From positions 1 to 64,000 of the forward strand of contig NSIL01000011.1 in the NCBI GenBank assembly GCA_002737365.1: DNA of 64,000 nt. The letters are read 5' to 3'. Shown piece after piece: positions 1 through 64,000 of this stretch; position 1 is the first letter of the stretch, and each line of letters opens with the position of its first letter. The notes under the pieces are model-generated. The model was given only the letters and a program-made list of their open reading frames with translations, searched no databases and was not told the origin of the DNA. The DNA comes from Acidobacterium sp. (GTDB taxonomy: Bacteria; Acidobacteriota; Vicinamibacteria; Vicinamibacterales; UBA2999). The translations under genes were made by a program, and so were the position numbers.

Positions 1-640
1 CTTCCTTCTCGTCCTGCATCAGGTAGGCGAGGGCGTGGTGGGTGATCTTGCGGCCCTTCAACGTGCTGGGACGCATTTCGATGGCACGCACCCAGCGGGG
101 CTCGGTCAGGCCGGTCTCGACGACCGGCTTGTACCAGGCGTCCATGGCCACGGCCTTCTGCGTGTAGTTGGGCGACTTGACGACGAGGTCGGGCGGGCCG
201 CCGAACTTGCTGGCGTAGTTCCAGCCGTTGCCGTCGTCCCACTTCTTCGCCGCGGGCATGTCCTTGGGGTCGCCCTTCGGTGCGCCGTTGGCCGCCCATT
301 TCACGATGGTGTCGATTTCCTTGTCGCTGAGCGAACGGTCATCCTTGTAGTGCTGGATGCCGACGGTCTTGTCGATGTGCCAGGGGGGCATGTTGCGCGA
401 CGCGACGCGTTCACGAATCGAACGCGCCCACGGACGGGCCTCTTCGAACGTGATCAGCGACATCGGCGCGATCGAATCCGGGCGGTGGCACGACTCGCAC
501 TTGTTCTGAAAAATCGGCGCGACATCCTTGGTGAACGTCGGCGTTGCGGTCGTCTGAGCTGAAAGCGACGCCGGAAGAGCCAGAAGGCCCATCACGCCCA
601 CCGCCCCAGCCAAAACCCGGCCGAAGATACCGTTAGCCAT
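1..640 (-). CDS. Exported c-type cytochrome / copper-monooxygenase-like protein (partial, 3' end outside window)
   Basis: My own reverse-strand translation from the ATG at 640 gives a signal peptide ending near SLSAQ, then a mature N-terminus with one haem c motif (CESCH) followed by the PDSIAPMSL stretch typical of this family. A THHALAY motif lies further in, comparable to the first copper-ligand His pair of PHM-type monooxygenases. A GGAGGA ribosome binding site precedes the ATG. The gene runs off the left edge, so the C-terminal ligands cannot be seen. It is a paralogue of the complete gene at 21109-22521, with the same layout and motifs. The likely role is periplasmic electron transfer or oxidation; the substrate is unknown. 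Confidence 0.75.
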   Translation of the reverse strand, partial: MANGIFGRVLAGAVGVMGLLALPASLSAQTTATPTFTKDVAPIFQNKCESCHRPDSIAPMSLITFEEARPWARSIRERVASRNMPPWHIDKTVGIQHYKDDRSLSDKEIDTIVKWAANGAPKGDPKDMPAAKKWDDGNGWNYASKFGGPPDLVVKSPNYTQKAVAMDAWYKPVVETGLTEPRWVRAIEMRPSTLKGRKITHHALAYLMQDEKE

Positions 641-806
641 CTTCAATTCTCCTCCGAAAAATTTACTGTTCCCGCCCCTGACGGCAGACCTACGCTGCGC
701 GCCTTGGAAGCATACACGCGATACTACCGCCTGTCACTCCCGCCATAGCCTCTTGGCTGCCACCACCTAAGCGCATGACGCCATCCCTGTCTATCGGCTC
801 GGCATC

Positions 807-1973
807 CTAGAGCAGTTTGCGAAGAATCAAGCACTTCAGGTAGTAGGTCTCCGGGACCCCCAGCAGGACCGGGTGATCCCGCCCCTGCATGCGTTTTTCC
901 ACCACCGTTACCGGGACATGGGCGTCGGCCGAGGCCTCAAACACCGCCTGGGCGAACATCCCCTCGTCCACGTTATAGGAACAACTGCACGTAATCAGGT
1001 AGCCCCCTGGAGCCAGCAGGCGCAGGGCCCGCAGGTTGATTTCCTTGTACCCGGCCAGGGCGTTCTGGATCGAGGCCTTGTTCTTGGCGAAGGCCGGGGG
1101 GTCCAGGACGATGGTGTCGTAGCGCCCGCCCTCCCGTTCCAGATGCCGGAGCTCGTCAAAGACGTTAGCCTCGCGGGCCGTCACGTTGGTGATGCCGTTG
1201 GCCGTGGCGTTGGCGGTGATGCGGGCCACGGCGTCGGCCGACACATCGAGCGCCTCCACCGTCCGGCACCGGGGCGCCAGGGCCAGGGCAAATCCGCCGT
1301 TGTAACTGAAACAGTCGAGTAACGCACCGTGCGCGTAACGCGCAGCGGCCTCGCGGTTCTCGCGTTGGTCGAGAAACAAGCCGGTCTTCTGCCCGCGCCA
1401 CGGATCGACGTCGTAAGTTACGCCGGCCTCGCGCACGCTGATGGTCTCTGGCACCGCGCCGTGTACGACCTCCACCTTCTGCTCCAGGCCTTCGAGCAGC
1501 CGCACTTTCGGGTCGTTGCGCGCCAGCACGCCCTTGGCTTCGGTGAGTTCGACCAGTAGCGGCACCAGCTCCGGTGTCAGCCGGTCCATCCCCTGCGACA
1601 GCGCCTGCATCACCAGGTAGTCGCCATAGCGATCGACCACGAGCGACGGCAACAGGTCGGCCTCGCCGTGGACCAGTCGACACGCGGTGGCATCGATCTC
1701 GAGAATCTCGCGGAAGCTGATGGCGCGTTCCAGCCGTTCGCGCCAGAACGCCGTGTCGATCGCGCGGTCGTCGCGCGCGATCATCCGCAGCGTGATCTGT
1801 GACTGGTCGCTGAACAGGGCGTGACCCAGGTCGCGATTGCGCGGGCCGCGGACGTTGACAACGATGCCGGGCTCAACGCCGGCGACATCGACCACATCGG
1901 AACGGTAAATCCAGGGATGGCCGCCGCGAATGCGATCTTCGCCCTTGGCATTGACGATGGCGGTGGGGTTCAC
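807..1973 (-). CDS. rlmI: Class I SAM-dependent rRNA methyltransferase, RlmI family
   Basis: 388 aa, close to the length of E. coli RlmI, which makes m5C1962 in 23S rRNA. An N-terminal PUA-like domain (about residues 1-80, opening with KGEDRIRGGHPWIY) is followed by a central EEHAD-like domain and a Rossmann methyltransferase domain. SAM-binding (LDCFSYNGGFAL) and catalytic-loop (LDPPAFAK) motifs are visible, and the cysteine of SCSYNV lies near the C-terminus as expected. The start is a GTG directly downstream of an AT-rich stretch (CACTATAGA). It is divergent from rpiB across about 70 nt. Family assignment is firm; the exact target base is inferred from the family. Confidence 0.85.
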   Translation of the reverse strand: MNPTAIVNAKGEDRIRGGHPWIYRSDVVDVAGVEPGIVVNVRGPRNRDLGHALFSDQSQITLRMIARDDRAIDTAFWRERLERAISFREILEIDATACRLVHGEADLLPSLVVDRYGDYLVMQALSQGMDRLTPELVPLLVELTEAKGVLARNDPKVRLLEGLEQKVEVVHGAVPETISVREAGVTYDVDPWRGQKTGLFLDQRENREAAARYAHGALLDCFSYNGGFALALAPRCRTVEALDVSADAVARITANATANGITNVTAREANVFDELRHLEREGGRYDTIVLDPPAFAKNKASIQNALAGYKEINLRALRLLAPGGYLITCSCSYNVDEGMFAQAVFEASADAHVPVTVVEKRMQGRDHPVLLGVPETYYLKCLILRKLL

Positions 1974-2043
1974 CGTTCTATAGTGTCACGGCGTCCGCCG
2001 GCGCGGCGGCGGGCCGCTTCGGCGAGACAAGCTAGAATCGGTC

Positions 2044-2475
2044 ATGCACATCGCCTTGGGCGCCGACCATGCGGGCTTCCACCTGAAAGACTCACTCAAG
2101 CGCACGCTCGACGAGCTCGGCGCGACCTACCAGGACTTCGGCACCGCGTCGGCCGAGTCGGTGGACTACCCCGACTTCGCGCAGGCCGTCGCCCATGGCG
2201 TCGCGAGCGGGCAATGCGATCGCGGCATCCTGGTGTGCGGCACCGGCATCGGCATGGCGATCGCCGCCAACAAGGTGCCGGGCATCCGGGCCGCGGCGAT
2301 CGTTGACACCGACACGGCCACGTTGTCGCGCGAGCACAACGACCTGAACGTGCTCACGCTCGGCGCCAGGGTCACGCCTGAAATTCGCGCCCGCGAGATC
2401 GTCAAGGTCTTCCTGGCAACGCCGTTTGCCGGCGGCCGCCACGCCACGCGCGTCGCGAAGATCGAAGGGGCCTGA
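2044..2475 (+). CDS. rpiB: Ribose-5-phosphate isomerase B
   Basis: 143 aa, the usual RpiB/LacAB length. It interconverts ribose-5-phosphate and ribulose-5-phosphate in the pentose phosphate pathway. The N-terminal GADHAGFHLK contains the phosphate-binding and catalytic region, followed by YPDFA, the active-site segment GILVCGTGIGMAIAANK with the catalytic Cys, and the SREHNDLNVLTLG motif. A TAGAAT hexamer ends only 5 nt before the ATG, with no Shine-Dalgarno sequence, so the transcript may be leaderless. glyA follows after 30 nt, a common bacterial pairing. Confidence 0.95.
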   Translation: MHIALGADHAGFHLKDSLKRTLDELGATYQDFGTASAESVDYPDFAQAVAHGVASGQCDRGILVCGTGIGMAIAANKVPGIRAAAIVDTDTATLSREHNDLNVLTLGARVTPEIRAREIVKVFLATPFAGGRHATRVAKIEGA

Positions 2476-2505
2476 CCCCGGCGCTGGTAGAATTGAAACT
2501 CCCAT

Positions 2506-3774
2506 ATGGACAACCTGTCATTGATGCAACGATCCCTGGCGCAATCGGATCCCGAGATTGCCGCGGCCATCGCCCACGAAACGACCCGCCAGGCCGAGGG
2601 CCTGGAGCTGATCGCCTCGGAGAATTTCGTCAGCAGTGCCGTGCTTGAAGCCGCCGGCTCGGTGATGACGAACAAGTACGCCGAGGGCTACCCCGGCAAG
2701 CGGTACTACGGCGGCTGCGAGTTCGTCGATGTCGCCGAGCGGCTGGCGATCGCCCGCGCCAAGGCACTGTTCGGCGCCGACCACGTCAACGTGCAGCCGC
2801 ACTCGGGCGCCCAGGCCAACATGGCCGTCTGTCTCACGCTGCTGAAGCCCGGCGACGTGGTGCTCGGCATGAACCTCGCGCACGGCGGCCACCTGACGCA
2901 CGGGCATCCGCTGAATTTCTCCGGCCAGCTCTACACCATCGTCCCCTACGGCGTGCGCCAGGACGATGAGCGGGTGGACTACGAGGAGTTCGAGCGGCTC
3001 GCGCACGAGCACCAGCCGAAGATGATCATCGCCGGCGCCAGCGCCTATTCGCGGGTGCTTGACTTCGAGCGCATGGGCAAGGTCGCCCGCGCCGTCGGCG
3101 CGCCGCTGATGGTGGACATGGCCCACATCGCCGGCCTGGTCGCTGGCGGCCAGCACCCGAGCCCAATGCCGCACGCCGACTTCGTCACCACCACCACGCA
3201 CAAGACCCTGCGCGGCCCGCGCGGCGGGATGGTGATGTGCCGCGAGCAGTACGCCAAGGGTCTCGACCGCGCGGTGTTTCCGGGTATCCAGGGCGGCCCG
3301 CTCATGCACATCATCGCCGCCAAGGCGGTGTGCTTCCGCGAAGCGGCGACGCCGGAGTTCAAGGACTACCAGAAACAGCTAGTCGCCAACGCGAAGCGCC
3401 TGTCGGCGGCCATGACCGCGGCCGGCTTCCGCATAGTTAGCGGCGGCACCGACAACCACATCGTCCTGGTCGATACCTTCTCGAAGGGGATCACCGGCAA
3501 AGTCGCGGAGGCGGCGCTCGGCGCGGCCGGCATTACCGTGAACAAGAACGCCATCCCGTTCGACCAGAACCCGCCGATGGTGGCCAGCGGAGTGCGTCTC
3601 GGCACGCCGGCGGTAACCACCCGCGGCATGGGCGAGCCGGAGATGGATCAAATCGCCGGCCTGATCGCGCGCGCGCTTGCCACGCCGGACGATAGCGCCG
3701 CCCTCACGATGATCAAGGCAGAAGTCGAGCAGTTGTGCCGGAAGTTCCCGCTCTACCCGGAACGCCGGGCCTAG
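2506..3774 (+). CDS. glyA: Serine hydroxymethyltransferase
   Basis: 422 aa, full length. A cytosolic PLP enzyme that converts serine plus tetrahydrofolate to glycine and 5,10-methylene-THF. The PLP lysine lies in [15 protein letters not shown]. Other family signatures are IASENFVS near the N-terminus, [18 protein letters not shown] and [18 protein letters not shown] hexamer lies 12 nt before the ATG and may give a second promoter after rpiB. The 3' end overlaps the helicase gene by 40 nt. Confidence 0.97.
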
Positions 3775-5717
3775 TCTCGGCCGTCGAGGCGGCCTTCGCC
3801 GATGGCGGCGTGCTCGCACAAGCGGTCGAGCAATTCGAACCGCGCGCCGGCCAGCGCGCCATGGCGCTCGCTGTCGCCCAGACCTTTGGCGACGGCGGCG
3901 TGCTGCTCGCCGAAGCCGGTACGGGCACCGGCAAGACCCTCGCGTACCTGGTGCCGGCGATTCTCAGCCGCCAGCGCGTCTTGATCTCAACCGGCACCAA
4001 GAACCTGCAGGAGCAGATCTACTTCAAGGACCTGCCGGTGTTGCGCGAGGCCCTGGGCGTGCCGTTCAAGGCCGCCTACATGAAGGGCCGCGCCAACTAC
4101 CTGTGCCTGCATCGGCTGGATCAACTCCGCGCCTCCCCCGCCGTCCTTCACGACTTCGTCTCGATGGTGGATGAGTGGCGGAGTGTCACGGACACGGGTG
4201 ACCGCGCCGAACTGCGCGACCTCCCGGAAGACTCGTCGCTGTGGCACGACGTGTCGGCGACCGCCGACACCTGCCTCGGCAACGACTGTCCGCAGTACCA
4301 GGAATGCTACGTCACGCGGATGCGCCAGAAGGCCGCGGAATCCGACCTCGTGATCGTCAATCACCACCTGCTGTGCGCGGATGCGTCGGTGCGCCAGAGC
4401 AGCTACGGCGAGGTCATCCCCGAGTGTCGCTACGCCGTGCTCGATGAAGCGCACCAGCTCGAGGACGTGGCCACGCAGTACTTCGGCATCGCCATCAGCA
4501 ACTACCGGGTGGATGACCTGGTGCGCGACGGCGAGCGCGCGCTCAACCTGGGGACGATCGAAGACGCCGACTCGAACCTTCGCCGCTCGCTGCGGCGGGT
4601 GGACGATCACGCGCGCGAGTTTTTCGGCCGGCTCGCCATGGCCCGGCAATCGCGAGGATCATTCGGCGAAGAACGTGTGCGGGTCAGCGGTGAGTGGTTC
4701 GGCGACATCGTCGACGATGGGCTGGGGTTGATTAGTGGGCTGGACGCGCTGCAGCACGACATGGCGAGGATGGCGGGCACCGGCACCGGCGGCAGCATCG
4801 CCAACGAAGACGCCGCCTCGCTGTCGCAGCGCGCCGGCGAGATGCGCGAGAACCTCTCGTTCCTGCTCGAGGCCTCTAACCCCTCGTTCGTCTACTTCCT
4901 CGAGACGCGCAACCGCGGCGTGTTCCTGCGCGCGGCGCCAATCGACGTCTCGTCGATCATCCGCGAGCAGTTGCTCGACCGCATGCGCGCCACCATCCTC
5001 ACCTCGGCCACGCTGACCGTGGCCGGCTCGTTCGAGTACGTGAAGCGGCGTCTTGGCGCCGATGACGCCAACCAACTGCGGGTGCCGTCTGAGTTTGACT
5101 TCACCGAACAAGCCATTCTCTACCTGCCGAAACAGATGCCGGCGCCCAAATCGCCGGAGTACGGCGAAGCCGTCGCGCGCGAGGTCCTGGACCTGCTCCT
5201 CCGAACCGAGGGCCGCGCATTCGTCCTGTTCACGAGCTACGCGATGTTGCGGTCGGTGCGCGACCGTGTCGAGCTCGACCTGCCCTATCCCCTGATCGTG
5301 CAGGGCACGGCACCGCGCAGTGCCTTGTTGGCGCAGTTCAGGGCCACCCCCAATGCCGTGCTGTTTGCCACGTCATCCTTCTGGCAAGGCGTGGATGTCG
5401 TGGGCGAGCAGTTGAGCTGCGTCATCATCGACAAGCTGCCCTTTGCCTCGCCCGGCGACCCAATCACGGCGGCCCGCATCGAGGCCATCACCGCCGAGGG
5501 CGGCGACGCCTTCCAGGAATACCAGGTACCGCTGGCCATTCTGGCCATGCTGCAGGGCCTGGGCCGCCTCATCCGCCACCGCAGCGACCGCGGCGTGCTG
5601 GCGGTGCTGGACCCGCGCCTGCGGACCATGGGTTACGGCCGGCGTTTTCTCGACTCGTTTCCACCCGCGCCGGTGACCCAGAATCCCGAGGCCGTCTCCC
5701 GGTTTTTCGCCGACTGA
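3735..5717 (+). CDS. dinG: DinG/XPD-family ATP-dependent DNA helicase
   Basis: 660 aa. Superfamily 2 iron-sulfur helicase of the DinG/YoaA type, expected to unwind 5'-3' DNA or R-loops in repair. Motif I ([10 protein letters not shown]) is near residue 60. Four cysteines typical of the 4Fe-4S domain follow (NYLC, then CLGNDC and QEC), then the DEAH box (VLDEAH), and motif VI ([14 protein letters not shown]) near the C-terminus. No exonuclease domain is attached. The GTG at 3735 inside glyA is preferred because residues 12-45 match the conserved family N-terminus (PRAGQRAMA); a later start would remove it. The 40-nt overlap suggests co-transcription with glyA. Confidence 0.88.
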
Positions 5718-5787
5718 CGTAGACTCAGGATACAGAGGCGCGGCCGCCGATGACACGATCACGTCACCCGGGCTGTAGACAACACAG

Positions 5788-6726
5788 ATGACACAGATGA
5801 TTCACTCTTCCTTAAAGAGCCTCGTCGCCATGGTCTTCGGGGTGGTGCTGATCTCAGCATCGTCAGCACTGGCGCAATCGACCATGATCAAGGGCAAGGT
5901 GCTCGACACCAAGGACCAGCCGATGGTCGGGGTCGCGATTCTCATTGAACCCGTCGGCGGCACTCGCAAGCTGACGACCAAGACCGACAAGCGCGGCGAG
6001 TTCATCCAGCTGCTGACGGAATCGGGGCAGTACCGCATCACCGCCACCGACGAGAAAGTTGGCAGCGCGCAAACCGAGCTGCGCGTCAGCCTCGGCCGCA
6101 CCAGCGAAGCCAACATGGTGCTGGCGCCGTCAACGGCCGCCAATAACGACGCCAAGGCAGCGGAATTGAAGAAGGTCTTTGAAGAAGGCGTCACCGCCAG
6201 CCGCGGCGGCGGCCACGACGCGGCGATTGCGAAGTTCCAGGCCGCCCTCGCCCTGTCGCCGGCCTGCTTCGATTGCCAGTTCAACATCGGCGTCGCGCAA
6301 CTTGCCAAGAAGGACGAGAAGGCCGCCGAGGCCGAATGGCTGAAGGCACTCGCGCTCAAAGCCGACTACGCCGAGGCGATGAACGCGTTGTCGACGCTTT
6401 ACAACAACCAGAAGCGATTCGATGAAGCGGCGGCGATGAGCGCGAAGGCGGCGGCGGCGGGCGGTGGCAGCAACGCCGACGCCACCTTCAACCAGGGCAT
6501 CATCCTGTGGAACCAGGGCAAGATTGCCGAGGCCAAAGCCAAGTTCGAAGAGACGCTCAAGACCAACCCCGCCCACGCTGATGCCCACTACCAGCTCGGC
6601 ATGGCGCTGCTGAATGAAGGCAAGCTGCCTGATGCGGTCGCCGCGTTCGAAAGCTACGTGAAGCTCGATCCCGCCGGTCAGTACGCGACCCAGGCCAAGG
6701 GCATGATCGCGCAGCTGAAGAAGTAG
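5788..6726 (+). CDS. Exported TPR-repeat protein with N-terminal carboxypeptidase-regulatory-like domain
   Basis: 312 aa. A signal peptide (hydrophobic residues about 10-28, cleavage after SALAQ) is followed by a beta-sandwich of the carboxypeptidase-regulatory/CNA-B kind (about 33-112; GKVLDTKDQPMVGVAI) and then four or so TPR units (about 120-310). Repeated A-x-A-K-F and N-x-G-x-A-x-L patterns include KFEETLKTNPAHADAHYQLG. Such proteins usually act as periplasmic scaffolds. yggS begins on its last stop base. Alternative ATG codons exist 9 nt further in because of a short ACACAGATG repeat at the start. No precise function can be given. Confidence 0.8.
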   Translation: MTQMIHSSLKSLVAMVFGVVLISASSALAQSTMIKGKVLDTKDQPMVGVAILIEPVGGTRKLTTKTDKRGEFIQLLTESGQYRITATDEKVGSAQTELRVSLGRTSEANMVLAPSTAANNDAKAAELKKVFEEGVTASRGGGHDAAIAKFQAALALSPACFDCQFNIGVAQLAKKDEKAAEAEWLKALALKADYAEAMNALSTLYNNQKRFDEAAAMSAKAAAAGGGSNADATFNQGIILWNQGKIAEAKAKFEETLKTNPAHADAHYQLGMALLNEGKLPDAVAAFESYVKLDPAGQYATQAKGMIAQLKK

Positions 6727-7433
6727 TGTACGAACACATTCCCGGGCGCCTGGCGGAGATTCGCAATCGCATTGCGGACGCCGTCGGGCGGGCCGGCCGG
6801 TTGCCTGAATCGGTCCGGCTGATCGCAGTTTCCAAGACCCACCCCTTCGATGCGGTACGCGCCGCCGCCGACGCCGGCCAGCTCGACTTCGGCGAGAACA
6901 AGGTGCAAGAGGCCCTGCCGAAGATCGCGCAGTCGGCTGATACCAGACTACGATGGCATCTCATCGGCCACCTGCAGTCGAACAAGGCGAAGAAGGCGGC
7001 GCCGGTCGTTCACGCCATCCACGCCATCGACAGCGTTGATTTGTTGCAGAAAGTTGACCAGGCGGCCGCGGCCGCCGGCCACTCGCTCGAAGTGCTCGTC
7101 CAGATCGACCTGGCGCTCGAGGAGACGAAACACGGCGCCACCGTGGACGTAGTCCCAGGAATCTTCGCCGCCGCCGACCACTGCCGGGCGGCCACGGTGG
7201 TGGGACTGATGCTACTGCCCCCACTGGCCGAAGACCCGGAAGACGCCCGGCCGTGGTTTGCCCGGCTGCGGGGCTTGCGCGACCAACTGGCCGAGGGCGG
7301 CGTGCCGCCGGCCCGATTGCGTGAATTGTCAATGGGCATGAGCCACGACTTCGCCGTGGCCATTGAAGAAGGCGCGACCATGGTCCGCGTGGGCACCGCG
7401 ATTTTCGGGGCAAGGGATTACACAGGAAAGTGA
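6726..7433 (+). CDS. YggS/PLPBP-family pyridoxal phosphate homeostasis protein
   Basis: 235 aa, the normal family length. A PLP-binding alanine-racemase-like barrel without known catalytic turnover that buffers free PLP. The PLP lysine is in LIAVSKTHP and is followed by DFGENKVQEA. The HLIGHLQSNK and ELSMGMSHDF signatures are present, and G-T-A-I-F-G closes the protein. The GTG start overlaps the preceding stop (TAGTG, one shared base), so translational coupling is likely. In many bacteria yggS sits beside division genes such as divIVA, which agrees with the divIVA relic immediately downstream. Confidence 0.93.
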   Translation: MYEHIPGRLAEIRNRIADAVGRAGRLPESVRLIAVSKTHPFDAVRAAADAGQLDFGENKVQEALPKIAQSADTRLRWHLIGHLQSNKAKKAAPVVHAIHAIDSVDLLQKVDQAAAAAGHSLEVLVQIDLALEETKHGATVDVVPGIFAAADHCRAATVVGLMLLPPLAEDPEDARPWFARLRGLRDQLAEGGVPPARLRELSMGMSHDFAVAIEEGATMVRVGTAIFGARDYTGK

Positions 7434-7493
7434 CACCTCTCGACCTTCGGCAGCAGCGCTTCCAGACCGTGATGCGCGGCTACGAGAACGCCC
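7430..7493 (+). pseudogene. 5' remnant of divIVA
   Basis: A GTG overlapping the yggS stop opens TPLDLRQQRFQTVMRGY, the N-terminal membrane-binding motif of DivIVA. The expected coiled coil is missing: after GY the sequence jumps to ENALRG and then enters another frame, reaching a stop at 7559-7561. In intact proteins a stretch such as the EVxxFL segment separates GY from the next YE, so an internal deletion may have joined two similar spots. Family assignment rests on about 17 residues plus gene order. Confidence 0.6.
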
Positions 7494-7703
7494 TGCGCGG
7501 GCGCCATGGGCGCGTCACTGCTGGTGATGGTGACCGGCCTCGCGAAGTCGAACACCAACAGTGACACCGAGAAGGCGGCGCTGGCAGGAGCGCGATGGGC
7601 GCTTCAGCTTCTCGTGGTGACGCTAACGACGCTGGCGGTCAGCGACGTGGGCGTGGCGATCGGGTTGCTCGAGGCCGCCGCGGCCCTCACGCGGCTGGTC
7701 TAA
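7494..7703 (+). pseudogene. Remnant of a cyclodeaminase/cyclohydrolase (FTCD_C) gene
   Basis: The frame containing 7506 reads AGAMGASLLVMVTGL and later SDVGVAIGLLEAA. These resemble the first helix and the C-terminal SDxxVxxxLL segment of formiminotransferase-cyclodeaminase C-terminal domains, which are normally about 200 aa. Only about 65 residues remain and the middle is missing. There is no obvious start signal. It is fused directly to the divIVA remnant, so one deletion may have removed the end of divIVA and the start of this gene. A small functional ORF is possible but unlikely. Confidence 0.5.
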
Positions 7704-8051
7704 CTAGCGCGGACGCTTGGTCAGCAGGCGCACCGACGCGGACGGGTTGAACGTGATCGGCTGGGTGATGATGCCCGGGATGAATTCCACATCTTTCGTG
7801 TAGGTCATCTCGACGACGCGGTCGGAGCCGTGTTCGCTGATCGAGATGTCCTCAGCCGCGACCGGCAGGTCGTAGTCACCGGCCAACGCCATGATCCGCT
7901 CGATCACATCCGCATCAGGCGCGTTCGGCGTAAACAACAGCACCTGTTCCACGGCGTCCTTGAACTGGTAGTTGGTCACCATCGGCCGCGCTCCCTGGAA
8001 CGTCGCCGTGATCAACGCGAAGACCAGTACGAGCTTGATAATCGTCGTCAT
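7704..8051 (-). CDS. Small exported or membrane-anchored protein of unknown function
   Basis: 115 aa. Residues 1-20 (IIKLVLVFALITATF) form one hydrophobic segment, a signal peptide or membrane anchor. The rest is a compact soluble domain with FKDAVEQVLLF and SEHGSDRVVEMTYTKD. The proportions resemble small DUF4845-like proteins that follow signal peptidase genes, but I cannot confirm that. It lies downstream of lepA-lepB on the same strand, separated by a perfect short palindrome. The stop abuts the end of the FTCD_C remnant on the other strand. No catalytic motif seen. Confidence 0.7.
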   Translation of the reverse strand: MTTIIKLVLVFALITATFQGARPMVTNYQFKDAVEQVLLFTPNAPDADVIERIMALAGDYDLPVAAEDISISEHGSDRVVEMTYTKDVEFIPGIITQPITFNPSASVRLLTKRPR

Positions 8052-8112
8052 GCATCCACACGGCGCGTGGGGAGGAGATCGGCGCCGGCCGACATCATAC
8101 GCCCGTTCCCTA

Positions 8113-8134
8113 GCGTCCGGCTCTAGCCGGACTA
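8113..8134. repeat. REP-like palindrome, copy 1
   Basis: GTCCGGCT-CT-AGCCGGAC, a perfect inverted repeat flanked by TAG/CTA. It lies in the gap between lepB and the small exported protein gene. The same core recurs at 10651-10666 and, less exactly, at 15641-15657. Between two minus-strand genes it could also act as a transcript-end hairpin or a processing site. Confidence 0.65.
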
Positions 8135-8141
8135 ATTTAGG

Positions 8142-8795
8142 CTAGTGAATCTGGTGCAGCAGCCGGTCCCAGCGCACACCCAGGAATGACGTCGTCGCCG
8201 AGCCATCGTCCGGGGTATCGAACGACCAGTAGATGAAGAGCGCGCGGCCCTTGACGTAGGACGCGGGCAGGAAGCCCCAGAAGCGGCTGTCCTGCGAGTC
8301 GTCGCGGTTGTCACCCATCATGAAGTAGTGGCCTTCGGGCACGGTCACCGGGCCGTACTTGCGGCGCAGGTCGAAGCTGTCGGCCGGCAGGTCGCTGATC
8401 GGCGCATACAGGTAGTGAGCGTAGGGCTCGAGCAACGGCATGCCGTTGATGTGGATGGTCTGGTTCTTCAATTCGAGCGTGTCACCGGGCAGTCCGATGA
8501 CGCGCTTGATGAAATCGCGCTCGGGCTCCTCCGGGAACTTGAACACGATGACGTCGCCGCGCTCGATCGGACGCATCGGCAACAGCGTCCGTTCGAGCGA
8601 GCTGGCGGTGGGCGCGAAGACGAACTTGTTAACCAGCAGGTGATCGCCGACCAGCAAGTTGGGCTTCATTGATCCGGTCGGGATCTTGAAGGCCTGGAAC
8701 ACGAACGTGCGGACGAACAGCGCCAGGATCACCGCGACGACGATCGACTCGAAGTATTCGCGGATCGTCGACTTCTGAAAGGTTGCCTCGGCCAT
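8142..8795 (-). CDS. lepB: Signal peptidase I
   Basis: 217 aa. Inner-membrane serine protease that removes signal peptides from exported proteins. One N-terminal membrane segment (IVVAVILALFVRTFVF) precedes box B with the nucleophile (PTGSMKPNLLVGD, Ser) and box D with the general base (RDFIKRVIGLPGD, Lys). Box E follows (YFMMGDNRDDSQDSR). The ATG at 8795 is chosen because an in-frame extension would read into the end of lepA without homology, and GGAG precedes this ATG. Only 2 nt separate it from the lepA stop, so the two are co-transcribed. Confidence 0.94.
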   Translation of the reverse strand: MAEATFQKSTIREYFESIVVAVILALFVRTFVFQAFKIPTGSMKPNLLVGDHLLVNKFVFAPTASSLERTLLPMRPIERGDVIVFKFPEEPERDFIKRVIGLPGDTLELKNQTIHINGMPLLEPYAHYLYAPISDLPADSFDLRRKYGPVTVPEGHYFMMGDNRDDSQDSRFWGFLPASYVKGRALFIYWSFDTPDDGSATTSFLGVRWDRLLHQIH

Positions 8796-8797
8796 GG

Positions 8798-10600
<1,803 letters not shown>

Positions 10601-10646
10601 GGACTATTTCTGGCTTGCCGATGTGGGGTTTCGTGCCTGTCAATGT

Positions 10647-10670
10647 AGCGTCCGGCTTCAGCCGGACCTG
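10647..10670. repeat. REP-like palindrome, copy 2
   Basis: TCCGGCT-TC-AGCCGGA at 10651-10666, preceded by TAGCG exactly as in copy 1. It sits between the divergent lepA start and the S1C protease relic. The shared flanking TAGCG suggests a dispersed element family rather than chance hairpins. Confidence 0.65.
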
Positions 10671-10702
10671 TGCGCGACAAACTATCCTGACTATTATGAC
10701 TC

Positions 10703-11095
10703 ATGCCTGACTCAGGCCCGGGATCCAGCCGGCTCTGCCCGTCGTGCGGCCGGCGCGTCCCGGGGACCGTCACCACGTGCCGTTGCGGGACCCCAGTCCC
10801 CGACGCAGGGGGGGAGGCCAGTGAAGACGGCCCCACCCCCGGTGGTGGACTTTCCTTGATCAACGTGATGGTTGGCGTCCTGCTGCGCGTCGCCGTGGCA
10901 GGCACCGGCTACTGGACGGTCACGCGACCTCCCGCCGCGGTGCCGGGACGCTGCGGCCTGGGCAGGAAGTTACCACGATTGGATCCGCCCTGGGGACGCT
11001 GCAGAACAGCGTGTCGCGCGGGGTCGTCAGCGGCATTCGGCGCTCGGGTGATGCCACCCTGAGCCAGAACGACGCGGGTGCCTTCAGTCACAAAT
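10703..11095 (+). pseudogene. Collapsed S1C (DegP-like) serine protease with zinc-ribbon N-terminus
   Basis: The first frame (from ATG 10703) encodes a zinc ribbon (LCPSCGRR, TCRCG) and a transmembrane segment (VMVGVLLRVAVAGTGYW). Near 10948 the homology moves to another frame reading TLRPGQEVTTIGSALGTLQ and SRGVVSGIRRSGDATL, which is the late trypsin-like domain just before the catalytic Ser. The segment holding the catalytic His and Asp is missing. At the position of the expected GNSGGPL motif the sequence diverges (QNDAGAFSHKW). So 5' and 3' ends survive with a large internal deletion and a frame change. The intact family is a membrane-anchored periplasmic protease. Confidence 0.7.
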
Positions 11096-11122
11096 GGCTG
11101 GTGATGCTGACCTCACGCGCCA

Positions 11123-11590
11123 TCACGCAGGCACAGGCCGGCGGTGGCACGTGCCCGACTTTTCTGGTTGAGTTCCGGAAAGAAGCAATCCGGCTGGGCG
11201 AAGAGATGACGGGGGCACTCGAAACCGCCCAGGCTTTTCAAGGCGGTAGACCGAGATGCAGTCGTTGTCGGGATCGACCACCCAATACTCGCGTACGCCG
11301 ACGCGCTCGTAGAGGGTCCGTTTACGGCGCTTGTCCCTGGCCGACGAATCTGGCGAGAGAATTTCGATCACCAGCGCCGGGGCGCCACCCACATTCCTCT
11401 TGGTCAGAATCTCCCGCTGGTCGTTGGTCACCACCAGCAAATCGGGTGCAACGACATCGAAGAAGGTGAACACGCAGTCCAACGGCGCGTGGAATCACGA
11501 CGGCGACGGGATTCGGTTCGAGGAAATTGGCCAACGCGACAACCAGGCGGACCGATAGCTCCTGGTGCCTGATGTTCGGCAAGGCGGTGA
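11123..11590 (-). pseudogene. Frameshifted Uma2-family (DUF820) nuclease-like gene
   Basis: On the minus strand one frame gives PNIRHQELSVRLVVALANFL and VAVVI. After about 11491 the next frame gives APLDCVFTFFDVVAPDLLVV, then GGAPALVIEILSPDS and GVREYWVVDPD, the conserved PD-(D/E)XK-like core of Uma2 proteins. One extra base in a CC pair at about 11491 would explain the shift. The usual N-terminal 40-50 residues are also absent. The function of this very abundant family is not established. Confidence 0.7.
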
Positions 11591-11652
11591 GGGCACTTCG
11601 CGGTGGTAGATTTTGCAACCTGCGGCGGAAGCAGTGATAGCATTCGCGCTCG

Positions 11653-12747
11653 ATGCAATTTCGCGGCGACCTCCCCACTCCTGCCCTGCTGCTCGACCTC
11701 GACGCCTTTGAGTCGAACATCGCGACCATGGCGGCGCACCTGCGTGTGCGGGGCAAGGGCTTTCGTCCGCACGGCAAAACCCACAAGTGCCCGGAGGTTG
11801 CGCGGGCGCTCGTCGCCGCCGGTGCCATCGGCTGCTGCGCGGCTCGCCTGGCCGAGGCCGAGGTTTTTGCCGATCACGGCATTCCTGGGCTGTTGATCAC
11901 CACCGCCGTGATCGGCCGGGACAAGATCGCGCGAGCCGTGACCCTGGCCAAGCGCGCGCCCGACACCATTTTTTGCGTCGACGATGAAGCGAACGCGCGG
12001 GACCTGAACGCGGCGGCGCAGGCTGCGGGCGTCACGGTTCTGGTCGCGATCGACCTCTACTTCGGCCGCACCGGCATCTTGCCGGGTGCGCCCGCGCTGG
12101 CACTGGCGCGGGTGATTGCGACGCTCAAGAACCTGACGTTGATGGGCCTGCAGTCATACGATGGCGATGCCGCCCACACGACGCCATTCGACGCGCGCAA
12201 GCTGCGCACCGACGGCTCAATGGCACAAGCCATCGAGACCAAAGCCATGCTCGAACGCGACGGCATCGCGTGCCCGATGATCACCGGCGGCTCTACCGGC
12301 ACCTATCGCTTCGACTCGGAGAATCCGGGCATCACCGAATTGCAGCCCGGCAGCTTCGTGTTCATGGACCTCGACTACGGCCGCATCGGCGGAGCCGATG
12401 GTCCCGAGTACCGCGACTTCAAGAATGCGCTGACCGTGGTGACGACCGTGGTCTCGCGGCCCCCCGGATTCGCCATTGTCGACGGCGGCTACAAGGCCTT
12501 CTCGACTGACCGGCCCTTCACGCCGCGGCCGGTGGACCTGCCTGGCGTCACCTATGGGTGGGCCGGCGACGAGCACGGCCGGTTGAACCTGGCCGATTCA
12601 CCGCGGGAACTCAAGGTCGGCGACCGGCTCGAGTTCATCCCGCCGCACTGCGACCCCACCGTCAACTTGTACGACTCGATTTACGCACTGCGAGGCGATC
12701 GCGTCGAGGCCGTGTGGCCGATTGCGGCGCGCGGCAAGAGCCAGTAG
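11653..12747 (+). CDS. DSD1-family PLP-dependent aldolase/dehydratase (D-threonine aldolase-like)
   Basis: 364 aa. Alanine-racemase-fold PLP enzyme of the D-threonine aldolase / 3-hydroxy-D-aspartate aldolase / D-serine dehydratase group. The PLP lysine lies in FRPHGKTHKCPEVA. The C-terminal metal-binding His-Cys pair is seen in IPPHCDPTVN. Family motifs ITGGSTGT and PGSFVFMD are present. The family cleaves beta-hydroxy-D-amino acids to glycine plus an aldehyde (or glyoxylate), or dehydrates them. The next gene starts 19 nt downstream, so it heads an operon with a 2-hydroxyacid dehydrogenase and a carrier. Which substrate is used cannot be read from the sequence. Confidence 0.85.
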   Translation: MQFRGDLPTPALLLDLDAFESNIATMAAHLRVRGKGFRPHGKTHKCPEVARALVAAGAIGCCAARLAEAEVFADHGIPGLLITTAVIGRDKIARAVTLAKRAPDTIFCVDDEANARDLNAAAQAAGVTVLVAIDLYFGRTGILPGAPALALARVIATLKNLTLMGLQSYDGDAAHTTPFDARKLRTDGSMAQAIETKAMLERDGIACPMITGGSTGTYRFDSENPGITELQPGSFVFMDLDYGRIGGADGPEYRDFKNALTVVTTVVSRPPGFAIVDGGYKAFSTDRPFTPRPVDLPGVTYGWAGDEHGRLNLADSPRELKVGDRLEFIPPHCDPTVNLYDSIYALRGDRVEAVWPIAARGKSQ

Positions 12748-12766
12748 GGCCGCAGATTAGGCACAG

Positions 12767-15649
12767 ATGGGTGTTCTCCAAAGCGAACTCGAGGCGGCCA
12801 TCGACGGCGAGGTGCGGTTCGATCGCATCTCGCGGGCGCTCTATTCGACCGATGCCAGCGTCTATCAGATCGAACCGCTCGGCGTGGTCATTCCCCGCTC
12901 GGCGGAGGCCGTGGCGCAGGCGGTGCAAATCGCGGCCCGGCACGGCGTGCCGATCACACCGCGCGGCGGCGGCACCTCGCAGGCCGGCCAGTCCATTGGC
13001 GCGGGCCTGGTGCTTGATACCTCGAAGCACCTGAACAAGATCCTCGAGATCAACCCCGATGAGCAGTGGGCGCGCGTCCAACCGGGCGTCGTGCTCGACG
13101 ACCTGAACGCCGCACTGCGCCCATTCACCTTGCGCTTCGCCCCGGACGTGTCGTCGGCCAGCCGTGCCACCGTCGGCGGCATGATGGCGAACAACTCCAG
13201 CGGCGCGCGGTCGGTGCTCTACGGCAAGACGCTCGACCACGTTCGCGAGCAGCACGTCGTGCTGTCGGATGGGCAACTGGCGCACCTGCGGCCGCTCACG
13301 GCCGCGCAATTGGACGACGCGAGGCGCGGCGACAGCATCGAGGCCCGCGCCTATCGCGCGGTGCCGGAATTGGGACTGCGTCACGCGGCTGAGATCGACC
13401 GCCGCTTTCCGAAGATCCTGCGCCGGGTCGGCGGCTACAACCTTGACGAGTTCGTGACTCCTGGCGGCATGGTCGATCTCTCGCGCATCATGGTCGGCTC
13501 GGAAGGCACCCTCGGCTTCATCGTCGAGGCCAAGCTCGCCCTGGTGCCCCTGCCTGCCAGCAAGTCCGTGCTGACCATTGAATTCGACGAGCTGCTCGAT
13601 GCGCTCGGCGCGACGCCGCTGATCCTGAAGCACGGTCCGTCCGCAATCGAGGTGATGGATGACTTCATCCTGCGCCACGCCCAGGGCCACCCCGTGCTCG
13701 ATGCGCAGCGGCGCTCGATGGTCGATCGCGACGGTTCCGCTCTGCTGTGCGTTGAGTTCTATGGTGATCAGCCGGACGATCTGACCGGTCGGATGGACAC
13801 GGTGGAGCGCGACCTGAAGGGCGCCGGCATCTCGTGCCGCTGCCGCCAGGTCGTGGATACCGCCGCCCAGCAACGCATCTGGAGCTTCCGCGAAGCGGCA
13901 CTGGGCCTGTCAACGGCGATGAAGTCCGACGGCAAGGCGATCTCGTTCGTCGAAGACACGGCGGTCGCGCCCGAGAAGCTGCGCGACTACATCGCCCGCT
14001 TCGTGGGCATTGTCGAACGTCACGGCACTGTTGCCGGGGTCTACGCCCATGCCTCGGTCGGCTGCCTCCATGTGCGTCCGGTGGTGAACCTGAAGACGGC
14101 GCAGGGCGTGGCGACGTTCGAGGCCATTGCCAACGAGGTCGCTGACTTAGTGCTCGAGTTCGGCGGCGCGCTCTCGGGCGAACACGGCGATGGGCTGGTG
14201 CGCGGCGCCTTCAACGAGCGGATGTTCGGGTCTGAGTTGTACCAGGCCTTCCGCGACGTGAAGCGCACGTTCGATCCCAACGGCCTCTTTAACCCAGGCC
14301 GGATCGTCGACACGCCACCCATCACCTCGCACCTGCGGTTCGGGGCCGGCTATCAGACGCCAAGTCCGGCGACGTTCTTCGACTACGCCGAGCACGGTGG
14401 CTACGGACGCGCGGTGGAAATGTGCAGCGGTGTCGGCCTGTGCCGCAAGACACGCGAGGGAACGATGTGCCCGTCGTACATGGTGACGAAGGACGAATCG
14501 CACTCGACCCGCGGGCGAGCAAACGTGCTGCGTCTCGCGATGACAGGACAGCTGGGTGAAGCCGCCTTGTCAGACAAGGGCGTGCATGAAGTGCTCGACT
14601 TGTGCCTCGAGTGCCGCGCCTGCAAGACCGAGTGTCCCGTCGGTGTCGACGTCGCGAAGTTCAAAAGCGAGTTCCTGGCCGGCTACTGGGAGCGGCATGG
14701 CCTGTCGCCTGCCGCGCAGCTCTTCGGGCATGCGCGTTCGGCGGCGGAATGGGGCAGCCGACTCGCGCCGGTGTCGAACCTGATTGCCGGCAGCGCGCCG
14801 GCGAAGTGGCTTGCTGAAGCAGCGTTTGGCATCGATCGCCGCCGCCGGTTGCCGCAGTTCACCCGCCAGACGCTGCGGAAGCGGCTGGCCGGCCGCACAC
14901 CGGTCGGCGCCGAGCCCAAAGCCGTGCTGTTCGCTGACACGTTCACGGAATTCGAGGATCCGGAGATCGGCGTGGCGGCTATCGACGTGCTCGACGCCGC
15001 CGGCCTCGGCGGCGGTCTCGCGCCGAATGTCTGCTGCGGACGGCCGCTGATCTCACAAGGATTGCTGCGCGAGGCCCGCAAACAGGCCGCCGCGAATGTG
15101 CACGCGCTGTACGATCTCGCTGAGCGTGGCACGGCGATCATCTTCGTCGAGCCGAGCTGTCTATCGGCGGTCCGCGAAGACGCGCCCGGCTTGTTGCGCG
15201 GCGAAATGCAGCGCCGCGCCCGCGTCATTGCCGAGGCGTCGGTGTTGTTCGAGGAATATCTCGAGCGTGAGCTGCAGAGTGGACGCGCGCATCTCCGGCT
15301 CAAGGCCGGTCCTGACCGGGTGCAGTTGCATCCGCACTGCCATCAGCGTTCGATGGGACTGGCGGCGCCGGCCAAGGCCCTGCTGTCGCGGATTCCGGGA
15401 GCCCAGGTCACAGACCTCGAAGCCGGATGCTGCGGCATGGCGGGCTCGTTTGGCTACACCAGGAATCACTACGAAGTCTCGCAGGCGATCGGTGAACGCC
15501 GGCTGCTGCCGGCCGCGCGGGCGCTCGACGATCGATCCACACTGGTCGCCGGCGGGACGTCCTGCCGGCACCAGGTGGCGCACTTCACCGGGGTGCGCGC
15601 GACACACCCGGCCGTGCTGCTCAGTTCGTTGCTGGTCAGGCCCGGCTGA
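12767..15649 (+). CDS. FAD-binding and Fe-S 2-hydroxyacid dehydrogenase (GlcD/GlpC-type fusion)
   Basis: 960 aa. The N-terminal FAD-binding type 4 domain (about 1-260; ITPRGGGTSQAGQS) and FAD-oxidase C domain (about 260-520; GEHGDGLVRG) are fused to a ferredoxin domain with two clusters (CSGVGLCRKTREGTMCP and CLECRACKTECP). Then come CCG-type domains (LHPHCHQRSMG and EAGCCGMAGSFGY) that hold a further Fe-S centre. This arrangement is found in quinone-linked D-lactate, glycolate or D-2-hydroxyglutarate dehydrogenases at the inner membrane. It lies between an aldolase and a dicarboxylate-type carrier. The substrate is unassigned. Confidence 0.88.
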   Translation: MGVLQSELEAAIDGEVRFDRISRALYSTDASVYQIEPLGVVIPRSAEAVAQAVQIAARHGVPITPRGGGTSQAGQSIGAGLVLDTSKHLNKILEINPDEQWARVQPGVVLDDLNAALRPFTLRFAPDVSSASRATVGGMMANNSSGARSVLYGKTLDHVREQHVVLSDGQLAHLRPLTAAQLDDARRGDSIEARAYRAVPELGLRHAAEIDRRFPKILRRVGGYNLDEFVTPGGMVDLSRIMVGSEGTLGFIVEAKLALVPLPASKSVLTIEFDELLDALGATPLILKHGPSAIEVMDDFILRHAQGHPVLDAQRRSMVDRDGSALLCVEFYGDQPDDLTGRMDTVERDLKGAGISCRCRQVVDTAAQQRIWSFREAALGLSTAMKSDGKAISFVEDTAVAPEKLRDYIARFVGIVERHGTVAGVYAHASVGCLHVRPVVNLKTAQGVATFEAIANEVADLVLEFGGALSGEHGDGLVRGAFNERMFGSELYQAFRDVKRTFDPNGLFNPGRIVDTPPITSHLRFGAGYQTPSPATFFDYAEHGGYGRAVEMCSGVGLCRKTREGTMCPSYMVTKDESHSTRGRANVLRLAMTGQLGEAALSDKGVHEVLDLCLECRACKTECPVGVDVAKFKSEFLAGYWERHGLSPAAQLFGHARSAAEWGSRLAPVSNLIAGSAPAKWLAEAAFGIDRRRRLPQFTRQTLRKRLAGRTPVGAEPKAVLFADTFTEFEDPEIGVAAIDVLDAAGLGGGLAPNVCCGRPLISQGLLREARKQAAANVHALYDLAERGTAIIFVEPSCLSAVREDAPGLLRGEMQRRARVIAEASVLFEEYLERELQSGRAHLRLKAGPDRVQLHPHCHQRSMGLAAPAKALLSRIPGAQVTDLEAGCCGMAGSFGYTRNHYEVSQAIGERRLLPAARALDDRSTLVAGGTSCRHQVAHFTGVRATHPAVLLSSLLVRPG

Positions 15650-15658
15650 CGCCGGACA
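15637..15658. repeat. REP-like palindrome, diverged copy 3
   Basis: CAGGCCCGGCTGACGCCGGAC overlaps the last codons of the FAD/Fe-S dehydrogenase. The core CCGGC-TGAC-GCCGG matches the other two copies imperfectly. Its position suggests the element has been captured as the C-terminal coding end of that gene. Confidence 0.4.
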
Positions 15659-15679
15659 CTACAAGGATTAGGAGACCCG

Positions 15680-16951
15680 ATGAACCTCGCGTGGATTTCG
15701 CTCGTGGCGCTGCTCGTCGCGATCACGCTCAGCATGTTGACCCAGGTGAACGTGGGCGTCGTCTCGCTGGCCTTTGCCTGGATCGTCGGCGTGTATCTCG
15801 GCGGCATGAAGCTCGACGCGGTGATCGGGACGTTCCCGATCCAGCTGTTCCTGACCCTGGTTGGCGTGACCCTGCTCTTTGGGATGGCCGGCCTCAACGG
15901 CACGCTGGGCCGCCTCGCTTCGCGCGCGGTGCGGCTGTGCCGCGGTAACGCCGGCGTCATCCCGGTCATGTTCTTCCTGATCGCGCTGGCCCTGTCGAGC
16001 ATCGGACCGGGCAACATCGCGACGACGGCGATCCTGGCGCCGATGGCCATGGCCGTTGGCGCGCGGGCCGCGGTCTCGCCGTTTCTCATGGCCCTGATGG
16101 TCGGCAACGGCGCGCAAGCCGGTGCGCTGTCACCCTTCGCACCGACCGGCGCGATCGTCAACGACATCATGGGTCGCATCGGCCTCGGCGGGCACGAGAT
16201 GCAGACCTACGGCAACAACCTGTTCGCCCACCTCGTCGTCACGTTCGCTGCCTATTTTTTGTTTGGCGGGCTGAAGTTGTTCACCAGGAAGGCGGCGGAG
16301 CCACACCTGTTGCAGAGTGACCAGGCGGGCGCCCGGGCCGAAACGGAATTGGTCGCGACCGAACCCCTGGAGTGGGTTCACTGGCTCACCATCGGCATCC
16401 TGACGACGCTGGTCCTGGTCGTGGTGTTGTTCAAGATGCAGGTCGGCATGGCCGCCCTGACCGGCGCCGCGTTGCTCTCGCTCGCTGGGGCCGGCAACGA
16501 AAAGGACGCGATCAAGAAGATGCCGTGGGGCGTCGTGATCATGGTGTGCGGCGTCACGGTGCTGATTGGCGTGCTGGAGAAGACGCAAGGCATGTCGCTG
16601 TTCGCCGACCTGCTGGCCAAAATCTCAACGCCCGGGACGGTCACGCTGACGATTGCCTTCGTGACGGGCGTGGTCTCGGTCTACAGCAGCACCTCGGGTG
16701 TGGTGCTGCCGGCGTTCCTGCCGACGGTGCCGTCGCTGGCGCAGCAGCTAGGCGCCGATCCGCTCGCCATCGCCTCGGCGATGTATGTCGGCGGCCACCT
16801 CGTCGACCTGTCGCCGCTGTCGACGATTGGCGCGTTGTGCATTGCGGCGCTGCCGGCTGAAGCCGACGCCAAGAAGCTGTTCAACCAGTTGCTGGCGTGG
16901 GGCCTGTCGATGATGGTGGTAGGCGCGCTGATCTGCTGGGTGCTGTTCTGA
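15680..16951 (+). CDS. MatC-like / SLC13-type dicarboxylate or hydroxyacid permease
   Basis: 423 aa, about 10-12 hydrophobic segments, starting with a MatC N-terminal-like region (LAWISLVALLVAITLSML). Two re-entrant-like motifs are symmetrically placed: SSIGPGNIATTA near residue 110 and VYSSTSGVVLPAF near residue 340. These resemble the ion-transporter superfamily of Na+/dicarboxylate and malonate carriers. GGA precedes the ATG. It follows the FAD/Fe-S dehydrogenase by 30 nt and probably imports its substrate. Confidence 0.8.
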   Translation: MNLAWISLVALLVAITLSMLTQVNVGVVSLAFAWIVGVYLGGMKLDAVIGTFPIQLFLTLVGVTLLFGMAGLNGTLGRLASRAVRLCRGNAGVIPVMFFLIALALSSIGPGNIATTAILAPMAMAVGARAAVSPFLMALMVGNGAQAGALSPFAPTGAIVNDIMGRIGLGGHEMQTYGNNLFAHLVVTFAAYFLFGGLKLFTRKAAEPHLLQSDQAGARAETELVATEPLEWVHWLTIGILTTLVLVVVLFKMQVGMAALTGAALLSLAGAGNEKDAIKKMPWGVVIMVCGVTVLIGVLEKTQGMSLFADLLAKISTPGTVTLTIAFVTGVVSVYSSTSGVVLPAFLPTVPSLAQQLGADPLAIASAMYVGGHLVDLSPLSTIGALCIAALPAEADAKKLFNQLLAWGLSMMVVGALICWVLF

Positions 16952-16952
16952 G

Positions 16953-16975
16953 AAAAGTGAACCTGCTTCACTTTT
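16953..16975. terminator. Bidirectional hairpin terminator
   Basis: AAAAGTGAA-CCTGC-TTCACTTTT is a perfect 9-bp stem with A and T ends, directly after the permease stop and before the convergent crotonase stop. A second palindrome, TTACGGAATCCGTAA, follows at 16974-16988. It fits a rho-independent-like terminator for both strands, though the T tract is short. Confidence 0.65.
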
Positions 16976-16997
16976 ACGGAATCCGTAAGCCGATCGG

Positions 16998-17780
16998 TCA
17001 GACGCCCCAGAAACGGGGCTTGCGGCCCTCAAGGAAGGCGCTGACGCCTTCCTTGAAGTCCGTGCTGCCGTAACAGGCGCGCAGAATGTCGTCGGCCGAA
17101 CCCGCCGGTGGCCGGCGGTGATCGCGCAACCGGAGCAGCGTGGCCTTGGTCGCCATTATCGTGCTCGGTGCACGGGTCGACAGCTCGGCGGCGATCTTGA
17201 CCGTCTCGGCCTGCAGTTGATCGACCGGCAGCACCCGGGTGGCTAAGCCGCGCTGGTGAGCCTCGTCGGCATTCATCAGGCGGCCGCTCAGTAGCAGGTC
17301 CTTGGTGACGGCCACACCCAGCACGTCCACCATCCGCGCCAGGTTGGCAATCGACAGACAGTTGCCGAGGGTGCGCGCTACCGGCACGCCGAAGCGCGCG
17401 CGATCCGAGCAAATGCGGAAATCGCACGCCAGGGCGATGGCGCAGCCGCCGCCGACGGCGGCGCCATCCACTTCGGCGATCGTCGGGATGGCCATTTGTT
17501 CAATGCGATCGATCACCGCGTCGAGACGCCGCTCGTAGGCGACGCCGGCCTCGCCGTTGGCAAACTCGCGAAACTGGGAGATGTCGGTGCCGGCTGCGAA
17601 GGCGCCGCCCGCTCCGCGTATGATGAGCACACGCACGTCGCCGGCCGCTTCGGCCGCCTCGCACGCCGCGACCAGTGCGTCGTACATCTCCCACGTCAGC
17701 GCGTTGCGCGAATCGGGGCGATTGAACGTTACCACTCCGACGGATCCGTTGATGTCCCAGTCCAGATTGCTCGAAGGCAT
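16998..17780 (-). CDS. Crotonase-superfamily protein (enoyl-CoA hydratase/isomerase-like) lacking both catalytic glutamates
   Basis: 260 aa, the family length. The oxyanion-hole segments are clear: GAGGAFAAGTDISQF and AEVDGAAVGGGC. The two glutamates used by true enoyl-CoA hydratases are replaced: GGGCAIALACD has Ala where Glu144 of rat crotonase lies, and FGVPVARTLG has no Glu where QPE is usual. Simple water addition is therefore unlikely. Isomerase, racemase-like or other acyl-CoA chemistry is possible. The ATG at 17780 is the family-consistent start; the open frame upstream is antisense to the neighbour. Pairing with a CaiB-type transferase recalls carnitine-type CoA pathways. Confidence 0.82.
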   Translation of the reverse strand: MPSSNLDWDINGSVGVVTFNRPDSRNALTWEMYDALVAACEAAEAAGDVRVLIIRGAGGAFAAGTDISQFREFANGEAGVAYERRLDAVIDRIEQMAIPTIAEVDGAAVGGGCAIALACDFRICSDRARFGVPVARTLGNCLSIANLARMVDVLGVAVTKDLLLSGRLMNADEAHQRGLATRVLPVDQLQAETVKIAAELSTRAPSTIMATKATLLRLRDHRRPPAGSADDILRACYGSTDFKEGVSAFLEGRKPRFWGV

Positions 17781-18942
17781 AGTGGTTCTCGATACGACGC
17801 AGATCATGGCCGGCCCGTATTGCGCGATGTTACTGGCAGACATGGGTGCGCGGGTCATCAAAGTGGAGCCGCCGGCGGGTGACTCCACGCGCGTCATGGC
17901 TGGCAGCCAGGGCAGCGATAGCGCCGCGTTCAACGCCGTGAACCGCGGCAAGCTTGGCATTGTGCTCGATCTGACCAAGGACCAGGGCCGCCACGTATTC
18001 ACGCGGCTGGCGCGGGGCGCCGACATCCTGGTCGAGAACTACCGGCCCGGCGTGATGGCCAGGCTGGGCCTTGATTACGCCACGCTGTCGGTGCAGCACC
18101 CGCGGTTGATCTACGCCTCGATCTCGGGTCACGGCCAGACCGGACCGTGGGCGCAGAAGGGCGGCTTCGATCTGATCGCGCAGGGACTGTCGGGCATCAT
18201 GTCGGTGACGGGCACGCCCGGCGGGCCGCCGGTCAAAGCCGGCCTGCCGCTCACCGATCTCGGCGCCGGTCTCTTCGCGACCATTGGTGTCCTTGGCGCC
18301 TTGCATCACCGGACCCAGTCGGGCCGTGGTCAACATGTCGACACGTCACTGGTCGATGCCGGCCTCGCGTTGTCGGTCTGGGAGGTCACCGACTACGTCA
18401 CGACGGGAAACATCCCAGGGCCGATCGGGTCGGCACATCGACTGACCGCGCCGTACCAGGCGGTCCAGTGCGCGGACGGCCATCTCACCATCGGCGCCGC
18501 CAACGATCGCAACTTTGCCAAGCTGACGACCGTGCTCGGCCATCCGGAATGGGCCGCTGACCCGCGCTTTGTGACGAACCATCTGCGGGTGCAGCACCGG
18601 ACCGAACTCGCGGCCCTGATCGAGGAGATCACCGGCACCGCGCCCGTGGCCGCCTGGCTTGAACGCCTCGACGCCGCGGGCATCCCGTGCGGGCCAATTC
18701 TGAATTACGAACAGGCGCTGTCGACACCGCAGGCCATCGCGCGGGAGATGGTCGCCGAGGTCGACCATCCCATCCTGGGGCGCCTGAAGACGGTGGGTAC
18801 CCCAATCAAGATGTCGGAGACGCCGCTCAATCCAGGCCGCCGCGCGCCCATGCTGGGTGAGCACACCGACGAGGTGTTGGCCAATGCCGGCTACAGCGGC
18901 GATGAGATCGAACAACTGCGCTACGCCGGAGCGGCGCTCTAG
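17752..18942 (+). CDS. CaiB/BaiF (family III) CoA-transferase
   Basis: 396 aa from the ATG at 17752, the standard length. It moves CoA between carboxylic acids by a ping-pong route through an aspartyl-CoA intermediate. Features are LLEGIVVLDTTQIMAGPYC at the N-terminus, MGARVIKVEPP, ENYRPGVMARLGLDY, and the catalytic Asp in GLPLTDLGAG. A much longer open frame exists upstream but has no homology. The 5' end overlaps the divergent crotonase gene by 29 bp, so each gene's promoter must lie inside the other's coding region. Confidence 0.88.
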   Translation: MSQSRLLEGIVVLDTTQIMAGPYCAMLLADMGARVIKVEPPAGDSTRVMAGSQGSDSAAFNAVNRGKLGIVLDLTKDQGRHVFTRLARGADILVENYRPGVMARLGLDYATLSVQHPRLIYASISGHGQTGPWAQKGGFDLIAQGLSGIMSVTGTPGGPPVKAGLPLTDLGAGLFATIGVLGALHHRTQSGRGQHVDTSLVDAGLALSVWEVTDYVTTGNIPGPIGSAHRLTAPYQAVQCADGHLTIGAANDRNFAKLTTVLGHPEWAADPRFVTNHLRVQHRTELAALIEEITGTAPVAAWLERLDAAGIPCGPILNYEQALSTPQAIAREMVAEVDHPILGRLKTVGTPIKMSETPLNPGRRAPMLGEHTDEVLANAGYSGDEIEQLRYAGAAL

Positions 18943-19317
18943 CTAAGTCCAGATCACCGGCGCGCCGTAGGGCTCGATGGCGCGGTCGTGGGTTACGAGT
19001 GTGGCTTTTTCGACCAGCGCCTGTGCGACCAGAAGCCGATCAAACGGATCGGCATGGTGCGGTGGCAGGTCGAGCAGCCGTTCGGTGTGAGTCAGCGACA
19101 CGGGCAGCTCGGTGAACTGGTCGACGGCGACCAGGATTCGAAACTTCTCGTCGAGCCGCAACCGCCCTCGGGCGGCCTTAATTGAGGCCTCCCATCCCGA
19201 GACTGCACTCACCCACACGATGTCGGCGGTGGCAATCGCCTGCCGGGCCTCGCGTCCCAGCCGACGGTCGTCGGTCTGCCACCACAGCACGACGTGGGTG
19301 TCGAGGAGCAGCCTCAC
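18943..19317 (-). CDS. vapC: PIN-domain toxin, VapC family
   Basis: 124 aa. Predicted Mg2+-dependent ribonuclease toxin. The PIN acidic residues are visible: Asp in LLLDTHVVLWW, Glu in WEASIKAA, and the paired Asp in ADPFDRLLVAQA plus VTHDRAI. The GTG start overlaps the antitoxin stop (GTGA, 4 nt), typical of a toxin translated second. The stop codon directly abuts the stop of the convergent CoA-transferase. VapC toxins cut tRNA or rRNA; the target here is unknown. Confidence 0.9.
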   Translation of the reverse strand: MRLLLDTHVVLWWQTDDRRLGREARQAIATADIVWVSAVSGWEASIKAARGRLRLDEKFRILVAVDQFTELPVSLTHTERLLDLPPHHADPFDRLLVAQALVEKATLVTHDRAIEPYGAPVIWT

Positions 19318-19556
19318 TCGACGTCCCCGTTGAACGCCGCCTGCAGGTCGGGCGGCAGCGGCGCGTCAAAATCGTCGCTGATCCAGACCAGGCCCTTCGC
19401 CCGGCCCGGCTTGCGCCGCACCGTACCGCGAAACGCCACGAGCTTCGCCAGCGGCTTGCCGGCCTTGGCGATGATGATCTCGCTACCTGCCGCGGCCTCG
19501 TCCACCAACGCCGACAACTGCGTCTTCGCTTCGTAGAGATTGACCAGCTTCCCCAT
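19314..19556 (-). CDS. Type II antitoxin, Phd/YefM-like
   Basis: 80 aa from the ATG at 19556, preceded by GGAG. The N-terminal dimerisation/DNA-binding core reads GKLVNLYEAKTQLSALVDEA and then IIIAKAGKPLAKLVAF. The C-terminal tail (DFDAPLPPDLQAAF) is the common toxin-binding end of antitoxins paired with PIN toxins. A GTG 15 nt upstream would add ESLGM, which looks like the tail of the neighbouring SPFH relic rather than antitoxin sequence. The pair is probably autoregulated. Confidence 0.88.
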   Translation of the reverse strand: MGKLVNLYEAKTQLSALVDEAAAGSEIIIAKAGKPLAKLVAFRGTVRRKPGRAKGLVWISDDFDAPLPPDLQAAFNGDVE

Positions 19557-19690
19557 GCCCAACGACTCCACACGGCCGAGCTTGGCACCACCATCAATCC
19601 GCCGCGTTCCTTCAAGCCTTCGGAGAGCATGTTCATGGCCCGCAGTTGCAGTGCTACCGGGTTGGCCTTAGTCGCCACTCGTGCACCACG
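19557..19690 (-). pseudogene. C-terminal relic of an SPFH/band-7 protein
   Basis: The minus strand reads KANPVALQLRAMNML, then GLKERGGLMVVPSSAV, resembling the end of the SPFH domain of stomatin/prohibitin-like proteins. The frame then shifts (an extra GT in GCCGTGTGGAG) so that VESLGMG runs straight into the antitoxin start. No complete SPFH gene lies upstream. I see nothing recognisable in 19691-19861. Confidence 0.45.
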
Positions 19691-19861
19691 AGCAGCGAGG
19701 AGCCGCCGCTTTCAATTTTCAACAGCTACTGGGACATCTCCCGCCAATTGCTGGGGCTTCAGCAACAACTCAAAGGGGACTAATTCGAATCGAGCTATGC
19801 TCCTTAGTCGGCCAGGCCAATCACGACTTGAAACATTCCTTTCCACACGCAGCAGTTATCT

Positions 19862-21055
19862 ATGAGCAAATCCCGAATCGTTCTCGCGCTTCTCGTGTCA
19901 GTCATCATCACCGCCGCCCTGGCGGCGCAAGGCATGCGCGGCGTCACGCCAGTGGCACCCGGGCAGGAATGCCCGCCGGGCACCACCGAGACGCGGCCGG
20001 GCAACTGCCAAGCGCCAACGGAGCCGGCGCCGAGCATTCTTGATTACCGGCCGCGCTCGACGCTGGTGACGGCTGAACACCTGGTGCCCAAGGCCAAGTT
20101 TCCGGCCATCGACGTGCACGGCCACCCGGGCAACCTGACCACGCCCGAGGCGATCAACCGCATGACCGCGGTAATGGACTCGCTGAACCTGAAGGTGATG
20201 CTGGTGGCCGAGAATGTGTCTGGCGCGCGCCTGACCAGCACGCTCGCCGCCATCAACGCCTCGCCGTACAAGGAACGCTTCCGCGTGCTGGCCGGCATCG
20301 ATTTTCGCAACGTCGGACCGGACTGGGGCGCCAGGGCCGCGGCGCAGCTCGAGGCCGACATCAAGGCCGGCGCCATCGGCGTCGGCGAGGTTGGCAAGCA
20401 GTTCGGCCTGCGGACCACCAAGCCGGATGGTTCGCGCCTCAAGGTGGACGAGCCGCAGCTGGATCCGTTGTGGGAGGCGTTCGCCAGGCTCGATGTGCCG
20501 GCGTTCATTCACACCGCCGAACCGCAGGAGTTCTTTCAGCTGCAGGATTTCAAGAACGAGCGGTGGCTCGAGCTGTCACTGTTCGCCGATCGCCGCAACA
20601 ACCAGCCCGGTCAGGTGACCTTCGAGCAGCTGATCACCGAGCGCAATAACGTCTTCCGCAAGCATCCGAAGACGCGGTTTGTCGCGGCTCACTTCGGCTG
20701 GCACGCCAACGATTTGGCGCGCGCCGCGAAGATGCTCGACGAGTTCCCGAACGTGACCATCGAGGCCGGCGCGATCCTGTACGACCTCGGCCGCCAGCCG
20801 CGGGCCGCTCGCGAGTTTTTCATCAAGTATGCCGACCGGATCATGTTCGGCAAGGACTCGTTCCAGCCCAACGAGTATCCGTACTACTGGCGCGTGTTCG
20901 AAACCGCGGATGAGTATTTCGACTATTACCGCGACTACCACGCCTTCTGGAAGCTCTACGGCATGTCGTTGCCGGACGAGGTGCTGAAGAAGGTGTATTA
21001 CAAGACCGCGTTGAAAGTCTTCAAGGGCCTGCCGCAAAGCGGCTGGCCACAGTAG
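19862..21055 (+). CDS. Exported amidohydrolase-2 family metal hydrolase
   Basis: 397 aa. A signal peptide (LALLVSVIITAALAAQG) is followed by a TIM-barrel amidohydrolase. Metal-binding and catalytic residues of the family can be placed: HxH in AIDVHGHP, His in FIHTAEPQEFF, His in VAAHFGWH and the final Asp in IMFGKDSFQP. The family includes decarboxylases and hydrolases such as ACMSD and 2-pyrone-4,6-dicarbolactonase. The signal peptide implies a periplasmic or outer location, unusual for the ACMSD type. A strong hairpin follows the stop. Substrate unknown. Confidence 0.85.
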   Translation: MSKSRIVLALLVSVIITAALAAQGMRGVTPVAPGQECPPGTTETRPGNCQAPTEPAPSILDYRPRSTLVTAEHLVPKAKFPAIDVHGHPGNLTTPEAINRMTAVMDSLNLKVMLVAENVSGARLTSTLAAINASPYKERFRVLAGIDFRNVGPDWGARAAAQLEADIKAGAIGVGEVGKQFGLRTTKPDGSRLKVDEPQLDPLWEAFARLDVPAFIHTAEPQEFFQLQDFKNERWLELSLFADRRNNQPGQVTFEQLITERNNVFRKHPKTRFVAAHFGWHANDLARAAKMLDEFPNVTIEAGAILYDLGRQPRAAREFFIKYADRIMFGKDSFQPNEYPYYWRVFETADEYFDYYRDYHAFWKLYGMSLPDEVLKKVYYKTALKVFKGLPQSGWPQ

Positions 21056-21060
21056 GTTGC

Positions 21061-21089
21061 GGAGGCAACCCCACTCCGGGGTTGCCTCC
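21061..21089. terminator. Perfect 12-bp hairpin between convergent genes
   Basis: GGAGGCAACCCC-ACTCC-GGGGTTGCCTCC, five nt after the amidohydrolase stop and before the convergent cytochrome gene end. The stem is very stable but has no T tract on either side, so it is a candidate for a non-canonical or rho-assisted terminator. Confidence 0.6.
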
Positions 21090-21108
21090 ACCAATCACTG
21101 CCCAGTCC

Positions 21109-22521
21109 TCACTGCTGTCCGCGCGCGACCGTCGGCGTCGGCGCGGCAACGAAGCTGAAGGTGATGCTCGTGTACATCATCTCCTCCCATGTCTGGTCGC
21201 CCCACGTCACCTGCTTGGTGGGATCGGGGTTCGATTTATTCGCGGCCGAGTTGTCGTACCACGCCTTGGCGTGGATCTTCGTGCCGGCGGGTAACACGAG
21301 CGGCGTGGTGAACACGTACTCGTGCTGCCAGTTGAAGTCGTACTTCGGCACCGACAAGATCACTTCCTTGCGGCCGTCCGGGTAGGTGGCTTCATAGTGC
21401 CAACCCGTGCCGCGCACGTGCGTATGCGGGATCAGGCTGTAGATCATCGTCTCGCGATTGAATGTCATCGAGTTCTCAACGAGGTGATTGGCTGCGCCCG
21501 GAGGAATCGACAGCGACGCGTTGATAAGGGCCATCGTGTTGAGAATGGTCTTCGGCGGCGTCTTGGTGAAATTCAAGCCGATCTTCGATCGGTCCGTGGT
21601 CGCCTGGCCGTAGGTGGTGTAGTGCATCTGGAAGATGAGCGAATAGCCCGCGGGAATTCGCATGCCCATGCCCTCTGGAAAGCGGCGAATCGACCCGCCC
21701 GGCGAGAAGCCGCCCATGCCCTGGGCCATGCCCTGCGGGCGCGACCGGTAGTTGGGGCCTGGATCCTTTCGCTCTCCAGGCGGCAGCGGCCGTCCGCCCT
21801 CTTCGCCGTCTGGAATCTGGAAGCAACACGCCATTTCGATTGGCGGCACCGGTCGCGGCGCCGGTTTGGCGCCGGTGGCGGGCGCCGGACCAAACATGCG
21901 GCCCAGCATCATTTGGGTCCGCTGCTTCGTCTGCGCTTCAGCCACATCCTTCGGCGCCAACAAATAGAGGAGCGCGTGATGCACGGCCCGACGGTCGCCG
22001 GGCCGAATCTCCCATTCGGTAATGAAACGATCCTCAGCAAAGTTCGCCGGGACCACCAAATACTGGTACGGAATCTCACCGGTCGCCGGAATCGGATAGT
22101 CCTCCTGCATCGACAACACCGCGTCGGGCGTGCCGATGTTCCACCCGTCGGTATAGACGGGGGCCGGCGGCAAGTCCGCAGCCTTGCCTTCGGGCGCACC
22201 GGCCGCGACCCACTTGGCGATCGTCTCCTTGTGCGAGACGCTCAGCCCACGCGCACCCACGAAGGTGCCGTACTTCGGATCGGCGTGCCACGGGGGCATC
22301 GTGCCGTCAGCGACCTGGGCCGCGATCGACTTGGCCCACGGACGCGAGTCCTTGAACGTCATCAGCGACATCGGCGCGATGTCACCAGGCCGGTGGCAGC
22401 TGGTGCAGTTGGCAAAAAAAATCGACGCCACGTCCTTGTTGAAGGTCGGCGCCGCGGGCTGCGCCCCGGCCGGGGCCGCCAACCACGTAAGAACAATCGC
22501 GATGGCTGAAATCTGCTTCAT
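21109..22521 (-). CDS. Exported c-type cytochrome / type II copper monooxygenase-like protein
   Basis: 470 aa. A signal peptide (IAIVLTWLAAPAGAQ) is followed by one haem c site (CTSCH) with the RPGDIAPMSL signature. The C-terminal half resembles the two-domain PHM/DBM copper monooxygenase fold: a His pair in RAVHHALLY, HxH in LIPHTHVRG, and a His after Met in IFQMHYT. The ATG at 22521 has a strong GAGGAG site; the upstream extension has no support. It is a paralogue of the partial gene at the left edge. It probably couples haem electron transfer to copper-dependent oxidation in the periplasm; substrate and activity are not proven. Confidence 0.82.
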   Translation of the reverse strand: MKQISAIAIVLTWLAAPAGAQPAAPTFNKDVASIFFANCTSCHRPGDIAPMSLMTFKDSRPWAKSIAAQVADGTMPPWHADPKYGTFVGARGLSVSHKETIAKWVAAGAPEGKAADLPPAPVYTDGWNIGTPDAVLSMQEDYPIPATGEIPYQYLVVPANFAEDRFITEWEIRPGDRRAVHHALLYLLAPKDVAEAQTKQRTQMMLGRMFGPAPATGAKPAPRPVPPIEMACCFQIPDGEEGGRPLPPGERKDPGPNYRSRPQGMAQGMGGFSPGGSIRRFPEGMGMRIPAGYSLIFQMHYTTYGQATTDRSKIGLNFTKTPPKTILNTMALINASLSIPPGAANHLVENSMTFNRETMIYSLIPHTHVRGTGWHYEATYPDGRKEVILSVPKYDFNWQHEYVFTTPLVLPAGTKIHAKAWYDNSAANKSNPDPTKQVTWGDQTWEEMMYTSITFSFVAAPTPTVARGQQ

Positions 22522-22532
22522 GGTCGTCTCCT

Positions 22533-23672
22533 CTAGCGCTGCGCGACGGGAATCCAAGCCTGGGGATAGCTTGGACCAGTGTAGTCGGCCCGCGGCCGGA
22601 TCAGGCGATTGTTCGACAGCTGCTCCAGCACATGGGCGGTCCAGCCGGAAATGCGGCTGACGGCGAAAATGGGCGTGTACAGGTCGATCGCGATGCCCAT
22701 CGAGTAATACGTGGACGCCGAGTAGAAGTCGACATTCGGGTGCAGCTTCTTCTCGGTCTTGACCAGGGCCTCAATCCGCTCGCTCATTTCGAACCACCGC
22801 GTGTTGCCGGCCTTCTGGCCGAGCTCCTTCGAGATTTGACGCAGGTGCGTCGCCCGCGGGTCCTCGGTGTTGTAAACGCGATGGCCGAAGCCGGAAATCT
22901 TCTCCTTGCGCGTGAACTTGCCCTTGACGAACGCATCGATGCGCTCGCCGGGCGCGTCCTGGCCAATCTCGATCAGCATCTTCATCACTTCGGCATTGGC
23001 GCCGCCGTGCAGCGGTCCCTTCAGCGTGCCGATGCCAGCGACGATGGCGGAGTGGATATCGGTGAGGGTGGCGGCCGCGACGCGGGCGGCAAAGGTCGAG
23101 GCGTTCAGCTCATGATCGGCATGCAGCGTCAGCGCAACATCCATCGCGCGAATGGAGGTCGCGTCGGGCCGCGTCCCGAAGAGCATGTAGAGAAAATTGG
23201 CGGCATGGCTCATCGCCGGATCGGGCGCAATCGGCCCGCCGCCCTGCTGCATGCGGCCCCAGGTCGCCACCAGGCTCGCAACCTGCCCGGTCAGGCGCAC
23301 GGCCTTGCGGTACGACGCGGCCGGCGAGTTGTCGTGAGCATCGGGATCGTCGTGACCGAGCGCCGAGGTCAGCGTGCGCAGCGCAGCCATGCCGTCGCTG
23401 GCCGGCAGCATGTTCATCAGGCGGATGATCGATTCAGGCAGGGGACGCGCCGCCGCCAGCTGCGACTGCAGGTCGCCAAGCTCGGCGCGATTGGGAAGGC
23501 GGCCGTGCCACAGGAGATAACAGGTTTCCTCGAACGTGGCGTGCCGCGCCAGGTCGTGGATGTCGTGGCCGCAATACGCCAGCACGCCGCGATCGCCGTC
23601 GAGAAAACAAATTCGTGAGGACGTCGCGACGACGTCTTCCAGTCCGCTTTTGGGTTTTGCCTCTGCCGCCAT
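22533..23672 (-). CDS. Citrate synthase (short, type II-like)
   Basis: 379 aa, the length of Gram-positive/thermophile-type citrate and 2-methylcitrate synthases rather than the 427-aa E. coli GltA. Catalytic residues are visible: His in TLHADHELNAST, His in GFGHRVYNTEDPR and Asp in HPNVDFYSA. It condenses acetyl-CoA with oxaloacetate at the start of the TCA cycle. Citrate versus methylcitrate specificity cannot be decided by eye; no prp genes are nearby. The cytochrome gene starts 11 nt downstream. Confidence 0.92.
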   Translation of the reverse strand: MAAEAKPKSGLEDVVATSSRICFLDGDRGVLAYCGHDIHDLARHATFEETCYLLWHGRLPNRAELGDLQSQLAAARPLPESIIRLMNMLPASDGMAALRTLTSALGHDDPDAHDNSPAASYRKAVRLTGQVASLVATWGRMQQGGGPIAPDPAMSHAANFLYMLFGTRPDATSIRAMDVALTLHADHELNASTFAARVAAATLTDIHSAIVAGIGTLKGPLHGGANAEVMKMLIEIGQDAPGERIDAFVKGKFTRKEKISGFGHRVYNTEDPRATHLRQISKELGQKAGNTRWFEMSERIEALVKTEKKLHPNVDFYSASTYYSMGIAIDLYTPIFAVSRISGWTAHVLEQLSNNRLIRPRADYTGPSYPQAWIPVAQR

Positions 23673-23738
23673 GACCTGATCTTACAGCTTTCTTCCGTCA
23701 CGAACTTCATACCAGCCGTCGTCGCTGTGTTAGCGTCA

Positions 23739-24029
23739 CCCCCTGCAGCGTCGATACTGGGTTGCGGCCGCTATGGCCCTTGGCATGCTCACCACGGCAC
23801 AGGCCCGCCGCGCGCCCGACGTGGCGTGTTCTCGGCGTCACCCTGGGCGGCGGACGGCAAGGTCTACCTGTTGAGCGAAGACGTCCACACCTTCGTCATC
23901 GCGGCCGGCGACAGGGACGTCGAGCTGGCGAAGAACAGCCTCGACGAGATGAGCCTGGCGTCGCCCGCGCTGGCGCCCACGGCGTTGTTCATGCCGACAC
24001 AGACGCGCCTGTACCGCATCGGCCGCTGA
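23739..24029 (+). pseudogene. Collapsed PQQ-like beta-propeller protein gene
   Basis: One frame opens with a signal-peptide-like stretch (RRYWVAAAMALGMLTTAQA). From about 23827 a different frame carries the end of a PQQ-type propeller: GVFSASPWAADGKVYLLSED, HTFVIAAG, then SLASPALA and RLYRIGR to the stop at 24027-24029. The several hundred residues expected between are missing. It shows the same two-ends-only pattern as the S1C relic. Confidence 0.6.
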
Positions 24030-24085
24030 TTCCGGACCACCCGGCGTTCCGAAGTATGCTGAGGCCCCCTGAAGGAGGGCCCGAC

Positions 24086-24514
24086 ATGGCCGAACAGAGC
24101 TACCAGAGCCACACCCGTTGGCTGCCGGCGTTTCATTTTTTCGCGGCGCCGGTGTTGTTGATCAACACGATCAACGAACTGCGCCATGCGTTCAACGACC
24201 CGACCCCGAGCACCGCGTTCGCCGCGGTCGTGGCGGCGGCGATCCTGACCGTGGCGTTCCTCGCGCGCACGCAGGCCTTGCAGGCGCAGAACCGGCTGAT
24301 CCGGCTCGAGATGCGCCTGCGGCTGCAGCCGCTGCTGCCGGCCGACCTCTATGCCCGCTTCAACGAGCTGACGGTGCCCCAGTTGGTCGCGCTGCGCTTC
24401 GCCAGCGATGGCGAATTGCCCGGGCTGATTGGCACGGTGCTGAAAGATGGCACCAAGCAGGCCGACATCAAGAAGCTGATCAAGCAGTGGGTGCCCGACT
24501 ACGTGAGAGTGTAG
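24086..24514 (+). CDS. DUF6526-type small membrane protein
   Basis: 142 aa with a strong GAAGGAGG ribosome binding site. Two membrane helices (about residues 12-30, FHFFAAPVLLINTINEL, and 40-62, FAAVVAAAILTVAFLART) precede a cytoplasmic alpha-helical domain with RLIRLEMRLRLQ and QLVALRFASDGELPGL. The overall pattern matches the uncharacterised DUF6526 family, assigned by recall. Function unknown. Confidence 0.75.
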   Translation: MAEQSYQSHTRWLPAFHFFAAPVLLINTINELRHAFNDPTPSTAFAAVVAAAILTVAFLARTQALQAQNRLIRLEMRLRLQPLLPADLYARFNELTVPQLVALRFASDGELPGLIGTVLKDGTKQADIKKLIKQWVPDYVRV

Positions 24515-24575
24515 GCGCCGCACGGTCGCGCGGGAACGAGAATGCGGCTGATCCGAGTACACTGGGGCAGTCCGC

Positions 24576-24959
24576 ATGCCGACCGCGTTTCACATCCTGT
24601 CCACCACTGACGAACTCGACCGCGCGTTGGCGCGATCGTCGCAACGGCCGGTCGTGATTTTCAAGCACAGCCCGACCTGCGGCATCAGCGCCCAGGCGTT
24701 CGAGTCCATTACCGAGTGGTTGAACGGCGAGGTCCCGAATGCCGACTTCTATGTCGTGCCGGTGCAGGCCAGCCGCGCAATCTCGACGCAGCTGGCGCAG
24801 AAGTTTGGCATCCGCCACGAGTCGCCGCAGGCGCTGGTGGTCGACGATGGCCAGGTGGTGTGGCACGGGTCGCACTACCGCGCGACGGCAACGTCGATTG
24901 CCGCCGCGCTCGACACACTCGCGACCGCTACTTCGGCTCGGGAATCGGCTTCCCGCTGA
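24576..24959 (+). CDS. ytxJ: Monothiol bacilliredoxin-like protein YtxJ
   Basis: 127 aa. Thioredoxin-fold protein of the DUF2847/YtxJ family, associated with the bacillithiol redox system. The single active-site Cys lies in FKHSPTCGIS, and the cis-Pro region ESPQALVVDDG follows. It probably removes bacillithiol from mixed disulfides. A TACACT hexamer lies 16 nt before the ATG. Its 3' end overlaps the convergent M16 relic by 32 nt. Bacillithiol synthesis genes are not in the window. Confidence 0.85.
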   Translation: MPTAFHILSTTDELDRALARSSQRPVVIFKHSPTCGISAQAFESITEWLNGEVPNADFYVVPVQASRAISTQLAQKFGIRHESPQALVVDDGQVVWHGSHYRATATSIAAALDTLATATSARESASR

Positions 24960-26202
24960 GATCAGCGAAGGTGATGTTGGTGAAGGCGCCTAACTGGTCT
25001 TTCACCTTCGCATCGTCGCCGACGATCACGACGACAGAATCCTCCGACCCCAACAGCATCTCCGCCCCGGTCTTGATGGCTTCAGCCGACGGTTGTGAGA
25101 TCTGCCGCTGGAACGTCTCGGGATAGTCCTTGGGCAGCGCGAACGTGTTCACCGTATTGATGGTGCCGGCAAAGCCGGCCTGGGTGGCGTTCTGGATCAG
25201 GAACAAGCCGCGCGATTACTGCTTCGCATCGGACAGTTCCTCGGCTTCGGGCCCACCCGCGCGCAGCTTGTCGATCTCGCCGTAGATCTCCTTCAGCGTC
25301 GCGCCGGTGACGTCATTGCGCACATCGGCTGCCCCACGATAGAAGCCGCCCTCGGCCATGGCCTGAAACGGGTGGTGAAATTGCCGACCGAGATCGACGA
25401 CTGCACGCTGTTGGGACGCTGCACGAAGACCAGCCGGCGGCCCTTCGTGACCGGCATGGCCGGCGCCTTCGTCTCCGGGACGACCGCCCTGGCCCAGCTG
25501 CCAAATGCCTGCTCGGCGGCGGCAAAGACTGCTTCCGGCGCGGCATCGCCGATGACCACGAGGAACGCGTTGTTCGGCCGGTAATAGGTGGAGTGATACG
25601 CGGCAATACTGGCGCGCTCGATCGCCGGCAGGCTTTCCAGGGTCAGACCAGTGCGCGCGTACGGATGCTCGCCAAACAGCGACTGGCGGAACACCTTGTT
25701 CGACACGGCCTGCGGCGAGGCCATCTGGGCCTGGAGCTGTTGCGCGGTGTTGGCCTTGAGCAGGTCGACTTCGGCTTGCGGGAAGGCCGGGTTGCGAACG
25801 ACGTCGGCCAGCAGCGCCATCATGCGCGGCATCGATTCCGACAAGCCGCGCATCTGGAAGGTCGTCGAATCTTGTCCGGCAAAGCCTGACAGCGAGGCGC
25901 CCATGCCGAACACTTCGCGCTTCAGTTGCTCGCTGGAGCGCGTCGCGGTGCCTTCCTGCGCGGTGTCGGCGACAAACTGCGCGAGTCCCGCCTTGCCCGC
26001 CGGATCGAGCGCGAGACCGGCGCGGACGGTGAGCATGGCTGAGATCTTCGGCACGGCCGCATAGCGGACGGCGACGACGTGCAAGCCGTTGCTCAGGGTC
26101 CTTTCGACGCGAGGTGGCGGCGCGAACGGCTTTTCAGGGCCGACCTCGGGCTTCGGCAGCCACGAGGAAAGCGGAGAGAAGCTCGGCCAACCGTTTCGGC
26201 AT
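24928..26202 (-). pseudogene. Broken M16 (insulinase-like) peptidase, inactive-subunit type
   Basis: The body (from about 26150) reads RTLSNGLHVVAVRY to VVIGDAAPEAVF, a typical M16 half without the HxxEH zinc site, so the intact gene would be the non-catalytic partner subunit. Three lesions are visible. A signal peptide (from ATG 26202, RLAELLSAFLVAA) is out of frame with the body. After SVGNFTTR (near 25370) about 40 residues are missing and the frame moves to MAEGGFYRGAADVRND. A Tyr codon has become TAA at 25216-25218. The last 90 residues (LFLIQNATQAGF onward) are open. No catalytic M16 partner is nearby. Confidence 0.75.
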
Positions 26203-26257
26203 ACGGGTCACCTTGGTCACCCAAGGATAGACGAATGCCGGGCCCGATCGGTTGCGC

Positions 26258-27754
26258 TTAGGCTTCTTTGCCCTGCACGACCTCGACCGCCGAGTCGCCG
26301 CCGTACTGCTGGAACAGCGACAGCATCCCGGTATAGAGGAAGCCGACCTGGAACAGCATCAGGAACGGCACGGTGCCGTAGATGCCGTTGGCGAGCGCGT
26401 AGAACAGCGTGCCGGTGAAGTAGAGGCCCAGCGCCAGCTCGATCAGCGGCTGCACCGCCACCGACTGGCGGTACTTCTTCTGGCTCCACTCGTCGCCGTT
26501 GGCTTCGACTGCGTACTTCGGCGTGCGGACGAACTCGCTGGGCTTGTGAAACAAGGCTTCGAACACCGCCTTGGTGTTGTTCACGGCCAGGCCGATGCCG
26601 ATCGACATCAGAATCGGCAGGTACTTCAGCCGCTCGGTCCACGTGTGCGGATACAACTCGCGCTGGCAGACCATGTAGAAGTTGGCCACCGACGCCGTCG
26701 CCGCGAAGAACAGCGGGATGTCGATCAGCAGCATCTCGTACCAGCCCATGTTGTAGCGGATCACCATGGACGGTCCCATCAGCACCGACAACACCACCAT
26801 CAACGGGTAGTTGAAGTTCGCCGACAGGTGGAAAAAAGCTTCGGCCTTGATCTTGAACGGCTGATCCGACTGCAGGATCCGCGGCATCAGCTTCATGAAG
26901 GTCTGGATCGAGCCCTTCGCCCAGCGATGCTGCTGCGACTTGAACGCGTTCATCTCGACCGGCAATTCGGCGGGGGCGACGTGATCCTGCACGAACACGA
27001 ACTGCCAGCCCTTGAGCTGCGTGCGGTAGCTCAGGTCGAGGTCCTCGGTCAGCGTGTCGTGCTGCCAGCCGCCGCCATCGGCAATCGCCTCCTTGCGCCA
27101 GATGCCGGCCGTGCCGTTGAAGTTGAAGAAGCAGCCGCCACGGTTGCGGCTGCCGTGCTCGAGCACGAAGTGTGCGTCGAGCAGCACGGCCTGAATCTTC
27201 GTCAGCAACGAGTAGTCTTCGTTGATGTGGCCCCAGCGCGCCTGCACCAGCGCGACCTTGGGGTCGGTGAAGTAGTGCACCGAGCGCATCAGGAAGTCGG
27301 GCTTGGGAATGAAGTCGGCATCGAAGATGGCGACGTATTCGCCGCGGCACACCTTCAGGCCTTCATCCAGCGCGCCCGCCTTATAGCCGGTGCGGTCTTC
27401 GCGATGGAGATACTTGATGTCGACGCCCTGCAACGCGTGACGGCGGACCGCCAGTTCCGTGATCTGCCGCGTCTCGTCGGTCGAGTCGTCCAGGACCTGG
27501 ATTTCCAGCTTCTCGCGCGGATACTCGATCTGGCACACCGCATCGATCAGGCGATCGACGACATACATCTCGTTGTAGAGCGGGAGTTGGATGGTGACGA
27601 CAGGAAGGTCGTCGAACGTCGCCTTCGGCACCGGCTGCTCGTGCTTATGCTTCATGTAGATGTACACCAGGTAGTACCGGTGCCATCCATACACGGCCAG
27701 AATCAGCAGGACGAAGAAATATAAAGCGAGTATGAGCGTTTCGACTAGGGTCAT
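26258..27754 (-). CDS. Cellulose-synthase-like processive family 2 glycosyltransferase
   Basis: 498 aa membrane enzyme. One N-terminal helix, then a cytosolic GT2 catalytic domain: DDSTDET, the DxD motif in AIFDADF, TLTEDLD supplying the catalytic Asp, and QxxRW (QQHRW) for chain binding. About six C-terminal membrane segments form the usual export pore region. No PilZ domain or bcs genes are nearby, so the polymer (glucan, glucomannan or other) is unknown. A consensus-like promoter lies directly upstream, facing away from larB. Confidence 0.88.
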   Translation of the reverse strand: MTLVETLILALYFFVLLILAVYGWHRYYLVYIYMKHKHEQPVPKATFDDLPVVTIQLPLYNEMYVVDRLIDAVCQIEYPREKLEIQVLDDSTDETRQITELAVRRHALQGVDIKYLHREDRTGYKAGALDEGLKVCRGEYVAIFDADFIPKPDFLMRSVHYFTDPKVALVQARWGHINEDYSLLTKIQAVLLDAHFVLEHGSRNRGGCFFNFNGTAGIWRKEAIADGGGWQHDTLTEDLDLSYRTQLKGWQFVFVQDHVAPAELPVEMNAFKSQQHRWAKGSIQTFMKLMPRILQSDQPFKIKAEAFFHLSANFNYPLMVVLSVLMGPSMVIRYNMGWYEMLLIDIPLFFAATASVANFYMVCQRELYPHTWTERLKYLPILMSIGIGLAVNNTKAVFEALFHKPSEFVRTPKYAVEANGDEWSQKKYRQSVAVQPLIELALGLYFTGTLFYALANGIYGTVPFLMLFQVGFLYTGMLSLFQQYGGDSAVEVVQGKEA

Positions 27755-27790
27755 CTATGATTGGGGTTCTACTCGGTATTCCAGTCTATG

Positions 27791-27820
27791 ATTATACGAA
27801 TCGACGGCCAGTAAAGTCAA
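27791..27820 (-). promoter_or_regulatory. Sigma-70 type promoter for the glycosyltransferase gene
   Basis: On the minus strand: -35 TTGACT (27820-27815), 18-nt spacer, -10 TATAAT (27796-27791), about 37 nt before the ATG at 27754. The -10 is a perfect consensus in an otherwise GC-rich genome. Confidence 0.7.
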
Positions 27821-27841
27821 CAAAACACAGATGATAGCGGC

Positions 27842-28597
27842 ATGACACCGGCTGAACTACGCGCCATTCTGGAACAGGTCCGCGAGGGCCGGACCGACAC
27901 GTCCCAAGCCTATGACCAACTTCTGGGGGCGTTTCGGGACCAACCCTTTGAGGACCTTGGGTTTGCGAAGGTCGACTACCACCGGTCGATCCGCCAGGGC
28001 TTTGCCGAAGTCATCCTCGGCCTGGGTAAGACACCGGCTCAAATTGCGACCATCGCGACTCAGATTGTCGGGCACGGCCACCCCCTGCTGGTGACCCGAG
28101 CCGAACCGGCCGCCTGGCAGGCGGTCCGCGAGGTGGTGCCCGAGGCGCAATATCACGAGCTGGCGAGAGCGATCACCGTGAAGCGGGACGTTCCGATGGG
28201 CGTGGGCACCATCGCGGTCTGCTCGGCGGGCACCTCCGACATCCCGGTCGCTGAAGAAGCCGCCGTGACGGCCGAGTTGATGGGCAACACCGTCGATCGC
28301 ATGTACGACGTTGGCGTTGCCGGCATCCACCGAATCTTGAAGCACCGCGCCCGGCTCGAAGCCGCGCGCGTCGTCATCGTCGTCGCCGGCATGGAAGGCG
28401 CGCTGCCGAGTGTGGTCGCCGGCATGGTCAGCGTGCCGGTGATCGCCGTGCCGACCAGCATCGGCTACGGTGCCAGCTTCGGCGGCGTCGCCGCGCTGCT
28501 CGGCATGCTGAACTCGTGCGCCAACGGCGTGTCGGTGGTCAACATCGACAACGGCTATGGCGCCGGTTGTATCGCTTCGATGATTAACCACCTGTAA
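27842..28597 (+). CDS. larB: Nickel-pincer cofactor biosynthesis protein LarB
   Basis: 251 aa. LarB carboxylates and hydrolyses nicotinic acid adenine dinucleotide to start synthesis of the nickel-pincer nucleotide of lactate racemase-type enzymes. The C-terminal AIR-carboxylase-like domain has [19 protein letters not shown] and the end motif NIDNGYGAG. The N-terminal segment ([20 protein letters not shown]) is typical of LarB. larA, larC and larE are not nearby. mutS2 starts 4 nt after the stop, so the two are probably co-transcribed. Confidence 0.92.
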
Positions 28598-28601
28598 TCC
28601 C

Positions 28602-31001
28602 ATGCTGGCAACACGGACACTTGAGTTCGATCGCATTGTCGACGCCGTGACCGCACTGGCGTTGACGCCGCTTGGCACGGCAGCCCTGTCGGAGCTGGAA
28701 CCGTCGACCGACCCCAAGGTCGTGGTCGCGGCGCAGGAGGCAACCAGCGAGACGGTGCGCTTTCTCGAGCGCCACCCGCTGTTCCCGTTACGGGCCGGAG
28801 AGAGCCTGCCCGAGGCGCTGGGCTACCTCGCCATCACCGGCCAGCCGCTCGAGCCGCTGCAGTTGCGGATGCTCGCGGACTTCGTCGATTCAGTAGATCA
28901 GGCCGGCGTTAGCGTGCGCCGCGCCGGCAGCGACTTCCCCGTTCTCGGCAAGCTCGTCGCGCCGGTCGCCTCGTTCAAGGACGAAGTGGCCGCGGTGCGC
29001 CATGCCATCGATCCGGGCGGCGAGGTACTCGATCACGCCAGTGCCGAGTTGAGGCGCATTCGCAACGACCTACGCCAGAAACGCCAGAAGCTACGCGGCA
29101 CACTGGAGCAGTTCACGCGCGGCAGCTCGGCGAAGTATCTGCAAGACGAGGTGGTGACCGAGCGCAACGGCCGGTTCGTGCTGATGGTGCGGGCCGAGCA
29201 TCGCGGCCACGTGCCTGGCATCGTGCATGGCAGTTCCACCACCGGTGCGACGCTGTTCATGGAGCCCGCCGCCACCGTCGAGATCAACAACGACATCGTC
29301 GAGCTCGAGGATCGCGAGCGCGAGGAGATCTTCCGCATCCTGCTGGAGCTGACGGATCGTTTCCGCAGCCGACCCGCTGACCTGGCCGTGCTCCAGGACG
29401 TAGCGCGTGACCTCGACACCTTGCAGGCAAAGGCGCGTCACAGCTCGAAAGTGAACGGCATCGAGCCGGCGTTCACTGCCGACACCAGCCTGGAGCTCAA
29501 GGGCGCGCGTCATCCCATGCTCGAGCGCGTCGTGCCAGTGGATGTGCTGCTCGATCCGCCGAATCGCGTGTTGCTGATTACCGGTCCCAACACTGGCGGT
29601 AAGACGGTGGCGCTCAAGACCGCCGGGCTGTTTGCGCTGATGGCGCAGTCGGGTCTGCACGTGCCCGCCACCGTCGCACGCCTGCCGGTGTTCCGATCGG
29701 TGTTTGCCGATATCGGCGATGAGCAGTCGATCGAAAACAGCCTGAGCACGTTTTCATCGCACATTACCAACCTGGTGTCGATGGATCGCGAGATGCAGTT
29801 TCCGGCGCTCGTGCTGCTCGACGAAGTTGGTACCGGCACCGACCCGAACGAAGGCGGCGCACTCGCCACCGCGATCGTCCAGCATTTCCGCCAGCGCGGG
29901 GCGCTGGTGATGGCGACGACGCACTTTGATTCGGTGAAGACGTGGGGCATTGGCACCGAGGGTGTGGCGGTGGCAGCGTTTGCGTTCGATCCACAGAACT
30001 TTGCTCCCACCTATCGCCTGATCTACGGCGCACCAGGGCGCAGCCTGGCGATTGAGATGGCCCAGCGGCTCGGCATGCCGCAGGCCGTGATTGCCGCCGC
30101 GCGCGGGTATCTGAGCGACGACCAGAAGCGGCTGCAGGCGCACCTGTCGCGTCTCGACGCGCAGGCCCGAGGCCTCGAAGCCGATCGCATCAAGCTGGCA
30201 CGCGAGCGGCGGACGTTCAACGAGACCAACGCCGCCTTGTCGCAACGTGAGCGAACGCTCGCCGAGCGCGAGGAGGTCTTCAAGAAGCGCTTGAACGAAC
30301 GCCTCGACGAGCGCCTGCGACAGGCCCGCCGCGACGTCGACGCGGTGATCGATCAGTTGAAGGAGAAGTCGGAGGCGCTGGCGGAAAAGGCATCGTTGCG
30401 CGCGGCGATCAACACCGGCGAGTCGGGCGCGGCCAAGGCCGAGGCGCGGGCCGAGATCGATCGCATCGTCGAAGAGCTGCGCCATCCCGATGCCCATGCT
30501 GGCAACCGCCCCTCGAGCGCCGGCGACGCGCGCGCCCCCTTCGTCGGCGCCAGGGTGTCGCTGGGCATGGGTCTCGAGGGCACGGTCGTGGCGATTGATG
30601 GCCACCAGGCCGAAGTGGATGTGCGCGGCAAGCGCATGCGCGCCAAGCTGAAAGACATGCGCGTGATCAGTGGTGGTCCGCCGTCGCCACAGGCTTCGGC
30701 GGGACAAGGTCTGTCCCGAGTCCGCGTTCACGTCGATCTCAAGCCGCGCGAGGGCATGCTAAGCGAGCTCAAGGTGATCGGAATGACGGTGAACGAGGCG
30801 ATCGATCGCGTCTCGCGCTTCCTCGACGACACCATGGTGACCGACATGCAACAGGTGCGCATTGTCCACGGTCACGGCACCGGCGCGCTGCGGAAGGGGC
30901 TGCAGACGTTTCTAAAGACCCATCCGCTGGTCGAGAAGCACTACCCCGCCCCGGACAACCAGGGCGGCGGCGGCGCGACCATCGTCGAGCTCAAGGACTA
31001 G
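28602..31001 (+). CDS. mutS2: Endonuclease / ribosome-rescue factor MutS2
   Basis: 799 aa, full length. MutS core and clamp, Walker A (ITGPNTGGKTVALKT), Walker B (LVLLDEVGTGTDPNEGG), a long charged coiled coil (about 515-640) and a C-terminal Smr domain (VHVDLKPRE, then IVHGHGTGALRKGL). It lacks the MutS mismatch-binding domain. Known roles in the family are suppression of recombination and rescue of collided ribosomes. It lies immediately after larB and before dnaG. Confidence 0.95.
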   Translation: MLATRTLEFDRIVDAVTALALTPLGTAALSELEPSTDPKVVVAAQEATSETVRFLERHPLFPLRAGESLPEALGYLAITGQPLEPLQLRMLADFVDSVDQAGVSVRRAGSDFPVLGKLVAPVASFKDEVAAVRHAIDPGGEVLDHASAELRRIRNDLRQKRQKLRGTLEQFTRGSSAKYLQDEVVTERNGRFVLMVRAEHRGHVPGIVHGSSTTGATLFMEPAATVEINNDIVELEDREREEIFRILLELTDRFRSRPADLAVLQDVARDLDTLQAKARHSSKVNGIEPAFTADTSLELKGARHPMLERVVPVDVLLDPPNRVLLITGPNTGGKTVALKTAGLFALMAQSGLHVPATVARLPVFRSVFADIGDEQSIENSLSTFSSHITNLVSMDREMQFPALVLLDEVGTGTDPNEGGALATAIVQHFRQRGALVMATTHFDSVKTWGIGTEGVAVAAFAFDPQNFAPTYRLIYGAPGRSLAIEMAQRLGMPQAVIAAARGYLSDDQKRLQAHLSRLDAQARGLEADRIKLARERRTFNETNAALSQRERTLAEREEVFKKRLNERLDERLRQARRDVDAVIDQLKEKSEALAEKASLRAAINTGESGAAKAEARAEIDRIVEELRHPDAHAGNRPSSAGDARAPFVGARVSLGMGLEGTVVAIDGHQAEVDVRGKRMRAKLKDMRVISGGPPSPQASAGQGLSRVRVHVDLKPREGMLSELKVIGMTVNEAIDRVSRFLDDTMVTDMQQVRIVHGHGTGALRKGLQTFLKTHPLVEKHYPAPDNQGGGGATIVELKD

Positions 31002-31100
31002 CGCCGCAGCCGCCCGCGCGGGTGCCCGACTGGCGGGCATGGGCGCGCAGCTGACGCGGGCGTTCCCGGTCGCACCCGTGCGGTAAGCTGGAGGCTCACG

Positions 31101-32882
31101 GTGGCCCTCTTTCCCCAAACGTTCATCGACGAAGTGCGCGCGGCGGCTGACATTGTCGCCGTCGTCGGCGACTCTGTCTCGCTGCGCAAGGCCGGCGCCA
31201 CTTACAAGGGGCTGTGCCCATTTCACGGCGAGAAGACCCCGTCCTTTACCGTCAACAAGGACAAGGGCTTCTTTCATTGCTTTGGCTGCGGCGTCGGCGG
31301 CGACGTCTTCAAGTTCATCGAGCTGCAGGACAAGATTGGCTTCCAGGAAGCGGTGCGCACGCTCGCACAGCGCTTCGGCATTCCGATTCCCGAGATGGAA
31401 GCGACCGGCGAGCAGCGCGAGACGGCCGCCGAGCGCGAAGCGCTGGTCAAGATCCACGAAATCGCGGTCACGCATTTTCGCGAGCAACTCGAGTCGGCGG
31501 CCGGCGCGCGCATTCGCGACTACCTGCTGACAGATCGCGGTCTGACCCAGCAGACGATCGAGAAACTGCAACTCGGCTACGCGCCACAGGGACGCGATGC
31601 GCTTCGTCAACGCCTGCTGAAGCAGGGCTTCTCGCCGCGGCAACTGGTGACGAGCGGGCTGGTCAGCCGGCGAGACGATGGGAGCGAGGCGGATCGGTTC
31701 AGGAACCGCCTGATGATCCCGATCGCTCGCGACACTGGCACCGTGATCGCGTTCGGGGGACGGGCCCTCGAAAAAGACCAGCAGCCGAAGTACCTCAACT
31801 CGCCCGAGACGCCGATCTACACGAAGAGCCGGACGCTCTACGGCCTCAACCTGACCAAGAGCGATCTGCGCAAGGTCCGTTACGCAATCATCGTCGAGGG
31901 CTACTTCGATTTCGCCCAGGTCTACCAGGCCGGCGGCTTCCCCGTGGTCGCGACGTGCGGCACGGCGCTGACGCCGCAGCAGTCGCAAATCCTGCGTCGC
32001 TTCACAACCAAGACGGTGCTCTGCTACGACCCCGACAGCGCCGGGCAGGCCGCGGCGGAGCGCAGCTCAGAACTGCTGGTGGCCGAGGGATTCGTCGTCA
32101 ACGTGATGACCCTGCCGGGTGGCGGGGACCCGGACACGTTCATCCAGAAGAACGGCGCCGAGGGCTTCCGTGAGCAACTCAAGCACTCACGGCCGTATCT
32201 CGAGTTCCTGCTGGATCGGGCGGCGGCCGAGTTCGACTTGACCCGTGACGACAACCGGCGCGAGTTCCTCAAGCGGATGCTCGGCGTCGCGGCGCGTATT
32301 CCGGATCCGGCGGTCCGCGACCAGTTCGCCGACCGGCTGGCGCATAAGGCCAGGGTTACGGAGGACGTGGTTCGAGCCGAGATCAGGAAAGCCGCTGCAA
32401 ATCGCAAGACCGAGCTGTCCGCCGAGCGAGTACCGAGCCTGCAAGGGAACGTCAGGAAGGCTGAAAAGGGGCTGATCTGGAGCCTGGTACACGACCCGGT
32501 CACGACCATCCAGTGGCTGAACCAGCTTGAACCTGAAGATTTGAAAGGACTTAGCACGGCAAACATCCTCCGGACGGCCCAGGAACTCACGGTCAGGCCC
32601 GAGGATGTGCCTGGTGCCCTGATGGAGCGTCTAACTACGCAAGAGGCGGAGTTGCTGGCTTCCGTGGCCGCCGAACCTTTCGCTCCGGCGGTGCTCCCGG
32701 ACTTGTGCGTGGTGGCCCTGAAGTACGTGAGGCTCGAGCGTGAGTTGGCCGACGTCCAAAGAGAGCTCAAACGCTTGCAAGATATGGGAGATAGCGGCCC
32801 GGCGTCGATGGTTCTGCTGGCGAGAAAGTCGCAAATGGTTCGCGCACTTGAGGCGATGAAGCCGCCAAAAGAGCTACAATAG
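31101..32882 (+). CDS. dnaG: DNA primase
   Basis: 593 aa. The CHC2-type zinc-binding domain is at residues 38-66 ([19 protein letters not shown]). The catalytic core follows with the Toprim motifs VEGYFD and YDPDSAG, then a helical C-terminal domain for DnaB contact. It makes RNA primers for replication. The GTG start is preceded by GGAGG. It lies directly before rpoD as in the classical macromolecular synthesis operon, but rpsU is absent and mutS2 takes its upstream place. Confidence 0.95.
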
Positions 32883-32896
32883 AGGGCTCCGCCGTC

Positions 32897-34627
32897 GTGA
32901 GGACAAACAAAAATATGGCCTTGGCGCTCGAAGAGAAGTTCGATGAAGTCCGTCAGCTCATTGTCATCGGCAAGGAGAAAGGCTATCTCCTGTACGACGA
33001 GGTCAATGACCTGCTGCCGGCGGATCTGACGGCCAACCCCGAAGACCTCGAGGAACTGCTGGCGGTGTTCGCGAGCGCCGGCATTGAGCTGGTGGACTCG
33101 GAAAAGGGTTACAAGCTCGAACGCGAAGGCATCGAGCGCCACGAGGGTCCGGAAGGCGAGGGTCCCGAACTCGACCTGACCCCCGGTTCGCTGGATAAGA
33201 CCAACGATCCCGTCCGCATGTACCTGCGCGAGATGGGCACCGTGCCGCTGCTGACGCGCGAAGGCGAAGTCGAAATCGCCCGCCGCATCGAGCGCGGCAA
33301 GCTCTCGGTGATCAAGTCGATCTCGCGCATGCCGGCCATCACCAAGGCGGTGATCCGCATGGGTGACGGGCTGAAGGCCGGCGAACGCACCATCCGCGAG
33401 CTGGTGATCTTCAACGACGAGGAAATTACTGACGACCGCATCGAGCAGCGCGCGCAGCAGTTCCTCAAGCAGGTCGACGCGGTGCGCAAGGCGCGGCTGT
33501 CGGTCGAGAAGCACGACGAGAAGCTCGAAGCGATTGCCAAGGCCGACAAGAAGAAATACCGCCGCCAGCGCTGGAAGCTGATGCGCGGCCAGGTCGAGAC
33601 CTCGCGCGCCATCCGCAAGATCGAGTTCACCGAACCGGTCAAGCGCCGCCTCGTCGAAGAGGTCAAGGACATCGTCGAGCGCGTCTCGAAACAGCAGCGC
33701 GAACACGACAAGCTGAAGAAGGAACTGCTGCTCAAGGTCCGTAAGCCGAAGCTCAAGGACGATGAGCGCAAGGCGATGACCAAGCGCATGAATGATCTCA
33801 AGGGCGAGATCAAGACGCGCACCGAAGACCTTGAGGAAAGCGTCGACCACCTCCGCCACACGCTCGAAGTCATCATGCGCGGTGAAGCGCAGGCCGAGCA
33901 GGCGAAGAAGGAACTGGTTGAAGCCAACCTCCGCCTGGTGGTGTCGATCGCCAAGAAATACACCAACCGCGGCTTGCAGTTTCTCGACCTGATCCAGGAA
34001 GGCAACATCGGCCTGATGAAGGCGGTCGACAAGTTCGAGTACCGCCGCGGCTACAAGTTCTCGACCTACGCCACGTGGTGGATCCGCCAGGCCATCACGC
34101 GCGCGATCGCCGACCAGGCGCGAACCATCCGCATCCCGGTCCACATGATCGAGACCATCAACAAGCTGATCCGGACCTCGCGTGCGCTGGTGCAGGAGCT
34201 CGGCCGCGAGCCGACCTCCGAGGAAATCGCGCGGCGCATGGACATCCCGGTCTCGAAGGTCCGCAAGGTCCTCAAGATCGCACAGGAGCCGATCTCGCTC
34301 GAAACCCCGATCGGCGAAGAGGAAGATTCGCATCTGGGCGACTTCATCGAAGACCGTTCGGCGGTGTCGCCGTCGGAAGCGGTGATCAACCTCGACCTGA
34401 AGGAACAGACCGAATCGGTGCTGAAGACCCTGACCCCGCGCGAGGAAAAGGTCATCAAAATGCGCTTCGGCGTGGGCGACGGCAGCGAGCACACGCTCGA
34501 AGAGGTCGGCCAGAACTTTGCGGTGACGCGCGAGCGCATCCGCCAAATCGAGGCCAAGGCGCTGCGCAAGCTGCGCCACCCGTCGCGATCGCGTAAACTA
34601 CGCGCGTTCCTCGAAGGTCGTTCGTAA
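32897..34627 (+). CDS. rpoD: Primary RNA polymerase sigma factor (sigma-70/RpoD)
   Basis: 576 aa. Region 1.1 ([12 protein letters not shown]), region 1.2 ([17 protein letters not shown]), a large non-conserved region (about 190 residues), region 2 ([16 protein letters not shown] and [15 protein letters not shown]), region 3, and region 4 helix-turn-helix ([17 protein letters not shown]). The full set marks it as the housekeeping factor. The start may be GTG 32897 or ATG 32915. A TACAAT hexamer in the end of dnaG (32875-32880) is a possible internal promoter. Confidence 0.96.
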
Positions 34628-34631
34628 CCGA

Positions 34632-34705
<74 letters not shown>

Positions 34706-34722
34706 CTTTTTTTTAAGGACTA

Positions 34723-35475
34723 ATGCTTCCCGATCTTGAACGGCTGATCCACCTCCAAGAGATCGAAAGCAAAGCCGCGGTGGCCGCCAAAGCCATCGCG
34801 GAAGCGCCCGGACGGATCGCCGCGCTCGAGGCGCTCCTGCACGGCGCGACCGCGGCGCTCGACGCCGCCATGCACGCCCTCGCTGAAAACAAGACTCGCC
34901 GCGGACTAATCGACAAGGACCTGGCCTCGGCGCAGCAGCGTCAGGACAAGTACAAGGATCAGGTCATGGCGGTGAAGACCAACGAGCAGCTGCACGCCAT
35001 GCAGCATCAGATCAAGGCTGTCGCGGACGAAATCGGCGTGCACGAGGAGAAGGTGCTCGTGAACATGATGGCGGCCGACGAGATCAACGCCGCCATCAAG
35101 AGGGCCGACGCCGCTCTCAAGGCCGCCCAGGCTAAGGTCGGGACCGAGCGGGCAGCGGTCGAGGCCGACGTCACGGTCCAGCACGGGGTCGTCACCGAGT
35201 GCGCTGTGGCACGGGCGACCGTGGTCGCCAGCCTCGCCGACAAGGGTCTCGTCGACACCTTCGCGCGCATCGCCAAGGTGCGTGGTACCGCGGTCGCACG
35301 GGCCGAGGGCGAACGCTGCACCGTCTGCCAGGTGCGACTGCGTCCAGCCGTGTTCGTCCACGTGCTGAAGAACGATCAGATCGTGCAGTGCGACAGCTGC
35401 AACCGTATCCTGTATTTCATCGCTCCCGTCGTCGCACCTGCTGCACCCGCTGCACCAGACGCACCCGCTTCATGA
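34723..35475 (+). CDS. Coiled-coil protein with C-terminal C4 zinc ribbon
   Basis: 250 aa. Residues 1-170 are a long alpha-helical hairpin or coiled coil (heptad-like Ala/Leu/Lys pattern with VMAVKTNEQLHAMQHQI). A zinc ribbon follows (CTVCQVRLRP, then QCDSCNRILYF), then an Ala/Pro-rich tail. This matches the widespread CT398/CdsZ-like zinc-ribbon family, which often neighbours RNase H genes. It overlaps the RNase H gene by ATGA. Proposed roles in chaperoning or nucleic acid binding are not settled. Confidence 0.85.
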   Translation: MLPDLERLIHLQEIESKAAVAAKAIAEAPGRIAALEALLHGATAALDAAMHALAENKTRRGLIDKDLASAQQRQDKYKDQVMAVKTNEQLHAMQHQIKAVADEIGVHEEKVLVNMMAADEINAAIKRADAALKAAQAKVGTERAAVEADVTVQHGVVTECAVARATVVASLADKGLVDTFARIAKVRGTAVARAEGERCTVCQVRLRPAVFVHVLKNDQIVQCDSCNRILYFIAPVVAPAAPAAPDAPAS

Positions 35476-35873
35476 TCACCGCATACTTCGACGGCGGCTC
35501 GCGGGGCAACCCTGGCCTCGCCGGCTGGGGCGCGTACATCATCAACGACGACGGCACCGTGCTGGCTGAGTTGAGCGGCGCACTCGGGGTTGCGACGAAT
35601 AACGTCGCCGAGTACCACGGCCTGCTCGCCGCCCTGCAGTGGGCGGCGGACAACGACGTCACTGCCCTGGCGGTAAAGGGCGATTCGCTGCTGCTGGTCG
35701 AACAGATGCGCGGCAACTACAAGGTCAAGAACGAAGGCCTGAAGCCCCTGCACATGAAGGCCCGGATGCTGGTGATGCAGGTCGGCAATGTCAGCTTCGC
35801 CCACGTCCCGCGCGAGAAAAACAAGGACGCCGACCGCCTCTCCAACGTCGGCATGGACGCCAACGGCGTCTAG
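35472..35873 (+). CDS. RNase HI-family ribonuclease
   Basis: 133 aa from the ATG at 35472, which overlaps the previous stop (ATGA). Acidic catalytic residues of the DEDD set: Asp in AYFDGGSRGNPG, Glu in NVAEYHGLL, Asp in VKGDSLLLVEQM and Asp in NKDADRLSN. No hybrid-binding domain is attached and the basic protrusion of E. coli RnhA is absent, as in the shorter RnhA-like/YpdQ type. Predicted to cut RNA in RNA-DNA hybrids. Confidence 0.9.
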   Translation: MITAYFDGGSRGNPGLAGWGAYIINDDGTVLAELSGALGVATNNVAEYHGLLAALQWAADNDVTALAVKGDSLLLVEQMRGNYKVKNEGLKPLHMKARMLVMQVGNVSFAHVPREKNKDADRLSNVGMDANGV

Positions 35874-36334
35874 TCGCGTCGAAACTCACCGTCCTACGGA
35901 GGCTGCGGTGCGCCTGGTAGCGAACACCGCCATCCCCGCTACGAGCCAGACGGCACACCCGGTTCGGGCATCGAGCACGCCAAAGACTTCCATCGTAGCC
36001 TCCGGCTCAACTAACTGGTGACTCAGGCAGGGCGCATGGCGAGCCAGTCCCACCCCGTCCCCACGATCTGCGCAGTCCATGCGAATACGCTATAAATCTG
36101 GTTTGATTTCACTTATATACTCGAAAGATTCTGGCCGACAGCCACAAGTCGATCTCGCGTAGATCGATCAATTTGTGTCACTCGGGGCGTCGCCCAGCCA
36201 GTTCCAGGCCGGCGCGTCCGCAGCCCACGTCCTCATCGTCGATGCCATGGCCCGCCGAGAGCCACGGCATCGGCGCGCGCGAGTTCAACCCTGTCTGTCG
36301 GTGGTTTGTTTTGTTTTCGTTCCTGGAGGTCAGC
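35874..36334. other. Intergenic region upstream of the TonB receptor
   Basis: 461 nt without a convincing gene. The middle (36080-36130) is AT-rich for this genome and holds TATAAA (36091) and TATACT (36116-36121) as possible -10 elements, but no good -35 element at the right distance. A good GGAGGT site (36325-36330) precedes the receptor start. A long 5' leader is possible. I see no clear riboswitch fold. Confidence 0.4.
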
Positions 36335-39295
36335 ATGAAGGCACAAATGGTGAACTGGTTGGTCGTGTTGTTGCTCTCGGCCACCGCGGCGGCGGCCCAG
36401 CAAGGCACCTCTGAACTGCGCGGCCGGATCGTCGACGACCAGGGCGCGGTGCTCCCCGGCGTTGCCGTCACGGTCACCAACCAGGCGACCGGGATGTTCC
36501 GCGAGACCGTGTCGAGCGCCGATGGTTCGTTCATCGCCAGCGGCCTGGTCCCCGGCACCTATCGCGCCACGGCGCAGCTGCAGGGATTCAAGAAGTTCGA
36601 CCGCCAGGATTTGCGCCTCGAGGTCGGCAAGACCACGAGCATCGACGTCACCATGTCGGTGGGCGGCCTCGAAGAGACGGTCAACGTCACTGCGGTCTCG
36701 CCGATCGTCGACCTCACGTCGAAGGAACTGGGCGGCAACATCACCAGCGATACGCTCGTGAAGCTGCCCAGCGTGAACGGCAACTTCATCGGCTTCGTCG
36801 GCCTGCTGCCCGGCATTGTGCCGTCGGTCAGCACCGAGTCGTTCGGCAGCGACTCGATCTCGGTGAACGGCCAGGATCCGCGCAATAACAACTACATGCT
36901 CGACGGCGGCAACAACAACGACGACGTGATCGGGCAGCGGGCGGGCACGCAGGCGCGCACGCCGATTGAGGCGATTCAGGAGTTCCAGGTCATCACCGGG
37001 CAGTACGACGCGCAGTACGGCCGCACCTCGGGTGCCGTCGTCAACGCCGTGACCAAGGCTGGCACCAACAACTTCCGAGGCGTGGCATTCGGGTTCCTCC
37101 AGAACACCAAGCTGACGTCGAACCACTTCTTCGCCAAGCAGGCCAACCTGCCGAAGCCGGAGACCAAGTACGAGCGCTGGGGCGGCACCTACGGCGGCCC
37201 GATCTTGAAGAACAAGATTCACTTCTTCGGCAGCCTCGAGCGCTTCTCGATCGACCGGCCAAACGCCATCAACATCCCGGCGCGACCTCAGTACGACGGC
37301 ACCCAGCTCACCCAGGACCGCGTGTGGAACACCGTCATTCGCGGCGACCACCAGATCAACAACAGCACCACCTACAGCGTGCGCTGGCTGCGTGAGCAGT
37401 CACCGCAGGTCAATCAGATCATCGCGACCGGTGCCCAGGCCGCCGCCCCGGCGGCGGCGCGCGAGGAATCGGACGTCGACCAGACCGTATCGGGCAACCT
37501 GAACATGGTGTTGTCGAACACCAAGGTCAATACGTTCCGCGTCAGCTGGACGCGCGAGAATGTGGCCTTCGCGAACAACTGCTTCAATACCAACGGCCGC
37601 GAGCTGTCGAAGTGCCCAGTGACGCTGGGGTTTCAGGACTTCATCGACCAGCAAGACAACACCGCGTCGGCACGCATCAACGATGGCATCCAGGTGGAAG
37701 ATACCCTGGCCTGGTTCATTCCCGGCAAGGGCGGCGATCACGACCTGAAGCTCGGCGCGCAGTATTCATACTCGACCGCCTACAACACCAACCAAGGCAA
37801 CTTGAACGGGACGTTCTCGTTCGGCCGTAGCAACACGCCCTTCAACCCGGCGGTGCCGTCGACCTATCCCGATCGACTCACGGTTCGCGTTGGTGGCCCG
37901 AACGTGTTCTACCAGAAGGCGCATTACATGGCGGGGTTTGTCCAGGACAAGTGGCGCCTCGGCAACAACGTGACGCTGAACCTCGGCGCCCGCTACGACG
38001 TCGAGCTGATTCCCTTCCCCGAAGTCGATGACGATCCGCTGGTCGAGAAACACCCGGTGGACAAGAACAACTTCGCGCCGCGCCTCGGCTTCACCTACGA
38101 CCTCGGCGGCAAGAGCGTCGTCCGCATCGGGGTTGGCCGCTTCTATGACAAGACCCACTTCGAGGTGATTGGCGGCCTCTACACCGGCACGCCGTTCACC
38201 AGCTCGTTTACGGTGAACTTCCCGACCGCGGCGGCCGACAATGGCCCGCGTACCGGCGTGCTGCCGACCGACCCGTTCCTGGTCAACGGCCCCGTTCTCA
38301 ATCGCACTCTTCTGAACCAGCTCTATCCGGGCGGACAGCAGTTGCGGAATACCGGCGCGAGCTGGGACAACCCCGACCGCCGGACGCCGTACACCGATGA
38401 AGTCAGCATCGGCTACGAGCGCCAGCTGCGAGCGGAACTGAGCGTGAGCGCCGACTACGTTTACTCGCGAGGACGCGACCTGCTGATGCAGTTGAACCTG
38501 AACCCGCAGCTCCGCTCGAACCCGACGGTGGCGGCTTCGACACTGGCGCGCGTCCCGAGTCCGACGCTGACCTCGGCGGTGGCCACCCTGGCTGCCAAGT
38601 ACCCGGGCTTTGCGCCGTTCACGACCAACGTCGTTCAGTACGTCAACGTCGGCGAGCTCGATTACAGCGCCCTGATGCTGCAGTTGAAGAAGCGCTTCAG
38701 CAACAACTACAGCGCCCAGGTCTCGTACACCCTGGCGAAGTCGAACGGCAACACCTCCGGCAACGGCGCACCTGCCAGCGACTTCCAGTTGCGAGATGAT
38801 CTCCGCCTCGACCTGAACGAGGGTCCCAGCAACTTCGACAACCGCCACAACTTCACCGTCAGCGGCACCGCGCTGATTCCGCGGACTGGCGGCCTGAACG
38901 TCAGCTGGGTGGCGCGTGCGATCAGCGGCCGCCCGTTCTCGCTCCTGAACGCCAACGTCGATCCCGACTTGAACGGCGTCCAGGCCGAACCGCTGCCGGT
39001 GGGCGACTACAAGGGCAACGGTAACAACTCCTACACCGTCTCGAATTACCAGGCCCAACGCAACGGCGCCTACGGCCCCGGCTTCTTCGGCCTCGACATG
39101 CGCGTTGGCTACGGCATTCGCGTTGGCGGCCGGCGCAAGCTCGAGATCTCGGCGGACCTCTTCAACCTGACCAACCGCACCAACTTCGCCAACCCCACCG
39201 GTAACCAGGCCTCGGCGCAGTTCCTGCTGCTCACGGCGTATAGCACCAGCTACGCGCCGCGCAAAGCGCAGATCGGCGTGCGCCTGGAGTTCTAG
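36335..39295 (+). CDS. Oar-like TonB-dependent outer-membrane receptor with carboxypeptidase-regulatory domain
   Basis: 986 aa. Signal peptide (VVLLLSATAAAAQQ), then an N-terminal carboxypeptidase-regulatory domain (about 25-105; ELRGRIVDDQGAVLPGVAV), a plug domain (about 115-240; YMLDGGNNNDDVIG and GQYDAQYGRTSGAVVNAVTK) and a long beta-barrel ending in the aromatic outer-membrane signature (VRLEF). The ATG at 36335 is chosen because of GGAGGT 4 nt upstream and the signal peptide; the longer frame has no support. The family is abundant in Acidobacteriota and thought to import large or complex substrates. No partner hydrolase lies beside it. Confidence 0.9.
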   Translation: MKAQMVNWLVVLLLSATAAAAQQGTSELRGRIVDDQGAVLPGVAVTVTNQATGMFRETVSSADGSFIASGLVPGTYRATAQLQGFKKFDRQDLRLEVGKTTSIDVTMSVGGLEETVNVTAVSPIVDLTSKELGGNITSDTLVKLPSVNGNFIGFVGLLPGIVPSVSTESFGSDSISVNGQDPRNNNYMLDGGNNNDDVIGQRAGTQARTPIEAIQEFQVITGQYDAQYGRTSGAVVNAVTKAGTNNFRGVAFGFLQNTKLTSNHFFAKQANLPKPETKYERWGGTYGGPILKNKIHFFGSLERFSIDRPNAINIPARPQYDGTQLTQDRVWNTVIRGDHQINNSTTYSVRWLREQSPQVNQIIATGAQAAAPAAAREESDVDQTVSGNLNMVLSNTKVNTFRVSWTRENVAFANNCFNTNGRELSKCPVTLGFQDFIDQQDNTASARINDGIQVEDTLAWFIPGKGGDHDLKLGAQYSYSTAYNTNQGNLNGTFSFGRSNTPFNPAVPSTYPDRLTVRVGGPNVFYQKAHYMAGFVQDKWRLGNNVTLNLGARYDVELIPFPEVDDDPLVEKHPVDKNNFAPRLGFTYDLGGKSVVRIGVGRFYDKTHFEVIGGLYTGTPFTSSFTVNFPTAAADNGPRTGVLPTDPFLVNGPVLNRTLLNQLYPGGQQLRNTGASWDNPDRRTPYTDEVSIGYERQLRAELSVSADYVYSRGRDLLMQLNLNPQLRSNPTVAASTLARVPSPTLTSAVATLAAKYPGFAPFTTNVVQYVNVGELDYSALMLQLKKRFSNNYSAQVSYTLAKSNGNTSGNGAPASDFQLRDDLRLDLNEGPSNFDNRHNFTVSGTALIPRTGGLNVSWVARAISGRPFSLLNANVDPDLNGVQAEPLPVGDYKGNGNNSYTVSNYQAQRNGAYGPGFFGLDMRVGYGIRVGGRRKLEISADLFNLTNRTNFANPTGNQASAQFLLLTAYSTSYAPRKAQIGVRLEF

Positions 39296-39342
39296 CGGCC
39301 GACGATTAGGAACACAGCCACCGATTGGGCACGGAAGAGACA

Positions 39343-39377
39343 CTGTGGCCGGCGCTACGATTGGCGCCGTGCCACAG
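39343..39377. terminator. Hairpin between convergent genes
   Basis: CTGTGGC-C-GGCGC-TACGATTG-GCGCC-GT-GCCACAG, a two-part stem of 12 bp lying between the receptor stop and the DUF697 gene stop. No T tract, so rho-independent action is uncertain. Confidence 0.5.
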
Positions 39378-39394
39378 CGCCGTGTTCTCGCCGC

Positions 39395-39844
39395 TCAGGC
39401 CGTCGGCGCCGCCGGCTTGGCCGCCTTGAACAGGTACCCGATGGCCTGATGCAAGTGCGTGACGTCGAAGTCGGCGAGCGTGCCGCCGGATTCGAAATGC
39501 CCAATCAGCGTCCTCCCGAGGCCGTAGGTCACAACTGCTGACAGACTCGCCATCGCGACCCAACCGATCACTCCAGTGACGGCCGGCAGTCGGCTGAGAA
39601 TCGATCGTGCCATCGCCCCACCCAGCCACCCGGGCACGAACGCCGCACCCAGCGCCAGCAGGACGCCGCCGGCACTCCCTGTGGAGAATTCGACGTCGTA
39701 GACCCTGGCCAGGTCGCGAATCAGCGCCAGGTGCAACGTGGTAAGTGCGGCCATTGACAGGAACGGCACCGTCACCAGTCCCGCGCCGCCGGAGGCCAGG
39801 GAATAAGTGCGGAGAATCGAAGCAGCTTGGGTCGCGCGCGACAT
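39395..39844 (-). CDS. DUF697-like membrane protein
   Basis: 149 aa. Several hydrophobic segments (GLVTVPFLSMAALTTLHLALI, GGVLLALGAAFVPGWLGG, VIGWVAMASLSAVVTYGLG) with the DLARVYDVEF signature between the first two. The pattern fits the DUF697 family of YcjF-like membrane proteins, usually attached to or next to GTPases; no GTPase lies here. Start and stop overlap with pgeF (TGATG), so it is probably translated from the same message. Function unknown. Confidence 0.75.
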   Translation of the reverse strand: MSRATQAASILRTYSLASGGAGLVTVPFLSMAALTTLHLALIRDLARVYDVEFSTGSAGGVLLALGAAFVPGWLGGAMARSILSRLPAVTGVIGWVAMASLSAVVTYGLGRTLIGHFESGGTLADFDVTHLHQAIGYLFKAAKPAAPTA

Positions 39845-40644
39845 CAGTCAGTCCTGCCAAACATTACATTAGTTGCGGTGGACGGCACGGCAATGACCGC
39901 CGTCATGCGGCCGGCCCGGTCCCCGGCAGCTCGATAGGAATCAAAGACCTCGGCGTGAGCCAGCGTACTGAGGCCACATGTGAACACACGCCCGGGCCGC
40001 ACGCCGGCGTCGATGAGCTGATCGCGATTGGCCGACCACAAGTCGAGGCGCAGCCGGCCGTCGCGCCGCGTGAACCACCTGGCCAGGTCGCCCGCGCCGT
40101 GTCCGGCCTGCTGAAACGCGCCGACTAGCGCTTCCCCCACTTCGTAATCGTCAGGCCCAATGCTGGGACCGATCGCCGCGACGAGATCCGATGGGTCGGT
40201 GCCAAACGCCCGCCGCATGCTGGCCACCGCGGCCGGCCCCACGCGGGCGCAGGTGCCTCGCCAGCCGGCATGAATGGCGCCGGCGGCGCCGGTGACGCGG
40301 TCCACCACGAGAATCGGGACGCAGTCGGCCACCAACACCGCCAGGACCAACCCCGCGATGTTCGAGACCACCGCGTCACCATCGGGCTTCTCACCAGCGT
40401 GGCTCGCGTCACCGCGGGCCAGGATCCGCACGGCATTGCCATGGACCTGCTTCACGCGTCGCAGCTGGTCGGGCGAGCCACCCACGGAAGCGACGGCCGC
40501 CGCCCATCCCTCGGGATCAGGTAACTGCAGTTGCTTCGACGTAAACAGGTGTTGCGTCATCGCCCCGAGCGGCGCGCACCGCAGCGCGTGACCCCAAGGC
40601 TCGACGGTCCAACGAAATGCGGGATCCGGGCTCGGCAGACTCAT
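39844..40644 (-). CDS. pgeF: PgeF / LACC1-family multicopper-like purine nucleoside phosphorylase
   Basis: 266 aa. YfiH/DUF152 family. Zinc and catalytic residues are visible: VKQVHGNAV (His), VLVADCVPILVVD (Cys) and IHAGWRGTCARV (His). Family members act on adenosine and inosine and, in E. coli, keep wrong residues out of peptidoglycan precursors. It lies close to the dcw cluster, where pgeF often resides. ATG start. Confidence 0.88.
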   Translation of the reverse strand: MSLPSPDPAFRWTVEPWGHALRCAPLGAMTQHLFTSKQLQLPDPEGWAAAVASVGGSPDQLRRVKQVHGNAVRILARGDASHAGEKPDGDAVVSNIAGLVLAVLVADCVPILVVDRVTGAAGAIHAGWRGTCARVGPAAVASMRRAFGTDPSDLVAAIGPSIGPDDYEVGEALVGAFQQAGHGAGDLARWFTRRDGRLRLDLWSANRDQLIDAGVRPGRVFTCGLSTLAHAEVFDSYRAAGDRAGRMTAVIAVPSTATNVMFGRTD

Positions 40645-40812
40645 CGGCTACGCTCCGCCGGCGCGCAACGGCGGTTGCCATCGCGGCCAGGCCGCTCTCG
40701 ATATTGCGCCTGATTGCGAGCGTTTCGCGATGGCATCACCCTTGATACATCAACGACATTGAAGCAACTCAAACGACCGGGCGAGTAACGCGGCCGGTGA
40801 CTGGAGAAAACC

Positions 40813-41115
40813 ATGGTGGTCAAGATCATGCCGAACGAGAAGGGAACCCCGTCAGGCAAGCTGGCGGACGCGGAAGTGCATTTCATGGATGGCGAACTGC
40901 AGGGGCTTAGGCTCCTGGGGTTCGCGGTGTGGGAGCGCCGGACCGGCGTAGGCCGCAACGTCACCTTCCCCGCCCGCACTTACTCGGTTGGCGGCGAACG
41001 GCGCAGCTTCTCGCTGTTGCGTCCGGTCACCGACCAGTCGGCGCAGGACAAAGTGCGCGACCTGGTGCTGCAGGCGTACTCGGAATTTGAAGCCCAGGCC
41101 GCCATCGCCAGTTGA
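40813..41115 (+). CDS. Small conserved protein with SpoVG-like pattern
   Basis: 100 aa, GGAG ribosome binding site 6 nt before the ATG. The sequence has DAEVHFMDGELQGLRLLGFA, then NVTFPARTYSVGGERRSF, then QDKVRDLVLQAYSEFE. The order of a short beta segment, a P-A-R-x-x-x-x-G-x-x-R strand pair and a C-terminal helix resembles SpoVG, a small RNA/DNA-binding regulator, but identity is low by eye. It stands alone between divergent pgeF and the convergent radical SAM gene. Confidence 0.65.
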   Translation: MVVKIMPNEKGTPSGKLADAEVHFMDGELQGLRLLGFAVWERRTGVGRNVTFPARTYSVGGERRSFSLLRPVTDQSAQDKVRDLVLQAYSEFEAQAAIAS

Positions 41116-41158
41116 CTGGCACCGCACCGGCGCCTGCGGTCGTGCCGGCGATGACGCA

Positions 41159-42901
41159 TCAGCTCAGCTCGGGTAGCAGGCGCGCGTTTTCCTTGGCCCG
41201 CTTTGGTGGCAATGTCCATTCGGCGCGCGTGCTCTTCTCGAACTCGGCGCGAAAGAACGGCTCTTTCATGCCGCCATCGATGATGTTCCAGGGGAGCACC
41301 GCGTCGTTGGTCCGGTCGCGATAGATATAGAAGTCGCCGTCGAGATCGGCATCGGCCAGGGCCTTGCGCCACTGTCCACCGTTGGCTTCGGCCTGCTCGA
41401 TGGCCGGGGCGATCCGTCGATCGCCGAGTGACAGCAGCGCCTGGTAGTACGAATGCCGCTCGCTCTTGATGTTGAAGTAGACGTTGTCGATGTCGGCGAC
41501 CAGCGCCCGCATCCGCTTCATCTTGCGCTCGATCACGTCGGTGCGCTCCATCGGCAGCCACTGGTAGGCGGTACCAGGCTTGGGCACCAGCGGGTTGACG
41601 CTGGCGACAATGCGGCCAATGCGGCCGCGTGGCCGCGCGTGCTTCAGCATGATCTGGTGGAGCTGCAGCGTCAGGTCCCGAATCGCCACCAGGTCGTCAT
41701 CGTCTTCGGTGGGCAGGCCGATCATGTAGTAGAGCTTCAGGCTCTCGATGCCGCTCGAGAAGATCAGCTCGGCGCTGTCAAGAATCTCCGCGTTGGTGAC
41801 GGTCTTGTTGATCACCCGGCGCAGGCGATCCGAGCCGGTCTCCGGGGCGATGGTCAGCGTGCGCTCACCGCTCTCCTTGAGGATCGAGACGATCGTCGGC
41901 GTCAGGTCATCGAGGCGCAGCGACGCCGGGCTGATCGAGTAGCCCATGTCGCGGAGGCTGCGCAGGATGTGTTCGATGTCGGGGTGGTCGCACAACGCAA
42001 TCGAGACCAGTCCCGCCTTCGACGAATGGGCGCGGGCGGCCTGGGCGAGCGCCAGAATGCGGTCGGTCGGGAAGGCGCGGACCGGCAGGTAGTTGTAGCC
42101 GGCCCAGCAGAACCGGCACAGGTTCGCGCAGCCGCGCACCACTTCGATCAGGAAGCGCGAGCCGAACTCGGTGTCGGGCGTGAAGATGGTGGTCGACGGC
42201 GGGTCAACCGCTTCCGTGGTCTTGAGCGCCGCCTTGCGCACGATCGGCGGCGCGCCGGTGCCGTCGCGCGGCACGTACTTGACGATGGTGCCGTCGGCGG
42301 CATACTCCACGTCGTAGAACGACGGGATGTAATAGCCGCGGGCCTGCGCCAACCGCTTCAACTGTTCGCTGCGGGACGAGGTGGCCATGGCGTCGACCAG
42401 TGCCGGCACCAGCGCTTCACCCTCGCCCGCCGCGATCACGTCGGCGAACATCGCGAGCGGCTCGGGGTTGACGAACGTCACCGCGCCGCCAATGACCACG
42501 AGCGGGTGCTGATAGTCACGGTCTGCCGCCCGCAACGGCACCCCGGCCAGCCGCAGCATGGTCAGGACGTTGGTGTAGTCCCATTCGAACGACACCGAGA
42601 ACGCGATGATGTCGAAATCCGCCACCGGCGTCTGCGACTCGAGCGTGACAATGCGGGTGCCGGCCTCGCGGAGGGCAGCCAGTTCCTGCTTCGGCGGCAG
42701 AAAGGCACGCTCGCACACGATGTTGGGGTCATCGTTGAAGAGGCGATAGATGGTCTGGAAGCCGAGATTGGACATTCCCACGAAGTAGGTGTTGGGGAAA
42801 ATCAGCGCGACCCGCAGCCGGTTGGCGTGCGGCTTGCGCACGTAGCCAATTTCCTTGGAAAGGATTTCCTGTGCGATCTCGCGTTGGTGCCGTGGCTTCA
42901 T
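41159..42901 (-). CDS. B12-binding-type radical SAM protein (TIGR03960-like)
   Basis: 580 aa. N-terminal cobalamin-binding-like domain (about 1-190; ALIFPNTYFVGMSNLGFQ, VIGGAVTFVNPEP, IAAGEGE) and a radical SAM core (about 240-500) with the Fe-S motif RGCANLCRFCWAGY (CxxxCxxC). IAPETGSDRLRRVINK and YYMIGLPTEDD complete the fold. The family is often followed by or fused to a TIGR03936 protein, which I do not find here. It lies about 80 nt downstream of ftsZ on the same strand. Reaction unknown; related enzymes modify RNA or lipids. Confidence 0.85.
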   Translation of the reverse strand: MKPRHQREIAQEILSKEIGYVRKPHANRLRVALIFPNTYFVGMSNLGFQTIYRLFNDDPNIVCERAFLPPKQELAALREAGTRIVTLESQTPVADFDIIAFSVSFEWDYTNVLTMLRLAGVPLRAADRDYQHPLVVIGGAVTFVNPEPLAMFADVIAAGEGEALVPALVDAMATSSRSEQLKRLAQARGYYIPSFYDVEYAADGTIVKYVPRDGTGAPPIVRKAALKTTEAVDPPSTTIFTPDTEFGSRFLIEVVRGCANLCRFCWAGYNYLPVRAFPTDRILALAQAARAHSSKAGLVSIALCDHPDIEHILRSLRDMGYSISPASLRLDDLTPTIVSILKESGERTLTIAPETGSDRLRRVINKTVTNAEILDSAELIFSSGIESLKLYYMIGLPTEDDDDLVAIRDLTLQLHQIMLKHARPRGRIGRIVASVNPLVPKPGTAYQWLPMERTDVIERKMKRMRALVADIDNVYFNIKSERHSYYQALLSLGDRRIAPAIEQAEANGGQWRKALADADLDGDFYIYRDRTNDAVLPWNIIDGGMKEPFFRAEFEKSTRAEWTLPPKRAKENARLLPELS

Positions 42902-42980
42902 TCATGAGCCAGGGGGTCGTCGAGCTGTCACTGCGCCGGCAGCGCTCGCGGCTCCCCTGGATCTGTCTACTGTATCAGTC

Positions 42981-44249
42981 CTACCCTTCGCTCCGGCGGA
43001 GGAAGGCCGGCACGTCAAGGTCGAGGTTGAGGTCGAATTCGCCCGGAATACCCTCGGGTTCTGCCAGCGGGATATCGCCGCCGTTCTGCCCAACCGCGAT
43101 CGGGCGCGCCGCCGCGATCGGCATGCCGATCGCCGGACGCCGCACAATCGACGCGCGCGGCTGAGCCAGCGTCGTCGTGTCGACGCGTATGGGCGATGAA
43201 TACGACGACAGGTCGACCGGCGTCTGCGTCGGCGCATGGGCCGGCGTCGACCGCCCGGTCTTGACGTGGTCAAAGCCGGTGGCGATCACGGTGATCTTCA
43301 CCTTGTTGGTCAGCGCCTTGTCGACGACCGCGCCGAAGATGATGTTGGCATCCTCATGGGCCGACTCCTGGATGATGGTCAGCGCCTCGTTCACTTCCAT
43401 CAGTGACAGGTCTGGGCCGCCGGTGACGTTGATGATCACGCCGCGCGCGCCGCGCACCGAGGCGTCCTCGAGCAGCGGACTCGAGATGGCGCGATTGGCA
43501 GCATCGACGGCGCGCGATGGGCCCTCGGCGGTGGCCGTGCCCATCATCGCCACGCCCATGCCCGACATGATGGTCTTGACGTCGGCAAAGTCGAGGTTGA
43601 TCAGGCCCGGCACCAGGATCAAGTCCGAGATGCCCTGGATCGCCTGCCGCAGCACATCGTCGGCGGTGACGAAGGCGTCGAGCATTGAGGTGTCGCGGGC
43701 AATCACCGAGAGCAGGCGCTCGTTCGGAATGGTGATGACGGTGTCGACGGCATCGCGCAGGGAGTCGAGGCCGGCCTCGGCCTGCCGGAACCGCTTCTTG
43801 CCTTCGAATTTGAACGGCTTGGTCACCACCGCAATGGTGAGCGCACCCAGTTCGGTGGCGAGGCTGGCGATGACCGGCGCCGCGCCGGTGCCGGTGCCGC
43901 CGCCGAGGCCGGTGGTCACAAACACCATGTCGGCGCCCGACAGGGCCTGGATCAGCGCCTCGGTGTCCTCGAGTGCCGCCTGACGCCCGACATTCGGATC
44001 CGCGCCGGCACCGAGCCCCTTGGTCAGCTTGCCGCCGATCTGGATCTTCACCGGCGCCGGGTTGGTCTTGAGGGCCTGGGCGTCGGTGTTGACGACCATG
44101 AATTCCACGCCCGAGATGCCGGCCTGCACCATTCGTGATACGGCATTGCTGCCGCCGCCGCCGACGCCTACCACCTTGATCCGCGCGCCCATGCGCGCCT
44201 CTTCATCGAGCGTGAGCCGTAGCGCCTCGAAGCCGTCCTGGTCCGCCAT
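42981..44249 (-). CDS. ftsZ: Cell division protein FtsZ
   Basis: 422 aa from the ATG at 44249 (AAGGAGG 4 nt before). Tubulin-like GTPase that forms the Z ring. [10 protein letters not shown] and the tubulin signature [12 protein letters not shown] lie in the GTPase domain, the T7 loop ([11 protein letters not shown]) in the second domain. A variable linker (about 320-405) leads to the conserved C-terminal peptide [10 protein letters not shown], the docking site for FtsA and other partners. It follows ftsA by about 75 nt. Confidence 0.97.
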
Positions 44250-44323
44250 CGTGCCTCCTTGTAACCGTTGCAAATCGAACTGTCCTGGCCGGAACCCGAA
44301 TCCCGGGTCCCGGATCCCGATCG

Positions 44324-45556
44324 CTAGAAAAATTCTCTGAACACCGTGCGCAACCGCCCCATCACGCGGGTGAGTGCGCCGCCGCCGCTGGCACCGGCCG
44401 CCGGGCCACGATGGCGGGCCGCATACAGCACGAGGCCGACCGCCGTGGCGAACGACGGGTTGCTGACATGATCGGCCAGGCCGCCGACGCCGACCGGGCT
44501 GCCGCGCCGGATCGGCAGGTCAAAAATCTGCTCGGCGATCTCGGACATGCCTTCGAGCTGGGCGCCACCACCGGTCAGCACGAGGCCTGAGTTGAGCGAC
44601 TTCTCGTAGCCGGCCTTGCTGATTTCGTCCCAGATCAGGTGGAACATCTCCTCGGCGCGCGGCTGCAGGATGTCGGACAGGATGCGGCGGGCCATCACGC
44701 GCGGCCGCCGGCCGCCGACACTCGCCACCTCGATCGTCTCGTCTTCCTCGACCATCGACGACAGCGCGCAACCCGCTCGCCGCTTGACCTTTTCGGCGTC
44801 TGGAATCGGCGTTCGTAACCCGACGGCAATGTCGTTGGTGAAGTGGTCGCCGCCGACGGCGATCACCGCGGTGTGCCACAAGCTGCCGCGTTCGAAGATC
44901 GCCAGATCGGCGGTGCCGCCGCCGATGTCGACCACGGCCACGCCCAATTCCTTCTCGTCCGCGGTCAGCACCGTCTCCGAGGCGGCGAGCTGCCCGATCA
45001 CCGTGTCGATCACCTCGACCCCGGCGCGGTTCACGCACGCCACCAGGTTGTGCGTCGCGGTCTGGCTACCAGTGATGATGTGGACGTTGACCTCAAGCCG
45101 CGCGCCAGTCAGGCCGACGGGCGCGCCAATGCCCTCCTGCTCGTCGACGACGAAGTCCTGCGGCAGCACGTGCAGAATCTCGCGGCCGGTCGGCAATGAC
45201 ACCGCGCGCGCCGCGTCGATCGCCCGGCGGACATCGTCACGCGTGACTTCGCGGTTCTTGCCCGCCACCGCCACCACCCCGCGGCTGTTGAAGCCCTTGA
45301 TGTGCGGGCCGGCAATCGCCAGGTGCACCGAGCCGACCTCGACGCCGGCCATCAGCTCGGCCTCCTCGATCGACTTCTTGATCGACTCGACCGCCGCCTC
45401 GAGATTGACGACCACCCCGCGCTTGAGGCCCTTCGATTCGGCCATGCCGATGCCGATCACATCGACGCCGCCTTCGTCGAGCAGTTCACCGACCACGGTG
45501 CATACCTTGGTCGTGCCGATGTCGAGCCCCACTACGTAGCGTTCCTGTCGTGCCAC
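44324..45556 (-). CDS. ftsA: Cell division protein FtsA
   Basis: 410 aa. Actin-fold ATPase that ties FtsZ to the membrane. Phosphate-1 [10 protein letters not shown], the SHS2/1C domain, phosphate-2 [14 protein letters not shown] and adenosine motif [10 protein letters not shown] are visible. The last residues ([15 protein letters not shown]) form the amphipathic membrane-targeting helix. GTG start with GGGAGGT upstream. ftsQ ends 17 nt before it. Confidence 0.96.
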
Positions 45557-45573
45557 CGATACCTCCCCGTCCT

Positions 45574-46443
45574 CTACCGTCTTGCCTGCGCCGGTAACGC
45601 CTTGACCGGACGCACGTACAACCGTTCGTCGAATCGCAAATCCACGTGATCGATCTCGGCCAGGCGCTCGCGCAATGCCGGCTGCAGGTCAAGGTACTGT
45701 TGCAGGCGGGCCACGAAGTCAGCATCACCCAGCCGCAACAGCGCCGTGTCGTCGTCGAGAATCACCACCGCGTTGTGCAAGTCCGAGACGTCAATCTGCG
45801 ACACCCGCTTGAACACTTCAGGCCGCGACGCGAAGGCGGCGATCACGCGGCCGGCGAACTCGGTGCGCGCGGGGTCGAGCAAGGCGCCGCCGTCGGTCGG
45901 TGCGGAGGCCAACCCGTCGATGATCGGCAGGTCGATGTCGGCGTAGGCCGGACCGTACTCGTCGACGATCACGCCCGTGGCGTCGATCAGGTACAGCGCG
46001 GTGCCGATCCGGCCGATGCCCATGGGTATCCGCTCGTGGATCATGATCTCCAGCGTCGACGGCAGCACCCGGCGAATCGTCGCGCTCTCCACCCACGGCG
46101 AGGCGAGCAGCTTCTGCTGCCATTCGGTGATGCCGATCGCGAGAATGTTCTGGCCACGGAGGCCATCGACCAGCGCCAGCACTTCTCCGGTCGACAGGCG
46201 CTGGTGGCCGCGAACGACCAGGTGGCCGACCTGCAGCGTTGGCGCGACCGCGATCAAAGTGACACCGCGGTAGCCGCCGTAGCCAAGCACTATCACCATC
46301 GCGAAGGCGCGAATGCCCAGCCACAGATACTTCGAGGCCGGCGTGCGCTTGCGCGACGGCTTCACGTGGGCGCGCTTGAACCGCTTGTCGGTCGCGGCTG
46401 CGACGGCCGACGCGGTGGTGCCCTGCCGGGACAATCCCGCCAT
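45574..46443 (-). CDS. ftsQ: Cell division protein FtsQ
   Basis: 289 aa. Basic cytoplasmic N-terminus (KRFKRAHVKPSRKRTP), one membrane helix (IRAFAMVIVLGYGG), a POTRA domain (about 75-145; VGHLVVRGHQRLSTGEVLALVDGLRGQNIL) and the FtsQ beta domain (IMIHERIPMGIGRIGTALYLID). It links the early ring to FtsL and the septal synthase in the periplasm. Start overlaps the murC stop (TGATG). Confidence 0.92.
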   Translation of the reverse strand: MAGLSRQGTTASAVAAATDKRFKRAHVKPSRKRTPASKYLWLGIRAFAMVIVLGYGGYRGVTLIAVAPTLQVGHLVVRGHQRLSTGEVLALVDGLRGQNILAIGITEWQQKLLASPWVESATIRRVLPSTLEIMIHERIPMGIGRIGTALYLIDATGVIVDEYGPAYADIDLPIIDGLASAPTDGGALLDPARTEFAGRVIAAFASRPEVFKRVSQIDVSDLHNAVVILDDDTALLRLGDADFVARLQQYLDLQPALRERLAEIDHVDLRFDERLYVRPVKALPAQARR

Positions 46444-47858
46444 CAGTGCGCCTCCCGCGGACCATGCCGCCGTTCGAGTTCGGCCACCAGCGCCGTCGCC
46501 AGACCCCCGATGGAACCGGCGCCGAGCGTCAGCACCAGGTCCCCAGGACGCGCGAGATCGGCCACGGCCGGTGCGACGTCGTCCAGTCGGGTCACCACGC
46601 GCGCCGCCACCGGCCGCCCGGCGCTGACCGCGGCGGCCAGCGCTGCGACGGTGATCCCCGGGATGGGTTCCTCGCCGGCCGCGTAAATATCGGTCAGCAC
46701 CACTTCGTCCGCAGCCGCCAGGGCCCGGCCGAACTCGGCCATCAGGTCGCGAGTGCGGGTATAGCGATGCGGCTGGAACGCCACGATGATGCGCGCGGGT
46801 TTGGCGGCGCGAGCGGCCGACAGCACGGCGGCGATCTCGGTGGGGTGATGGCCGTAATCGTCGACCACGCTGATGCCATTGATGATGCCGCGCCGTTCGA
46901 AGCGGCGCTCGGCGCCGTGGAACTCAGCCAGCGCGGCAGCGATCTTCGCGAACGGCACGTCCAGTTCCAGGCCAACGGCCACGGCAGCCAGGGCATTGCG
47001 CACGGAGTGCATCCCGGGGACCGCCAGCGTCATCGTCCCCAGTGCAGCCAGATGGTCGCCGTGCGCATCGCGATGAGTCACCGAGCATCGCGACCCGAAG
47101 CCGGCAAGAACGACCCCCGACGCGCTGACGTCGTAGGCGCCATCAATGCCGTAGGTGACGACACGGCGCGTGAAGCGCGGTAGCACATGGGACAGCTCCG
47201 CATCATCGGCGCACGCCACCACGGCGCCGTAGAACGGCACCTTGTTGGCGAAGTCGACAAACGCCTGCTGCAAATCGGCGAACCCGCCGTATGCGTCCAT
47301 ATGCTCGCGATCGAGATTCGTAATCACCGCCACTGTCGGCGACAGTTTGAGAAACGAGCGGTCGCTCTCATCCGCTTCCGCCACCATGTATTCGCCGCGG
47401 CCCAGCCGCGCATTGCTGCCAAAGGCGCTCAAGCGCCCACCGATCACCGCCGTCGGATCCAGTCCCGCCCGTTCGAGCACCAGCGCGATCATCGAGGTGG
47501 TGCTGGTCTTGCCGTGCGCGCCGGCGACGGCGATGCCGAACCGCAGGCGCATCAACTCCGCTAGCATTTCGGCTCGCGGAATCACCGGAATCCGCTGCCC
47601 CTTCGCCGCGACGACCTCCGGGTTGTCGGGCCGCACCGCCGACGAATAGACGACGACATCGGCGTTGCCGACATTCACGGCCGCATGGCCCGCCGTCGCC
47701 ACCGTCACACCCAGGGTGGCGAGGCGATCGGTCACGCTCGACCGCTTCGCATCCGACCCCGACACGGCATAGCCGAGATTCGCGAGCAGCTCCGCAATCC
47801 CGCTCATGCCGATTCCGCCAACGCCGACCAAGTGGATGCGCCTGGTCTTACCCAGCAC
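46443..47858 (-). CDS. murC: UDP-N-acetylmuramate-L-alanine ligase
   Basis: 471 aa from the GTG at 47858. First Mur ligase, adds L-Ala to UDP-MurNAc. N-terminal Rossmann motif GVGGIGMSGIAELL, the ATP loop GAHGKTSTT, the Mur ligase Glu in EADESDRSFL, DDYGHHPTEI and FQPHRYTRT at the C-terminal domain. An ATG at 47906 would add 16 residues and lengthen the overlap with murG; the GTG fits the family N-terminus (LGKTRRIHLVG) better and overlaps murG by only 11 nt. murB, often next, is absent. Confidence 0.94.
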   Translation of the reverse strand: MLGKTRRIHLVGVGGIGMSGIAELLANLGYAVSGSDAKRSSVTDRLATLGVTVATAGHAAVNVGNADVVVYSSAVRPDNPEVVAAKGQRIPVIPRAEMLAELMRLRFGIAVAGAHGKTSTTSMIALVLERAGLDPTAVIGGRLSAFGSNARLGRGEYMVAEADESDRSFLKLSPTVAVITNLDREHMDAYGGFADLQQAFVDFANKVPFYGAVVACADDAELSHVLPRFTRRVVTYGIDGAYDVSASGVVLAGFGSRCSVTHRDAHGDHLAALGTMTLAVPGMHSVRNALAAVAVGLELDVPFAKIAAALAEFHGAERRFERRGIINGISVVDDYGHHPTEIAAVLSAARAAKPARIIVAFQPHRYTRTRDLMAEFGRALAAADEVVLTDIYAAGEEPIPGITVAALAAAVSAGRPVAARVVTRLDDVAPAVADLARPGDLVLTLGAGSIGGLATALVAELERRHGPREAH

Positions 47859-48927
47859 GGCGGCCACCAAGTTCTTCCACCCGGTCTGCGATTCGCGCCG
47901 CCGCATCTGGCCGCGCCAGCGTGCGAGCGGCCGCCGACATTTGGCGACGACGATCCGGATCGGCCACCAGCATCGCGATAGTGGCCGCGAGCCGCTCGCC
48001 GCTCAGGTCCCGTTCTTCGATCACCAGTCCCGCTCCCGCGCGCCCGAGCACCTCGGCGTTCTTCCGCTGGTGATCGTCGGTGGCGGTCGGCAGCGGCACC
48101 AGGATCGCGGGGCGTCCTGACGCGGCCAGTTCTGCGAGGGTGGTGGCCCCGGCGCGGCAAATGACCAGGTCGGCGGCCTTCATTGCTCGGTCGATTTCGA
48201 AGATGAAGGCTTCGACTCGGGCCGCGAGGCCGGCGCCGGCATATGCGGTTCGCACCAGCTCCAGATCGCGCTCCCCGGTCTGGTGGGTGATCGCAAGTTG
48301 GAGCCCGGTGGCTGCCAGCCGCGACGCTGCCGCCACCATGGCCACGTTGATCGCGTGCGCGCCCTGAGAACCGCCACAGATCAGGACCCTCCCCGTATCA
48401 TTCGTTTCCTCGTTCTGCGCCGCGAAAAACTCCGGTCGCACGGGGTTGCCGGCCACAAATCCCGTGCGGGGGAAGTACGACAGCGCGTCCTCGAAGTTCA
48501 CGGCCGCGGCCCGCACGAAGCGGGCCAGCAGGCGATTGGTGAGACCCGGCAGGGCGTTCTGCTCGAGCAGCATGGTCGGATAGCCGCGCACCGCGGCCAG
48601 CGCCAGCACCGGTCCCGAGGCGAAGCCACCGACGCCAACCACGACATCGGGCCGGCGCCTGGAGATCACGCGCCACGCATCGGCGGCCGCGGTCAGCAAC
48701 AGCAGGAAGCCGCGCAGCCGCTCGGCGCGGCCCTTGCCCTTCAGTCCGGCGACGCGAATCAGATCCAGTGCGAAGCCCTCGCGCGGCACGACCCGCGACT
48801 CGATTCCGGCCGCGGTGCCAACAAACGACACCTCGGCCGCCGGATCGCGGCGCAGCAGCTCGCGCCCGAGCGCAATGCCCGGGTACAAGTGCCCGCCCGT
48901 CCCTCCGCCCGCGATCAGGATGCGCAC
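47848..48927 (-). CDS. murG: UDP-GlcNAc:lipid I GlcNAc transferase
   Basis: 359 aa. Peripheral membrane GT-B enzyme that makes lipid II. N-terminal loop IAGGGTGGHLYPGIALG, second glycine-rich loop CGGSQGAHAIN and the UDP-GlcNAc-binding segment CRAGATTLAELAASGRPAILVP are conserved. GTG start, 3 nt after the ftsW stop. Confidence 0.95.
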   Translation of the reverse strand: MRILIAGGGTGGHLYPGIALGRELLRRDPAAEVSFVGTAAGIESRVVPREGFALDLIRVAGLKGKGRAERLRGFLLLLTAAADAWRVISRRRPDVVVGVGGFASGPVLALAAVRGYPTMLLEQNALPGLTNRLLARFVRAAAVNFEDALSYFPRTGFVAGNPVRPEFFAAQNEETNDTGRVLICGGSQGAHAINVAMVAAASRLAATGLQLAITHQTGERDLELVRTAYAGAGLAARVEAFIFEIDRAMKAADLVICRAGATTLAELAASGRPAILVPLPTATDDHQRKNAEVLGRAGAGLVIEERDLSGERLAATIAMLVADPDRRRQMSAAARTLARPDAAARIADRVEELGGRRAG

Positions 48928-48930
48928 CGG

Positions 48931-50040
48931 TCACGCCGCTCCCGTCTCCATGTGCTGATGCTGCGAGATGTTCAGCAGCACGCCCACCGCCAGCAGGTTC
49001 AACAGCATCGATGAGCCGCCGTTGCTGACGAGCGGCAACGGAATGCCCTTGGTCGGCACCAGGCCGAGCACCACACTGATGTTGAAGAGGGCCTGCAGCA
49101 CCAGCATCAGCGTGATGCCGAGTGCCAGATAGGCGCCGAAGGCATCGGGCGCCCGCATCGCCGTGCGCAGGCCGCGCCAGCCAATCACGCAGAAGCACAG
49201 CACCACGACCGACGCGCCAATCAAGCCGGTCTCTTCGGAGATCACGGCGAAGATGAAATCGGTGTGCGGTTCCGGCAGGTAGAACAGCTTCTGCACGCCG
49301 GCCATCAGTCCCTTGCCGAACACGCCACCGGTGCCGACCGCAATCAGCGACTGGATGATCTGGAAGCCGTCACCAAGGGGGTCGGCCCACGGATCCATGA
49401 ACGCCAGTAGACGGCGGCGCCGGTAGTCAGCCTGCATCAGGATCACGTACAGCGCCGGCAGCGCCAGCAACACCGCGCCGAGCAGGTAGCGATAGCTGAA
49501 CCCGGCGGCGAACACCATCACGCCGATCACGGCCAGCAGCGACACCGACGTGCCGAAGTCGGGTTCGAGCATGATCAAGCCGACCAGTCCGCCGACAATC
49601 ACGCCGATCGGCAGCAGCGAGTAGCCGATCTCGTCGATGCGGTGGCGCCGGCGCTCGAGGACGAGCGCGGTAAAGATGATGGCGGCGAGCTTGGTCAACT
49701 CCGACGGCTGAATGCCAAAGCCGCCGACGCCAAACCATCGGCGCGTGCCGTTGATGGGACGCGAGAACAGGACCGCGATCAGCATGAAGGTCACCAGGCC
49801 CAGGAACGCCCAGATCAGCTTGTCGTTCTTGTAGGTGCGGTAGTCGATGCGCATCACGATCGACAGCACCGCGATACCCATGCACGCCCACATCAACTGC
49901 TTGGTCACGAACAGGTACGGCTGCTGGAAGCGCTCCAGCGCGACGAGCGCGGAGGCGCTATAGACCATGACCACGCTGGCGCAGATCAGCGCCAGCGTCG
50001 CCAGGAACAACCACTTGTCAGACTGCAGCTTCCTTGCCAT
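48931..50040 (-). CDS. ftsW: SEDS peptidoglycan polymerase FtsW
   Basis: 369 aa, about ten membrane helices. SEDS-family septal glycosyltransferase working with FtsI. Signatures: FGIQPSELTKLAAIIF, LIMLEPDFGTSVSLL with the conserved Asp, PEPHTDFIFAVISEETG, and the C-terminal GLVPTKGIPLPLVSNGGSS. The ATG at 50040 is preferred over the in-frame GTG at 50046 because the GGAGG site is correctly spaced only for the ATG. It follows a 182-nt gap after murD, the only long gap in the cell wall block. Confidence 0.93.
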   Translation of the reverse strand: MARKLQSDKWLFLATLALICASVVMVYSASALVALERFQQPYLFVTKQLMWACMGIAVLSIVMRIDYRTYKNDKLIWAFLGLVTFMLIAVLFSRPINGTRRWFGVGGFGIQPSELTKLAAIIFTALVLERRRHRIDEIGYSLLPIGVIVGGLVGLIMLEPDFGTSVSLLAVIGVMVFAAGFSYRYLLGAVLLALPALYVILMQADYRRRRLLAFMDPWADPLGDGFQIIQSLIAVGTGGVFGKGLMAGVQKLFYLPEPHTDFIFAVISEETGLIGASVVVLCFCVIGWRGLRTAMRAPDAFGAYLALGITLMLVLQALFNISVVLGLVPTKGIPLPLVSNGGSSMLLNLLAVGVLLNISQHQHMETGAA

Positions 50041-50116
50041 ACTCACGCCCCTCCCTTTGGGGGCCCTAAAGTTCGACGTTCTCGACTCGATAACTAGGTG
50101 GCACGTCGAAGCGGTC

Positions 50117-50223
50117 AGTAGTCGCCAGTCGTTCAGGGAATTGAGACACCAGCCTCGCAGACCGGGGCAGCCTGCGCTCCCAGCGACCAGTTCTCAATTG
50201 CCTCCAACCGGCTGACGACTACT
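50117..50223. repeat. 107-nt imperfect palindrome between murD and ftsW
   Basis: The left arm AGTAGTCGCCAGTCG and right arm CGGCTGACGACTACT pair, continuing through GGAATTGAGAC against GTTCTCAATTGCC, giving a long stem of roughly 30 bp with mismatches around a GC-rich loop. The right arm touches the murD stop codon. A second short inverted pair, TTCGACG/CGTCGAA, lies at about 50074-50110. No T tract. Confidence 0.6.
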
Positions 50224-51581
50224 CACTGCTCCGCGATGAGCCGCTGAACCTCCTCTTTGAACCGCGTCCCGCGGTCCGCATAATCCCGGAACATGTCGAA
50301 GCTCGAACAGGCCGGGGCCAAGAGCACCACGCCATCAGGCACCGCCAGGTTCCATGCCTGTTTCACCGCCTCGGCCAGCGTCTCGGCCTCGACCACCGGC
50401 ACGACCTCCGCCAGCGCGGCTCGCACCATGGGTCCCGCCTCGCCGATGGCGACGACCGCACGGCCATGCGCGCGCAGCGGTGCGGCGAGGTCGGCAAAAT
50501 CGCCGCCCTTGAACTTGCCGCCGACGATCGCCACCACCTTGTCGAAGCTTTCGATCGACCGCGCGGCCGCGTCGACGTTGGTCGCCTTCGAATCGTTGAC
50601 GAAACGTACGCCGCCGCGCTGACCGACCGGCTCCATGACGTGCTCGAGTCCGGTAAACCCCTCGAGCGCTTGCGCGAGAGAGGCCTCGGTGGCACCGGCC
50701 AGGTGGCTGATGGCCGTGGCCGCCACGACGTTGCTCAACATGTGACGGCCCGACAGGTGCACGGCCGCCAGCGGCAACAGCGGCACGTCGCCTTCCGACG
50801 TGCGCTGCCAGACGAAACCGCGGCCGGCGTGTACCTCGGCGGCGTCGGTCTCGATGCCGTAGCGGACGACGCGCGCCTGCGTCTGTTGCGACATCTGCAT
50901 CGCCTCGGTGCTGTCGGCGTTGACGACGGCCCAATCCTGCGGTTGCTGATTGGCGAAGATCCGCATCTTCGCGGCAGCGTAGGCGGCATCCCCAGGATGG
51001 CGATCGAGATGGTCGGGAGAAAAATTCAGCAACGCCGCGATCCACGGCCGGAACGTGTCGGTGGCTTCGAGCTGAAAGCTGCTGGCCTCGATGACGTGCA
51101 CGGTGTCGGCGGTCGACGCCTCGACCTGGGCGCTCACCGGGTAGCCGATGTTGCCGCCCACCACGACCCGCCGGCCAGCGGCCGCGAGCATGCGGCCCAC
51201 CAGCGTGGTGGTGGTCGACTTGCCCTTGGTGCCGGTGATCGCCACGATCGGTCCGCGCAGCCATCGCGACGCCAGCTCAAGTTCGCCGATCACGGGAATG
51301 CCGAGGGCGCGCGCGCGGATCACTTCCGTCAGTTCCAGCGGGACCCCGGGGCTCATCACCACCAGGCGCGTGGCTTCGAACGACCGCATGGTGTGGCCGC
51401 CCAATTCCAGCTGAACACCGGCCGCTCGCAATTGAGCGGCCTCGGGAATGGTCGCCTTGTGATCGGTCAGCGTGACGATGGCGCCGCGACGCGCGAGCAG
51501 GTGGGCCGCGGCCACACCACTTCTGGCAGCGCCCACCACCAGCACCGGCAGCCCGCTCACGGAGAAAGTCGGCGTCGTCAT
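50223..51581 (-). CDS. murD: UDP-N-acetylmuramoyl-L-alanine-D-glutamate ligase
   Basis: 452 aa. Second Mur ligase. N-terminal VVGAARSGVAAAHLLARRGA, ATP loop ITGTKGKSTTTT, central EASSFQLE and DHLDRHPGDAAYAAAKMRI, and C-terminal NDSKATNVDAAARSIES. Its ATG overlaps the mraY stop by 4 nt (ATGA). A long palindrome starts at its stop codon. Confidence 0.95.
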   Translation of the reverse strand: MTTPTFSVSGLPVLVVGAARSGVAAAHLLARRGAIVTLTDHKATIPEAAQLRAAGVQLELGGHTMRSFEATRLVVMSPGVPLELTEVIRARALGIPVIGELELASRWLRGPIVAITGTKGKSTTTTLVGRMLAAAGRRVVVGGNIGYPVSAQVEASTADTVHVIEASSFQLEATDTFRPWIAALLNFSPDHLDRHPGDAAYAAAKMRIFANQQPQDWAVVNADSTEAMQMSQQTQARVVRYGIETDAAEVHAGRGFVWQRTSEGDVPLLPLAAVHLSGRHMLSNVVAATAISHLAGATEASLAQALEGFTGLEHVMEPVGQRGGVRFVNDSKATNVDAAARSIESFDKVVAIVGGKFKGGDFADLAAPLRAHGRAVVAIGEAGPMVRAALAEVVPVVEAETLAEAVKQAWNLAVPDGVVLLAPACSSFDMFRDYADRGTRFKEEVQRLIAEQ

Positions 51582-52663
51582 CTGAGCTTCAGGGTCGTCA
51601 AGCTGAACAGGGCAAACAGGATCGCGACGATCAGGAACCGGGTGATTATTTTCGGTTCCTGCCAGCCGCTCAATTCGAAGTGGTGGTGCAGCGGTGCCAT
51701 CTTGAACACGCGCTTGCCGCGCAACTTAAACGACACCACCTGAATCACGACCGACGCGGCCTCGATCACGAACACGCCGCCAACAATCACCAGCAGCAGC
51801 TCCTGCTTGATCAAGATGGCGACGGTGGCAATCGCGCCGCCCAGCGCGAGGGAGCCGACATCGCCCATGAAGATCTCGGCGGGGTGCGCGTTGTACCAGA
51901 GGAAGCCGAGGCTGGCGCCCACCAGTGCGCCGCAAAAGATGGTCAACTCGCCGGCCGGCGCAAAACGCACCAGCAGCAGGTACTCGGCGAAGACGCGATG
52001 GCCGGTGATGTAGGCCAGGGCGGTGAAGCAGGCGGCCGCCACGGCGAAGGTGCTGATCGCCAGGCCGTCGAGGCCGTCGGTGAGGTTGACCGCATTGCTC
52101 CACGCCACCAGCACGAAGGCCGCGAAGGGCACGTAGAACCAGCCGAGGTCGGGAATCAGTTGCTTGAAGAACGGGAAGATCAGCCTGGTGTTGTACAAGT
52201 TGCGCTCGGCGAGCCACATCAGCACGAACCCGACGATCAGCCCGGCCAGTACCTGTAGGCCCAGCTTGTAGCGCGGCGCCAACCCGCCGGATGACCGGCG
52301 CGTGACCTTGAGGTAATCGTCGAGGAAGCCAATGGCGCCAAAGGCCGCCGTCGCGAGTACGGCGGTCCAGATATAGAGGTTGGTGAGGTCTGCCCACAGC
52401 AACGTCGGCACCAGCGCCGCCGCCAGGATCAGCAAGCCGCCCATCGTCGGCGTCCCGGCCTTGGCGCGATGGGACTCCGGACCTTCCTGCCGAATCACCT
52501 GCCCGATCTGGAACTCGCGTAGCCGGCGGATCAGCCACGGGCCGAGCACCAGGCTGACGACCAGCGCGGTCATGCTCGCCGCCGCAGTGCGGAACGTGAT
52601 GTAGCGCGCCACGTTGAAGACCGGCACCTGCGGGTAGAGCGAGATCAGGAGGTGATACAGCAT
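51578..52663 (-). CDS. mraY: Phospho-N-acetylmuramoyl-pentapeptide transferase
   Basis: 361 aa, ten predicted helices. It makes lipid I from UDP-MurNAc-pentapeptide and undecaprenyl phosphate. Conserved motifs: AGTPTMGGLLIL, FLDDYLKV (Asp pair), NAVNLTDGLDGLA, GDVGSLALGG and the C-terminal His cluster MAPLHHHFELSGWQEPKI. Overlaps murF by one base (TGATG) and murD by four. Confidence 0.96.
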   Translation of the reverse strand: MLYHLLISLYPQVPVFNVARYITFRTAAASMTALVVSLVLGPWLIRRLREFQIGQVIRQEGPESHRAKAGTPTMGGLLILAAALVPTLLWADLTNLYIWTAVLATAAFGAIGFLDDYLKVTRRSSGGLAPRYKLGLQVLAGLIVGFVLMWLAERNLYNTRLIFPFFKQLIPDLGWFYVPFAAFVLVAWSNAVNLTDGLDGLAISTFAVAAACFTALAYITGHRVFAEYLLLVRFAPAGELTIFCGALVGASLGFLWYNAHPAEIFMGDVGSLALGGAIATVAILIKQELLLVIVGGVFVIEAASVVIQVVSFKLRGKRVFKMAPLHHHFELSGWQEPKIITRFLIVAILFALFSLTTLKLR

Positions 52664-54060
52664 CAGCCGAACACCGACATGAGCTGTTCAACCACGACCT
52701 CGGTCCGGATCCCGCGCGAACCCTTGACCAACACCACATCGCCGGACGCCACCTGGCCGGCAACCGCCGCCGCGGCGGCCGCGCTGGTCTCGAAATGACT
52801 CACGGCACTGGCGGCCAGGCCGGCGTCGATGGCGCTGTCACCAAGTGCGCGGGCCGAGGGCCCGCCAATGGTGATCAGACGCGACAACCGGCTGGCCGCG
52901 GCGACGCGACCGCAGTCCTGGTGCAACGACAGCGACAGGTCACCAAGTTCGAGCATTTCGCCGATCACGGCCACCCGGCGCGCCGCCCAGGTGCGCGCCA
53001 GCACCGCGAGCGACAGCTTCAGCGCCGACGGGCTGGAGTTGTAGGAATCGTCGATCACCGTGACGCCCCTGGGGAGCCGCAACGTGGCGCCGCGCTTCGA
53101 GGACGGCTGCAGGTGTGCCGCCGTCTCGACAATGTGATCGAGGGTGACGTCGAGGTCGAGGGCCACGGCGGCGCCGGCCAGCACGTTCATCAGGTGACCG
53201 CGGCCGAGCAGCGGCACACGCAGGTCGCGCTCACCCGCCGGCGTGATCAATCGGCACTTGGTGCCATCGAGGCCGAGGTCTTCGACGTCGACGGCGCGCA
53301 CCTCGGCACGTTCGGACAGACCGAAGCGAACCTGGCGGCCAGCGAAGGCACCGGTCCGCGCCATCACCTGATCGTCATCGGCGTTGGCGACGAGCAACGT
53401 GCGCGCCTCGGCGTGTTCGAGAATTTCGGCCTTCGCATCGGCAATGCCGTCGGCGGATCCGAAGTGGCCGATGTGGGCTTCGCCGACGTTGGTCCAGACG
53501 CGAACCTCCGGCGTGGCCACGTCGACCAGCACCCGGATTTCGCCTGCGTGATTCATGCCCAACTCCATCACCGCTACCTCCGCCCCGTGCCGCAGTTCCA
53601 GCAGCGACAGCGGCAATCCCAGGTGGTTGTTCAGGTTGCCCTGGTTCTTCACCACCCGATGCGCGCCGCCCAGCAACGCCGCAATCACGTCCTTGGTCGT
53701 GGTCTTCCCGGCACTGCCGGTGATCGCCACGACCGTCGCGCCCGACTCGCGCCGCACGTAGCGCGCCAGGTCCTGCAAGGCGCGGGTGGTGTCGGCCACC
53801 TCGATCACGAACGAGTCACTCTCGTCCGGCATCACGACCGGGCGATTGACCACGACGCCGGCGGCGCGTCGCCGCGACGCCGCGCCGACAAACTCATGAC
53901 CGTCGCGGGCCGCAACGATCGCGAAGAACAGGTCGCCGGTCGTCAGCGTGCGGCTGTCGATCGAAAACCCGGTCACGTAGTGGTCGCTGTCGCCGGCCAC
54001 CAGGCGGCCGCCCATCGCCGCCGCGAGAGTGGCGGCTGCGAGTGGAATTTCCGCTGCCAC
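52663..54060 (-). CDS. murF: UDP-MurNAc-tripeptide D-alanyl-D-alanine ligase
   Basis: 465 aa. Adds the D-Ala-D-Ala dipeptide. N-terminal domain with YVTGFSIDSRTLTTGDLFFAI, ATP loop ITGSAGKTTTKD, NLNNHLGLPLSLL, ELGMNHAGEI, and VIDDSYNSSPSALK in the C-terminal part. GTG start overlapping the murE stop by one base. No ddl is seen in the cluster, so the dipeptide must come from elsewhere in the genome. Confidence 0.95.
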   Translation of the reverse strand: MAAEIPLAAATLAAAMGGRLVAGDSDHYVTGFSIDSRTLTTGDLFFAIVAARDGHEFVGAASRRRAAGVVVNRPVVMPDESDSFVIEVADTTRALQDLARYVRRESGATVVAITGSAGKTTTKDVIAALLGGAHRVVKNQGNLNNHLGLPLSLLELRHGAEVAVMELGMNHAGEIRVLVDVATPEVRVWTNVGEAHIGHFGSADGIADAKAEILEHAEARTLLVANADDDQVMARTGAFAGRQVRFGLSERAEVRAVDVEDLGLDGTKCRLITPAGERDLRVPLLGRGHLMNVLAGAAVALDLDVTLDHIVETAAHLQPSSKRGATLRLPRGVTVIDDSYNSSPSALKLSLAVLARTWAARRVAVIGEMLELGDLSLSLHQDCGRVAAASRLSRLITIGGPSARALGDSAIDAGLAASAVSHFETSAAAAAAVAGQVASGDVVLVKGSRGIRTEVVVEQLMSVFG

Positions 54061-55565
54061 TAACTGCCCCTCGCCGTCGTCCGGCGGCGCTTCGCCATCG
54101 CCGCCCGCGCCACTTCACCGTCGTCAAACGGCAACACGCGGTCGCCAATCTGTTGGTACTTCTCGTGGCCCTTGCCCGCGATCAAGACCACGTCGCCGGC
54201 CTCGGCCATGGCGATGGCGCGGTCAATCGCGTCGGCGCGGTCCACCAGGGCGACCACGGTCGGGGTCCGCGACTGGCTGCCCGCGGGAATGCCGCGCTCG
54301 ATTTCCTCGATGATGCGTTTCGGGTCTTCGGTGCGCGGGTTGTCGGACGTGATCACGACCACGTCGCTCAACCGGGCGGCGACCATGCCCATCAACGGCC
54401 GTTTCGACCGATCGCGATCGCCGCCGCAGCCAAACACCGTGACCAGGCCGCGCCTGCTCAACGGCCGAGCCGTCTCGAGCAGGTTCCGCAGCGCGTCGTC
54501 GGTGTGGGCGTAGTCGACGACGGCGGTGACGTCGTCGTCGGGACCCGACACCACTTCGAAGCGGCCCGGCACGCCTGACAGTCCGGCGACGCCCCGTTCG
54601 ATCGCGTCGATCGGGACGTCCAGCGAGACGGCGGTCGCCGTGGCGGCAAGGATGTTGTAGACGTTGGGTCGGCCAACCAGCTTCGACTGGATGTGCACGA
54701 CGCCTGTGGGCGTGGTCACGTCGAATCGCAAGCCGGTCAGCGTCATGGCCACCGGGCCCGGCCGCACGTCGGCGGGCGCGGTGATGGCGTAGGTCACCGG
54801 CCGGCCGCAGATCTCGACTAGCGACGCGCCCCTGGGATCATCCAGGTTGATCACCGCAGGCGCATCACGCGGCAACATCTCGAACAGGCGGCGCTTGGCG
54901 GCGAAGTACGCCTCCATGTCTTCGTGAAAATCGAGATGGTCGCGGGTCAGGTTACTGAACACCGCCGCGGCGAAGTGCATGCCATCGACTCGCTTCAGCG
55001 ACAGCGCGTGCGACGAGACCTCCATGACGGCGGACTGGTTGCCCATCCGCAGCATGTCGCTCAACAGGTGCTGCAGATCGGGGGCTTCGGGCGTCGTGCG
55101 CGACGCTTCGCGGTCCTCGCCGCCAATGCGGTAGGCCACGGTGCCGAGCATACCGGCCCGCAGGCCCGCCTCGTCCAGCATCGCGGTCAGCAGGTAGGCG
55201 GTGGTGGTCTTGCCGTTGGTGCCGGTGACGCCGATCACCGGCATGCGCCGGCTGGGATGATCGAAGAAGCGGTCGGAGAGCAGCGCCAGGGCGAGTCGCG
55301 CATCCCGAACGACGAGCCAGGGGACGGGCACAGCGGCCGGTGGCGGGACTTCCGAGATCACGGCTTGCGCACCCCGTGCGAGCGCCTGATCGGCGAAGGC
55401 GGTGCCATCGGCCTTGAGCCCCTTGAGCGCGACGAAGATCGCGTTTGGCACCACCCGGCGCGAGTCGTACGCCACGGCGGCCAAAGGCCGGTCCAAAGCA
55501 GTCCCTGCTGGAGGTGGCTCAACCACCAGCTCCTGCAAGGTGTGCCACGCGTCGCCGAGGTTCAC
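54060..55565 (-). CDS. murE: UDP-MurNAc-L-Ala-D-Glu:meso-diaminopimelate ligase
   Basis: 501 aa from the GTG at 55565, which overlaps the ftsI stop (GTGA). Third Mur ligase. ATP loop VTGTNGKTTTAYLL, TTPEAPDLQHLL, EVSSHALSLKRV and VDYAHTDDALRNLL are conserved. The substrate loop reads TSDNPRTEDP; the DNPR form is the marker of enzymes that add meso-diaminopimelate, so a Gram-negative type stem peptide is expected. A longer open frame upstream is inside ftsI and unsupported. Confidence 0.95.
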   Translation of the reverse strand: MNLGDAWHTLQELVVEPPPAGTALDRPLAAVAYDSRRVVPNAIFVALKGLKADGTAFADQALARGAQAVISEVPPPAAVPVPWLVVRDARLALALLSDRFFDHPSRRMPVIGVTGTNGKTTTAYLLTAMLDEAGLRAGMLGTVAYRIGGEDREASRTTPEAPDLQHLLSDMLRMGNQSAVMEVSSHALSLKRVDGMHFAAAVFSNLTRDHLDFHEDMEAYFAAKRRLFEMLPRDAPAVINLDDPRGASLVEICGRPVTYAITAPADVRPGPVAMTLTGLRFDVTTPTGVVHIQSKLVGRPNVYNILAATATAVSLDVPIDAIERGVAGLSGVPGRFEVVSGPDDDVTAVVDYAHTDDALRNLLETARPLSRRGLVTVFGCGGDRDRSKRPLMGMVAARLSDVVVITSDNPRTEDPKRIIEEIERGIPAGSQSRTPTVVALVDRADAIDRAIAMAEAGDVVLIAGKGHEKYQQIGDRVLPFDDGEVARAAMAKRRRTTARGS

Positions 55566-57607
55566 CGTGGGTCTCCGAGGATGCCGGTCGGGCGAGGCGG
55601 CGGACGGCGGTTCAAGACGAGCGTGCACGCACCGCCGGGTTCGACCAACGAACCGGGCGCCGGGTTCTGATCGACGACCACGCCGGCGCCTTCCATGCGC
55701 ACGGTCAGGCCGAGGCGGGCGAGTTCGCGAAGCGCATCCCGCGCGCTCATGCCGCGCAGGTCGGGCAGTCCACCGCCGTCGGGCATGCTCGCGGGCATCG
55801 TCATGACCGTCGGCCCCATCGGCGCGGCCGCGGCCGTCACCGGGCTGTCGTTCCGACGAGCCACGAGCACGGGCGGCAGCGGGTTGATGGTCGGCGTGAC
55901 CCCCAGCAGTCGCAGGCTCGCGTCGGCGATGTTCTTGAAGATGGGCGCGGCAATCGCGCCGCCGGTGTCGCCGCCCACGCGCGGTGAATCAACCATCACG
56001 ATCACGGTCATGATCGGATTGCGTGACGGCACAAAGCCGATGAACGAGACGTTCTGCTGCGATGACGAGTAGCGACCGTGGACCAGCTTGTCGGCGGTAC
56101 CAGTCTTGCCGGCCACCGTGTAGTTGACGAGGCGCGCTCTTTTCGCGGTGCCCTCCGTGACCACCGACTCCATGATCGTCGTCAGCGTTGCCGCGGTCTC
56201 GGGCAGGATGGCGCGGCGCACCGCCTTCGGCGGCACCGCTGTGCGCACCCCGCCCTTGACGGTGGCGCGGACGACGTGCGGTTCATAGAGCGTCCCGCCG
56301 TTGGCGATCACGCTGGCGGCCGCGGCCATCTGCAGCGGCGTCACACCGACCTGGTAGCCCATCGACACCGACGCCAACGCGCTGTCGTTCAGCTTTGACG
56401 GGTTCCAGACAATGCCGGGACTCTCACTCGGAAAATCCGGTGACGAGGGTTTGCCGAAGCCAAAGCGACGAATGTAGAGGCCCATGCGCTCGGGGCCAAC
56501 CATCAGGCCCACCTTGATCGCACCGACGTTGCTCGACTTCACGATCACGTTCGCGAACGTCAGCACCCCGTAGTCGTGGCCCATGTCGGTAATCGGTCGA
56601 CGGCCGGGGAACTTGATCACGCCACCCTGGGTGTCGACCAGGTCGTCAGGTGTGATCACGCCTTCCTGCAGCGCCGCCGAGGCGGTGACGATCTTGAAGG
56701 TCGAGCCGGGCTCGTACAGGTCCTGCACCGCGCGGTTGCGGAGCGCGCTGTCGCTGGTGCCCTGGTACTGGTTCGGGTTGAAGGTCGGCCAGCTCGCCAT
56801 CGCGAGAATTTCGCCGGTGTGCGGGTCCATCGCGACCGCGGTGCCGCCATCGGCGCGCGCGGCAGCGACGCCGGCCGTCAGCTCGCGTTCGACGATGAAC
56901 TGCAACTGCTCGTCGATGGTGAGCTCAAGTGAGCCACCGGTGGTCGGTGGCCGGTCGAGGCGGCTGAACGCATGGCCGCGCGCGTCGGTCTGCACCAGCA
57001 TGGTGCCCTCGCGGCCGCGGACCGACTTGTCGTAGGTCGCTTCAAGGCCGTGCAGGCCGGCATTGTCGGTGCCGACGTAACCGAGCAGGTGGGCAGCCAG
57101 CTCGCGGTTGGGATAGAACCGCTTGCTCTCCTTCATGAAGCCGATGCCCTTCATTTCGAGGGCGGCAATGCGCTTGGCCTCGATCGGCGTCGCGCGGCGC
57201 TTGACGTACTGAAAGGAGGTCAACGATCCATTGCGCCGCTTGCGGGTCAGGCGCTCGACCAGTTGGTCGCGATCTTTCTGGTCGCACTCATCAAAGGCGC
57301 CGCACAGCCTGTCGGCTGCCTTGACGGCATCGTCAATGTCGGTCGGGACGGCGTAAATGGTGTCGGCATCGACGCTGTAGGCCAGCAGCCGGCCGTGTCG
57401 ATCGACGATCTCGCCGCGCTTGCCCGGCGTCTTCTGGGTTTCCGACTGCTGGCGTTCGGCCCGCAGCGACAGCTCATCGTGCTGCCATACCTGCAACACG
57501 ACTAGTCGCACTTCGATTGCCACGACCCAACAGACGAGCACCACCGCCGCCACCATGAGGCGACGCCGGAGCACTGGGCGCCAGTTGAGGTCAGGCGGTG
57601 CGGCCAC
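55562..57607 (-). CDS. ftsI: Septal transpeptidase FtsI (class B PBP) with PASTA domain
   Basis: 681 aa. One N-terminal helix (LMVAAVVLVCWVVAIEVRLVV), PBP dimerisation region (RGEIVDRHGRLLAYSVD), then the transpeptidase with SxxK (YEPGSTFKI), SxN (VKSSNVGAI) and KTG (VAGKTGTADK). A single C-terminal PASTA-like domain (about 615-670; LPDLRGMSARDALRELARLGL) is present. PASTA on the septal PBP is common in Firmicutes and found in several other phyla, not in E. coli. GTG start, 12 nt after ftsL. Confidence 0.93.
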   Translation of the reverse strand: MAAPPDLNWRPVLRRRLMVAAVVLVCWVVAIEVRLVVLQVWQHDELSLRAERQQSETQKTPGKRGEIVDRHGRLLAYSVDADTIYAVPTDIDDAVKAADRLCGAFDECDQKDRDQLVERLTRKRRNGSLTSFQYVKRRATPIEAKRIAALEMKGIGFMKESKRFYPNRELAAHLLGYVGTDNAGLHGLEATYDKSVRGREGTMLVQTDARGHAFSRLDRPPTTGGSLELTIDEQLQFIVERELTAGVAAARADGGTAVAMDPHTGEILAMASWPTFNPNQYQGTSDSALRNRAVQDLYEPGSTFKIVTASAALQEGVITPDDLVDTQGGVIKFPGRRPITDMGHDYGVLTFANVIVKSSNVGAIKVGLMVGPERMGLYIRRFGFGKPSSPDFPSESPGIVWNPSKLNDSALASVSMGYQVGVTPLQMAAAASVIANGGTLYEPHVVRATVKGGVRTAVPPKAVRRAILPETAATLTTIMESVVTEGTAKRARLVNYTVAGKTGTADKLVHGRYSSSQQNVSFIGFVPSRNPIMTVIVMVDSPRVGGDTGGAIAAPIFKNIADASLRLLGVTPTINPLPPVLVARRNDSPVTAAAAPMGPTVMTMPASMPDGGGLPDLRGMSARDALRELARLGLTVRMEGAGVVVDQNPAPGSLVEPGGACTLVLNRRPPPRPTGILGDPR

Positions 57608-57619
57608 GTTCGTTGTTTC

Positions 57620-58015
57620 CTACCGGCTGGCGACGACCGAGCGGGCGGGTGCCTCGGGCGGCGTGACGCGCTCCAGGACCACGGCCTCGGCATCGCCGGG
57701 GCTGACCATGCCGAGACGTTCGGTGGCGAGCTTCTCAATCCGCTGCGGCGAGCGCAGCGTTTCCATTTCGAGCCGGAGGTGGCGGTTGATGTCGTTCTCC
57801 GCCGAGCGATCGCGCTGCATCTGCTCGAGCTTGTAGCCGTGGCGCAGCAGTTCGAAGTGCTGCCAGGCCGAGAACAGCAGCACCATGACCAGCACCAAGC
57901 CGATGCCGAGCGACATCCACAAATCGCGCAGGCGCCGTTCGTCGACCTCGCGCACGATCTGGTTGTTGCGGAAGTCCTTACGAATTTCGTATTCGAAGGT
58001 CCCTGCCTTGTTCAT
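57620..58015 (-). CDS. ftsL: FtsL-like division protein
   Basis: 131 aa bitopic protein. Charged cytoplasmic N-terminus, one membrane helix (LGIGLVLVMVLLFSAW), then a leucine-zipper-like periplasmic coiled coil (YKLEQMQRDRSAENDINRHL) and the ERLGM box seen in FtsL/LftB proteins. Identified by size, topology and position between rsmH and ftsI rather than strong sequence similarity. GGGAGGGG precedes the ATG. Confidence 0.85.
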   Translation of the reverse strand: MNKAGTFEYEIRKDFRNNQIVREVDERRLRDLWMSLGIGLVLVMVLLFSAWQHFELLRHGYKLEQMQRDRSAENDINRHLRLEMETLRSPQRIEKLATERLGMVSPGDAEAVVLERVTPPEAPARSVVASR

Positions 58016-58026
58016 CGCCCCTCCCG

Positions 58027-58920
58027 TTACCTGATTCGCTCTGCGGCGCGCAGCTTGGCGCTGCGGGCCCGTGGGTTGACGGCCGCCTCGGCGTCGCCGG
58101 CAATCACCGGATGCTTCGTCAGCACCTTGATGACCGCGTCGTCGCCGCGCGCCAGATCGCGCAACGTGTGTTTCACCACCCGGTCTTCGAGGGAGTGAAA
58201 CGCAATCAGCCCGAGCCGTCCCTCGACCTGCAGCCGCGAGGCCGCCCGGCCGATAAACGAATCGAGTTCATCCAGCTCGCGGTTGACCCAGATCCGCAGC
58301 GCCTGGAAGGTGCGCGTCGCCGGATCGATCCGCTGCCAGCCGCGTGCGGCAACACCTCGCCGCACAATCTCCGCCAGCCGCCCGGTAGTCGTAATCGGCG
58401 ACTGCCCCCGGGCCATGACGATGGCGCGGGCCACTTGCCGCGACCGCCGCTCTTCGCCAAAGCGATAAATCACGTCGGCCAGTTCCGTTTCGTCGACCCG
58501 ATCGAGCAGGTCGGCGACGGTCTCGCCCTGGCTGCGGTCCATGCGCATGTCGAGCGGTTCGTCGCGCTTGAAACTGAACCCGCGGCCATCCGTATCCAAC
58601 TGCATCGACGACACGCCGAAGTCGGCCAACAGGCCCGTTACCTCGGTCACTCCTTGCCGGTCGAGCACCTCGGCCACCTCGCGGTAGTCGGCGTGCACGA
58701 ACGTGACGCGGTCGGCGAACGCCGCGAGTGTGTCCTTCGCGATCGCGATCGCGTCGGTGTCACGATCGATCCCGATCACCCGGGTCGCGCCGCTTTCCAG
58801 CAGCATCCGCGAGTGCCCGCCGAGACCGAGCGTGCAGTCCACGAAGATGCCGCCGCGCTCGGGTTGGAGCAGCGATCGCACTTCGTCGAGCAGGACCGGG
58901 ACGTGTCGTGCGCCGTCCAC
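58027..58920 (-). CDS. rsmH: 16S rRNA (cytosine-1402-N4) methyltransferase
   Basis: 297 aa. MraW/RsmH: SAM motif VDCTLGLGGHSRMLLE, FGVSSMQLDTDGRGFSF with DEPLDMRMD, and the C-terminal FHSLEDRVVKHTLRDLARG. It methylates C1402 at the ribosomal P site. GTG start overlapping the mraZ stop by one base (TAGTG). Confidence 0.96.
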   Translation of the reverse strand: MDGARHVPVLLDEVRSLLQPERGGIFVDCTLGLGGHSRMLLESGATRVIGIDRDTDAIAIAKDTLAAFADRVTFVHADYREVAEVLDRQGVTEVTGLLADFGVSSMQLDTDGRGFSFKRDEPLDMRMDRSQGETVADLLDRVDETELADVIYRFGEERRSRQVARAIVMARGQSPITTTGRLAEIVRRGVAARGWQRIDPATRTFQALRIWVNRELDELDSFIGRAASRLQVEGRLGLIAFHSLEDRVVKHTLRDLARGDDAVIKVLTKHPVIAGDAEAAVNPRARSAKLRAAERIR

Positions 58921-59360
58921 TAGATCCCGAAGTCAGACAAGGCACGCGCATCTTCGTCGGTGAACGGCTCGGTGAGCAGTCGCGCAACAAAGCGGTCGTG
59001 GTTCCAGACCTCGAGAAAATTCTGCTGCCCCAGCACGTCGACTTCGCCGGTCATCAAGGCGCTGTCACGCAGCCGGGGCTGAATCAGGACGCGGCCCTGG
59101 GGGTCGAGTTCCGCGACCTGACCGTAAAAGTTCACACGATCCAGGTACTTCTGCCGCGCGGGATGGGTGGAAGGCATCAGCGCAACGCGGCGTTCGACGT
59201 CGAGCCATACCGGCATTGGATAGATGCGTACGGACTGGCCGGTCAGGCTCGTCACGAACAGCTCAGAGCCGTGATCTTTCTGAATCACGACCCGAAAGCC
59301 GTTCGGGACCTTGAGTCGGCCCTTGTCATCAATTTTCGCTGGTGAGTTGCCCCGAAGCAC
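58920..59360 (-). CDS. mraZ: Transcriptional regulator MraZ
   Basis: 146 aa. Two SpoVT/AbrB-like halves: PAKIDDKGRLKVPNGFR (first) and ELDPQGRVLIQPRLRD (second), each with the DxxGR signature. MraZ binds repeats upstream of its own operon and represses the dcw cluster. The start is a GTG with GGAG 7 nt upstream; an overlapping ATG two bases upstream is out of frame. Three candidate binding repeats lie directly in front. Confidence 0.95.
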   Translation of the reverse strand: MLRGNSPAKIDDKGRLKVPNGFRVVIQKDHGSELFVTSLTGQSVRIYPMPVWLDVERRVALMPSTHPARQKYLDRVNFYGQVAELDPQGRVLIQPRLRDSALMTGEVDVLGQQNFLEVWNHDRFVARLLTEPFTDEDARALSDFGI

Positions 59361-59362
59361 AT

Positions 59363-59392
59363 CTATCTCCCACTAAACTCCACAAAAATCCA
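59363..59392 (-). promoter_or_regulatory. MraZ operator: three tandem TGGRN6 decamers
   Basis: On the minus strand TGGATTTTTG, TGGAGTTTAG and TGGGAGATAG follow each other without gaps, ending 2 nt before the mraZ GTG. MraZ is known to bind TGGG-type repeats spaced by about one helical turn; these keep the 10-nt period. The nearest repeat also contains the ribosome binding site, so bound protein would cover start site and leader. Confidence 0.8.
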
Positions 59393-59397
59393 CTCGG

Positions 59398-59427
59398 ATA
59401 GTAAGATGGAGCCCGAGGGCTTGTCAA
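59398..59427 (-). promoter_or_regulatory. mraZ: Promoter of the dcw operon
   Basis: Minus strand: -35 TTGACA (59427-59422), 18-nt spacer, -10 TACTAT (59403-59398). The expected transcription start falls within the first MraZ repeat, which gives a direct layout for autorepression. Nothing else is recognised in the rest of the 59361-59596 divergent region. Confidence 0.75.
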
Positions 59428-59596
59428 CGCACAAGTGCTTCAAACGATTAGCTGTCTATCGTTTACGCCTTTGTTTCGCCGTCAACGCGAAGGTGTGTCA
59501 TTTTTTTGACTACCACATGACGAGGACAGGCGAAGGGGCGGAGAATCGCGTGCTACGATTGCCGCTTCCCGGCAGAGAATATTTTTCCTGAACCCG

Positions 59597-60463
59597 ATGG
59601 CATCGCCGAACACGGTCACCATCGTTGTCCCCGCCTTCAACGAGCGCGACAGCATCGCGGCGGTGGTCACGAACCTGCGCGCCGCGGCGGCGTGGCACGA
59701 GGTGCTGGTCGTCGACGACGGCTCGACGGACGGTACTGGTGCGGCCGCCGCCGCGGCCGGGGCCCGGGTGGTGACGCATCCCTACAACAAGGGCAACGGC
59801 GCGGCCGTGAAGTCGGCGATCCGCGCCGCCACCAGCGAATGGCTGACGATCGTGGACGGCGATGGCCAGCATCGTGCCAATGACGTGGCGCGGCTGGTGG
59901 CGCGGCTAGGCGAGTTCGACCTGGTCATCGGCGCGCGCTCGGCCGACAGCCAGGCCACCACTGGCCGGCGGATTGGCAACGCGGTGCTGAACTGGCTGGC
60001 CAGCTACCTCACGGAGCGGCCGATTCCGGACCTGACCTCGGGCTTGCGGGCTGCTCGCCGGGAGTGCCTGCTCGAGTTCATCCACCTGCTGCCGAACGGC
60101 TTTTCCACACCCACCACGACCACGCTGGCGTTCATCAAGGCCGGTTACAATGTAGCGTTCGAACCCGTCGGGGCGTTGCCACGAGTCGGCACGTCAAAGA
60201 TCCGACTGGCCAGCGATGGCGCGAAGTTCCTGCTGATCTTGTTGAGAGTCATCACCATCTTCAGCCCACTCCGGATCTTTGCCCCGGTGGGCGCCGCCGC
60301 CTTCGCTCTTGGCGCGGGCTACGGGGCGTGGAACTTTGCGTCTCACGATCGCATTCCCAATGGCGCAGTGTTGTTGCTGATGTTCGCGGTGATTGTCATG
60401 CTGGTCGGCCTGGTCTCAGAGCAGATCGCGTCGCTGCGCTTCGAAGGGCGGCGAGAGCGATGA
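59597..60463 (+). CDS. Family 2 glycosyltransferase with C-terminal membrane helices
   Basis: 288 aa. GT-A domain with VTIVVPAFNERDSI, VVDDGSTDGT, and the DxD-like VDGDGQH. Two C-terminal membrane segments (about 236-255 and 260-280) suggest a polyprenyl-phosphate sugar transferase of the DPM/GtrB type, using a lipid carrier at the inner membrane. First gene of a five-gene overlapping operon; the next ATG overlaps its stop (ATGA). Confidence 0.88.
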   Translation: MASPNTVTIVVPAFNERDSIAAVVTNLRAAAAWHEVLVVDDGSTDGTGAAAAAAGARVVTHPYNKGNGAAVKSAIRAATSEWLTIVDGDGQHRANDVARLVARLGEFDLVIGARSADSQATTGRRIGNAVLNWLASYLTERPIPDLTSGLRAARRECLLEFIHLLPNGFSTPTTTTLAFIKAGYNVAFEPVGALPRVGTSKIRLASDGAKFLLILLRVITIFSPLRIFAPVGAAAFALGAGYGAWNFASHDRIPNGAVLLLMFAVIVMLVGLVSEQIASLRFEGRRER

Positions 60464-61197
60464 AGACGCTGGTCCTGGTCCCGACCTACAACGAACGGGA
60501 CAACCTGCCGGTCCTGGTGGCCGACATCCTTGCGGTGCCCGGCACCGAGGTGATGGTGCTCGACGATCAGTCGCCCGACGGCACCGGCGCGGTGGCCGAT
60601 GCCCTGGCCGTACGGTATCCGGGCCGGGTCCGCGTGCTGCATCGCACCGGCCAGCGCGGCCTGGGCGTGTCGTATCTTGACGGCTTCCGCCATGCCATCG
60701 CCAGCGATGCCGAGCTGGTCTGCCAGATGGACGCCGACCTGTCGCACGATCCGAAGTACCTGCCGGCGATGATCGCGCTTGCCACCGGCGGCGCCGACCT
60801 GGTGATCGGTTCGCGTTACCTCAACGGCATCAGCGTCGTGAACTGGCCGCTGCGCCGGATCATCCTCAGCTCATGTGCCAACTTCTACATCCGCACCGTC
60901 ACCGGCCTTGGGCTGAACGACATCACGACCGGCTACCGCTGCTGGCGGCGCACCTCGCTGGCGAAGCTGCCGCTCGACAAGATCGTCTCCGAGGGTTACG
61001 CCTTCCTGCTGGATGTCACTTTCATGGCCGCCGACGCCGGCCTGCGCATCGTCGAGTCACCGATCATCTTCGTGGAGCGCCGCCAAGGCGCGTCCAAGCT
61101 ATCGAGCGGGGTGCTGCTCGAGTCGTTGGTCACGCCCTGGAAACTGATCCTGCGTCACGGCCGGCTGAGGCAGACGCGCACCCGCGGGGCGCGGTAG
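60460..61197 (+). CDS. Polyprenol monophosphomannose synthase-like glycosyltransferase
   Basis: 245 aa from the ATG at 60460. DPM1-like GT2: LVLVPTYNERDNLPVLV, VLDDQSPDGTG, QMDADLSHDPKYL, SRYLNG, and the C-terminal FVERRQGASKLSSG which is characteristic of dolichol/polyprenol phosphate mannose synthases. No membrane helix is fused. It would load a sugar onto a polyprenyl carrier for later glycan transfer. The long open frame upstream is a shadow of the previous gene. Confidence 0.88.
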   Translation: MKTLVLVPTYNERDNLPVLVADILAVPGTEVMVLDDQSPDGTGAVADALAVRYPGRVRVLHRTGQRGLGVSYLDGFRHAIASDAELVCQMDADLSHDPKYLPAMIALATGGADLVIGSRYLNGISVVNWPLRRIILSSCANFYIRTVTGLGLNDITTGYRCWRRTSLAKLPLDKIVSEGYAFLLDVTFMAADAGLRIVESPIIFVERRQGASKLSSGVLLESLVTPWKLILRHGRLRQTRTRGAR

Positions 61198-61928
61198 TGG
61201 CGCCGGTGCCCAGCCTGAGCGTGTTCTTTCCCGCCTACAACGACGCCGGCACCATTGCCAGCCTCGTGATGACGGCCGTGCAGGTGGCCGGCACGCTGAC
61301 ACCTGACTTCGAAGTGATCGTCGTCAACGACGGCAGCCGGGACGATACCCCGCGGCTTCTCGACCAGCTGGCGCGCATCTATCCGGATCACGTCCGGGTC
61401 GTGCATCACGAGCAGAACCGGGGCTACGGCGGCGCGTTGCGCACCGGATTTGCGACCGCCACCAAGGACTGGGTGTTCTACACTGACGGCGACGGCCAGT
61501 ATGATCCGTCAGAAGTGACGGCACTCTGGACGAAGATGACCGACGATGTCGACTGGGTCAACGGCTGGAAGATCAGCCGCTCTGACCCGGCCCACCGCAT
61601 TGTGATTGGCCGCCTGTACCATCACGTTGTCAAGACCTTGTTCCGCTTGCGCGTGCGCGACGTCGATTGCGATTTTCGCCTGATGCGCCGGCGCATCTTT
61701 GAGACCGTGCATCTTGAGAAGGACAGCGGCGTGATCTGCGTGGAGATGATGAAGAAGTTTCAGGACGCCGGTTTCCGCGTCGCGGAGCATCCGGTTCATC
61801 ACTATCACCGGGCCCATGGCAGGTCGCAGTTCTTCAACTTCGCGCGGGTCTTTCGCACGCTGGTTGACTTGATGAAGTTGTGGTGGCAGCTGGTGGTGCG
61901 ACGCGCGCACCTGAAGGGCGCCCGATGA
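61197..61928 (+). CDS. Family 2 glycosyltransferase
   Basis: 243 aa from a GTG overlapping the previous stop (TAGTG). Motifs VFFPAYNDAGTI, VVNDGSRDDT, RGYGGALRTGF and YTDGDGQYDPSE are typical of polyprenyl-phosphate or nucleoside-sugar GT2 enzymes. No membrane segment is fused, unlike the first gene of this operon. It ends ATGA-overlapped with the epimerase gene. Confidence 0.86.
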   Translation: MAPVPSLSVFFPAYNDAGTIASLVMTAVQVAGTLTPDFEVIVVNDGSRDDTPRLLDQLARIYPDHVRVVHHEQNRGYGGALRTGFATATKDWVFYTDGDGQYDPSEVTALWTKMTDDVDWVNGWKISRSDPAHRIVIGRLYHHVVKTLFRLRVRDVDCDFRLMRRRIFETVHLEKDSGVICVEMMKKFQDAGFRVAEHPVHHYHRAHGRSQFFNFARVFRTLVDLMKLWWQLVVRRAHLKGAR

Positions 61929-62932
61929 CCCCGCCGCAGTTTTACCAGGGTCGCCGCGTCATGATCACCGGCGGCCTCGGCTTCATCGGCAGCAACCTCG
62001 CGCATCGCCTGGTCCAGCTCGGCGCCGATGTCCTGCTGGTCGATTCGCTGATCCCTGACTACGGCGGCAACCTGTTCAACATCGCCGGCATCGAATCGAA
62101 GTTACGGGTCAACGTCGCCGACGTGCGGCAAGCCAGCACCATGAACTACCTGGTGCGCGACCGCGAAGTGATCTTTAACCTGGCCGGCCAGGTGAGTCAC
62201 ATCGACAGCATGCAGGACCCCCATACCGACCTCGAGATCAACTGTCGCAGCCAGTTGACCCTGCTCGAGGCGTGCCGCCATCACAACCCGGGCGTCAAGG
62301 TGGTCTACGCCAGCACGCGCCAGATTTACGGGCGGCCCGACGCGCTGCCGGTGACCGAGCGCCATTTAATACGGCCCACCGACGTCAACGGCATCAACAA
62401 GGCCGCCGGCGAATACTACCACCTGGTCTACAACAACGTCTTCGGCGTCCGCGCCTGCGCCTTGCGGCTGACCAACGTCTACGGTCCGCGCCAGCTCTTG
62501 CGGCACAACCGTCAGGGCTTCATCGGCTGGTTCATCCGCCTGGTGCTCGAAAATCGCGAGATCGAAGTCTTCGGCGACGGCCTGCAGGTGCGCGACTTCG
62601 TCTACGTCGACGATGCGGTGGCAGCGTTCCTGGCGGCGGGCGCCAGCGACGCCGTGAACGGCGAAGCCTTCAACGTCGGCGGCGACGAGCATATCGCGCA
62701 TCGCGACCTGGTCGCGCTGCTGGTCGAGCTGGCCGGCCAGGGCCGCTACCGGTTCGTCGAGTGGCCGAAGGAGAAGAAGGCCATCGACATCGGCAGCTTC
62801 TACGCCGACTCCTCGCTGTTCATGACCCGGACGGGCTGGCTACCGGCGGTGCCGCTGCGCGAGGGCTTCGCGCGCACGTTCGACTACTACCGCGCCCACA
62901 TGGCTCACTATGTCGATCCAGGTTCCGTTTAA
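61925..62932 (+). CDS. NAD-dependent sugar epimerase/dehydratase (extended SDR)
   Basis: 335 aa from the ATG at 61925. NAD-binding VMITGGLGFIGSNLAHRL, catalytic Thr/Tyr region VVYASTRQIYGRP with the Tyr, then NKAAGEYYHL (a YxxxK-like set shifted by one residue) and RLTNVYGPRQL. The sequence is of the UDP-glucose 4-epimerase / dTDP- or GDP-sugar dehydratase class. It probably makes a 4-keto or epimerised sugar for the aminotransferase that follows. The catalytic Tyr-Lys spacing should be aligned before a reaction is assigned. Confidence 0.85.
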   Translation: MTPPQFYQGRRVMITGGLGFIGSNLAHRLVQLGADVLLVDSLIPDYGGNLFNIAGIESKLRVNVADVRQASTMNYLVRDREVIFNLAGQVSHIDSMQDPHTDLEINCRSQLTLLEACRHHNPGVKVVYASTRQIYGRPDALPVTERHLIRPTDVNGINKAAGEYYHLVYNNVFGVRACALRLTNVYGPRQLLRHNRQGFIGWFIRLVLENREIEVFGDGLQVRDFVYVDDAVAAFLAAGASDAVNGEAFNVGGDEHIAHRDLVALLVELAGQGRYRFVEWPKEKKAIDIGSFYADSSLFMTRTGWLPAVPLREGFARTFDYYRAHMAHYVDPGSV

Positions 62933-64000
62933 CGCGCTACGTCCCGGCGACGACGCCGCCGACGTCAGGGCTGCGATCGATCGGGTGATTGCCAGCGGCT
63001 GGTTCGTGCTGGGTCCGGAAGTTGAAGCGTTCGAGGCGGAGTTCGCCGCCGCCAGCCAGGTGCCCTATGCCGTCGGCGTCGGCACCGGCACCGATGCGCT
63101 CACGCTCATCCTGCGCGCGCTCGACATTGGTCCCGGCGATGAAGTGATCACGCCGCCGTTGTCGGCGGCCTACTCGGCGCTTGCGGTCATGATGGCCGGC
63201 GCCCGCCCGGTGTTCGCCGATATCGATGCGGCGCGGCTGACACTCGACCCGCGGGCCACCGAAGCCGCGATCACTTCGCGCACCAAAGCGATTCTGCCGG
63301 TGCACTTGTACGGTCAGGCCGCCGACATGAGCGCCTTCGAAGCCATTGCCACGCGACACAATCTGGTCCTGATCGAAGATGCCGCGCAGGCCCAGCTCGC
63401 GATGTGCGACGGCCGGCCCATCGGCACCATCGGCATTGCCGGGGCCACCAGCTTTTATCCCACCAAGAACCTCGGTGCACTCGGCGACGCCGGCGCGGTG
63501 ATCACGCGCGATGCGCAACTGGCGGCGCGCATCAAGCGCCTGCGCAACGGCGGACAGACGTCGCGGTATCACCATGAAGAGGCCGGCGCCAACAGCCGCC
63601 TCGATGAACTGCAGGCGGCGATCTTGCGCGCGCGACTTCCGTACCTGGCCGCTTGGACGACGAGGCGCCGCGCGATTGCGGCGCGCTATCGCTCGGCGAT
63701 CGTCCCGCCATCGCTGAGCGTGCCGCGCCAGTTCGACGCGGGCCACGTCTATCACCTGTTCCCGGTTCTGACGCCGTACCGTGATGCCTTCCAGGCGCAC
63801 TGCCTCGCGCAGGGTGTCGAGACGCTGATTCACTATCCGGTGCCCATCCCCAGGCAGCCGGCGCTCTCGTCGACCAACCCGGCGATGTGCCCGGTCGGCG
63901 ATCGGGTGTGCGCCGAGGTGGTGTCGCTGCCGATGTACCCAGCGCTGTCAGACGGCCAGGTCTCGGCGGTTATGGGCGCCTTTACCTCGTTCGTCCCGCC
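62910..64000 (+). CDS. DegT/DnrJ/EryC1/StrS-family sugar aminotransferase (partial at right edge)
   Basis: From the ATG at 62910 the frame stays open to the window end (about 363 residues). PLP-dependent enzyme that aminates a keto-sugar nucleotide. N-terminal QVPFNALRPGD and ASGWFVLGPEVEAFE, substrate loop GVGTGTDALTLILRAL, VHLYGQAADM, IEDAAQAQLA, and the PLP lysine in SFYPTKNLGALGDAG. It overlaps the epimerase by 23 nt. The family is usually near 370 aa, so only a few residues are outside. Confidence 0.9.
   Translation, partial: MSIQVPFNALRPGDDAADVRAAIDRVIASGWFVLGPEVEAFEAEFAAASQVPYAVGVGTGTDALTLILRALDIGPGDEVITPPLSAAYSALAVMMAGARPVFADIDAARLTLDPRATEAAITSRTKAILPVHLYGQAADMSAFEAIATRHNLVLIEDAAQAQLAMCDGRPIGTIGIAGATSFYPTKNLGALGDAGAVITRDAQLAARIKRLRNGGQTSRYHHEEAGANSRLDELQAAILRARLPYLAAWTTRRRAIAARYRSAIVPPSLSVPRQFDAGHVYHLFPVLTPYRDAFQAHCLAQGVETLIHYPVPIPRQPALSSTNPAMCPVGDRVCAEVVSLPMYPALSDGQVSAVMGAFTSFVP

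Follow-up and report, generated by a model that had tools for sequence, protein, structure and literature searches.

What kind of metabolism would bring together, on one strand and almost without gaps, an aldolase for β-hydroxy amino acids, a 2-hydroxyacid dehydrogenase and an organic-acid carrier? The question is raised by a locus within the window, the 64,000-nucleotide stretch of Acidobacteriota DNA that we analysed. A metal- and PLP-dependent fold-III aldolase (11653–12747, + strand; ORF of 364 aa with PF01168 and PF14031) is followed after 19 nt by a fused FAD/4Fe-4S/CCG D-2-hydroxyacid dehydrogenase of YdiJ-like architecture (12767–15649, +; 960 aa with PF01565, PF02913, Fer4 and CCG) and after a further 30 nt by a MatC_N/CitMHS carrier of SLC13/ArsB-like type (15680–16951, +; 423 aa, family from Pfam), so the compact spacing and the families given in the first-pass annotation are borne out. 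Its three genes are real, but the extent assigned to the cluster (11653–16951) ends too early, since a crotonase-fold (enoyl-CoA hydratase-like, ECH-like) protein of NCBIfam subfamily PRK06144 (16998–17795, −, convergent with the carrier) and a family III CoA-transferase (17752–18942, +, divergent from the ECH-like gene and overlapping its 5′ end) belong to the conserved locus. This locus is thus made up of five genes, for aldolase, dehydrogenase, carrier, crotonase-like protein and CoA-transferase. Its carrier has the MatC_N domain (PF07158, 113.5 bits against a gathering score of 23) in common with the MatC dicarboxylate (malonate) carrier; SLC13-type genes of rhizobia and actinobacteria, its closest matches among named plasmids, are about 31–33% identical. 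A scan of it for promoters and terminators gave nothing above shuffled sequences (one promoter-like and four terminator-like hits). The next gene (18943–19317, −) encodes a PIN-domain protein (PF01850 by Pfam), likely to form a toxin-antitoxin pair with a small adjacent ORF.

Relatives of the aldolase at E ≤ 1e-30 are present in 93 of the 396 Acidobacteriota genomes searched. All five genes are found together in the same order in seven of the eight closest by aldolase (60–86% identity, the window itself not counted), so the gene order is not due to chance. In the eighth, G285, the locus is broken by contig ends and spread over three contigs, which carry the aldolase with a partial dehydrogenase, the dehydrogenase with the carrier, and the CoA-transferase, respectively. 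Close to contig ends in this genome (C28 and C109; L055) there are two distinct pieces of dehydrogenase, of 54% and 75% identity, which suggests that the dehydrogenase is duplicated within that locus. Among 80 aldolase loci from a collection of named genomes, the five-gene set appears in only two, L073, a named record with the same gene order, and L074. The record of the latter (VFZG01000006.1), which bears the title Acidimicrobiia bacterium, seems to be identical to Acidobacteriota contig G213:C6, with the match in the same place, and its title looks wrong. The dehydrogenase partner was absent from the other 78 loci at the search sensitivity used, some of these stretches being short, and the full set is therefore, at this sensitivity, seen in this lineage only; one of the 78 (L095) has a 26% match to an FAD oxidase.

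A dehydrogenase with no less than 59% identity across upwards of 700 residues is present in 19 genomes. The carrier adjoins it in 15 of them. The carrier–dehydrogenase core stands without an adjacent aldolase in G237, G261, G175 and G116, and a class V aminotransferase is found at the aldolase-less loci of G237, G175, G116 and G206. The top NCBIfam model for these four aminotransferases is BhcA (443–470 bits, cut-off 650), and the same model comes first, within the same range of scores, for all eight class V aminotransferases tested from loci with the dehydrogenase or the CoA pair. The pair of ECH-like protein and CoA-transferase is also present at the G237 and G116 loci; in G277 and G253 it accompanies a dehydrogenase that is more distantly related. 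Other partners occur as well: a class I/II aminotransferase adjoins the dehydrogenase in G187 and G289, with an aldolase next to it in G187, and a D-threonine aldolase (DTA)-like enzyme of another subfamily is convergent with the carrier in G367, G309 and G293. The BhcA-like aminotransferase is present in 23 of the 396 genomes, and for 12 of its 22 copies with at least 60% identity (a count that leaves out one 41% match and one partial match) the same contig has a dehydrogenase match less than 7 kb away. The nine genomes that have the module aldolase all lack this aminotransferase, against seven of the ten others with the dehydrogenase that have it, a contrast that is not an independent test because the genomes are related. 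The exchange of aminotransferase and aldolase follows kinship closely and may represent a single event.

Beyond this phylum we examined 17 loci from named plasmid and megaplasmid records, 12 chosen by the aminotransferase, three by the dehydrogenase and two by the crotonase, with homologues placed by tblastn. The dehydrogenase is also present at nine of the 12 aminotransferase-chosen loci; the remaining three (Defluviimonas, Sinorhizobium and Aminobacter) have amidase, racemase, dihydropyrimidinase or urate genes as neighbours, and we read them as probable ureide breakdown loci. The aminotransferase is found at all three dehydrogenase-chosen loci, and the two crotonase-chosen ones both have the CoA-transferase and in one case the aminotransferase. 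A further dehydrogenase match in Nonomuraea (L187) turned out to be the aminotransferase locus L197, in the order aminotransferase, dehydrogenase, MatC. The set of aminotransferase, dehydrogenase and CoA genes is found in Limimaricola, in Halomonas (TRAP, ECH, CoA-transferase, aminotransferase, dehydrogenase) and, together with an aldolase, in Caballeronia, where strain Sq4a has a single run of GntR, aminotransferase, MhpD-like, dehydrogenase, MFS, ECH, CoA-transferase and DSD1 aldolase genes. In Tateyamaria a GntR–dehydrogenase/aminotransferase–TRAP set is followed by bhcDCBA, the only case among the 12 aminotransferase-chosen loci in which a bhc cluster is adjacent. Within 16 kb of plasmid NZ_CP019313.1 (L201), bhcABCD is accompanied by a fused dehydrogenase, a further BhcA-like aminotransferase, a malonyl-CoA synthase and a TRAP transporter. 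The aminotransferases from Proteobacteria, Nonomuraea and Acidobacteriota fall into a single clade, 59–74% identical to the G237 protein; this clade is separate from BhcA, to which its members are 39–45% identical, so their glyoxylate specificity is assigned by family only. The recurring GntR gene may be compared with the GntR-family repressor of glycolate oxidase described beside its target in Paracoccus (PMC11323563), a parallel that is suggestive only.

These comparisons show a shared core of carrier, dehydrogenase, CoA-transferase and crotonase-like protein, with a PLP partner that varies by lineage: a BhcA-like aminotransferase in sister families, a DTA/BhcC-superfamily aldolase here and both in Caballeronia. 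That the dehydrogenase, the CoA pair and a PLP enzyme of glyoxylate type recur together across phyla shows a functional module. The glyoxylate theme of the first-pass annotation is supported by the association of the dehydrogenase–carrier pair with a BhcA-like aminotransferase in sister families and the proximity of the Tateyamaria set to bhcABCD. We tentatively favour, without calling it probable, a module for the catabolism of a hydroxy acid that has a glyoxylate/glycine arm; in this lineage the aldolase would take the place of the relatives' aminotransferase. A small hydroxy (di)carboxylic acid would be imported by the MatC-type carrier (elsewhere by a TRAP or MFS transporter) and the FAD/Fe-S enzyme would oxidise a D-2-hydroxyacid to the 2-oxoacid, with the respiratory chain receiving the electrons. 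Glyoxylate, which we infer as the common intermediate from the families of the aminotransferase and the aldolase and from the bhc neighbourhood in one record, would be this 2-oxoacid or arise from it, and would be removed by amino chemistry. In the relatives it would be transaminated to glycine, while in the window lineage the aldolase could interconvert glycine and glyoxylate with a β-hydroxy-D-amino acid such as 3-hydroxyaspartate, in either direction. The CoA-transferase and crotonase-like protein would work at the acyl-CoA level, either upstream or in a side branch. Against this explanation stand the separate clade of the aminotransferases, the close agreement of the aminotransferase/aldolase exchange with kinship, the YdiJ-like pocket of the dehydrogenase, the absence of two pocket glutamines from the aldolase (both described below), the rarity of bhc neighbours and the lack of bhcB or bhcD above cut-off in the own genome.

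The first-pass annotation did not recognise the grouping as standard. The combination does look undescribed, each enzyme family being known and a literature search limited to openly licensed papers having found no description of the gene cluster, but it recurs in the lineage and, in a wider version, across phyla. The gene set is common to Acidobacteriota and Alpha-, Beta- and Gammaproteobacteria, with a shorter form in an actinomycete, and we found no substrate assigned to it. If the glyoxylate reading is true, it would extend the known routes for glycolate-type carbon in environmental bacteria; the problem is tractable because isolates have been sequenced from several genera in which versions occur (Caballeronia, Cupriavidus, Halomonas and Limimaricola).

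The aldolase is closest to the solved structures of BhcC (6qkb, 259 bits) and of D-threonine aldolases (7dib, 255 bits; AxDTA 4v15, 226 bits), dehydratase structures scoring 106 bits at most. BhcC is also its only NCBIfam match (NF045642), at 304.4 bits against a cut-off of 690. We mapped the AxDTA residues named in PMC4401734 onto the window enzyme by alignment and found that equivalents of the PLP lysine, Arg157, Tyr187, His193, Gln249, Tyr260, His347 and Asp349 are kept, among them K42, R139, Y169, H175, H332 and D334 in window numbering. All the residues looked for in a metal-PLP aldolase (the PLP lysine, the His-x-Asp site, Arg157 and His193) are thus in place, and the match of H332/D334 to the AxDTA metal ligands His347/Asp349 argues, in agreement with the earlier proposal, for aldolase rather than dehydratase chemistry. 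Among the mapped positions only Gln81 and Gln192 are changed, to Ala64 and Ala174; in the eight relatives the first is Ala and the second Ala or Ser. Both glutamines are present in DTA and BhcC alike. In a tree of 38 rows, which includes the G367 and G293 copies, BhcC clusters with the DTAs and the Caballeronia enzymes in a clade (support 100/99) from which the window clade (26 rows, 98/98) is excluded, and the dehydratase and a paralogue from the window's own genome fall outside both, on long branches. The tree suggested in the first-pass annotation thus separates the window clade from BhcC and DTA as well as from the dehydratase, and the idea of a BhcC-family enzyme holds at the level of the superfamily but not for BhcC itself. 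With these residues kept and a clade of its own, the window enzyme is best described as a metal-PLP aldolase that represents a third subfamily within the DTA/BhcC superfamily. It has the PLP lysine, metal His/Asp and substrate Arg in common with D-threonine aldolases (AxDTA 4v15, 7dib, 7yqa) and differs from these characterised enzymes in the small residues at the two glutamine positions and in its clade.

Such a well-preserved active site, with DTAs and BhcC as nearest structures, would also suit a scavenging role, in which the carrier imports a β-hydroxy-D-amino acid (3-hydroxyaspartate or a D-threonine-like or phenylserine-like compound), the aldolase splits it to give glycine together with an oxo acid or aldehyde, and the substrate of the dehydrogenase is a hydroxy acid that stems from this cleavage. 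The DTA-like aldolase of another subfamily, convergent with the same carrier in three genomes, points the same way. However, the core stands without an adjacent aldolase in four genomes, which means that what is imported does not have to serve the aldolase as substrate, and several of these loci carry an aminotransferase instead. We consider scavenging unlikely.

For the whole dehydrogenase protein the top NCBIfam model is YdiJ (NF049975), at 611.9 bits against a cut-off of 1350, and the GlcD model TIGR00387 reaches 218.5 bits (cut-off 567.9). The catalytic residues reported for human D2HGDH (Arg386, His434, His441, Glu475 and His476; PMC7801405) all have clear equivalents here (R375, H428, H435, E472 and H473), assigned from motifs after aligning the window enzyme with YdiJ and GlcD, but not with the human sequence itself. 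At the distal end of the pocket an HVRP motif and a lysine (R437, K390) are common to the window enzyme and YdiJ, and neither is in E. coli GlcD; a tyrosine shared with human D2HGDH (PMC7801405) is likewise absent from GlcD. Oxidation of glycolate, the condition from which the first-pass annotation started, is therefore unproven: the pocket resembles YdiJ more than GlcD, which argues in favour of a hydroxy acid that is dicarboxylic or larger. YdiJ is reported to be strict for D-2-hydroxyglutarate and inactive on D-lactate, D-malate and D-glycerate, in an account that does not mention glycolate (PMC9504171). In the window's own genome no second fused dehydrogenase was found; a stand-alone D-lactate-dehydrogenase-like gene (on contig C45) and an FAD oxidase are encoded elsewhere.

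It is conceivable, then, that the enzyme is a YdiJ-like D-2-hydroxyglutarate (or D-malate) dehydrogenase, with the carrier and the CoA-transferase serving C4–C5 dicarboxylates and the aldolase a loosely related, glycine-producing neighbour. Besides the pocket, the fused FAD and Fe-S architecture and the catalytic residues are common to both enzymes, and the solved structure nearest to the CoA-transferase is that of succinate-hydroxymethylglutarate CoA-transferase (SUGCT). However, the dehydrogenase is only 32% identical to YdiJ, with less than half of the equivalog score, and among solved structures a glycolate oxidase (9qgz) matches it best. In many examined loci the window type lies beside PLP or CoA enzymes, unlike E. 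coli ydiJ, and oxidation of D-2-hydroxyglutarate or D-malate needs neither the recurring BhcA-like aminotransferase nor the CoA pair. We find this explanation rather improbable.

In the PRK06144-like proteins both catalytic glutamates of enoyl-CoA hydratase are replaced, in 10 of 10 alignment rows, the Caballeronia protein retaining the first. All ten rows also share a one-residue insertion within the pattern P-x-x-(R/K)-T-x-G-N-C-L-S, and a new crotonase activity is possible. A methylmalonyl-CoA-decarboxylase-type function in a malonate or tartronate route was rejected, as E. coli ScpB keeps the first glutamate position and PRK06144-like proteins do not; the idea survives only within the more speculative proposal that follows. 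In a glyoxylate-assimilating route of Acidobacteriota not described before, the CoA-transferase/crotonase pair would activate and shorten a hydroxy dicarboxylate, the fused dehydrogenase would oxidise the product to glyoxylate, and the non-BhcC aldolase would join this with glycine to give 3-hydroxyaspartate, a non-orthologous analogue of the β-hydroxyaspartate cycle for which other phyla would use the same core with a BhcA-like aminotransferase; we think this improbable. A separate candidate, from tartrate via oxaloglycolate and L-hydroxyaspartate to the aldolase, is disfavoured by stereochemistry, because the aldolase superfamily acts on a D-configured C2 and class V aminotransferases make L-amino acids.

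The β-hydroxyaspartate cycle proper, as first proposed, would combine a glycolate oxidase and BhcC in this locus with bhcA, bhcB and bhcD elsewhere. We searched the window's own genome with bhcA, bhcB and bhcD queries from a named plasmid. For bhcA there was no match at E ≤ 1e-3 (the positive control scored 894 bits). Relatives of bhcB (threonine-dehydratase family; three above 30% identity and three weaker) and of bhcD (OCD family; one, 30% identity) do exist, but the three stronger bhcB relatives score 178–220 bits against a cut-off of 550 and the bhcD relative 176 against 500, and all four do better on other models. Since this genome is 97% complete, absence of a bhc set is likely but not proven. 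Compared with the bhcABCD cluster of Rhodobacterales, the locus shares the aldolase superfamily and its sister loci use a BhcA-like aminotransferase, but both enzymes belong to separate subfamilies below the equivalog cut-offs, BhcB and BhcD partners are missing, and a dehydrogenase, a CoA-transferase and a crotonase-like protein are added. In spite of the aldolase having BhcC as its sole NCBIfam match, its score, its place in the tree and the search results leave a true cycle built from bhc orthologues largely refuted and, in our view, very improbable.

Least credible is a pairing of D-serine dehydratase with D-lactate dehydrogenase: both window families share folds with these enzymes, but the residues show an aldolase pattern and the own genome has a separate D-lactate-dehydrogenase-like gene. 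The first-pass annotation had set this pairing, without bhc genes, against its own proposal; a bhc set is indeed lacking, but the aldolase does not group with dehydratases, and the case does not hold as a whole. An HxC metal motif is a mark of dehydratases, and the window aldolase has HxD, with Gln rather than Arg at position 249, so that Tyr187, Gln249 and HxD speak against a dehydratase. The dehydratase-like pattern (His187, Arg249 and HxC) sits instead in the paralogue on contig C45 (G000:C45; L061, 8591–9703). This protein shares His187 and Arg249 with 3wqc, whose row ends before the metal motif, and it groups with D-threo-3-hydroxyaspartate dehydratase in what is a join of two long branches.
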